This document shows positions 1 to 39,097 of a stretch of 39,097 nt of DNA, one piece after another. The notes beneath the pieces were generated by a model. The model did not search any database. It was not told the DNA's origin and saw only the letters and a program-made list of their open reading frames with translations. Origin of the DNA: Thermoplasmata archaeon (GTDB taxonomy: Archaea > Thermoplasmatota > Thermoplasmata > Thermoplasmatales > Thermoplasmataceae); contig JAJYUI010000003.1 of assembly GCA_021792595.1 (NCBI GenBank), positions 1 to 39,097 of the forward strand, written 5' to 3'. Position 1 is the stretch's first letter, and each line of letters starts with the position of its first letter. The position numbers and the translations under genes were made by a program.

Positions 1-282
1 CACACCCCTGGTTTTGTATTTCAATGCCCAGGCCGGAATAGTATCCATGTAATACACATATACATACCATGCATATGAATACATCTGATATCCATGAAGT
101 AATTCCAATGAGCAAAACAAAAGATTTCTATGAGATAATCAGAAACGACAGTTTGGCATGCTATGTAAAAAAGGTGGAGTTAAGGATTTATAAAATTTTT
201 TGAATCTGTGCACTTATGTCAACTTCTCTGCCATTTGAAATTGCAAATTTCCATGAGGAAGGTCTCGCTGCACATTCAGTTT

Positions 283-1137
283 TTACATGAATTCCTCGAG
301 ATCCTCAGTTTTAAGGCCTCTGTACGGCATGTCGATAATTGGCCCTTTCTTGTAAACAGGGTCAAGGCCCTCATATGTATCCCTTTTCGCTTGATAGAAT
401 ACTCCAATGGGTATCTTTTCACCCCACTCTTCACATGCCTTGTACGCCTCGGTGAAGTCCTCAAGATTATCAGATTCACGCCTGTAAACCCGCTTTCTGA
501 AGTAATCATAGGTGTTTATCTTGTTGAATGTGACGCATGGGCTCAGGACGTCTATGAAAGAAAAGCCCCTGTGCTGTATTCCCCTCTTGATGATGTCCTG
601 GAGATGCTTTGGATCCCCGGAGAAACCCCTTGCAACAAACGTCGCTCCGGCCGCAAGGGCAAAGGTAAGGGGGTTCACAGGCCTCTCTATATTTCCTTCA
701 GGCGTGGATTTTGAGACAAAACCCATTTCTGAAGTCGGCGATGCCTGTCCAGTGGTGAGGCCGAATATCTCGTTATCCGAGACTATGTAGGTTATGTCCA
801 CGTTTCTCTTCGCTGTGTGAAAGAAATGTTGCGTCCCTTCAAAAAATCCATCGCCGTCTCCTCCGTAACCAATAACGGTCAACTTCGGATTTGCCCACTT
901 GACTGCAGAGGCCACTGGAAGTAGTCTTCCATGCAACCCGTGAAAGCCGTATGCCTTGATGAATTCTGGAAGATTGCTTGAGCAACCTATGCCGGATATT
1001 ACCGCAACGTCCTTCGGTTCAACTTTCAGTTCAACCAGCACATTCTTTATCGCTGAAAGTTGGGAAAAGTTTCCGCATGCCGGGCACCAGTCCGGCTTAA
1101 CTGGGCCTTCATAATCCTTAACTGTTATCATGATCAT
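283..1137 (-). CDS. 2-oxoacid:ferredoxin oxidoreductase beta subunit (TPP-binding)
   Basis: 284-aa ORF; DWCPACGNF, SGIGCSSNLPEF, GYGGDGDGFFEGTQHF, DNEIFGLTTGQASPTS motifs of 2-oxoacid:ferredoxin oxidoreductase beta subunits; ATGA overlap with the upstream alpha gene. Confidence 0.95.
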   Translation of the reverse strand: MIMITVKDYEGPVKPDWCPACGNFSQLSAIKNVLVELKVEPKDVAVISGIGCSSNLPEFIKAYGFHGLHGRLLPVASAVKWANPKLTVIGYGGDGDGFFEGTQHFFHTAKRNVDITYIVSDNEIFGLTTGQASPTSEMGFVSKSTPEGNIERPVNPLTFALAAGATFVARGFSGDPKHLQDIIKRGIQHRGFSFIDVLSPCVTFNKINTYDYFRKRVYRRESDNLEDFTEAYKACEEWGEKIPIGVFYQAKRDTYEGLDPVYKKGPIIDMPYRGLKTEDLEEFM

Positions 1138-2870
1138 GCACCTCCTTTTATCTTTGCCTTCAGTTCAGCAGCCAACTCTCCAGGATAGAATGCCTCACCG
1201 TTGAACTTGTTGACAAACTCTGTTTTTACCAGGAATTCCGACTTCAAGAGCCTGTTGAACTGCCCTGAAAAGTTATTTTCCACGACAATTACTTTCTTCC
1301 CGGACATCAATTCCCGTATGTCCGGATTCAGTGGAAACACATGGGAGACCTCGATGGCTCCAGCCTTTATTCCTTCCTTCCTGAGAACATCGATAGCTTC
1401 CTCGACGACCCCTTTGGTTGACCCCCACTGCACAATGGCAACATCCGCATCCTCGAACCTGTATGTATGAGTAGGTTTCATTTTGGATTTATAGGTGTCA
1501 AGTTTTCTCATTCTCTTCTCCATGATTGCGATCCTCTTGCGCGGGTCGGTTTCCGCATCGCTCACCACATTCCCGTACTCATCATGCTCATCTGAGTCCT
1601 CGTTATGCATGAGACCGCTTTGGCCGGGGAAAGCTCTCGGCGATATTCCGTCTTCCGTGATCAGATATCTCCTGTAGTTCTCCTCGTTGTCTGCTGCCCT
1701 TTTCCCATCATCCAGTTCGAACTCAAGCTCGAGGTCTGGAACAGTTTCAACATGTTCAGAAAGATAAAGATCAGACATAACGATCACAGGAGTCTGGTAA
1801 ACCTGTGCGAGGTTCATCGCTTCTCTCGTCATGTAAAAGCATTCCTCAACAGTGCCTGGTGCAAGGATGATCCTTGGAAAATCGCCCTGAGAAGCTCCAA
1901 GGACAAGGTTAAGGTCACCCTGCTCGGTCTTGGTCGGAAGTCCTGTTGAAGGCCCGGACCTCTGAGATTCATAAACCACCAGGGGTATCTCCAGCATTCC
2001 TGCCATCCCCAGTGCTTCAACCATTAGAGAGAAGCCTCCACCGGATGAACCAGTCATGGCCCTCACTCCTGCGTAGTTAGCGCCGATGGCCATGGTGATT
2101 GCGGAAATCTCGTCTTCGGGAATCTTTACGAACACATCGTACTTGCTTGAGTGGGCAGCGAGAAAATGAAGGCAGGAAGATGCTGGTGTCATCGGGTACG
2201 CTATGTACATCTTCAGTCCACCGCTTACGGCTCCAAGACCTACGGCCTCCCCACCGTTGATCAGGACTCTCTTCTTGCCTGAGTAAGTCACTTTCTTGGA
2301 GACTGGCTTGTAATGCTCGACATAATAATCATATCCCTCCCGTGCTGCGTTAACGTTCTGGTCTGCTACTGCACCCTTGTTTCCAAACGTGTCTTTGATA
2401 ACCTCTGCAAGAACATCAAATTCTATTCCAAGAGAAGCAACTGCGGCCCCTATCGCAACAGTGTTTTTCACCAGGCTTACCTTGCTGTGCTTTGACGCGA
2501 TCCCGGAAAGCGGCATCTTGCAGTATGTTACGTTTCTTTCCTGTGAGGGTGAGATAGATTCGTCAAAAATCGCTATTCCATCAAGGGGGGATGCCCCTCC
2601 TTCATTTATCTCTGGGTTGGTGTGCCTCTCAAGTCCATCCCTGTTAAGTGCTACAAGTACGTCAAGCCCGTCACCCTGCGACCTGACAGGATTATGCGAG
2701 GCCCTGATCTGGTACCAACTCTGACCGCCCCTCACGATATCCTGATAGTAGTTATATGTGACAACGTTCAACCCGGATCTGGAAAATGTCTTGGAAAAGA
2801 TGAGCCCGGCAGACTGGACTCCATCGCCAGCCGCACCTGCTACCCTCACGATAATCTCATTTTCATCCAT
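1134..2870 (-). CDS. 2-oxoacid:ferredoxin oxidoreductase alpha subunit (gamma-alpha fusion)
   Basis: 578 aa; N-terminal GAAGDGVQSAGLIFSK gamma-like domain, then YPMTPASSCLHFLA and TGSSGGGFSLMVEALGMAGMLEIPLVV alpha domain. Confidence 0.95.
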   Translation of the reverse strand: MDENEIIVRVAGAAGDGVQSAGLIFSKTFSRSGLNVVTYNYYQDIVRGGQSWYQIRASHNPVRSQGDGLDVLVALNRDGLERHTNPEINEGGASPLDGIAIFDESISPSQERNVTYCKMPLSGIASKHSKVSLVKNTVAIGAAVASLGIEFDVLAEVIKDTFGNKGAVADQNVNAAREGYDYYVEHYKPVSKKVTYSGKKRVLINGGEAVGLGAVSGGLKMYIAYPMTPASSCLHFLAAHSSKYDVFVKIPEDEISAITMAIGANYAGVRAMTGSSGGGFSLMVEALGMAGMLEIPLVVYESQRSGPSTGLPTKTEQGDLNLVLGASQGDFPRIILAPGTVEECFYMTREAMNLAQVYQTPVIVMSDLYLSEHVETVPDLELEFELDDGKRAADNEENYRRYLITEDGISPRAFPGQSGLMHNEDSDEHDEYGNVVSDAETDPRKRIAIMEKRMRKLDTYKSKMKPTHTYRFEDADVAIVQWGSTKGVVEEAIDVLRKEGIKAGAIEVSHVFPLNPDIRELMSGKKVIVVENNFSGQFNRLLKSEFLVKTEFVNKFNGEAFYPGELAAELKAKIKGGA

Positions 2871-2942
2871 TTCCAGTTATCGATTTTATTTATAAAAGGT
2901 TGTTAGCCATTTACGTTTTATATATCCCAGCGATTGAGAAAC
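2871..2942. promoter_or_regulatory. Divergent promoter region with two opposed TATA-like elements
   Basis: attttatttataaaa (2883-2897) faces the minus-strand alpha gene; ttttatatatc (2916-2926) faces the plus-strand aspartase. Each lies about 15-25 nt from the proposed ATG, consistent with archaeal leaderless transcripts. Confidence 0.6.
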
Positions 2943-4316
2943 ATGCCTCGAATTGAGAAGGACGTAATCGGTGAAGTGGAACTTCCGGACAGTGCATACT
3001 ACGGCATAAACACCATGAGGGCTATTGACAATTTCAGGATTTCAGGCATTGTGGCAGATTCAGATCACATAAACTCAATCGTGACCATCAAGAGATCCGC
3101 AGCCATAGCTAACAACAAGGGTGGGAAGCTCCCGCCTGACAAGGAAGAATTCATAGTCAAGGCTGCAGACAAGATCATATCCGGTTCCTTGCATGACAAT
3201 TTCCGGATTGACGTTTTCCAGGCTGGTGCTGGAACGTCCTTCAACATGAACTCCAACGAAGTTCTTGCCAACTTGGCCCTTGAGTTGGCAGGCAAGAACA
3301 AGGGCGATTATTCGTACATTCACCCCAACGATCATGTCAACATGAGTCAGTCTACAAACGATGTATACCCCACCATGATCAGGATCACCGCAGTGAAGAA
3401 ATTCGCGAAGTTCAGGGAACAGGTAAAGAAGTTAAGTGAATCGTTTGAGTCAAAGGCAAAGGAGTTCGAAAGGACGGTGAAGCCAGGAAGGACGCACCTT
3501 CAGGACGCTGCCCCGGTAACCCTTGGCCTGGAGTTCAGCGCATGGGCCTATACCATGAAAAGGGCAATTAACGAGATAGATTCCGCTGTTGATTACCTCC
3601 TCGATCTCAACATCGGGGGCACCGCGGTTGGAACAGGCATAAACACGGCTCCTGATTTCCAGAAGAATGTCGTCGCGGAGCTTTCGAAATTCACCGGTTT
3701 CGCATTCAGGCAGTCGAGGAATCTTCCCGGGATAATGGAGTTCATGAGCGATTTCTGCAGGGGAATGAATGCTGTTGCCAATGTTGCTGTCGACCTGAAC
3801 AAGATTTCCAACGATTCCAGGCTTATGTATTCTGGACCTGGGGCAGGACTTCATGAGATCAGGATCCCGGCAGTCCAGCAGGGCTCGTCCATTATGCCAG
3901 GAAAGATCAATCCGTCCATAGCCGAAGCCATGAACATGATCTGCCATTCAGTACTTGGTGCACAGCAGGCAGTCAACATTTCGGCGCAGGCGGGTCAGTT
4001 CGAATTGAACGTCATGATGCCGCACATAGATTATGAACTGAACAGGTCACTCGACATACTCACCAATGGGATTTCAATGTTCAGGGAGAAACTCATCGAC
4101 GGGATACAGGCTGACACTGCATCATGTCTCGAGCACATGTCCAAGAGCTTTGGCTCTGCAGCACTGCTGAACCCGTACCTTGGATATGACAATGTCGCAA
4201 AGATTGTGCAGGAGGCACTTCACACTGGCAAGAGCATCAAGTCGCTTGCTCTAGCCACCGGGAAGGTTACTCCTGAGCAGTTTGATGAAATAATGGCCTC
4301 CGGCGTACCGGAGTAA
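2943..4316 (+). CDS. aspA: Aspartate ammonia-lyase (aspartase/fumarase class II superfamily)
   Basis: RIEKDVIGEVELPDSAYYGINTMRAIDNF N-terminus and signature GSSIMPGKINPS. The ORF track starts at TTG 2934; ATG 2943 fits the TATA spacing better. Confidence 0.85.
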   Translation: MPRIEKDVIGEVELPDSAYYGINTMRAIDNFRISGIVADSDHINSIVTIKRSAAIANNKGGKLPPDKEEFIVKAADKIISGSLHDNFRIDVFQAGAGTSFNMNSNEVLANLALELAGKNKGDYSYIHPNDHVNMSQSTNDVYPTMIRITAVKKFAKFREQVKKLSESFESKAKEFERTVKPGRTHLQDAAPVTLGLEFSAWAYTMKRAINEIDSAVDYLLDLNIGGTAVGTGINTAPDFQKNVVAELSKFTGFAFRQSRNLPGIMEFMSDFCRGMNAVANVAVDLNKISNDSRLMYSGPGAGLHEIRIPAVQQGSSIMPGKINPSIAEAMNMICHSVLGAQQAVNISAQAGQFELNVMMPHIDYELNRSLDILTNGISMFREKLIDGIQADTASCLEHMSKSFGSAALLNPYLGYDNVAKIVQEALHTGKSIKSLALATGKVTPEQFDEIMASGVPE

Positions 4317-5342
4317 TCATATCCTGCCTGAATCCGAGCCGTAGATCTTCCTGTAAAGGAGTTCCCTTGGCTTCAGGCCTCCAAATATCATCTTCATTGC
4401 CATGGCGTCCCTGTAGAACTTCTCAATGCCGAAGGACTCAAAGTACCCATAGCCGCCGTGATACTGTACCGAAGTTCTTGCTGAGTTCAGAGCAAGTTCA
4501 AGGGATGCGTGTCTCAGTACCTCGGAGTTCTCCTCCCTGCGTTCTGAGTCTAGGCTGTGCTTCACCAGGTCTATTTCCCCTTTCATGTTAGTGACTGCAG
4601 CAGCGACGGGACCAAAGTCCTTAAGGGGAGTGTTGAAGACCTTCCGCACCTTTGTGTACTCCAGTGTCTTTTCTATGGCCCCTTCAGCTATTCCGAGCGC
4701 CATTGCCGTTATTTCCAGGTTGACCTGCTTGAGGAATATCTCTTCCAGTTTGCCCTTGCCCAGGTCTTCATACTGACTGTTCTTTGTCTCTACCCCGCCC
4801 CATGTTATTGCACGGAAACCAAGTGGCTTTTGTATTTTCCTCACATTGATCTTATCCTTGACCAGTAAAGTTCTTCCGGACTGGTCTGTCATCAGGAGAA
4901 AATCTGAAGAGCCTCCAGCAGCGATTGGAACATCCGATGTGATCGTTGTTTCGGTGGAGTGGGAGCTTATCCTGGAGAACTCCGAAGGTATTGCCGTCAT
5001 AAATGAAATTTCCCCTCTGCCTGCCCTCTTCAGCAGTTCAATTCCATCCTCGAAATGCGACAAGACCCTCCCAGCTACAGAGTTGAGGAAGAACATCTCC
5101 ATCGCGATGGATGGTTCAGCCTTGGCAAATTCCTCAAGAACCGCAATATAGGACTCTGCGTCCATTCCGGTTCCCCCGGCCTCAGCAGGCAATTTCAGGT
5201 TCAGGAAGCCCTGCTCGCCGAGTTTCTTCCTGAGATCCGGGGTGATCCCGGACTTCTCCAGTCCATTCTCTCCGGATGGCACATTCTTGTTTACAAACTC
5301 CATTACACTTGTCCTAAGTATTTCAGTTATCTCGGAACTCAT
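4317..5342 (-). CDS. Short acyl-CoA dehydrogenase-like protein (341 aa), probably non-canonical subunit
   Basis: LKLPAEAGGTGMDAESYIAVLEEFAKAEPSIA and C-terminal QYHGGYGYFESFGIEKFYRDAMAMKMIFGG acyl-CoA dehydrogenase fold motifs; lacks the WEGTSEI catalytic-Glu motif. Confidence 0.8.
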   Translation of the reverse strand: MSSEITEILRTSVMEFVNKNVPSGENGLEKSGITPDLRKKLGEQGFLNLKLPAEAGGTGMDAESYIAVLEEFAKAEPSIAMEMFFLNSVAGRVLSHFEDGIELLKRAGRGEISFMTAIPSEFSRISSHSTETTITSDVPIAAGGSSDFLLMTDQSGRTLLVKDKINVRKIQKPLGFRAITWGGVETKNSQYEDLGKGKLEEIFLKQVNLEITAMALGIAEGAIEKTLEYTKVRKVFNTPLKDFGPVAAAVTNMKGEIDLVKHSLDSERREENSEVLRHASLELALNSARTSVQYHGGYGYFESFGIEKFYRDAMAMKMIFGGLKPRELLYRKIYGSDSGRI

Positions 5343-6451
5343 GGCTTCTCACCCTTCAGCATATTTCTGGCGATAATCAGCTTCTCGATCTCACTGGTCC
5401 CTTCCCAGATCTCAAGAATCTTTGCATCCCTGAAAAACCTCTCAAGATCGCTGTCAATACCATCTATCCCTGCTATTTCAAGAGCTTTCTCCGTCACGAA
5501 CACGGCGGTTTCCCCTGCGTACTGCTTTGCCATGCTGGTCAGCGATGGTATGGGCTCGTAACTGAAAAGGTGGGACGCGGCCTCGTATGTCATCAGTCTT
5601 GTTGCCTTGATCCTGGTCGCCATTTCAGCAAGGGCGAATTGTACCTCTTCCCTGCTTGAATACTCCTCCCCGCGGCTCTTGACCAGGTCCATTGCCCTGT
5701 CGAATGCTCCCTGCGCGACTCCGATTCCCTGGGCAGCGACAAATATCCTGCTTATGTTGAAGAATGTCATGATATAGTAGAACCCTTTTCCCTCCTCTCC
5801 CACAAGGTTTTCCTCCGGGACTTCAAGGTTCTCGAACAGGATCTCGGAGGTCGTTGTAGATCTTACCCCAAGCTTCCCGGTAAGCTTGTTAGCGCTGAAC
5901 CCTTTACTGTTTGTATCCACGACAAGAACACTCAGACCGTGATGCCGCTTGGCCTCCTTTGAGGAAGTTCGTACAAGCGTTATGAAGAAATCAGCGAGGT
6001 TGCCGTTTGAAATGAACATCTTGGAGCCGTTAACCACATAATGCCCATCTTTCTTCTCAGCCCTGGTACTGGCCCCTGCCACGTCGCTTCCTCCGCTGGG
6101 TTCTGTCACTGCAAGTCCCATGATTGCCTTGCCGCTGTTAATTCTGGACAGGTACTTTTCCTTCAGATGGTCAGACCCGAACAGCATTATAACTTCTGCA
6201 CCGAAGTATGGTATTGTGACTGATATTCCAAGTCCCGGATCTATGGAGCAAAGTTCCTCTATGGAAATAAGGACCTTCCACGGATCGTCATAGCTGACCA
6301 GTCCATTCTTGTAAGTCAGTTCCCTCAGTTCATCGGGATACTTTTCATTAATGTCCGAATCCCTGATTCTCTGCTTCGTAAACTCTTTCTTCCCAAACTC
6401 TCTTACCTTCTTCCTGAATTCTTCATGTTCTTCCGAAAACTTGAAATCCAT
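5339..6451 (-). CDS. Acyl-CoA dehydrogenase
   Basis: 370 aa; GLAVTEPSGGSDVAGASTRAEK, KMFISNG, and C-terminal ILEIWEGTSEIEKLIIARNML. Confidence 0.95.
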   Translation of the reverse strand: MDFKFSEEHEEFRKKVREFGKKEFTKQRIRDSDINEKYPDELRELTYKNGLVSYDDPWKVLISIEELCSIDPGLGISVTIPYFGAEVIMLFGSDHLKEKYLSRINSGKAIMGLAVTEPSGGSDVAGASTRAEKKDGHYVVNGSKMFISNGNLADFFITLVRTSSKEAKRHHGLSVLVVDTNSKGFSANKLTGKLGVRSTTTSEILFENLEVPEENLVGEEGKGFYYIMTFFNISRIFVAAQGIGVAQGAFDRAMDLVKSRGEEYSSREEVQFALAEMATRIKATRLMTYEAASHLFSYEPIPSLTSMAKQYAGETAVFVTEKALEIAGIDGIDSDLERFFRDAKILEIWEGTSEIEKLIIARNMLKGEKP

Positions 6452-6454
6452 ATC

Positions 6455-7645
6455 TTACACCCTCTCAAGAAGCATCGTATAGCCCTGGCCGCCACCCACG
6501 CACAGCGTTGCAGCTCCAAGGTTCTTTCCGTCTTCCTTCAGTGATCTGCACAGAGTACCCGCTAGTCTTGCACCACTTGCCCCAAGTGGATGCCCGATGG
6601 AGATTGCTCCTCCCCTCGTGTTTACCTTCTCTTCTGGAATGCCGAGCTCCTTCATCGCATTGAGAACTACGACTGCAAAGGCTTCATTTATTTCGAAAAG
6701 GTCAATGTCCTCGATGCTCAAACCGCTCTTCTGCAAAGCCCTTCTAGTGGCCGGTACCGGTCCTTCCCCCATTATTGAGGGCTCAACAGCTGCCCAGCCG
6801 AATCCTCTAACTTTTGCCAGTGGTTGTATCCCTGTTTCCCTGACCTTCTTACCTGACATCAACATTACAAGCGAAGCCCCGGCGTTTAGCGGAGATGAGT
6901 TGCCTGCCGTGATACGGCCGCCGGCCTTGAAGGCGGGAGGGAGACTTGAGATCTTTTCAAGTGTCGTGTCCCCCCTTATGCTTTGATCCCTGTCTATAGT
7001 GACTTCCTTGCCCTCATATTCTACGTTCATTGGGAGAATCTCATCCCTGAAGTATCCCCTCTCCTGTGCTTTTGATGCAAGAGAGTGGCTCCTGACGGAA
7101 TACCTGTCCATTTCATCCCTCTGTATCCCCTTAAGGTCTGCCAGCTTCTCTGCAGTAAGACCCATAGAATAACCAACATTCATCTCGTACTTCATGTACT
7201 CTGGCCGGACTAGTAGCTTGATGTTTGGCTTCACATGTGGGTTGTCAGATAATGGGACATGCGTCATGTGCTCCATCCCTCCGGCCATTACAATGTCTGA
7301 ATTCCCCGTCTGTATTTCCATTGCAGCAATGGAGATCGCATTCAGCGAAGATGAGCAGGCCCTGTCCATGCCCATTCCTGGTACTGAGACGGGAAGTCTT
7401 GAAAGCAGCACCGGGTGTCTGCCACCATACGTCCAGTTTTCGTCAGCCTGTATGGCACAGCCTGTGATTACATCATTAACCTCTTCTCCCTTCACCCCCG
7501 TAGCTTCAATCGAATCGTTTATCAACCTCGCAAGGGCTTCATCCATTCTAAGTCCATTGAAAACATCCCTCTCCGGGTCCTTAGGCCTAGATCTTGAAAA
7601 CGGGCTCCTCTTATAGTACACTATATATGCATCTTCGTCAACCAT
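6455..7645 (-). CDS. Acetyl-CoA C-acyltransferase (thiolase)
   Basis: 396 aa; GMDRACSSSLNAI active-site Cys, NEAFAVVVLNAMKELGI, NTRGGAISIGHPLGASGARL, CVGGGQGYTMLLE. Confidence 0.95.
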   Translation of the reverse strand: MVDEDAYIVYYKRSPFSRSRPKDPERDVFNGLRMDEALARLINDSIEATGVKGEEVNDVITGCAIQADENWTYGGRHPVLLSRLPVSVPGMGMDRACSSSLNAISIAAMEIQTGNSDIVMAGGMEHMTHVPLSDNPHVKPNIKLLVRPEYMKYEMNVGYSMGLTAEKLADLKGIQRDEMDRYSVRSHSLASKAQERGYFRDEILPMNVEYEGKEVTIDRDQSIRGDTTLEKISSLPPAFKAGGRITAGNSSPLNAGASLVMLMSGKKVRETGIQPLAKVRGFGWAAVEPSIMGEGPVPATRRALQKSGLSIEDIDLFEINEAFAVVVLNAMKELGIPEEKVNTRGGAISIGHPLGASGARLAGTLCRSLKEDGKNLGAATLCVGGGQGYTMLLERV

Positions 7646-7800
7646 TGCAGCAGATCCTCCGTCGACACCCCCGACTGTTCTATGCTGAATTGGGCGATCC
7701 AGTTCCCCTTTGTAATTACAGGTTAGACGTCCACCGGATGGCTTTCGGGATAGAGACCGTCCAACAGCATGGTAATCAGAGTTGTGCTCTCTAATCTCAT

Positions 7801-7816
7801 TTGGCTATATTTATTG
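7801..7816 (-). promoter_or_regulatory. TATA-like element for the thiolase transcription unit, implying a long leader
   Basis: Reverse complement AATAAATATAGCC about 160 nt upstream of the thiolase ATG; no better TATA-like element seen closer. Confidence 0.35.
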
Positions 7817-7840
7817 TTTTTTTGGATCATGCTTCGTACT

Positions 7841-7893
7841 TCGACGTCCCATTGTGGGATCGACTGTGTCAGGGCCGAATCATACAGCCCTGA
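7841..7893. terminator. Tandem hairpins just 3' of the aminopeptidase gene
   Basis: TCAGGGC(7869-7875)...GCCCTGA(7887-7893), perfect 7-bp stem; and TCGA-CG-TCCCA-TTG-TGGGA-TCGA (7841-7863), 5+4 bp with a 2-nt bulge. Confidence 0.4.
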
Positions 7894-7896
7894 GCG

Positions 7897-10290
7897 TCAA
7901 TTAGCTGCCTTTATCTGTTCGTAAGTCCTTGCGTTGATCTCAAGGAGTTCCAATCCCTTGGCGAGTCCCATTGATACCTTAGGGTTCTTCAGGGAATCCG
8001 AAAGCTTGAGCGCGTCGTTCCTCCTCGTGGCCCCAAGCGTTGAGATGGAGAGTTCGACAAGTCTAGATCCCTGGATTCCTCCCACAAATATCTCGCTGAC
8101 CCGCGATACAATTCCCGGAATTCTCTTGAAGAGCTCGTCCCGGTTGTATGGGTTTGCTATTGCCTGTACGTAGTAGTATGTAGCGATGTCCTGCTTCTTG
8201 ATCTTTCCTTCTTCTATGTGTTTCGCGACATTGTCCATCGCATCTGGCATGTCTATCCAGCCCAGCGCACTGATGATCTTTGTTCTATCCTCGTCGTTGT
8301 CCAGCGATTCCAAAACCTGCATCATCCTTTCCATGTTCTTTTCACTCCTTGCATATGCAAGCGCAATGGAAAGCCTCAGATCCGGGTTAACAGATTCAAA
8401 TCTCTCAAATTCCACCGCAATCGTTCTTGCAAATTCCATGTCGAGAGTAGCAAGCCTCGACATGATCTTCCCTTCAAGATCCCTGTATTTCCCATCTGTT
8501 TCAGCAAGTTTCTTTATATTTGGGAGTGCAGTCTTGAGGTAGCTCACTGCGAAATCCCTGATCTCGCTGATATCAGGATACAGGACTGAAAGGTGGAAAA
8601 GTTGATCTGCGGCTATAAGGTAAGGCATCTTGTATTGTGAGCCTTGAGTTGCGTTTACCACTGAGAGATAGGTTTTCAAATTTACCCTTCCGCTCTGGAG
8701 AAATGCGTAGAAGTCAGAAACAATCCCCCACTGCTCGAATTCCGACATACCCCTGACCCTGGATAGCGTGATCTCCATTGGTTCATCGTAGAATATCCTG
8801 TAGAATCCCTTCCTCTCAGGATTGATTACGAAATCGCCATTGGCCTCAATGGAAGTTTCCCTGCCTTCGAAGAGGTGATACTTTGATTCGTCGCCAACCC
8901 TAATCTCCACGGGAATTGGCCACGGCATTTCCTCTGATTTCCCTCCAAGAAGGAACCTTTCCTGGATCAGTTTCAGGGAATTCCCCTCTCTCCTGACTGT
9001 CACAACGGGATACCCTTCTCTCTTTATCCAGGCGCTCATTATTCTTCCCACCTCCAGTCCTGATGCTTTCTCCACTTCCTCCCAAAGATCCCTGCCTTCA
9101 GCGTTGCCATATTTGTGCTTTGCCAGATAGCTCCTTATACCATTTCTGAAATTATCAGCCCCCACATATGCCTCAAACATCCTCAGAATGGAAGATCCTT
9201 TTCCATAACTGATTTCATCAAAAATCTGGGAGATAGTGTCAGGGTCTGTCACGTCGACGTCTATGGGATGCGAGCTTTGAAGAGAGTCTCCAAGGAGTGC
9301 AGGACCTTGCCTGAGCTCGAAATAGTACTCGAACGGGTTCCACTCGGGAAAGTAGTGGTCTGTTGCCTTAACACCCATAAAAGTGGCAAAACTTTCGTTC
9401 AGCCATAGGTCATTCCACCATTTCATTGTAACTAGATCGCCAAACCACTGATGCGTTATCTCGTGTGCGATTATCTCGGCAGTTCTCTCCGTGAGCCTGA
9501 AACTGGTGTTCTTGTTTGTGAGCACATACATTTCCCTGAATGTTATGGCCCCCCAGTTTTCCATTGCTCCCGCAGCAAATTGTGGCACTGCAATCAGGTC
9601 CATCTTGGGGAGTGCGTAGTCAATACCAAAGTACTCATTGAAGTATGCAACACATTTCTTGGCAACATCGACGGGATATGATGACGTGGGAGGGACTGTA
9701 CTGAGCGATACCAGAGAATAACTCACCCGGCCGTCCGTTCCATCTAGCCTGGAGAATTTCCCTATCCCAATGTAGAGCAGGTAAGTTGACATCACAGGGG
9801 TCCTGCCGAAAATCACCTTCTTCCTTCCCCCATCAATCTTCTCTTCCTTTTCTGGAAGCATGTTTGAAATTGCCTCCAGATCCGCAGGTATGTTGATTTC
9901 CAGCGTAAACTCAGCCTTTGCGTCAGGTTTGTCAATGCATGGAAAAGTACGTCTTGCACCTGTAGACTCAAACTGTGTGGTGAGCATTTCGTCGCCGAGC
10001 GTGTTTCTGGCGAGGTAGAATCCTCTGAGGGTGTTCGAGATCTCCGCGCTGAACTCAATCTCAATTGACTTCTTTCCAGCGATCTTGTCTTCCACCCTGA
10101 GTGACCCGGCCTCTTTGTTCAGGTTGAATCCTGTTTCCTCTCCATTAACCTTCACGGAGTGAATGTCAAGATTTACGCTATCCAGTTCAACCCCGTCGCT
10201 ATCTGACTCAAGAATTACCTTTTCAGAACCCCTGTACTTCTTTCCCGCAAAATCTATATCAAGAGATATAAAATAACTGAGAACTTTCAT
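7897..10290 (-). CDS. M1-family zinc aminopeptidase, tricorn interacting factor F2/F3 type
   Basis: GAMENWGAITFRE and HEITHQWFGDLVTMKWWNDLWLNESFATFM motifs; strong resemblance throughout to Thermoplasma F2/F3. The track start is 10368; ATG 10290 (MKVLSYFISLDIDF) preceded by a TATATATC element is preferred. Confidence 0.93.
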   Translation of the reverse strand: MKVLSYFISLDIDFAGKKYRGSEKVILESDSDGVELDSVNLDIHSVKVNGEETGFNLNKEAGSLRVEDKIAGKKSIEIEFSAEISNTLRGFYLARNTLGDEMLTTQFESTGARRTFPCIDKPDAKAEFTLEINIPADLEAISNMLPEKEEKIDGGRKKVIFGRTPVMSTYLLYIGIGKFSRLDGTDGRVSYSLVSLSTVPPTSSYPVDVAKKCVAYFNEYFGIDYALPKMDLIAVPQFAAGAMENWGAITFREMYVLTNKNTSFRLTERTAEIIAHEITHQWFGDLVTMKWWNDLWLNESFATFMGVKATDHYFPEWNPFEYYFELRQGPALLGDSLQSSHPIDVDVTDPDTISQIFDEISYGKGSSILRMFEAYVGADNFRNGIRSYLAKHKYGNAEGRDLWEEVEKASGLEVGRIMSAWIKREGYPVVTVRREGNSLKLIQERFLLGGKSEEMPWPIPVEIRVGDESKYHLFEGRETSIEANGDFVINPERKGFYRIFYDEPMEITLSRVRGMSEFEQWGIVSDFYAFLQSGRVNLKTYLSVVNATQGSQYKMPYLIAADQLFHLSVLYPDISEIRDFAVSYLKTALPNIKKLAETDGKYRDLEGKIMSRLATLDMEFARTIAVEFERFESVNPDLRLSIALAYARSEKNMERMMQVLESLDNDEDRTKIISALGWIDMPDAMDNVAKHIEEGKIKKQDIATYYYVQAIANPYNRDELFKRIPGIVSRVSEIFVGGIQGSRLVELSISTLGATRRNDALKLSDSLKNPKVSMGLAKGLELLEINARTYEQIKAAN

Positions 10291-10484
10291 GTTGTCGATT
10301 TTCAGAATATTCCGCGGATATATAGCGATGTGGTAGCATTGTTTCATGGCAATAACTTGATACCCCATAATCCTGGTATCCAGGGATTCCCGAAGCGTTT
10401 TCCGTGAAAGCTGGCTTCAGCAATAACCTAATATGTGAGGTGTCCAATTATTGAGCCCGCCTGAAATCAAGAAGTTGATGACCT

Positions 10485-10898
10485 ATGGCAGATAAAATGT
10501 CTCTGTTACTGGTGTCTGGAACTGCTGACAAGCTCATGGCAGGAAGCATAATCGCTAGCGGTGGAGTTGCGAATGGCATGGATATTGACATCTTTGTCAG
10601 TTTCTGGGGGCTGATGGAAATGAAGAAAGATGCCCCTCCAAATATGAAGTTGAGCTTTGAGGGCAAGGACATGGCTGACCAGATCTTTGCAGTAATGAAG
10701 GAGAAGAAGGTACCGGGATGGAAGGAAATGCTGAGACAGGCCAAGGATGTCGGGAACATCAAGGTCTACGCTTGTGCAATGTTTGCCGATCTCATGGGGC
10801 TAAAGAAGGAAGACCTCGATCCCATGGTGGACAGCATAATTGGAGTGTCAGAATTTGTTGACATGGCAAAAGATTCTAAGGTGACCCTGTTTATATGA
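10485..10898 (+). CDS. DsrE-family sulfur carrier/transferase-like protein (DsrE2/DsrE3-like)
   Basis: [25 protein letters not shown] and [36 protein letters not shown] resemble DsrE2/DsrE3; a single Cys in YACAMF; adjacent to tusA. Confidence 0.8.
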
Positions 10899-10908
10899 GG
10901 TGAAAGAA

Positions 10909-11151
10909 ATGGCTGAAGAAATAAAAGCGGACAAGGTAGTAGATGCAAGGGGCAGTTTCTGCCCCGGACCACTTATGGAACTGATAAAGGCGTACAAGGA
11001 AGCGAAGGCTGGCGATGTGATAAGCGTCTATTCCACAGACAACGGAACCAAGACGGATGCGCCTGCCTGGATCAAGAAGTCTGGGAACGAGTTGATTAAG
11101 ATAATCGATCGAAACGGATACGTAGAGATCGTGATGAAAAAGGTAAGGTAG
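10909..11151 (+). CDS. TusA-family sulfurtransferase/sulfur carrier
   Basis: [53 protein letters not shown] with CPxP motif. The track start GTG 10900 lies within the SD-like GAGGTGA; ATG 10909 preferred. Confidence 0.93.
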
Positions 11152-11159
11152 TGTGAGTT

Positions 11160-12302
11160 TTGCTAGCTGCTAAAAAGGTCGTGATACTTGGTGACGGCGC
11201 AGCTGGAACCATAATGGCAAACAAGCTGCGCATGCTTACGCACTCCAGCGAAACCAGGATCGTAGTCATAGGAAATTCCAAGAAACACTATTTCAAGCCT
11301 GATGGCGTGCATATCCCCTTCAAACTGAAGAGGTACCAGAACAGCGTGAAACCCACGAGGTTCCTGTTCAACTATGGCGTTGAGTACATATTCGACGAGG
11401 CAACGGGAATTGATGTTTCCCAGAGAACCGTTCGGCTCAAATCTGGCAACAGCACATCCTACGATTATCTCATAATTGCAACTGGGGACAGGTTCGATTA
11501 CAATGAAATTCCAGGTTACATAGGTGAGGCGAGACACTTCTACGACCTTCAGCATTCGTTGGAACTCGCTAACATTCTGGATTCCTTCAATGGAGGGAAG
11601 ATCGTCATTGGTCCGTCCAGTATACCGTACCAGTGCCCTCCGGCCCCTTACGAGTTCACTTTCCTGCTTGACAAGTACCTCAGGGACAGGGGGATAAGGG
11701 ATAAAACGGAAATCCACTATACATTCCCCCTCAACAGGGTCTTCACCATGGAGAATGTCGCAAACTTTGTCAACAGGCTGTTTGACGAGAGAGGAATCAT
11801 TACGCACACCCTCTTCAACGTTGAGTCGATCAATGGCCTCAATAAGACTGTCACTTCAATCGAGGGAGAGGACGTGAAGTATGACCTGCTCATCATGGTG
11901 CCACCTCACAAGGGGCAGAAGATGATCACAGATTCTGAGCTCGCTGGCCCAAGCGGATACATAGACGTTGACAGGCATAAGTTGAGCTACAAGGATTACG
12001 ACGATGTGTTTGCAATCGGTGACGCGACCAACCTTCCGATATCAAAGGCTGGAGCAACCGCTCATTTTGAGTCGGAGTATCTTGCAAACCGAATAGCTCA
12101 CGAGATTTCTGGAAACGTGTACGACGAGACTTACAACGGAGAAGTGGCGTGCACGACGATCACGGGTGCAGGGAAGGCAATGACCCTGTACTTCTCGTAT
12201 GACAGACCCCCAAGGGCCGAGTTCCAGAGCAAGATGGATTACCTGTTGAAGTGGACCTCTGCAGACACCTATTTTTCAGGGATGCTCAGGGGGATAATGT
12301 GA
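11160..12302 (+). CDS. FAD-dependent oxidoreductase of the sulfide:quinone oxidoreductase (SQR) superfamily
   Basis: VVILGDGAAGTIMANKL Rossmann motif, DYLIIATGDRFDYNEIPG, YQCPPAPYEFTFLLD, DVFAIGDATNLPISKAGATAHFESEYLANRI; TTG start. Confidence 0.85.
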   Translation: MLAAKKVVILGDGAAGTIMANKLRMLTHSSETRIVVIGNSKKHYFKPDGVHIPFKLKRYQNSVKPTRFLFNYGVEYIFDEATGIDVSQRTVRLKSGNSTSYDYLIIATGDRFDYNEIPGYIGEARHFYDLQHSLELANILDSFNGGKIVIGPSSIPYQCPPAPYEFTFLLDKYLRDRGIRDKTEIHYTFPLNRVFTMENVANFVNRLFDERGIITHTLFNVESINGLNKTVTSIEGEDVKYDLLIMVPPHKGQKMITDSELAGPSGYIDVDRHKLSYKDYDDVFAIGDATNLPISKAGATAHFESEYLANRIAHEISGNVYDETYNGEVACTTITGAGKAMTLYFSYDRPPRAEFQSKMDYLLKWTSADTYFSGMLRGIM

Positions 12303-12312
12303 GGTGAAAGAA

Positions 12313-12798
12313 ATGAATGACGATTCTGTGGAAATCATGAAAGAGGAGAATATTGACGAGATGGCAAGGATGCTTGGAGAACTTGAGGAAAACGCGGACA
12401 TATTCAAGTCGTTGCTCGACATCCTAAAGAGGCTCAAGAAAGCAGGTGTCGTGGGGTTCCTTGACAACCTGTCAAAGGACTTTATGCCCACTGATGTGGA
12501 ATTTCTTGGAAAATTTTTCACTTCAAGGGAGTTCAGTACCGCCACGATAAAGGCGGGCAACACGATGATAGCCATGCTTTACACCCTCTTGAGTGAACAG
12601 AATTCTGACCTTGTCAAGTTGCTCCTTTACAACGCGGAGGGTTTCTCTGAAGCGATCATTGACGGTGCCAAGAATCCAAGGAAGATGTCCCTGCTTTCCC
12701 TTTATTCAATGATCAAAGACCCTGATGTGGCCTCCGGGATGACTGCCCTTCTCAACGCATTGAAGGTGCTTGGGAAGGTAATAAACGAGAAGATGTGA
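12313..12798 (+). CDS. DUF1641-family protein
   Basis: C-terminal LLSLYSMIKDPDVASGMTALLNALKVLGK pattern of DUF1641; directly downstream of an SQR-like gene. ATG 12313 preferred over GTG 12304 in the SD. Confidence 0.7.
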   Translation: MNDDSVEIMKEENIDEMARMLGELEENADIFKSLLDILKRLKKAGVVGFLDNLSKDFMPTDVEFLGKFFTSREFSTATIKAGNTMIAMLYTLLSEQNSDLVKLLLYNAEGFSEAIIDGAKNPRKMSLLSLYSMIKDPDVASGMTALLNALKVLGKVINEKM

Positions 12799-12840
12799 TC
12801 GTTATTTATGCAGACCTAACTCCTTTTGTCCTTCCCGCAA

Positions 12841-12850
12841 CGTATTTATC
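12841..12850 (+). promoter_or_regulatory. TATA-like element for the membrane FeS oxidoreductase gene
   Basis: CGTATTTATC followed by 27 nt and then ATG at 12878. Confidence 0.5.
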
Positions 12851-12877
12851 CTGTGTTAAAAATCAAGGGAAGGTCTC

Positions 12878-14905
12878 ATGATATATCTCTTCTCACTAAT
12901 TCTGATTATAGGCATCGTTGCTTCAGTGATTCTATTCTTCTACTCACTTTATGAATATGCCTGGAACATGCTTAAGATCCCGTTGAAGAAGCCAAGAATG
13001 AAACTGCAGGTCCTCAGAAGGGTCTACACAGTCATAAAGAATGTACTGTTCCAGCGCAAATTGTTCAAGGACCCCAGCGGAGGTGTAATGCATGCCCTCA
13101 TGTTCTGGGGTTTTGTTGCATTCGGGGCATATTCTCTTGACTTTCTCGCAACGGGCGCTGACCCGTCGTTCAGGTTCTTCCTTTCGGGTATTGTGGAAGA
13201 GGCTGCATTCTTCACAGTGGATCTTTTCGCGGTTATTGTGCTAGTGGATGTGTTTTACTCCATCCTCAGGAGATGGGTCATCAAGGTCCCGAGGTACCAG
13301 GGATATAACGGGTTTGAGGCATGGTTCATCCTGCTGCTTATTGGTACCCTGATGGTATCATACTACATTCTCGGCATCCTCAGGCTGCAGGGTTATACCG
13401 CTGGAATTCCTGGATCAATAATGGGAGGATTGCCTGCTTCTGCTACCCCTGTGACAGCGTTTCTCTCTTCGATTTTTGTTGTTCCCGCAAGCTATGCCCT
13501 GGGTATTTACTGGTCTGTGTGGTCAATACATGCACTGGACTTCCTGGTGTTTCTTGTTTACATACCAAGGTCAAAACATCTCCACCTCGTAGCTGCCCCG
13601 CTGAATGTATTACTCTATGATTACAAACCCAGGGGAGAGCTTACGGTGGTTGATTTCGAGAAGGAGACTAGATTCGGGGCCACGGATGTCCGAGACTTTA
13701 CGTGGAAGGACTATCTTGACTTTTACTCATGCACGGAATGCGGCAGGTGTACTTTTAACTGCCCCGCGTTTCTCACCGGGAAGACGCTTTCACCAAGGGA
13801 CATCATATGGGATCTGAGAGAAACACTCATAGCCCAGGGAAGAAATTTGAGGAGGAGCGGTGAAAATCCATCAGAGTCTCAGCAACTCACGAGCGTGATT
13901 GGTGACCCGATACAGGAGGAGGATCTATGGTCATGTACCACCTGTGGCGCTTGCGTTGAGCAATGCCCCGTAATGATTGACCATGTCGACAAGATAGTTG
14001 ACATGAGGAGATCACTTGTCCTTAACCAGGGAAAGGCGCCGAAGGAAGCCCTGGACTTGTTCCGGAACATTGAGTCATACTCAAGCCCCTGGGCATACGA
14101 CCCGTCCACAAGGGGAGACTGGGCCAACGGGCTTGATGTTGTTGACCTGTCAAAGACGCCCGATGCCCCGTTCGACTACCTCTACTGGGTGGGGTGCGTG
14201 GGGAGTTATGACCCCAGGAACCAGGAAATCTCAAAGGCTGTTGTGAAAGTACTTAAGAGCGCCGGAGTAAAGTTTGCAATTCTGGGATCTGAAGAAAAGT
14301 GCACTGGAGACCCCGCCCGAAGAGCTGGCAACGAATACCTGGCGCAGACCATGATACAGCAGAACATGTCAACCCTCAATGGCAAGAATGTCAAGAAGGT
14401 AATCACGAACTGCCCCCACTGTTTCAACTCCTTCAAGAATGACTACAAGGCTTTTGGCCTGGAACTGGAAGTCCACCACCACACCGAATTCATTGATAGC
14501 CTTGTGAAAGAGGGAAAAGTAAAGATCGCCTCGAATGATCAGGACAAGGATGAAAAATACACATTCCACGATTCATGCTATCTTGGAAGATACAACAACA
14601 TTTTCCAGCAACCAAGAGACGTAATCGGGAACTTCGCCGTAAACTACCAGGAACTTGAAATGGCCAAGACCAAGGGATTCTGTTGTGGTGCTGGCGGAGG
14701 GAGGCTTTTTATGGACGAGAAAGTTGGGCAGAAAGTATCCCACAAGAGGATAGAGATGGCGGAAAAGGTCAACGCAACCACCGTAGTCACCGCCTGCCCT
14801 TACTGCATGACCATGTTGGATGATGCACGAAAAGTCAAGAACCTTGAAGACAAGATGAAGATCAAGGACCTTGCAGAACTTGTTTCTGAGAGGCTTTCCA
14901 AGTAA
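12878..14905 (+). CDS. Membrane-bound FeS oxidoreductase with NarI-like N-terminus, 2x[4Fe-4S] and CCG domains (HdrD/EtfD-like)
   Basis: N-terminal multi-TM region; CTECGRCTFNCP and CTTCGACVEQCPV ferredoxin motifs; EEKCTGDPARRAGNEY; NCPHCFNSF; DSCYLGRYNNIF...GFCCGAGGGRLFMDE...ACPYCMTML. Confidence 0.88.
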   Translation: MIYLFSLILIIGIVASVILFFYSLYEYAWNMLKIPLKKPRMKLQVLRRVYTVIKNVLFQRKLFKDPSGGVMHALMFWGFVAFGAYSLDFLATGADPSFRFFLSGIVEEAAFFTVDLFAVIVLVDVFYSILRRWVIKVPRYQGYNGFEAWFILLLIGTLMVSYYILGILRLQGYTAGIPGSIMGGLPASATPVTAFLSSIFVVPASYALGIYWSVWSIHALDFLVFLVYIPRSKHLHLVAAPLNVLLYDYKPRGELTVVDFEKETRFGATDVRDFTWKDYLDFYSCTECGRCTFNCPAFLTGKTLSPRDIIWDLRETLIAQGRNLRRSGENPSESQQLTSVIGDPIQEEDLWSCTTCGACVEQCPVMIDHVDKIVDMRRSLVLNQGKAPKEALDLFRNIESYSSPWAYDPSTRGDWANGLDVVDLSKTPDAPFDYLYWVGCVGSYDPRNQEISKAVVKVLKSAGVKFAILGSEEKCTGDPARRAGNEYLAQTMIQQNMSTLNGKNVKKVITNCPHCFNSFKNDYKAFGLELEVHHHTEFIDSLVKEGKVKIASNDQDKDEKYTFHDSCYLGRYNNIFQQPRDVIGNFAVNYQELEMAKTKGFCCGAGGGRLFMDEKVGQKVSHKRIEMAEKVNATTVVTACPYCMTMLDDARKVKNLEDKMKIKDLAELVSERLSK

Positions 14906-14922
14906 GTTCCTAAAAGTACATG

Positions 14923-14949
14923 GAGAGGAAACGGACTTTGCCTCCTCTC
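14923..14949. terminator. Hairpin between convergent genes (possible bidirectional terminator)
   Basis: GAGAGGA(14923-14929) and TCCTCTC(14943-14949), perfect 7-bp stem with 13-nt loop, in the 56-bp spacer between convergent 3' ends. Confidence 0.45.
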
Positions 14950-14961
14950 TCTTGAATTTCC

Positions 14962-15861
14962 TTACTGTCCAGATTTTATGGCTTCAACCAGTTTTGGTAC
15001 TATCTGGAAAAGGTCCCCCACAATGCCGTAATCTGCCTCCTCAAAAATTGGGGCAGCCTTGTCCTTGTTTATTGCAACCACAGTCTTGGAACCGCGCATA
15101 CCGGCTATGTGCTGTATCTGCCCTGATATCCCCAGTGCTATGTACACCCTGGGCCTTACTTTCTTTCCTGATAGACCGACCTGCCTGTCCTCTGACAGCC
15201 AGTGGTAATCCAGGCAAATTGGCCTTGAACCAGCAAGCTCTCCCCTGACTGCTTCCACAAGGGGGTTCACCTTCTCGATATTCTCCTGCTTGCCTATCCC
15301 CCTTCCAATGCTTACAATGATTCCCGCTTTCTCCAGATCAACTGCGCCTGATGTCTTGTCCTCGGCGCCAATAAGGGTAATCCTGCTTGCAGGTGATTCT
15401 ATTTCTGTCACAGTCCCTTCTTTCGCAGATGATTTCGGTTCTGATATTCCAGGCATTACCGTCAGAATCTTTGCGGTCGAAGATTCCTCCAGAACAGTTT
15501 TTCCTCCGTAGAAAAATCTCCTGGTGATTATTCTTCCCCCCTCTGTTCTGAATCCTGTGATCTCGCTTGCCACCTCAAACCCAAGGTCTTCAGACAACAG
15601 AGCGGCTACATCCCTGCCAATTGCAGTCGATCCGATAAAAATGTAGTCGTAGTCATTTTTCTTCTGTAGTTCCAGAATAGAGGCTGCAATTGACTCTGGG
15701 AACTGCCTCCCCTTAAGAGCGTATATATTACCGGCACAGTACTTCGCCACCCGGTATGGGTCCTTTCCGCTAGTAACAGAATCAGTTTCCATGGTGCCGG
15801 AAAGGAATGAATTGATCTGTATGCCGAGATCGTCCACGTCAGAGAATACCATCGCCTTCAC
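14962..15861 (-). CDS. etfA: Electron transfer flavoprotein alpha subunit
   Basis: 299 aa; GIIVSIGRGIGKQENIEKVNPLVEAVRGELAGSRP, YIALGISGQIQHIAGMRGSKTVVAINKDKAAPIFEEADYGIVGD. Confidence 0.95.
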   Translation of the reverse strand: MKAMVFSDVDDLGIQINSFLSGTMETDSVTSGKDPYRVAKYCAGNIYALKGRQFPESIAASILELQKKNDYDYIFIGSTAIGRDVAALLSEDLGFEVASEITGFRTEGGRIITRRFFYGGKTVLEESSTAKILTVMPGISEPKSSAKEGTVTEIESPASRITLIGAEDKTSGAVDLEKAGIIVSIGRGIGKQENIEKVNPLVEAVRGELAGSRPICLDYHWLSEDRQVGLSGKKVRPRVYIALGISGQIQHIAGMRGSKTVVAINKDKAAPIFEEADYGIVGDLFQIVPKLVEAIKSGQ

Positions 15862-16604
15862 TTGATCGCCTCCCTGATTGCCTTCGACACTTCGGGAATT
15901 CCTTTTTCCGGATCCTCAAATACAAGTTTCTTCCTCTCACTCTTCGGTGCAAGATTTGAGATTACCTGCACCTCCGAACTGCCAGAGATGGAAGTAGCCT
16001 CCATGTTTATGGGTTTCTTTCCAGCTTGCAGTATCTGCATTACAGGAGGCAGCCTTGGTTCATTTATCTCCTGTGTTACAGATATAACGAGTGGAGTTGC
16101 AGCTTCTGCAGTCAGGTTTTCGCTCTCCGTAGCCATGACGACTCTCGCCTTTCCCTCCTCCACGTCCACCTTTATAGCGTTTGAAAGTAGAGGCTCGCCC
16201 AGTATCTTGGCGATCTTTCCTGCCAGGAGCCCGGTGTAGGATTCTGCAGACTGGTTTCCCATCATAACAATGTCGTGTGGGATGGTCTTGATCTTCTCTG
16301 CAAGAACTTTGGCTGTCCTGGTGGGATCGTTTCGTTCATATCCAGTAATAATCAGTCCCTCATCCACGCCCATCGCGTAAGCCTCTTTCAACGCCGAAGA
16401 AGCCTTTTCAGTACCGAAACAGAGCCCGTATACCTTTCCTCCTTTCTTCTCCTTGATCCTCACGGCTTCCTCTATGGCATTCTTGCTCAGTGTTTCAAGT
16501 CTAAGCGGCAGGTTCTGTACCAGTGGTGACCCGGTCGAAGGGTCCGCTTTCAACAAGTCTATGTCTATAATCTGCTTGAACAGCACTATTATGTTAACTG
16601 GCAT
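15858..16604 (-). CDS. etfB: Electron transfer flavoprotein beta subunit
   Basis: 248 aa; KNAIEEAVRIKEKKGGKVYGLCFG, GNQSAESYTGLLAGKIAKILGEPLLSN; ATGA overlap with etfA. Confidence 0.93.
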   Translation of the reverse strand: MPVNIIVLFKQIIDIDLLKADPSTGSPLVQNLPLRLETLSKNAIEEAVRIKEKKGGKVYGLCFGTEKASSALKEAYAMGVDEGLIITGYERNDPTRTAKVLAEKIKTIPHDIVMMGNQSAESYTGLLAGKIAKILGEPLLSNAIKVDVEEGKARVVMATESENLTAEAATPLVISVTQEINEPRLPPVMQILQAGKKPINMEATSISGSSEVQVISNLAPKSERKKLVFEDPEKGIPEVSKAIREAIK

Positions 16605-16673
16605 TTTGCTCTAACCCGGTATCCTGATTCGTGCAGTAGTTTTATTTTTTGTGCCAAAAACTTCAACCTTCGA

Positions 16674-17510
16674 TCAGAATAATTTTTGCTGGTAAAGACT
16701 AGTGGTATTCTTCCACTCTTCCGACTGGCTGTTTGCCATTACTCCTCTCTTTCGCGCTTCTTCCAGGATACGTGTGCTGACGTCGCTCCACCACCTCGAA
16801 TCATGGGAGAGAGAATTTCGATCAAACCCGGAAGCCACCATCATTGCCTCTGCCGAATGATAACTTGCGTAGCGGTCAAATATTATCCTGGAATTAAGGG
16901 CTCTAGATATCTCAACGATTCCGTTCACGGTTTCAGGATCGTCGTTGAATCCCCTCACGATTGGGCCATAAAATATCCATGAGTTTATTTTCTCATACGA
17001 AAGCTCCTCCAGGGCCCTCACCCTGGAATCTGGAGAAGGGGCCCCTGGTTCAAGCAAATCAGATTTATCCCTGGACAGGCAGGTGAGTGTTATCCCTACA
17101 TCTGAATTACCCCTATAGCCTGAAAGAATATCCAGATCGCGACGGACCAGCGGTGATTTCGTCTGTACCGTAATCCTGAAACCGTTCTCAAGAAGCAACT
17201 TGATTGACTGGCGTGTGAGCCGATACTTGCCCTCAACTGGCTGGTATGCGTCGGTTATTGTGGAGATGCCCACAAGTCCCCTTGGCATCCTAACGACCTC
17301 CCTACCGAGAACGCTGGCAATGTTGGATCGGACAGCCACATGCTTTCCCCAACTCTCACGGGCCTCACGGTCGGATGTAAAGTCGACTGCGAAGCAGTAT
17401 CTGCAGGCATGAAGACATCCCAGATAGGGGTTCAACGAATAGTCAAGCTCTGGCAGTCCTGATTTTGATAGGGCCCTGGCCGCCATGATCTCCTTTACCG
17501 AAATCATCAT
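16674..17510 (-). CDS. Radical SAM protein (SplB/Rv2578c-like)
   Basis: SLNPYLGCLHACRYCFAVDF (CxxxCxxC), GISTITDAYQPVEGKYRLTRQSIKLLLENGFRITVQTKSPLVRRDLDIL. Confidence 0.9.
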   Translation of the reverse strand: MMISVKEIMAARALSKSGLPELDYSLNPYLGCLHACRYCFAVDFTSDREARESWGKHVAVRSNIASVLGREVVRMPRGLVGISTITDAYQPVEGKYRLTRQSIKLLLENGFRITVQTKSPLVRRDLDILSGYRGNSDVGITLTCLSRDKSDLLEPGAPSPDSRVRALEELSYEKINSWIFYGPIVRGFNDDPETVNGIVEISRALNSRIIFDRYASYHSAEAMMVASGFDRNSLSHDSRWWSDVSTRILEEARKRGVMANSQSEEWKNTTSLYQQKLF

Positions 17511-18766
17511 GAATACCTGTCAAGAGTCGGCATCACGTTGAGTTTGTGGACAAATGACCTACCTCTCCACCTCTCGCCTGGAACCTGGAAAAAGGTTTGC
17601 ATATAACATAGGGCCTTGTCGTAATCGTCAAAGAGCATTGGTTTTGACTTGAACAGCTCCCTTATGTTTTCCCTGACATACCACACACCAACTGGCAGAT
17701 CAAACCCCGGGTAGATTTCCCGCCAGACCATGGCCCTGGCCTGCCTTCCCTTGGAACTCAGGCTTTCCAGAAGGGCGAGTTTCGTGGAATAGTAACATCC
17801 CCCAATGTCAGGGTAAGTTTTCCTCCCTTCGTACGGCTCAGAGTCTATCATAACATTAGCGTAATCGGCAAACAGGTTCCATGTAGTCCCTGGAAACCAT
17901 GCTTCTCCCCACTCATATGCCCAGTTTCCTGGAGAAAGAAGGGCTGCGAACAGGTTTCCGTTGACTTTTCTCACATACACTTCATAGTTGTTTACCCATG
18001 GATTTCTCTTGACTTCCTTGAGAATATTGTCAGAGACATTCTTGTCCACGGCAGTTATTGACCATCTGGTGGGAACAGCACGCCTGTTCTTTCCTATTCC
18101 AAGGGTTCCGGTACTGAGCATTCTTGATATTCTGGAAACGTCGATTCCCCTTTCGTAAAGATCCATCATGCCCTCTATGCTCAGTAGGTCCGTATCCCCG
18201 TAGATATACTCAACCCTCTTCTCAACCTTGACATTCCCCATGGAGAAGCCAATCATCTGGCCAGAGGGTCCCATTGGAGGAGAATGTTCGGAGAGCAGTA
18301 TGTCTTTTCCACTGAGGTTCCTGTCCAGTTTGATCTCGACATCGACTGGTTTTTCAGCAAGTGACATCACCTGAAAATCGTGCAAGAACCCCGACGGCTC
18401 TGAAGCGTTCCTTACGTTTATTTCTGTTCCTCCCCTCAGAATTGAAAGCCTCATTGAAAGGAATTCTTCCAGATCAACTCCGAGCCAGGTCTTTGGATCT
18501 TCATAGCTGCCGGTTTCCCCGAATACTGGTGGCGTCCCCGGATAGATTTTCACCTTGGGATAACCGAATCTGCCCACGAACACGCTTGGTGGGGAGGAAC
18601 CGTCTAGTGATTTGGAGTCATACGCGGTTACCTTCCTCTTGAACAGAGAAGTAACCATGACCGGGCAGTAAGATAGTCCGCACAACATTTTAGCCCCCCT
18701 GCACTTTATGCATAGTGATGGGGGAATCTGGTGTGAAGTGCGTATCTCCATTGATCTTGGAGCCAC
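17507..18766 (-). CDS. Archaeal Nre-family DNA repair protein
   Basis: N-terminal zinc-finger-like PPSLCIKCRGAKMLCGLSYCPVM, SPPSVFVGRFGYPKVKIYPGTPP; 4-nt overlap with the radical SAM gene. Confidence 0.85.
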   Translation of the reverse strand: MAPRSMEIRTSHQIPPSLCIKCRGAKMLCGLSYCPVMVTSLFKRKVTAYDSKSLDGSSPPSVFVGRFGYPKVKIYPGTPPVFGETGSYEDPKTWLGVDLEEFLSMRLSILRGGTEINVRNASEPSGFLHDFQVMSLAEKPVDVEIKLDRNLSGKDILLSEHSPPMGPSGQMIGFSMGNVKVEKRVEYIYGDTDLLSIEGMMDLYERGIDVSRISRMLSTGTLGIGKNRRAVPTRWSITAVDKNVSDNILKEVKRNPWVNNYEVYVRKVNGNLFAALLSPGNWAYEWGEAWFPGTTWNLFADYANVMIDSEPYEGRKTYPDIGGCYYSTKLALLESLSSKGRQARAMVWREIYPGFDLPVGVWYVRENIRELFKSKPMLFDDYDKALCYMQTFFQVPGERWRGRSFVHKLNVMPTLDRYS

Positions 18767-18791
18767 TAATCACTATACTATCTTTTCTTTA

Positions 18792-19214
18792 TCAGACCAG
18801 GCCACTGATGCCAAGAATGTCGAAAAGCAGTTCAGCCAGTTTCTCACTGTTTTCCTGATCTAGGGAGAGAGCCTTTATCTCCACGCTGGCAACCTTCTTT
18901 GTACTGTCAAGGTACTCCTCAAAGCGGCTCAGTATGTCTGGAAGAATATCCCTGTCTGGAACACAGGCCGAGGTTACACCCGTCTTTGCACAGTAATAGA
19001 GGAACTTTGCAAGGTAGTGATCCATGAAGTTGAACCTCTTATCACCGATCATTACCTGCACAAACTCATCCTTCCTGAACATCATCGTGTCCCCTTCTGG
19101 TATCTCTATGTGCTCACCGTATGGCTCACCGTTCCAGAAATCAAGGGGAAATTTCTTCAGTCTAATGCCCCTGGATATCGACTCAGCCATTTCCTGAAGC
19201 ATGCCGCTGTCCAT
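18792..19214 (-). CDS. Hypothetical protein
   Basis: ORF with its own CGTATTTATC element and ATG at 19214. The track start at 19298 would overlap the divergent permease gene. Confidence 0.6.
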   Translation of the reverse strand: MDSGMLQEMAESISRGIRLKKFPLDFWNGEPYGEHIEIPEGDTMMFRKDEFVQVMIGDKRFNFMDHYLAKFLYYCAKTGVTSACVPDRDILPDILSRFEEYLDSTKKVASVEIKALSLDQENSEKLAELLFDILGISGLV

Positions 19215-19241
19215 AGCGCAACGGGACAGCAGTACCTCAGT

Positions 19242-19251
19242 GATAAATACG
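19242..19251. promoter_or_regulatory. Shared divergent TATA-like element
   Basis: GATAAATACG / CGTATTTATC between the ATGs at 19214 (-) and 19271 (+). Confidence 0.4.
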
Positions 19252-19270
19252 TTTAAGGTATTCTCACAGG

Positions 19271-20908
19271 ATGACTCTTGCAGGTCTCCCCTCCACACTA
19301 CTGGAAATCATCTGGGGGATCGTGCTCACATTTCTCAGGGTCTGGATAATTGTTGTTGTTTCGATGGCGATAAGCATGGTGATTGGGACTCTTGCCGCCA
19401 GAGTTCCTTCCGCCAGGGCGATAATCATCCCCGTTGTGGATGTTCTTGAGTCGATCCCCGTGGTTGCATTCTTCCCCATAGTACTTGTCTTCTTCCTGGA
19501 AGACGTTGGAGGAGGCCTGGGTCTTGAACTCTCCGTGGACTTCCTCATACTCACTGCCACCCTGTGGAACATGATACTTGGAGCGTTTGAGGGAGTTCGC
19601 ACAGTTCCAGAGGAGTGCCTCAATATACAGAATGCCTACAGAATTGGATTGTTATCGAGGATACGACACATATATTTTCCGTCTGCCTACCCAAAGGTCG
19701 TTTCGAATATATCGCCCTCGTTTAACAGTGCACTTTTCTACATAACCCTCTCGGAGGTCATTCAGATAGGAAGCAAGAGCTACGGAGTCTTTGGAATAGG
19801 TTCCCTTTCAGTACAGTACTCCTCGGCAGGAAACATTGCAGGCATAGAGTTGCTCATAGGCATACTGGTTTTATTCATAGTGGCAAACTACTACTTCATC
19901 ATTGATCCATGGATAAGGAGTTCGCAGTCCTACACATTTGACATGGAAGTAAAGTCTACCGAAAGGCAGAATGCCAGGATCATAAACACGTTCGTCAGTT
20001 CCATAAGATACTCCACAAACCAGGTAGTACGAACTGGAGGAATGGTGGCTTCTGCCCTGGGAAGACGCAAACGAACTCGGGCTAAACCTGAGAGGCAGCC
20101 AAGACTTACGGAGCGCCAGCTGAATTTCATTGTTGGGATAATCCTGACAGCGGCGCTCTTGGTTGCAGCTTCTGCGATACTTGAAGCGGGTTTTTACAGT
20201 GCCATATTTCTCTATCTTGTGACGCCTGCATTTCTGGCGGAATCTGCAGTAGCCCTTGCTTATGACATGGGAAGAATAGCTATCGTTTACGTCATCACCC
20301 TGATAACCATGGTTCCCCTCGCAATCGTGCTTGGAACGAGAAAGCGTGCAGGGAGAGTGTTTGCTTCAGCCATTCAAACAATCTACTCGATTCCTGCACC
20401 AATATTTCTCCCCATCCTGCTGATTACTTTGCTTCCATTCATTGCTGCTTCAATTGGAGAGGGATTCGCAATGGAAATCATAGTCATCATAATCACATTT
20501 CTTTCATCAGCTTCATACATATTCTTCAACGTGTACGGGGCAGTGCAGACAATCCCTTCTGAATTAGGAATGGCCGCCGAAGCTTACTCAATAAGGGGGT
20601 GGAAGAGATTCACAAAGATTACTCTTCCTGCGGTATTTCCAAGTCTCGTTACAGGATCAGTAGCGTCGATTGGCTCCTACTGGGGAGGTCTTCTGGTAGC
20701 CGAATATGTACTATTCTCAGGGCATGAGTACTCTGTCAGTAACGGCCTAATGCTGAATCTTGACATGGCCTTGGCTAAGGGAGGTCCCTATCTCCTGTAT
20801 GCCGATGCGATCGACATGTTCCTTGTTGTGATAATTGTCATTTTCTCCTTCCTGGTCACGCTTCGGGCTTACAATATTGCACAGAAGAGATTCTCGATCA
20901 ATGTGTGA
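19271..20908 (+). CDS. ABC transporter permease with two fused BPD_transp_1-type domains (SsuC/TauC-like)
   Basis: 545 aa; two permease halves each with an EAA-like loop (EECLNIQNAYRIGLLSRIRHIYFPSAYPKVV and SELGMAAEAYSIRGWKRFTKITLPAVFPSLVTG). Confidence 0.85.
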   Translation: MTLAGLPSTLLEIIWGIVLTFLRVWIIVVVSMAISMVIGTLAARVPSARAIIIPVVDVLESIPVVAFFPIVLVFFLEDVGGGLGLELSVDFLILTATLWNMILGAFEGVRTVPEECLNIQNAYRIGLLSRIRHIYFPSAYPKVVSNISPSFNSALFYITLSEVIQIGSKSYGVFGIGSLSVQYSSAGNIAGIELLIGILVLFIVANYYFIIDPWIRSSQSYTFDMEVKSTERQNARIINTFVSSIRYSTNQVVRTGGMVASALGRRKRTRAKPERQPRLTERQLNFIVGIILTAALLVAASAILEAGFYSAIFLYLVTPAFLAESAVALAYDMGRIAIVYVITLITMVPLAIVLGTRKRAGRVFASAIQTIYSIPAPIFLPILLITLLPFIAASIGEGFAMEIIVIIITFLSSASYIFFNVYGAVQTIPSELGMAAEAYSIRGWKRFTKITLPAVFPSLVTGSVASIGSYWGGLLVAEYVLFSGHEYSVSNGLMLNLDMALAKGGPYLLYADAIDMFLVVIIVIFSFLVTLRAYNIAQKRFSINV

Positions 20909-20946
20909 CAGTTAACGGTTAAATAAGGAGTCTATCATTTCCCTAT

Positions 20947-21897
20947 GTGAAAGCTACCCCTGCGAATGAAATGCTCAATTTTGATTATGAGATGGTGATC
21001 TCCAGGAGCCTGGAAAAGGAACTTGCATTTCTTAAGGAGATAGAGTTTTCCATACCTTTGGTGTTTTTTGCCAGGCAGAGAGTTGCATACCTGAAGTTTC
21101 ACAGGGATGATGAATCGGCGGAGAACCTGATCAGGAGCATCAGGGCAAGTGGCCTGGAGTTCAAGTCTTCAGGGGGATTTTACTGGACAAGATTAAGCAA
21201 GCAGGAAATTCCCCAGTTTGACCTCAAGATAGGCCAGGATATGGCTTCAATTCCCGGGGTTGTGGGTGATGCTTTCCTTCTGGTAAACTCAGGGGCAATG
21301 AGGTGGAGAGTGCGTTTCCCCGTGGAGTCCCTGAAGGATGTGAATAGCATCATGATGTCAAGGCTTAGGTCCCAAACGGCCAAACCAACATCCCTGGATT
21401 ATCTTGGGGAGCCTAGATCTGAGAGGGATTACCTTGCAGGATATCACCTCAATCGGCACCTGGTCAAGATAGTGATGATTCAGAGGAACTCAGCTGAATA
21501 TATGGGGAAGGACCCATACTTTATGCACCCATTCCGGAAGGAATTGAAAGATATTCCGCGATTGGGGGAAACGCTGAGCGAAGTGACATTTTCAAGGGGG
21601 GCGATCGACCCCGCAGACCTGGGTGACAATAAACAAGTGATCAGGAAGGGAGCCGTCACAATAACAGAAGGAGAATGTTCATCGCTTCTGCCTGACTATT
21701 TTGCAGGAAAGGAAATGATAGACGGAATAACACCGCTGTATTTCACAGACACCTTTGATGGCGAGGTGGAGAGGCATACATGGCTTGCCGAAAGCCAGTA
21801 TGTTCGGGAAATAGTTTCACGGTATACCAGAATAAACTCAGAAAACAGGTTCGGCTCAAAATTCATCCTTCAGGAAGTCTCTGATTTTCCTCTGTGA
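20947..21897 (+). CDS. Hypothetical protein (316 aa)
   Basis: Long ORF in gene-dense context; GTG start 28 nt from TATA-like GGTTAAATAAGG; no recognised family, no Walker A. Confidence 0.7.
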   Translation: MKATPANEMLNFDYEMVISRSLEKELAFLKEIEFSIPLVFFARQRVAYLKFHRDDESAENLIRSIRASGLEFKSSGGFYWTRLSKQEIPQFDLKIGQDMASIPGVVGDAFLLVNSGAMRWRVRFPVESLKDVNSIMMSRLRSQTAKPTSLDYLGEPRSERDYLAGYHLNRHLVKIVMIQRNSAEYMGKDPYFMHPFRKELKDIPRLGETLSEVTFSRGAIDPADLGDNKQVIRKGAVTITEGECSSLLPDYFAGKEMIDGITPLYFTDTFDGEVERHTWLAESQYVREIVSRYTRINSENRFGSKFILQEVSDFPL

Positions 21898-21899
21898 AT

Positions 21900-22268
21900 T
21901 TATTGCTTTGAACTTTCCAGTTCCCTGAAGATCTCTTCGTATGGGTTTTCTTCACCTGATGTTTCTTCAGAGTATGAGGCAGCTTTGAAGATGTTATCTT
22001 TCTTGTATGTCCACTGGTTAACGCGCCAGGATTTCCCTTTTATAATGCTGACTTCCTCCCTGTGGGCCTCCAGAAGACCAAATTCCTCGAGATTGTAGAA
22101 AACGTCCCTTTCCGATGCGGAAAGAACGTTGTCGAGAACATAATCCTCGTAACCAAAGAAAGAAAGGAGAAAATCCGAAAGATCCTTGATATCCTTGATA
22201 CCCATGCCTCTCTTTCCATACACATTTTCCAGAGCGGCAATAAGCATTTCCCTGGTCATTACGGGCAA
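21900..22268 (-). CDS. Small hypothetical protein, possibly winged-helix-like
   Basis: 122 aa; DVFYNLEEFGLLEAHREEVSIIKGKSWRVNQWTYKK reminiscent of a small wHTH; abuts the convergent gene. Confidence 0.6.
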   Translation of the reverse strand: MPVMTREMLIAALENVYGKRGMGIKDIKDLSDFLLSFFGYEDYVLDNVLSASERDVFYNLEEFGLLEAHREEVSIIKGKSWRVNQWTYKKDNIFKAASYSEETSGEENPYEEIFRELESSKQ

Positions 22269-22361
22269 TGTACTCAGTCAAGCATTGTTAGTAGTTCTTT
22301 AACATTTTGGTCTGCAGTTGGAATGAGGGGGGCAATGTACCCTGATAGGGACTCCTGAATG

Positions 22362-23303
22362 TTATCCGGTCTCTATAAACAAAGCCCTGACATTCTCAAG
22401 TGCCTCAATGGAAAATCCCGCGTCGACCGTTACCGTGGAACCCTGGCGACACAATGTGCCGTCCCTGCCGGGAATGAGACAACTACCCTCATCTATCTTC
22501 AGGATCCCTTTCCTCTTTGAGCCGATGTTCGCAATCTCCCGTTCTTTTACGTAAAGTTCTATGACCTTTACAGATTTGCCTTCAGTGTGTGACTTCATGA
22601 ACCCCCATGGATGATCCTTGCGCCCTGCATATTCCTCCCTTGCAAGTTCCACTTCCTTTTCACTGTCGATGCCTATCCAGAAACTCTCTTCCCTGTAGGC
22701 ACCCATTTCTCCCCTCTTTACTATCTCTGGGAATGCGGACTTCTCAAGGTCTTTGTTGTGGTACTTTTGACCAAAGTACTCAAACGCAGATTGTTTTATA
22801 TAATAAATCCCGGCATTTATATAATAGCTCAACAGGGGTTTCTCAACAAATGATGTTATGGAATTTCCGGAGAACTCGACTATGCCATATGGGCTTCTCA
22901 TCCTCACGATGCACATGATCATCTTTTGCTGAAGTCTCTGTGAATATCTGGCGAACTCCCTGTAATTGATGTCACTTACCGTGTCGCCGTTTCTCAGTAC
23001 AATATCTTCATCCATTCTGACGCTGAGAAGGTTGTTTAGAGAGAACAATGTTCCCATGGGCTTTTCCTCCTTCAGGTAATGCATATTCATCCCCAGGTAG
23101 CTATCTCCAAACGTCTCTTCGATCTTTTCTCCCCTGTACCCGGAGAGAATGTAAACATCCCTTATTCCCATGACAGAGAAGTCAAAGAGCTGCCTGTGGA
23201 GAATTGTAACACCTTCGCTGATCTGTATGAGCCCTTTGGGAGTGTCAGGAGAGAAAGACCTCATCCTCTTCCCAAAACCTCCGGCTAGTATCGCCCCGAT
23301 CAT
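22362..23303 (-). CDS. Sugar-phosphate nucleotidyltransferase with C-terminal cupin-like tail
   Basis: MIGAILAGGFGKRMRSFSPDTPKGLIQI and FVEKP NTase motifs; C-terminal PWGFMKSHTEGKSVKVIELYVKE...IEALENVRALFIETG resembles a GMP/PMI type II cupin. Confidence 0.85.
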   Translation of the reverse strand: MIGAILAGGFGKRMRSFSPDTPKGLIQISEGVTILHRQLFDFSVMGIRDVYILSGYRGEKIEETFGDSYLGMNMHYLKEEKPMGTLFSLNNLLSVRMDEDIVLRNGDTVSDINYREFARYSQRLQQKMIMCIVRMRSPYGIVEFSGNSITSFVEKPLLSYYINAGIYYIKQSAFEYFGQKYHNKDLEKSAFPEIVKRGEMGAYREESFWIGIDSEKEVELAREEYAGRKDHPWGFMKSHTEGKSVKVIELYVKEREIANIGSKRKGILKIDEGSCLIPGRDGTLCRQGSTVTVDAGFSIEALENVRALFIETG

Positions 23304-23605
23304 CAGAACCGTTATCAGTCTATTTTTATATTACTTATTGCACAGGTATGTAACTCTTGCAAGATCTTATCCTGTAAAGTTAACTACTCAAGGCCTAAAA
23401 TAAAGGGTATCAGGTAGTCCACAGTGGTTGTGACACAAGAAATAAATATAACATGATATTCCGCATTCATATATCTGTGATTTTTCCTTAGGTGGCAGCC
23501 TTGTATGGGGCCATCCTTAACGGAAGCACCAGCAAACTGGCATGCACGCGGGTGAAGGGCTTGCGGCTGCAGGTTTCTGTGCATTCCTGTAAACAGGCGC
23601 GAGAA

Positions 23606-24964
23606 ATGGTGAACTTAATGGTTGAAAACTCAAATGTAGTGATAGAACAGAACTTGAATATGAAGCAGATTTCGCAGGTTCTTGCTTCGTGGGGCGGTTG
23701 GGTAATGGATGGATACAATTCGATTGCCTTCCTTCTTGCGGCGTTTTACCTGAGCGTGATTATGTTCCCGCCCAGTCTTGGGTACTGGAGGCTGGTACTT
23801 GTGCTAGCCCCGGTTGCTTTTGCCGGTATTGGAAGACCAATCGGTTCACTTGTTCTTGGAAATTTCATTGGTGACAGAGTTGGAAGAAAGGCGCTTCTCA
23901 CCGTATCAATACTGGGATTTTCCATATTTTCTGCCTCTAAGAGCCTGCTTCCCACATATGCCCAGGCAGGAATTCTGGCACCGGCACTCCTTTACGTGAT
24001 TTTGTTCCTTGAAGGGATTTTCGCTGGAGCGGAGTACGGTGCAGGGACGGCCCTGGCCCTTGAGAGCATTCCAAAGAAGAAGAGAAGCATCGTCGGAGCT
24101 TTCGTTCAGAGTGGTTTTGGAACTGGCTATTTCCTGGTTCTGCTTACCTGGTTGCTCATTATCAGTGGGATGACCTCAACAGGAATCGTGGATTATGCGT
24201 GGAGGTATCTCTTCCTTACAACGCTGATTCCGGGATTTATTACCCTGTTAATCAGGCTGACCACCTTTGAAAGCAGCGTCTTTGAAGACATGAAGGATAA
24301 GGGAACCGTTGCCAGGGTACCTGTAAAGAACATGGTAACTGAGTCTGGAAGCAAGGTGATCTATGCCTTGATGATAACCACGGGACTTCTCTTCATCAAC
24401 ACTGCCACCTTTTCATTCTGGTCTGTTCTCGCCTCGTCGACGATTCATTACGCTTCTTTCCCTGTGCAGTTACTCAGTTTCTCAAAATCTGACATGCTGG
24501 AAGCACTGCTGATCATCAACTTTGTTTCATTGTTGGGCGTATGGTCTGGAGGCTTTCTTGCCAACTGGACAACTAGCAGGAGAATCCCGATGTTGATCTA
24601 TGCGTTGGCATTCTCTATCCCCACTGCAGCTTTCATTTATCTGGGCTATTCACAGAACGTTGCCGTATTTACGCTGGTATTCAGCATTCAGGCCTTCCTT
24701 GAAGCGATGATATTTTCCACCCTCCCTGCTTTCCTGTCAGAATCGTTCAGCAAGAAGTACAGGTCCACTGCGATCGGCTTTATCTATAACGGTGGAGCCC
24801 TGATGGGCGGATTTGCACTTGTACTGATACTGATCCCGACTTACTACGTGAGTCTCAAGCTAGTATGGAGTTTGGAAATATATCTGGCCGCCATACTCAT
24901 GATTGCCGGCATATATCTGGTAAGGGAGAAAAAGGATCTGAAGGAGGACAGCATACTGGACTGA
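23606..24964 (+). CDS. MFS transporter (metabolite:H+ symporter/ProP-like)
   Basis: GGWVMDGYNSIAFLLAAFYLS, GRPIGSLVLGNFIGDRVGRKALLTVSI, AEYGAGTALALESIPKKKRSIVGAFVQSGFGTGYF. The track start GTG 23492 adds a 38-aa non-MFS-like leader; ATG 23606 preferred. Confidence 0.9.
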   Translation: MVNLMVENSNVVIEQNLNMKQISQVLASWGGWVMDGYNSIAFLLAAFYLSVIMFPPSLGYWRLVLVLAPVAFAGIGRPIGSLVLGNFIGDRVGRKALLTVSILGFSIFSASKSLLPTYAQAGILAPALLYVILFLEGIFAGAEYGAGTALALESIPKKKRSIVGAFVQSGFGTGYFLVLLTWLLIISGMTSTGIVDYAWRYLFLTTLIPGFITLLIRLTTFESSVFEDMKDKGTVARVPVKNMVTESGSKVIYALMITTGLLFINTATFSFWSVLASSTIHYASFPVQLLSFSKSDMLEALLIINFVSLLGVWSGGFLANWTTSRRIPMLIYALAFSIPTAAFIYLGYSQNVAVFTLVFSIQAFLEAMIFSTLPAFLSESFSKKYRSTAIGFIYNGGALMGGFALVLILIPTYYVSLKLVWSLEIYLAAILMIAGIYLVREKKDLKEDSILD

Positions 24965-24966
24965 AC

Positions 24967-25926
24967 CTAGAGACGACGCATAAGAATGCGTTCAACGGAG
25001 TGGTCAAGGTCCTTTTCAAGTATGAGGTGGGCCTTCCATTTCGTATGGACGATATTTTTCCTGTAGTTCAACCCGTTTATTTTATCCCAGATGTCCTCCG
25101 CAACAGAAATTGCCTCTTCCACGGAAAGACTTCCCAGTTTGCGAAAATATGATTTCTCTTCCTGGAATGCAGTTTCCTTCAGGATCAGGAAACGCTCGAT
25201 AAACCACTTCTTTATCCACTCCTCCCTTGCATCCACAAATACGGAGAAATCTATATAATCAGAAACGAAAGCCGAAGATACCGGATGACTGATCATATCA
25301 GACCTTGACTGCATTATGTTCAGCCCTTCAAGAATGAGCACATCAGGGTTATCCACCGTGATGAAGCCACCTGGTACAATGTCGTATTCCAGATGGGAAT
25401 ACACAGGTGCCCTAACCGATTTCTCTCCTGCCTTGACCCTGGTGATGAAATTAATGAGCGCCCTGAGATCGTAGCTTTCTGGAAACCCTTTTCTCGACAT
25501 TATCCCCCTTTCCTCCAGAACACTGTTTGGAAACAGGAACCCATCCGTTGTCACAAGGTCAACCTTGGGCTTTCCAGGAGATCTCTCAAGAAGAATTTTG
25601 AGCATTCTTGAAGTTGTGCTTTTCCCCACAGCTACGCTCCCAGTAACACCAATCACGTAGGGAACCTTCCTTGGGTTGTCTCCCAGAAATTCATTCTGTG
25701 CCTCGTAGAGCCCAGTCCTTGCCCTTATGTAAAGGGCAATAAGTCGAGAGAGAGGGAAGTATATGTCTCTTGCTTCTTCTATTGCTATTCTGTCGTTCAG
25801 CGACCTTATGGCATCTATTTCCTGCCCCGAAATTTCCACGTTGAATGTACCACGCTTCCTGGACCATTCTTTCCTGTCAAAAACCACGTATGGTGCTGAG
25901 TATGGTGCTTCAGGATCGTTCCCCAT
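24967..25926 (-). CDS. coaA: Pantothenate kinase, bacterial type I-like
   Basis: 319 aa; VIGVTGSVAVGKSTTSRMLKILL, LVTTDGFLFPNSVLEERGIMSRKGFPESYD, VLILEGLNIMQ. Confidence 0.92.
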   Translation of the reverse strand: MGNDPEAPYSAPYVVFDRKEWSRKRGTFNVEISGQEIDAIRSLNDRIAIEEARDIYFPLSRLIALYIRARTGLYEAQNEFLGDNPRKVPYVIGVTGSVAVGKSTTSRMLKILLERSPGKPKVDLVTTDGFLFPNSVLEERGIMSRKGFPESYDLRALINFITRVKAGEKSVRAPVYSHLEYDIVPGGFITVDNPDVLILEGLNIMQSRSDMISHPVSSAFVSDYIDFSVFVDAREEWIKKWFIERFLILKETAFQEEKSYFRKLGSLSVEEAISVAEDIWDKINGLNYRKNIVHTKWKAHLILEKDLDHSVERILMRRL

Positions 25927-25994
25927 TGGCCTTCCTATATGAGAGCAATGTTCATAATGAATCTGCTAAAGAAAGTAAAGTCTGGGAAGATAAT

Positions 25995-28010
25995 TCATCT
26001 TCCCTTAAATTCTGGTTTTCTCTTCTGCAGGAATGCCGAGACTCCTTCCTTGATGTCTTCTGTCCCAAACAGCATCCCCATTGAGATGGCTTCCATGTCC
26101 AACCCCGTTGTTATGGCAGTGTCTATCCCCTTGTAGATGAGAGTTTTCGCTGTAGCGACTGAGGTTGGTGCAACTTCCGTTGCTATCTTCGTGGCAACTG
26201 AGGTGACTCTTTCGGAGAGGGATTCTGCGGGGACGCTATCCCAGGCGATCCCGATGTTCATGGCACGGGCACCTTTTATGCGCTCCCCCGTAAGGATCAT
26301 GTAAGCTGCCCTGGATCCGCCGATCAACTTGGGAAGTCTCTGGGTGCCGCCCCAGCCTGGCACGAGGCCTCTTGTAACTTCAGGAAGGCCCATTTCTGCA
26401 ACGTCAGAGGTGATCCTAATATCGCATGCAAGTGCAAGCTCAAAGCCTCCGCCAAAGCAGTACCCGGAAATTTCCGCAATTGTCACCTGCGGAAGTTCCG
26501 TGAGTGCACTGAAGACTCTCTGCCCCTTCCTGTCAGTCTCCATGAAGTCAATCCCCCCGGAAAAGAACTGTGAAAGTTCTGCTCCCGCGCTGAATACCCC
26601 ACTCTTGCCTCTGAACACAATGACCCTGGTTTCCCTGTCTTTCCTGAAGCTTTCTATTTTTTCTTCCAGTTCATCAAGCATCTGCGAATTCAGAAGGTTG
26701 AGTCTTCCATTGTTGAGTTCTAGGTAAGTGACAGGCCCCTCCCTTCTCACCATGATTAGCTCACCCTCATGCTGCGGCAACGTGGAGACTGCATTAGACT
26801 CCTGCGCATGCGATATCTTTTCGCCCTCAGGCCTGGCCTCTGCCGGGGCCGGTTTAGAATTAATGACCTCACGAAGCCTGCCTTCCTGGATTGAACGTGC
26901 AGGAAGGAAGTAGTCGCAGCCAAGGTTTCTTGCTATCTCCTCAAGTTTCCCCTTGATCTCAGAGTTGGAAAGGCCCTGTGCCACGGATATGGGGCCGAAC
27001 GGCCTGTTGAGGCCCAGTTTCACCCCTGTTTCTATATCTTCAGGGGTTGCTATTCCCTCCTCGATGACTCTCACCGCTTCGTTCACGTCAATGGCAAATA
27101 TGTCAAGCAGTTGGATCTTGTCTGTCGGAGTGGCCGCAGGAATTACTGCCTTGCCATCCTTCCATTCATAGAATCCCCTTCCTGTTTTCAGGCCCAGTTC
27201 ATTTCTGTCCATCTTTTCCTTCAGGGTGCGGAATCTGGTGAATTCCCCGGACAGGGTACTGGAATAGTACTCCATCGAGTGGACTACTGTGTCGATACCC
27301 ACATAGTCCATAAGTTCGTATGGACCCATGGGCAATCCCTGCGACTTTGCAAACGCGTCCACCTCTTCAGGTCTCGCGATCCCGTTGTCCAGAACAGCCG
27401 AAAAGAAGAGCCCTTCTGGAGCGCTGATCCTGTTTACAACAAACCCCGCCCGGTCTCTGTTGACTCGTATGGGCTTCTTTCCGATCTCCTGTGAAAGTTT
27501 GAACATCAGTTCGAAAACTTCATCTGATGTGGATTCTCCTCTTATGACTTCCACCAGTTTCATCAGAACAGGAGGGTTGAAGAAGTGAAGTCCGACAAAT
27601 CTTGCAGGGTCAGGAACGCTCTTTGAAAGTTCTGTTATGCTAATGTTTGAAGTGTTTGAGGCAATTATTGCACCCTGTTTTGCCACTTTCGAGACGTCCT
27701 CAAAAACCTGTCTCTTCAGGTCCATTACCTCGGGAACCGCCTCTATGATTAGATCAGCGTCCCTGGCTGATTCTGCAAGGTTCTGGGAATATCCTATGAG
27801 CTGCATGGTTCTGTCCTTCTTCCCCTGATCTAACTTTCCCGATGCAAGCATTCTTGCTAGGCTTTTTTCGATGGAGGCCCTGGCCCTTGAAAGTGATTCC
27901 GGGATCACATCCTCCAGGATTACGCTGTAACCGCTAAGAGCGAAGACTTCTGCGATCCCATGCCCCATAATTCCGGAGCCAATAACAACTACCTTCTTGA
28001 TCTCATCCAA
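25995..28010 (-). CDS. 3-hydroxyacyl-CoA dehydrogenase / enoyl-CoA hydratase fusion
   Basis: 671 aa; N-terminal VVIGSGIMGHGIAEVFALSGYSVILEDV, HFFNPPVLMKLVEVI; C-terminal FSAGAELSQFF, GYCFGGGFELALACDIRI. Confidence 0.95.
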   Translation of the reverse strand: MDEIKKVVVIGSGIMGHGIAEVFALSGYSVILEDVIPESLSRARASIEKSLARMLASGKLDQGKKDRTMQLIGYSQNLAESARDADLIIEAVPEVMDLKRQVFEDVSKVAKQGAIIASNTSNISITELSKSVPDPARFVGLHFFNPPVLMKLVEVIRGESTSDEVFELMFKLSQEIGKKPIRVNRDRAGFVVNRISAPEGLFFSAVLDNGIARPEEVDAFAKSQGLPMGPYELMDYVGIDTVVHSMEYYSSTLSGEFTRFRTLKEKMDRNELGLKTGRGFYEWKDGKAVIPAATPTDKIQLLDIFAIDVNEAVRVIEEGIATPEDIETGVKLGLNRPFGPISVAQGLSNSEIKGKLEEIARNLGCDYFLPARSIQEGRLREVINSKPAPAEARPEGEKISHAQESNAVSTLPQHEGELIMVRREGPVTYLELNNGRLNLLNSQMLDELEEKIESFRKDRETRVIVFRGKSGVFSAGAELSQFFSGGIDFMETDRKGQRVFSALTELPQVTIAEISGYCFGGGFELALACDIRITSDVAEMGLPEVTRGLVPGWGGTQRLPKLIGGSRAAYMILTGERIKGARAMNIGIAWDSVPAESLSERVTSVATKIATEVAPTSVATAKTLIYKGIDTAITTGLDMEAISMGMLFGTEDIKEGVSAFLQKRKPEFKGR

Positions 28011-28016
28011 AACAGA

Positions 28017-28346
28017 TCATGCCTTCCTGAACATGTCAGTTATTTTCTGTGCTGCGAAGATGTCGCCGCGAACCTTCAGCTTACCGGACATGAAAGACTT
28101 TATTGCATCCGCCTTACCAGTCATGAGATCCAGCATAAGATCTGGAGCCGCCTGTATGGTGGCTGATGGTGACTCAACCGTACCTTCTCCCTGTACAATG
28201 TCCCCGTTTTCAAGTTTGACAAAAAATTTCTCTCCACCTTCGAGGTCAAACTGGAAAGTCTTGTTCATGCTGGAAACCTGGGCGAGCAGTTCTGGTTTAC
28301 CCCTGACCTTTTCAATCAGAGTTGATACCTCTTGCATTACCGACAT
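28017..28346 (-). CDS. SCP2 sterol-binding-domain protein
   Basis: 109 aa; FQFDLEGGEKFFVKLENGDIVQGEGTVESPSATIQAAPDLMLDLMTGKADAIKSFMSGKLKVRGD. Confidence 0.85.
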   Translation of the reverse strand: MSVMQEVSTLIEKVRGKPELLAQVSSMNKTFQFDLEGGEKFFVKLENGDIVQGEGTVESPSATIQAAPDLMLDLMTGKADAIKSFMSGKLKVRGDIFAAQKITDMFRKA

Positions 28347-28376
28347 GGTTGAAAATGTTAAAGATGGTTATTATAG

Positions 28377-29045
28377 TTAGTTTTGGGCAGAGTTCATTGA
28401 TGCCTCGAGCACGTATTCTGCGAATTCCTCATCAGGTCTAGCCCCGTCAAACTTGATGTCGTCGTTGATGACGATGTGCGGAACAGCAGTTACCCCTGCA
28501 TCCTGGGCTTCCTTGTTGAACTCGGAAGTCTCTATCATCTCCGCGCTCACTTTCTCGTTGGTGAAAGCAAACTTGTGCGCAGTTTCCACGGCCCTGGGGC
28601 AATAGGGGCAGGTAGGAGTGACGAATACCTTGATTTTTACGGGGTTCTCGACTTTTGAAATGATTTCCATGGCCTTCGAAGAAATCTTCACCTCTGAATC
28701 CGAAACCATCTTTATGTCCTCTATCAGCGAACCAAACTCATATCCTGAAGGAATTCCGGCATATCTGACGCGCCCATGGATGCTCCCCTCCCTGCATACT
28801 ATTGTTGTGGGATACTTGTCCACACCAAGTTCCCTGGCTTTTTCTGCATCCTTATTGAAATCATAAATTGTAAGCTTGATCTTGCCGGTAAGGCTGCTTA
28901 CTTCCTCTGCAAGCTGCACTGTCTCTTTGCAGTACTTGCACTGCCCGTCCTCTGCCGTAAATACAATGAGTTCAATGTTTGACTTCAGGCTTTTTGAGAA
29001 TTCTTCTCTGAGGTACTTCTGATCGGATTCCTGTATTAGAACCAT
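28377..29045 (-). CDS. Glutaredoxin-like protein disulfide oxidoreductase (two thioredoxin folds)
   Basis: 222 aa; two CxxC motifs, CKYC and TPTCPYCPRAV; TAVPHIVIND. Confidence 0.92.
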   Translation of the reverse strand: MVLIQESDQKYLREEFSKSLKSNIELIVFTAEDGQCKYCKETVQLAEEVSSLTGKIKLTIYDFNKDAEKARELGVDKYPTTIVCREGSIHGRVRYAGIPSGYEFGSLIEDIKMVSDSEVKISSKAMEIISKVENPVKIKVFVTPTCPYCPRAVETAHKFAFTNEKVSAEMIETSEFNKEAQDAGVTAVPHIVINDDIKFDGARPDEEFAEYVLEASMNSAQN

Positions 29046-29132
29046 GATATCGGCAACAACATTTTGTACTGATTATTAAGAATTACTGGCTCAGGAAGAA
29101 ACTCATTTTATGCAGTTACGCATGAAGAAAAG

Positions 29133-29855
29133 TTGACAGAGAAGGTTTACCTGCGTGACAGTTACCTGAGAGAAATTGAGTCGGTTGTAACAAGTTCTGA
29201 CGGTAACATGATATGCCTTGACCGGACAATCTTCTATCCACGCGGCGGAGGACAGCCGTCTGATTCCGGAACCATTGTTTTCGGTGAAATTCGATTAAAT
29301 CTCCTGGAAGTTTCAAAGGAAGGTGAAGAAGTGGTGCACATTGCGGATCACGATGGCCCGCCTGTTGGCTCCAGGGTTAAGTGCATTCTTGACTGGGAAA
29401 ACAGGTATGCCTGCATGAGAATGCACACTGCCATCCACATGCTGGATGCTGTTTTCACCAAAACTCTTGGAACCCTTGGCCTAAGCACCGGAAGCCAGAT
29501 CTACAGAGACAGGGCTAGGGTCGATTTCTCTACTGAATCGATATCCAGAAGGGATGCTGAGGACCTTGTAGAAAGGACAAATATAGAGATAAGGAAAGAC
29601 CATGAAGTGAAGGCATATGAGATCTCAAGGGAGGAGGCTCTCTCCATAGAGGGACTTGCCAGAACCAGGCCTGGATACGAACTCATCAGGAAACTTGAGA
29701 CCGTAAGAATCGTAGACATAGTTGGGCTAGACAGGCAGGCGGACGGAGGTACACATGTTTCAAGAACCTCTGAAATCGGGATCATGACCTTCCTCAAGTT
29801 TGAGAGCAAGGGCAGGAATAACAAGAGAGTCTATTTTACGCTTGATGAGCCCTGA
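29133..29855 (+). CDS. Alanyl-tRNA editing protein AlaX-type
   Basis: FYPRGGGQPSDSGTI, MHTAIHMLDAVF (HxxxH), VGLDRQADGGTHVSRTSEIG (Asp where CGGTHV is common); TTG start. Confidence 0.9.
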   Translation: MTEKVYLRDSYLREIESVVTSSDGNMICLDRTIFYPRGGGQPSDSGTIVFGEIRLNLLEVSKEGEEVVHIADHDGPPVGSRVKCILDWENRYACMRMHTAIHMLDAVFTKTLGTLGLSTGSQIYRDRARVDFSTESISRRDAEDLVERTNIEIRKDHEVKAYEISREEALSIEGLARTRPGYELIRKLETVRIVDIVGLDRQADGGTHVSRTSEIGIMTFLKFESKGRNNKRVYFTLDEP

Positions 29856-29856
29856 C

Positions 29857-30477
29857 TTATTGGATTCTGCGCAATCTCACGCTCTGTGCTGCAGGTCTGT
29901 TGAGTTTCAACTCCCCGTTTTGCGTTTTCAGCGTTGTTACTTCACCCTCGACGAGTTCAACAACAGTTCCTGGCAAGGCCTGGATATCTGCAAGAGACTT
30001 GAGAAGTGAATGGTCCTCCAACGTAACCCTTACCAGACTGTATATTCCGGGTTCTGATGTAGCCGCCCTGACCTCTGGCGGTATTGAATCCGGGGTTACC
30101 GGGTTTCCATGGGGGCATGTGCTCGGATACCCAAGATTCTTGTTAAGGGAGTTAACCATCTTTCCCTTGAAGACATGTTCCATCTCCATAACTGAGGCAT
30201 GAACGTCTTCCCAGGGAACTTCGAGGAACCTGTATGAAAACACCTCTGAGATCCTGTGAACCCTTACAGAAGGTAAAGCCAGTTCCATCCCCCTTTTCGT
30301 CAGGAAGAAGTTTCTTCCCCCTCTCGAGATCAACCCATCCTCCGTCATCTTTGAAAGTGCTTCTGAAACTGTTGCCGGAGAAGTCCCAAGCCGGTCGCAT
30401 ATGTTCTTCTCTGTCACGTGACCGTGAGATTCGCCATATTCCCAGAGGACGAGGAGATAGTCTTCCCGGTTATTCAT
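29857..30477 (-). CDS. DtxR/IdeR/MntR-family metal-dependent regulator with C-terminal FeoA/SH3-like domain
   Basis: 206 aa; NNREDYLLVLWEYGESHGHVTEKNICDRLGTSPATVSEALSKMTEDGLISRGG, GYPSTCPHGNPV, C-terminal SH3-like segment. Confidence 0.9.
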   Translation of the reverse strand: MNNREDYLLVLWEYGESHGHVTEKNICDRLGTSPATVSEALSKMTEDGLISRGGRNFFLTKRGMELALPSVRVHRISEVFSYRFLEVPWEDVHASVMEMEHVFKGKMVNSLNKNLGYPSTCPHGNPVTPDSIPPEVRAATSEPGIYSLVRVTLEDHSLLKSLADIQALPGTVVELVEGEVTTLKTQNGELKLNRPAAQSVRLRRIQ

Positions 30478-30597
30478 GCTGTTTCTATAGATGCACTTCT
30501 CGTATTTGCTTTAACCTGTTTCCGAGGGATACAGTTTTTTATACTGATGCTGCCTGACATAACTTCTTTGACTGCCGGCAGGGAAAGGTCTCTTCTG

Positions 30598-31776
30598 ATG
30601 AAACTGCTTCTGAATAACCGTGTAATGGCACTGGTTACCCTATCGCAGCTTGTCAGGGTCCTTGGAAGATCTGTCGCATGGATCTTCACCCCCCTGTACC
30701 TTGCAGATTACTACCATGACACCTTCTTTCAGATTGGTGCACTATTCTTCCTCTCGGCATTGGTATCCCTGCCTGTCAGCGTGTATGGTGGAAACCTCAT
30801 AGACAGGGTAGGGAGAAGATTGATCTCTGTGTTACTCCCAGTCGTTTCAGCAAGCATATTTCTTGGCCTTTTCGTGACCTCACTGCTCCCGCTACCGGCA
30901 TTGGTGGTTTACGTGCTCTTCATCGCAGTATATCCTGTAGTGGATCTTGAAGGGATTGCGGACAACGTAATGCTTTCCGATGTGGTTCCTCCAGAGCAGA
31001 GAAATGATGCATACAGCATAACAAGAATTTCCGCGAACGTAGGGTTTGCGATCGGGCCTGCTATTGGAGGATTTGTAGCCCTCTACGGTTTTGGTGACAT
31101 TTACCTGATTCCATGCTTCACCAGCTTTGCAATAGCGGTTGTTTATGCTTTCAAGATGATTGAGACCCGGCCTGAATCAACTAAGCCCTCGGGCAAAATG
31201 TCGTTTCCCTTCGATGACCGCAGTTTCGTCTATTTCGCCATTCTCATTTCCATGGCTTGGTTCGTCGCAGGCCAGTGGGGAACAACTCTCACGCTGTTCC
31301 TCAGTCACGCATACAACTTTACAACCATGCAGATAGGAATCCTCTACTCAGTAAATGGAATCATGGTGATTGTACTTCAGATGCCCCTGACGTTTGCGCT
31401 GAGGAAATTCACCGATCTTTCCAGGATTTCGCTCGGCGCCCTCATTTACGGGGTTTCCTTCTTCGCCTTTGCCTTGACAAGCAATTTCGCATATCTCCTG
31501 CTTGTCACTGTTGTGCTGACCATAGCTGAAAATATCATGGCCCCGTCATCGCAGACGCTTATTGCGAGGCTTGCACCGGAAGAGAGACGCGGAGAATACT
31601 TCGGCGCTTTCGGTGCGATTGGTGGCTTGATAATCCCGATTTCGCCTCTCTTTGGTACCTTTGCATTGGGTTTCCTGATCTCAACGCCGCTGCTCTTCTG
31701 GTCCATATTTCTCTGCATGGGCATAGCCCTTTCAATTGTGCTGAGAATATCTGGCAGGTTAAGCGGGCGGGTGTGA
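30598..31776 (+). CDS. MFS transporter
   Basis: YGGNLIDRVGRRLISVLLPV, ANVGFAIGPAIGGFVALYGFGD. The track start 30418 overlaps the divergent DtxR gene; ATG 30598 (MKLLLNNRV) preferred on TATA position near 30534-30541. Confidence 0.88.
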   Translation: MKLLLNNRVMALVTLSQLVRVLGRSVAWIFTPLYLADYYHDTFFQIGALFFLSALVSLPVSVYGGNLIDRVGRRLISVLLPVVSASIFLGLFVTSLLPLPALVVYVLFIAVYPVVDLEGIADNVMLSDVVPPEQRNDAYSITRISANVGFAIGPAIGGFVALYGFGDIYLIPCFTSFAIAVVYAFKMIETRPESTKPSGKMSFPFDDRSFVYFAILISMAWFVAGQWGTTLTLFLSHAYNFTTMQIGILYSVNGIMVIVLQMPLTFALRKFTDLSRISLGALIYGVSFFAFALTSNFAYLLLVTVVLTIAENIMAPSSQTLIARLAPEERRGEYFGAFGAIGGLIIPISPLFGTFALGFLISTPLLFWSIFLCMGIALSIVLRISGRLSGRV

Positions 31777-31809
31777 CTGATTATTTATCCAGACTCGACA
31801 TGGAGAGTC

Positions 31810-32343
31810 ATGTTCACCAGGAAAGGAGATACAGGAGAAACTGACACAGGAGAAAGAAAGAGAGTGAGCAAGTCTTCCATGATAATAGGATTCCAGGGTG
31901 ACCTGGACTCACTCATTTCATTCATAGGGGATGCACTTGTTTCCTCCAGGTGGGATGACGTGAAGGAGGATCTTGCCAGGGTGCAGAACGACCTCTATAC
32001 GCTTGGTGAGGAGATTATCACGTCCGGGAAGAAGCGGACGCTGGATCCGGGAGCGGTTTCATGGCTTGAGGAAAGAACCATAGCCATAAAGAAAGAGGTG
32101 GGCAGGATAAAGCTCTTCGTTGTTCCTGGAGGCTCAAGGGAGTCGACTTCCCTTCACATTGCCAGGACGGTCTGCAGAGATGCTGAGCGTTCACTGGTCT
32201 CCGTTTCTGAGACCACCACGATCAGGCCCGAACTTCTGCAATACATGAACAGGCTCTCGTCCCTTCTTTTCTTTCATTCGCTAGTGTCCAACAAGAGACT
32301 GGGAATTGAGGAAAGGATCTGGGACATAGGCCGGGAATCCTGA
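31810..32343 (+). CDS. Cob(I)alamin adenosyltransferase, PduO type
   Basis: MFTRKGDTGETDTGERKRVSKSS, CRDAERSLVSVSE, YMNRLSSLLFFHSLVSN. Confidence 0.85.
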   Translation: MFTRKGDTGETDTGERKRVSKSSMIIGFQGDLDSLISFIGDALVSSRWDDVKEDLARVQNDLYTLGEEIITSGKKRTLDPGAVSWLEERTIAIKKEVGRIKLFVVPGGSRESTSLHIARTVCRDAERSLVSVSETTTIRPELLQYMNRLSSLLFFHSLVSNKRLGIEERIWDIGRES

Positions 32344-32966
32344 TCTGCCTTGATGAAGGTGAACTTACCGAATCTCCTGGAGTATTCCTTGAGAAGGCCG
32401 TTAATGGCATCTTCCCTTGAAACAGGAACAAAAGACATGGTGTCCGGTGGTAGTCCACATGGCCTTATCTTCTTGAACCCTTCCACGGCTTCCATTGAAA
32501 GGTTTAATGCTACCCCATGGTAGGTTACACCCGATTCAATGGCCATTCCAACTGAAGCAACTTTGAACCCGTTTACCCAGATCCCGGGCTCCTCTCCGAG
32601 TTCAGCGGAGTATCCCTTTTCCATGAGCATGCCGATCAGGGCACCTGTAACCTCCGTCACGAGTTCCCTTATATTGACCCTGTTTCCCTCCCACAGTTTC
32701 ATTATTGGATACACAACAAGTTGTCCGGGTCCATGGTATGTGACATCGCCTCCCCGCTCAGTCCTGGTGACATCGATGCCGGGATAGTTTGCGGGGTCTG
32801 CCTTCCTTCCGATGGTATAAACAGGGTCGTGCTCAAGGAAGAGGAGAATATCTGGAATCTCTTCCCGGGCCCTTTTCCTTACAAGTTCTTTCTGGAGGGA
32901 AAGACATTCTTCATAGCCGATCCTCCCGAGGTCAACGGCCAGTCTTGAAATGTAACGGCTTTCCAT
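32274..32966 (-). CDS. lipB: Octanoyltransferase LipB
   Basis: 230 aa; RGGDVTYHGPGQLVVYPIMKLW, NGFKVASVGMAIESGVTYHGVALNLS (Lys), IRPCGLPPDTMSFV (Cys). Confidence 0.93.
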   Translation of the reverse strand: MESRYISRLAVDLGRIGYEECLSLQKELVRKRAREEIPDILLFLEHDPVYTIGRKADPANYPGIDVTRTERGGDVTYHGPGQLVVYPIMKLWEGNRVNIRELVTEVTGALIGMLMEKGYSAELGEEPGIWVNGFKVASVGMAIESGVTYHGVALNLSMEAVEGFKKIRPCGLPPDTMSFVPVSREDAINGLLKEYSRRFGKFTFIKADQDSRPMSQILSSIPSLLLDTSE

Positions 32967-34260
32967 AAGCCCCTTCCGCAGCTTCCCTTACCCCTTCGGA
33001 GATGGTTGGGTGTGGATGTATTGTCATGCCAATGTCCATTGCGCTGAGTCCTCCCTCCACTGCGAGCGAGATTTCACTTATCATCTCGGATGAGTGTGGC
33101 GCAACAATGCCCGCACCTGTGACTATCCCGGATTCGTCAAAGTATATCCTGTAAGAACCGATCGTTGAGTTCATTCCCAGTGCTCTCCCGTTTGCGGCCA
33201 GTGGAAACATGGACTGATTCTTGCCCTTCCTGCCTGTATACGAAATTTCAGGATCCGAATATATCACGAATGGCATGGCCTGGTATTCAACAACCGCATC
33301 CTCTCCTGCTATGTTGGAAGCAGCCACTTCTGCATCGTAATACGCTTTGTGTGCAAGCATTGGTTCCCCTGAGACGTCGCCAATTGCGTAAACGCCTGGA
33401 ACAGTTGTCATTTTCCTCTCATCTGTCCTGACATACCTGCCATCCATTTCGACTCCCAGGTTTTCGAGCCCGAATCCCTGAGTATTTGGCGTCCTTCCAA
33501 CGGTCAGAAGAACAAGATCACAGTTCAGCGTTTTTCCTCCTTCCAGTGTGACAGAGTATCCCTTTTCCTTGTTGACCGAGCTTACTTTTGTCGAGGTCAG
33601 GATTTCAACTCCCATGGCCTTGAGTTTTCTCTCGACTGGTGCAACAAGTTCCCTGTCCACACCGGGCAGTATGGAATCCATCATCTCCACTACCGTGACT
33701 TCTGATCCCAGTTTTTTCAACGCGGTTCCGATCTCTATCCCGATATATCCTCCGCCTATGATAACGAGGCTTTTTGGTACATTCTCAATATCGAGTATTT
33801 CCCTGTTGCTTACTGCGCTTTCCATGCCGTTAAAATGAACGGGAGAGGATCCGGTTGCTATCACCAGGTTCTCCCCTTCATATCTGTTCTCGCCTACGGA
33901 AACGGTGCGCGCATCGACTATCATCGCATCTCCGTGAATGATCTCGACTCCGTATGACCTGCAGAGCGTCTCTACGCCAGAAGTAAGCTTGTGGATCATG
34001 TCCCACTTCCACTTCTGCCATTCCTTGAAGTCGATGTCGATTGTCGACTTCAACCCGGGTGTTTCATTTGCAGAATAAACTGTATTGGCGAGTTCTATAA
34101 GTGCCTTGGACGGAATGCAGCCATAGTTGAGGCATTCACCACCTATCTTGTCACGTTCTATCATGGCCACTTTCTTGCCTTTCTGCCCCAGTCTTATCGC
34201 TGCAGCATATCCCGCTGGACCTGCCCCTATGATTATTGCATCGAATGACATTTCCACCAC
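32932..34260 (-). CDS. lpd: Dihydrolipoamide dehydrogenase (E3)
   Basis: 442 aa; GGECLNYGCIPSKALIELA redox disulfide, VVIGGGYIGIEIGTALKKLGSEVTVVE, TIHPHPTISEGVREAA. Confidence 0.95.
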   Translation of the reverse strand: MVEMSFDAIIIGAGPAGYAAAIRLGQKGKKVAMIERDKIGGECLNYGCIPSKALIELANTVYSANETPGLKSTIDIDFKEWQKWKWDMIHKLTSGVETLCRSYGVEIIHGDAMIVDARTVSVGENRYEGENLVIATGSSPVHFNGMESAVSNREILDIENVPKSLVIIGGGYIGIEIGTALKKLGSEVTVVEMMDSILPGVDRELVAPVERKLKAMGVEILTSTKVSSVNKEKGYSVTLEGGKTLNCDLVLLTVGRTPNTQGFGLENLGVEMDGRYVRTDERKMTTVPGVYAIGDVSGEPMLAHKAYYDAEVAASNIAGEDAVVEYQAMPFVIYSDPEISYTGRKGKNQSMFPLAANGRALGMNSTIGSYRIYFDESGIVTGAGIVAPHSSEMISEISLAVEGGLSAMDIGMTIHPHPTISEGVREAAEGAYGKPLHFKTGR

Positions 34261-35456
34261 TATACCAGCAATAGAGAGGGTTTTTCAAGTAGTTCCTTGA
34301 GCCTGCTTATGAACCTGGCTGCATCCGCACCATCTATCAGCCTATGATCACACGACATTGAGATGTTCATGATGTAGTGCTGAACCTTGCTTTCTATTAC
34401 TTTTTCCATCCTGTGGAAAGAGGTGATAGCCACCTCCGGATAGTTGATGATTGGACTAGAACTGATACCGCCAATAGTTCCGACATTGGAAACTGTAAAT
34501 GTGGAGTCCTGGACTTCGCTCAGCTTCAATTCTCCCTTTCTTGCCCTCTCTCCCAGATCCCTGGTAACCTTCGCCAGCTCTGCCACTGTCATTGTGTCTG
34601 CGTTCTTGATAACTGCCACTGTAAGGCCATCTGGGGTGTCAACGGCCATTCCAATGTTATAGTGTTTCTTCAGGATATATCTCCTGTTTGCCTCGTCATA
34701 AATTGCGTTGAACCTCGGGAATTCCTTAAGCGCGATGGTACAGGCTTTGATGAAAAAGGGAGTATATGTGATATCCTGGTTCTTCTTCTTGAGTTCTTCC
34801 CTTGTGTCCTTCAGTTCTGAAAGATCAACCTTCTCCAATATGGTGAAGTGAGGAATGATGCTCTTCGACTTGGCCATCTTGTCAAATATTATGCGTCTCA
34901 GTCCCTTAGGCTCGTAAACTTCGTCACCCTCATCCAAAGGTTTCGGAGATTCTTTCTTGGCACCGCTGGTTTCCGGAGTTGATTGTTTTTTCGGTTTTGA
35001 CTTTGCAGCGTCAAGGTCTTCCATTGTAACACGCCCGCCTGGACCTGAAGGCACGATGTCCTCGATGTTGACCCCCATTTCCCTTGCAGCCTTCCTGATG
35101 GCAGGAGACGCAAGCACTTTCCTCTCTGAGATCCTCCCCCTGGGGGTTTCCACATCATGTGTCTCAACTTCCTGAACGGTTTCCTCCGGTTTCGATTCTA
35201 AATTTGTGGTGATTTCAGGCGAACCATCATCTATCTCTACAAGAACCTCGCCAACCTTTGCAACCTTTCCCTCCTCTATCTTTATTGATGCAATCTTCCC
35301 TGCGACCGGCGAGGGAATCTTTGTGGTCACCTTGTCCGTCATGACCTCCACCATGTCCTGGTCTCTTCCGATGGAGTCACCCTTCTTGACGTGCCACTTG
35401 ACTATCTCTCCTTCTGTTAAACCTTCTCCAATGTCTGGAAATCTGAACTGAAACAT
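34260..35456 (-). CDS. 2-oxoacid dehydrogenase complex E2, dihydrolipoyl acyltransferase
   Basis: 398 aa; lipoyl domain VEVMTDKVTTKIPSPVAGKI, peripheral subunit-binding domain ASPAIRKAAREMGVNIEDIVPSGPGGRVTMEDL, catalytic SCDHRLIDGADAARF. Confidence 0.96.
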   Translation of the reverse strand: MFQFRFPDIGEGLTEGEIVKWHVKKGDSIGRDQDMVEVMTDKVTTKIPSPVAGKIASIKIEEGKVAKVGEVLVEIDDGSPEITTNLESKPEETVQEVETHDVETPRGRISERKVLASPAIRKAAREMGVNIEDIVPSGPGGRVTMEDLDAAKSKPKKQSTPETSGAKKESPKPLDEGDEVYEPKGLRRIIFDKMAKSKSIIPHFTILEKVDLSELKDTREELKKKNQDITYTPFFIKACTIALKEFPRFNAIYDEANRRYILKKHYNIGMAVDTPDGLTVAVIKNADTMTVAELAKVTRDLGERARKGELKLSEVQDSTFTVSNVGTIGGISSSPIINYPEVAITSFHRMEKVIESKVQHYIMNISMSCDHRLIDGADAARFISRLKELLEKPSLLLV

Positions 35457-35460
35457 ATCT

Positions 35461-36429
35461 TCACCTGAATTCTAACAGCTTGTTCACTGCTTTCATGATC
35501 CTTCTGTCGTCCGGTATGTAGTAATCCTCCATCTTGTATGGGAATGGAGAATCAGGTCCCGTTACCCTGAGTATGGGTGCAAGTAGTGATTCGAGTGCAC
35601 GTTCCGTAATTGAAGCGCTTATCTCCGCCCCAAATCCGCCGGTTCTGGGGGCTTCGTGTATTATCACCACCCTGCCCGTCTTCTCCACAGATTGTATCAC
35701 CGTTCCTATATCCATTGGAACAAGTGTCCTGAGATCGATGATGTCTCCGTTCACCTTGTGCTTTTCAAACGTGTTCTTAACGGTAGGTACCATTGAACCA
35801 TACGTGATGGCAGTAAGATCGTCACCTTCCCTCACAACTGAAGCTTTCCTGAGGGGAACCTTGTATTCACCATCCTTCACTTCCTCCTTTATGGATCTGT
35901 ACAGCCTCTTCGGTTCCAGAAATATAACCGGATCTTCATAGTCAATCGCTGAAAGAAGAAGCCCCTTCGCGTCATATGGACCAGAAGGAGTGACTACGGT
36001 CAATCCTGCAGTGTGAGCGAAATATGCTTCTCCGCTCTGTGAGTGGTACAACCCTCCTTTCACCCCACCGCCGTACGGAGTTCTCAGAACCATGGGAACA
36101 GTGTAGTCACCGTTGGATCGAAATCTCATCTTGGCTGCCTGGTTTATGATCTGGTCCATTGCGGTGTATATGAAATCCTGGAACTGTATTTCGGGTACAG
36201 GCTTGAGCCCTGTCAGCGCCATCCCAATTGCCATTCCTACAATACCTAGTTCGACCAGGGGAGTATCCATAACCCTGTCTTCCCCATACTTCTTCTGAAG
36301 GCCCTCTGTAACTCTGAAAACTCCGCCATTGATCCCTATATCTTCCCCCAGAAGGATCACGGAGTCATCCAGCTTAAGGGCGAGATCGAGCCCGTTGTTG
36401 ATTGCCTGAACCATGTTCATTTCGGTCAT
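35461..36429 (-). CDS. 2-oxoacid dehydrogenase complex E1 beta
   Basis: GEDIGINGGVFRVTEGLQKKYGEDRVMDTPLVELGIVGMAIGMALTGLKPVPEIQFQDFI; ATG 36429 gives an ATGA overlap with E1 alpha (track start 36525 is an upstream extension). Confidence 0.96.
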   Translation of the reverse strand: MTEMNMVQAINNGLDLALKLDDSVILLGEDIGINGGVFRVTEGLQKKYGEDRVMDTPLVELGIVGMAIGMALTGLKPVPEIQFQDFIYTAMDQIINQAAKMRFRSNGDYTVPMVLRTPYGGGVKGGLYHSQSGEAYFAHTAGLTVVTPSGPYDAKGLLLSAIDYEDPVIFLEPKRLYRSIKEEVKDGEYKVPLRKASVVREGDDLTAITYGSMVPTVKNTFEKHKVNGDIIDLRTLVPMDIGTVIQSVEKTGRVVIIHEAPRTGGFGAEISASITERALESLLAPILRVTGPDSPFPYKMEDYYIPDDRRIMKAVNKLLEFR

Positions 36430-37436
36430 AGTAAATCCTTTACCTCCTCGTCGAGCATCCAGGAAGACTCCTTGTAAACTCCAGTAAATGCCGAGCTGGG
36501 ATCTGCAGCTGGGATCTTGGCGCATTCCTCGAACTTGTCATTTACTATTTTCTCTGCCCTTGTCTTGATGGACTCTATGAATTTGTCATCAATATAACCC
36601 TTTGATTTCAGTAGTTTTTCAGTAATGATTACCGGGTCCTTGTCGCTCCCTTCTTCAACTATAACATCCCTGTACTTTGTTGGATCGTCTGACGTCGAAT
36701 GGGGCCCCATACGGAATGAAACAGCGTCAATCAATGTTGGGCCTTTTCCTTCCCTTGCCCTCTTCACGGCTTCCCTGGTGACCTCATAGGTCTCCAGCAG
36801 ATCGTTTCCATTCGCCCTGACTCCCCGCATACCGTACGCAGAGGCTTTGGTCCAGATTTCCGCGAGAGTCTGCTTTTCAACGGGCATTGAAATGGCCCAT
36901 CCGTTGTTCTCGCACAGGAAAATAACAGGAAGGTTGTATACCGCAGCCAGGTTAAGAGCGGCGTGAAAATCGGGTGCCGAGGTCGATCCCTCACCAAATG
37001 TTGTTAGCACGATTGAGTTTGTTTTCCTGTATTTCTGCGTGTATGCAGAACCAACCGCCAGCGGAAGGTTTGTCGCAACCGGGCTCTGTACAGACATGAA
37101 GTTCCTCTTCTTGTCGCAGTAGTGGCTGGGCATCTGCCTGCCCAGCGCAGAATCTTCACGGTTTCCCATTATCTGGTTGATGATGTTTTCCATTGGTACC
37201 CCCCTGTGAAGCATGAGGGGGACATCCCTGTAGTACCCGTAGATCAGGTCCTTGTCCTGGAGTGCCATCGAAGCGCCTACCTGTAGTGCCTCCTGGCCTA
37301 TGGTGGGAGTGTAGAATCCGACTCTCCCCTGCCTCTGTGATACCACAATCTTATTGTCAAGTGTTCTGGAAAGTACAATTGCCGTGTATGCCTTTATGAG
37401 TCTAGTCTTTTCTTCCGATTTGTCCTGTTCAGGCAT
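36426..37436 (-). CDS. 2-oxoacid dehydrogenase complex E1 alpha
   Basis: 336 aa; GQEALQVGASMALQDKDLIYGYYRD, TTFGEGSTSAPDFHAALNLAAVYNLPVIFLCENNGWAIS. Confidence 0.96.
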   Translation of the reverse strand: MPEQDKSEEKTRLIKAYTAIVLSRTLDNKIVVSQRQGRVGFYTPTIGQEALQVGASMALQDKDLIYGYYRDVPLMLHRGVPMENIINQIMGNREDSALGRQMPSHYCDKKRNFMSVQSPVATNLPLAVGSAYTQKYRKTNSIVLTTFGEGSTSAPDFHAALNLAAVYNLPVIFLCENNGWAISMPVEKQTLAEIWTKASAYGMRGVRANGNDLLETYEVTREAVKRAREGKGPTLIDAVSFRMGPHSTSDDPTKYRDVIVEEGSDKDPVIITEKLLKSKGYIDDKFIESIKTRAEKIVNDKFEECAKIPAADPSSAFTGVYKESSWMLDEEVKDLL

Positions 37437-38286
37437 TTCTCAACCTCCTTGATGCCCAGGCCTCTGCCGCCCTGTATGAAGTTCTCACAAGTGGCCCGGA
37501 GGCCACAAACGAGAATCCCATCTCATATCCTGCCCTCTCAAGCCTCTTGAATCTATCTACCGAACAATATTCCGTCACTTCTATCTGCATCTTCGACGGC
37601 CTGAGATATTGTCCGATTGTCAGAATGTCCACATCCGATTCTCGCAAGTCACTCATCGTTGATAATACTTCTTCATCCGTTTCCCCGTGCCCCAGCATTA
37701 TTGAAGACTTGGTGAGCTGGGATGGATTCGCTTTCTTGACATGCCTTAGCAGGGATATTGACTGATCATAACCTGCCCTTCCGTCCCTGATGACCGGGGT
37801 AAGCCTTCTGACGGTTTCGACATTGTGCGCCAGGACCGCTGGTTCTTCGTCAACAATCTTCTGTATAAGGTCAATTCTTCCCTGGAAATCCGGAATCAGG
37901 ACTTCTACCAGTATTCCGCTTTGTTTGAGTTCCCTAATCACGGATGCAAAGTGGCTGGAACCCTGATCCGGCAGGTCATCCCTGTCCACAGATGTGACCA
38001 CAACGTATGTCAGTCCCATGCTTGATGCGGCATCAACGACCTTTTTCGGTTCCTCTTCATCCACTGGTTCCATCCTTCCATGCGTGACGGAACAGAATCT
38101 GCATCCCCTGGAGCAATTCTTCCCAAGGATCATGAATGTTGCAGTACCACTTCCCCAGCACTCAGCTACATTGGGACACCTCGCTTCCTCACAAACTGTA
38201 TGAAGTCTCTGTTCCCTGAGCGTTTTCCTTATGGAAACGTAAGTTTCGCCTGCTGGTAAGTATACCTTGGCATACTCAGGCTTCAC
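37429..38286 (-). CDS. lipA: Lipoyl synthase LipA
   Basis: 285 aa; CEEARCPNVAECWGSGTATFMILGKNCSRGCRFCSV (both FeS cluster motifs), MLGHGETDEEV, C-terminal VRTSYRA. Confidence 0.95.
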   Translation of the reverse strand: MKPEYAKVYLPAGETYVSIRKTLREQRLHTVCEEARCPNVAECWGSGTATFMILGKNCSRGCRFCSVTHGRMEPVDEEEPKKVVDAASSMGLTYVVVTSVDRDDLPDQGSSHFASVIRELKQSGILVEVLIPDFQGRIDLIQKIVDEEPAVLAHNVETVRRLTPVIRDGRAGYDQSISLLRHVKKANPSQLTKSSIMLGHGETDEEVLSTMSDLRESDVDILTIGQYLRPSKMQIEVTEYCSVDRFKRLERAGYEMGFSFVASGPLVRTSYRAAEAWASRRLRNA

Positions 38287-38304
38287 ACTTTCGGATTGTT
38301 GCCA

Positions 38305-38318
38305 AGTATTCTATACTA
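38305..38318 (-). promoter_or_regulatory. TATA-like element of the lipA-OADHC-lipB operon
   Basis: Reverse complement ...AGTATAGAATAC... about 25 nt upstream of the lipA ATG, consistent with leaderless initiation. Confidence 0.5.
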
Positions 38319-38383
38319 TCGAATCACTCGCTTATCTTGAATTTCCATTTCTCAAGATGGCTTCCATGCTTCATTGCATCAAT

Positions 38384-38446
38384 AAAAAAGGAAAGAGAAA
38401 AATAAAATAAAATTGTAAATAAAAAAGAGGGGAATTTAGAATTCCC
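38384..38446 (-). terminator. Hairpin plus U-tract terminator of the surface-protein gene
   Basis: Minus strand: GGGAATT-CTA-AATTCCC hairpin (38430-38446) overlapping the TAA stop, followed by CTCTTTTTTATTTACAATTTTATTTTATTTTTC. Confidence 0.65.
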
Positions 38447-39097
38447 TTGTTACAGTCTGTGGCATCAGTGTGCTAACGGACTTGAGTGGTTCGTGTACCC
38501 CAATTGTTACGTTCAGAGCGGCAGGTCCAAGGTTGGAATAGCCGAGGCTGAACAGGTTGGGGTATGAGTTGTCATGATACTCTGTGCTTCCTGAGTACCA
38601 GTAGTCCTGCAGTGCGTGGACGTCCTTTGTTGGGGAACTCGTGTATCCCCACTGAACGCTGGTGCCGGACGGCTCTTTCACATTGAGGTAGTAGTGGGTT
38701 CCTCCAGTCAGTTTCACTGGCGTAAAGGTTACGTTCTGCATTCCTCCGGTGGATGGCTGGCTGACACTCACGGTGACAGTTGAGAGCACGTTGTTTGTGA
38801 AAGGTGAGGTCCCAATGCCTACAGTAATGGTTCCGCTGCCCTCAAGGAACAGGTTGATGAAGTTAACCTGCTCACTCGTGCTGCCTACCGTGAACTCTTC
38901 TGCTTCTGGAAGTGTGTAGAAGTAGGTGTTCGAGGGACTTGCGGTTACCTGTGCCCAAACTCCATTGCTCTGGCTTGCCTGCGCGCTGAATGTTATGGAC
39001 ACTCCCGTGTTAGCTCCATTGACCGTTACCGATCCTGAGGAGGGTGACGAGGTGTATCCAGAAACTGATCCAACGGTGTAGGAATAGCTTCCGTCTG
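38436..39097 (-). CDS. Partial secreted/surface protein with thermopsin-style Ser/Gly repeat (truncated at window edge)
   Basis: Frame stays open to the window end: DGSYSYTVGSVSGYTSSPSSGSVTVNGANTGVSITFSAQ... The GTG at 39002 in the ORF track is internal. Ser/Thr/Gly/Asn-rich beta-type composition. Confidence 0.75.
   Translation of the reverse strand, partial: DGSYSYTVGSVSGYTSSPSSGSVTVNGANTGVSITFSAQASQSNGVWAQVTASPSNTYFYTLPEAEEFTVGSTSEQVNFINLFLEGSGTITVGIGTSPFTNNVLSTVTVSVSQPSTGGMQNVTFTPVKLTGGTHYYLNVKEPSGTSVQWGYTSSPTKDVHALQDYWYSGSTEYHDNSYPNLFSLGYSNLGPAALNVTIGVHEPLKSVSTLMPQTVTREF

Follow-up and report, generated by a model that had tools for sequence, protein, structure and literature searches.

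The window (the whole 39,097-nucleotide stretch analyzed, taken from a Thermoplasmata metagenome-assembled genome, MAG) contains a compact group of four genes on the plus strand. A gene for a DsrE2/DsrE3-like sulfurtransferase (10485-10898, 137 amino acids) with a single conserved cysteine, Cys-97 (codon 10773-10775), is followed by a TusA gene (10900-11151, 83 amino acids), whose CPGP motif holds Cys-21 (codon 10960-10962). Next come the gene for a predicted type-III-like sulfide:quinone oxidoreductase (SQR; 11160-12302, 380 amino acids, TTG start), with Cys-159 and Cys-331 encoded at 11634-11636 and 12150-12152, and a DUF1641 gene (12304-12798, 164 amino acids, alternative ATG at 12313), which specifies an all-helical protein devoid of cysteine. 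An earlier note on this DNA had placed four plus-strand open reading frames at these positions; we confirm all four, and each product scores above the Pfam curated cut-off for its family.

The genes are separated by 1 bp (DsrE-TusA), 8 bp (TusA-SQR), and 1 bp (SQR-DUF1641). The octamer TGAGGTGA is present on the plus strand at the first and third junctions (10896-10903 and 12300-12307, respectively), and at the latter the SQR stop codon overlaps the Shine-Dalgarno-like start region of DUF1641. Junctions of the TGAGGTGA type are repeated at many orthologous SQR/DUF1641 boundaries; within the window, the octamer is no rarer than expected by chance. A scan for bacterial promoters and terminators returned no signal exceeding that of shuffled sequence. 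Upstream, the operon is bordered by a divergent M1 aminopeptidase gene. Its downstream neighbor, overlooked in the earlier note, is an HdrD-like gene on the same strand (12878-14905), which starts 80 bp 3' of DUF1641.

Sulfur carriers and the SQR-type flavoprotein

The DsrE-like protein matches PF13686 (DrsE_2) with 90 bits, above the curated cut-off, and its closest structures are PDB 2qs7 (E 6e-28) and 3pnx (E 8e-17). Against the DsrE2 equivalog NF047629 it reaches 44.8 bits, under the curated cut-off of 210 bits, and the profile matches thus assign it to the DrsE_2 family and outside this equivalog. Cys-97, which occupies the YxC position, is kept in 39 of 39 aligned homologs. TusA scores 70.6 bits with PF01206, again above the cut-off, and its CPGP cysteine is found in 40 of 41 aligned homologs, the remaining one being truncated ahead of the motif.

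The flavoprotein matches Pyr_redox_2 (PF07992; 63.1 bits) and FCSD_central (28.9 bits), both above the Pfam curated cut-offs. Its top curated match is NCBIfam NF049943 (type III SQR) with 336 bits, compared with a curated cut-off of 525 bits that was set for a selenoprotein subtype; by this measure the protein is related to type III SQR but falls outside the NF049943 subtype. The nearest PDB chains are likewise SQRs (human SQOR, 6oi5, E 2e-38). The only two cysteines, Cys-159 in CPPAPYEF and Cys-331 in ACTTITG, correspond to a redox pair of the Cys-160/Cys-356 type, and both are kept in all 18 operon orthologs. These features identify the protein as a FAD protein of the SQR/FCSD group with two dinucleotide folds, and we predict it to be a type-III-like SQR.

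Related SQR-DUF1641 pairs that are encoded apart from carriers behave differently: both redox cysteines are kept in 23 of 45 such paralogs, and one or both have been lost in the other 22 (for example at loci L033, L035, and L034). Because about half of the carrier-less paralogs lack the complete pair, SQR-DUF1641 pairing alone does not imply sulfide chemistry, and the flavoproteins that lost cysteines may act on another substrate, perhaps in an NDH-2-like manner.

Homology of the DUF1641 protein

The DUF1641 protein scores 40.0 bits with PF07849 (cut-off 21), and its AF2 model is all-helical (pLDDT 85). A profile built from SQR-linked DUF1641 proteins alone matches ForE1 in the PDB at 8e-9, and one built from formate dehydrogenase (FDH)-linked members does so at 4e-22. 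The combined family-wide profile retrieves ForE1 (1e-22), HucM (1e-5), YjlC (0.0013), and an "NDH-2 membrane coupling protein" (0.002). Apart from artefacts with repeat or designed proteins, its PDB matches comprise only quinone- or membrane-coupling subunits. We rejected the matches to repeat proteins (PPR), which sum many weak repeats (single repeats have E >200). The part common to HucM, YjlC, and the NDH-2 coupling protein is the conserved C-terminal KDPDVxxG segment, an amphipathic helix (Pfam stretch residues 121-158) encoded at 12664-12777 on the plus strand. Since the profile finds the ForE1, HucM, YjlC, and NDH-2 coupling subunits, DUF1641 is probably a quinone-coupling subunit of the SQR. 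This assignment sharpens the earlier suggestion of a scaffold or interaction subunit: DUF1641 is, more specifically, a relative of ForE/HucM/YjlC-type quinone- or membrane-coupling subunits.

A Foldseek search with the DUF1641 model gave YjlC in the YjlC-YjlD model 9a63 as its top match, which is weak (E 0.09, TM 0.23). When an orthologous SQR-DUF1641 pair was modeled as one chain by in-frame read-through, the pTM was 0.70; confidence was low around the junction and over the N-terminal half of DUF1641, and the model contained no confident interface. Distances among linked SQR and DUF1641 proteins are correlated (Mantel r 0.80), a value to which shared species history contributes.

We also considered whether DUF1641 substitutes for the C-terminal membrane tail of SQR. 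Among the first 94 SQRs, sampled within the order, 69 are DUF1641-linked and short-tailed, 21 are unlinked with a long tail, and 4 are unlinked with a short one; no linked SQR has a long tail. In the tree only about 2 tail changes underlie this pattern, and the other families sampled contain many unlinked SQRs with the same tails of 49-58 amino acids. On this wider sampling, we rejected substitution as a rule. Candidate natural SQR-DUF1641 fusions were dismissed as well, the open frames of 478-681 amino acids being GC-rich frame extensions.

Gene neighborhoods in the family and the class

Of the 37 genomes in the window's family, 18 carry the intact operon in the order DsrE-TusA-SQR-DUF1641, the median gaps being a few bases wide. 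Three further families of the class also have the four-gene set (f13, f28, and, in varied order, f12). The earlier note had named a lack of co-occurrence beyond this genome among the observations that would refute its proposal; such co-occurrence was found. A scan of named genomes located the complete operon about two dozen times in Thermoplasmata MAGs, a set that includes the complete genome CP009479; these loci overlap with the family genomes already counted and are not additive. Family f13 contributes ten loci with the four-gene set, often plus a second TusA and DsrE. In the f13 loci L187-L200, two TusA and two DsrE genes lie ahead of the SQR, and this doubling suggests a longer sulfur relay.

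PF07849 has matches in 36 of the window family's 37 genomes, usually two per genome; the 24 genomes from the order's other families have no match. Within the window's family, DUF1641 genes occur in three contexts: in the DsrE-TusA-SQR-DUF1641 operon, as SQR-DUF1641 alone, and between a ForC-type FDH and FdhD. Altogether 71 of 76 DUF1641 genes lie behind an SQR (57, directly) or a ForC-type FDH (about 14), and several of the remaining 5 sit at contig ends. In the third context, a ForC-type formate dehydrogenase of ∼980 amino acids is followed by DUF1641 and then FdhD (L046, L052, L056, and others); these Thermoplasmata clusters are archaeal counterparts of Bacillus ForCE.

DsrE-TusA-SQR operons that lack DUF1641 are present in families f3, f4, f19, f24, and f27 and as a paralog in the window's family, and loci in f16 combine DsrE with SQR. 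Such operons are common, so DUF1641 is not needed by every SQR of this kind. Together with the carrier-less SQR-DUF1641 pairs, they define the carrier-SQR link as the broader core and DUF1641 as a lineage-dependent addition; the SQR-DUF1641 link in turn exists independently of the carriers.

At four loci from the order's other families (L123, L132, L133, and L134), the SQR gene precedes one for a repetitive helical protein of 220-291 amino acids, which has no Pfam match. In a local search, its profile matched SQR-linked DUF1641 proteins weakly (2e-5), so that it could represent a diverged coupling subunit akin to DUF1641.

sHdr, sulfur donors, and the EtfD neighbor

A CCG-domain search of this MAG (85% complete) for the sHdr components HdrC1-B1-A-C2-B2 returned only EtfD, and no sulfur-to-sulfate pathway was seen in such searches. 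Four single-contig relatives contain no HdrB pair, their CCG matches being EtfD/GlcF-like proteins of about 390-690 amino acids. A search for SOR, run without a positive control, was also negative. The earlier description of a candidate persulfide-handling module lacking a complete soluble Hdr complex is supported by the CCG-domain search and by the conservation of the operon.

The HdrD-like gene at 12878-14905 could extend the operon and replace sHdr/DsrMK as its electron acceptor. It shares the strand, starts 80 bp downstream, and also adjoins the operon in one congeneric genome (L092/L178). Its top structure match, however, is EtfD (PDB 9ojn, E 3e-117; cf. PMC13083937), EtfA/EtfB and β-oxidation genes lie nearby, and at the other orthologous loci it is not found beside the operon. 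We therefore consider an extended operon highly improbable and reject this gene as the electron acceptor. Because a single further genome, also from this genus, has it beside the operon, we left the EtfD-like gene out of the module. It converges with EtfA/EtfB (14962-16604, minus strand) and encodes a membrane FeS protein of the ETF:menaquinone oxidoreductase type. Its surroundings, a β-oxidation and oxoacid-dehydrogenase region, include two acyl-CoA dehydrogenases, a thiolase, and a 3HCDH-ECH fusion.

A different neighborhood was observed at L151 (G002:C72:1-8000) and L150 (G007:C15:8000-13722), where a type-III-like SQR without DUF1641 adjoins a DsrK/HdrC-like FeS protein of 461 amino acids and siroheme genes (CobA/Met8-like). 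L151 additionally encodes a NarI-like membrane protein and a sulfite-reductase-like protein. These loci possibly represent an SQR-to-DsrMK-type module.

Proposed mechanism and alternatives

On balance, gene content and sequence comparisons make it probable that the operon of these acidophilic archaea encodes one cytoplasmic complex oxidizing sulfide (or a low-molecular-weight persulfide), with electrons passing to quinone via DUF1641 and sulfur to TusA/DsrE. The SQR would oxidize sulfide, and the electrons would move from its FAD to membrane quinone; DUF1641 would deliver this quinone to the flavoprotein or keep it there. The sulfane sulfur on Cys-159/Cys-331 would then be removed as a persulfide by TusA and DsrE and not be released as polysulfide. 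From the carriers, the sulfur may go on to Fe-S clusters, to thiolation, or to an oxidase; sHdr, of which the CCG-domain search found no complex, is not the sink here.

The carriers could also work in the opposite direction, bringing protein-bound persulfide or thiosulfonate that the flavoprotein oxidizes or reductively releases, with DUF1641 coupling the reaction to quinone. DsrE and TusA feed an oxidizing enzyme in Metallosphaera cuprina and in sHdr systems, and the carrier genes stand at the head of the operon. SQRs, however, accept sulfide and require a sulfur acceptor, a role that TusA/DsrE could fill. The flavoprotein's descent from SQRs and its conserved pair of redox cysteines favor sulfide as the substrate and DsrE/TusA as acceptors, and the earlier hypothesis that the flavoprotein oxidizes persulfide delivered by TusA/DsrE is not supported as stated. 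We rate the acceptor direction above the donor direction, which we regard as unlikely, because the SQR cysteines are intact and no donor enzyme (sHdr or, in the search lacking a positive control, SOR) was found.

Two further readings concern the purpose of the complex and the part played by DUF1641. The SQR may serve to clear toxic sulfide, with DsrE/TusA passing sulfur on to Fe-S cluster assembly or to tRNA or cofactor thiolation and energy conservation being incidental. With CCG domains confined to EtfD, this MAG shows no evident complete lithotrophic pathway, as this reading would have it, but a dedicated quinone-coupling subunit would be left unexplained; we hold an assimilatory or detoxifying purpose to be possible, though somewhat doubtful. 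Alternatively, DUF1641 could be a generic assembly or stability subunit of peripheral oxidoreductases, with no quinone role. ForC1 without ForE1 indeed loses most of its formate:benzyl viologen activity as well, indicating that ForE aids structural integrity (PMC8808070), but every characterized profile match is a quinone- or membrane-coupling protein (PMC8808070, PMC10017518), and a purely generic subunit appears improbable. Our estimates for these alternatives overlap with that for the sulfide-oxidizing complex and do not sum to one, as assimilation versus respiration is a question of purpose and not of mechanism.

The operon may even specify a new kind of SQR complex, in which a soluble cytoplasmic SQR receives membrane quinone through a DUF1641 stalk and gives its sulfane sulfur to dedicated TusA/DsrE proteins, a proposal that we put forward tentatively. 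If it is true, bacteria and archaea would use DUF1641 as a common adaptor that delivers quinone to formate dehydrogenase, hydrogenase, NDH-2, and SQR. For a domain of unknown function that many genomes encode next to redox enzymes, the proposal offers a testable role. It also connects sulfide oxidation with the quinone-delivery subunits recently discovered in hydrogenase and formate dehydrogenase, and it names specific partners with which to address a long-standing question, namely where SQR deposits its sulfur in organisms that lack sHdr.

Comparison with known systems

The individual parts of the operon are known. In the open-access literature, the scope of our search (subscription journals and preprints lay outside it), no paper was found that connects DUF1641 with SQR, and within this literature an SQR combined with both a ForE/HucM-type coupling subunit and operon-encoded TusA/DsrE is undescribed. 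The predicted flavoprotein shares fold, FAD, and two redox cysteines with known SQRs (human SQOR and the Acidianus and A. ferrooxidans enzymes), for which we know of no DUF1641 partner. Known SQRs pass their sulfur to polysulfide or small thiols, whereas here operon-encoded TusA/DsrE would take it. The DsrE3-DsrE2-TusA clusters linked to sHdr in Sulfolobales, Hyphomicrobium, and Acidithiobacillus contain the same type of sulfane relay proteins but come with an HdrA/B/C complex, and none was found with the window operon. In Ignicoccus hospitalis, a DUF1641 protein and a FAD-dependent pyridine nucleotide-disulphide oxidoreductase are encoded by neighboring genes (Iho_0672/0673), both up-regulated in co-culture (PMC3149612); the DUF1641 protein is listed there as unknown and its neighbor as a generic oxidoreductase, and carriers are not mentioned.

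NDH-2 is a member of the same flavoprotein superfamily as SQR, and the pairing of YjlC or the "NDH-2 membrane coupling protein" with NDH-2 (PDB 9snk, 9pxk, 9a63), in which a DUF1641-like protein partners a flavoprotein related to SQR, is therefore the nearest analog. Its substrate is NADH instead of sulfide, and TusA/DsrE have no place in the NDH-2 system. HucM of the Huc [NiFe]-hydrogenase (PDB 7uus) is a helical, membrane-associated, menaquinone-conducting subunit that shares the C-terminal segment with DUF1641; its hydrophobic membrane stalk is thought to be the route of menaquinone to the hydrogenase (PMC10017518). The catalytic subunits are unrelated, and the tetrameric tube is a feature of HucM. 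An archaeal HucM homolog, HysM, has been modeled in Acidianus (PMC11018855), and the Huc operon of Parageobacillus includes a DUF1641 gene (PMC12976888). In ForCE of B. subtilis (PDB 8rqz), a soluble redox enzyme is likewise encoded beside a DUF1641 subunit, ForE (YjgD/YrhD), which is needed for menaquinone binding and reduction (PMC8808070). The partner there is the molybdenum enzyme ForC, whereas the operon in the window joins its DUF1641 subunit to a predicted SQR flavoprotein and two sulfur carriers.
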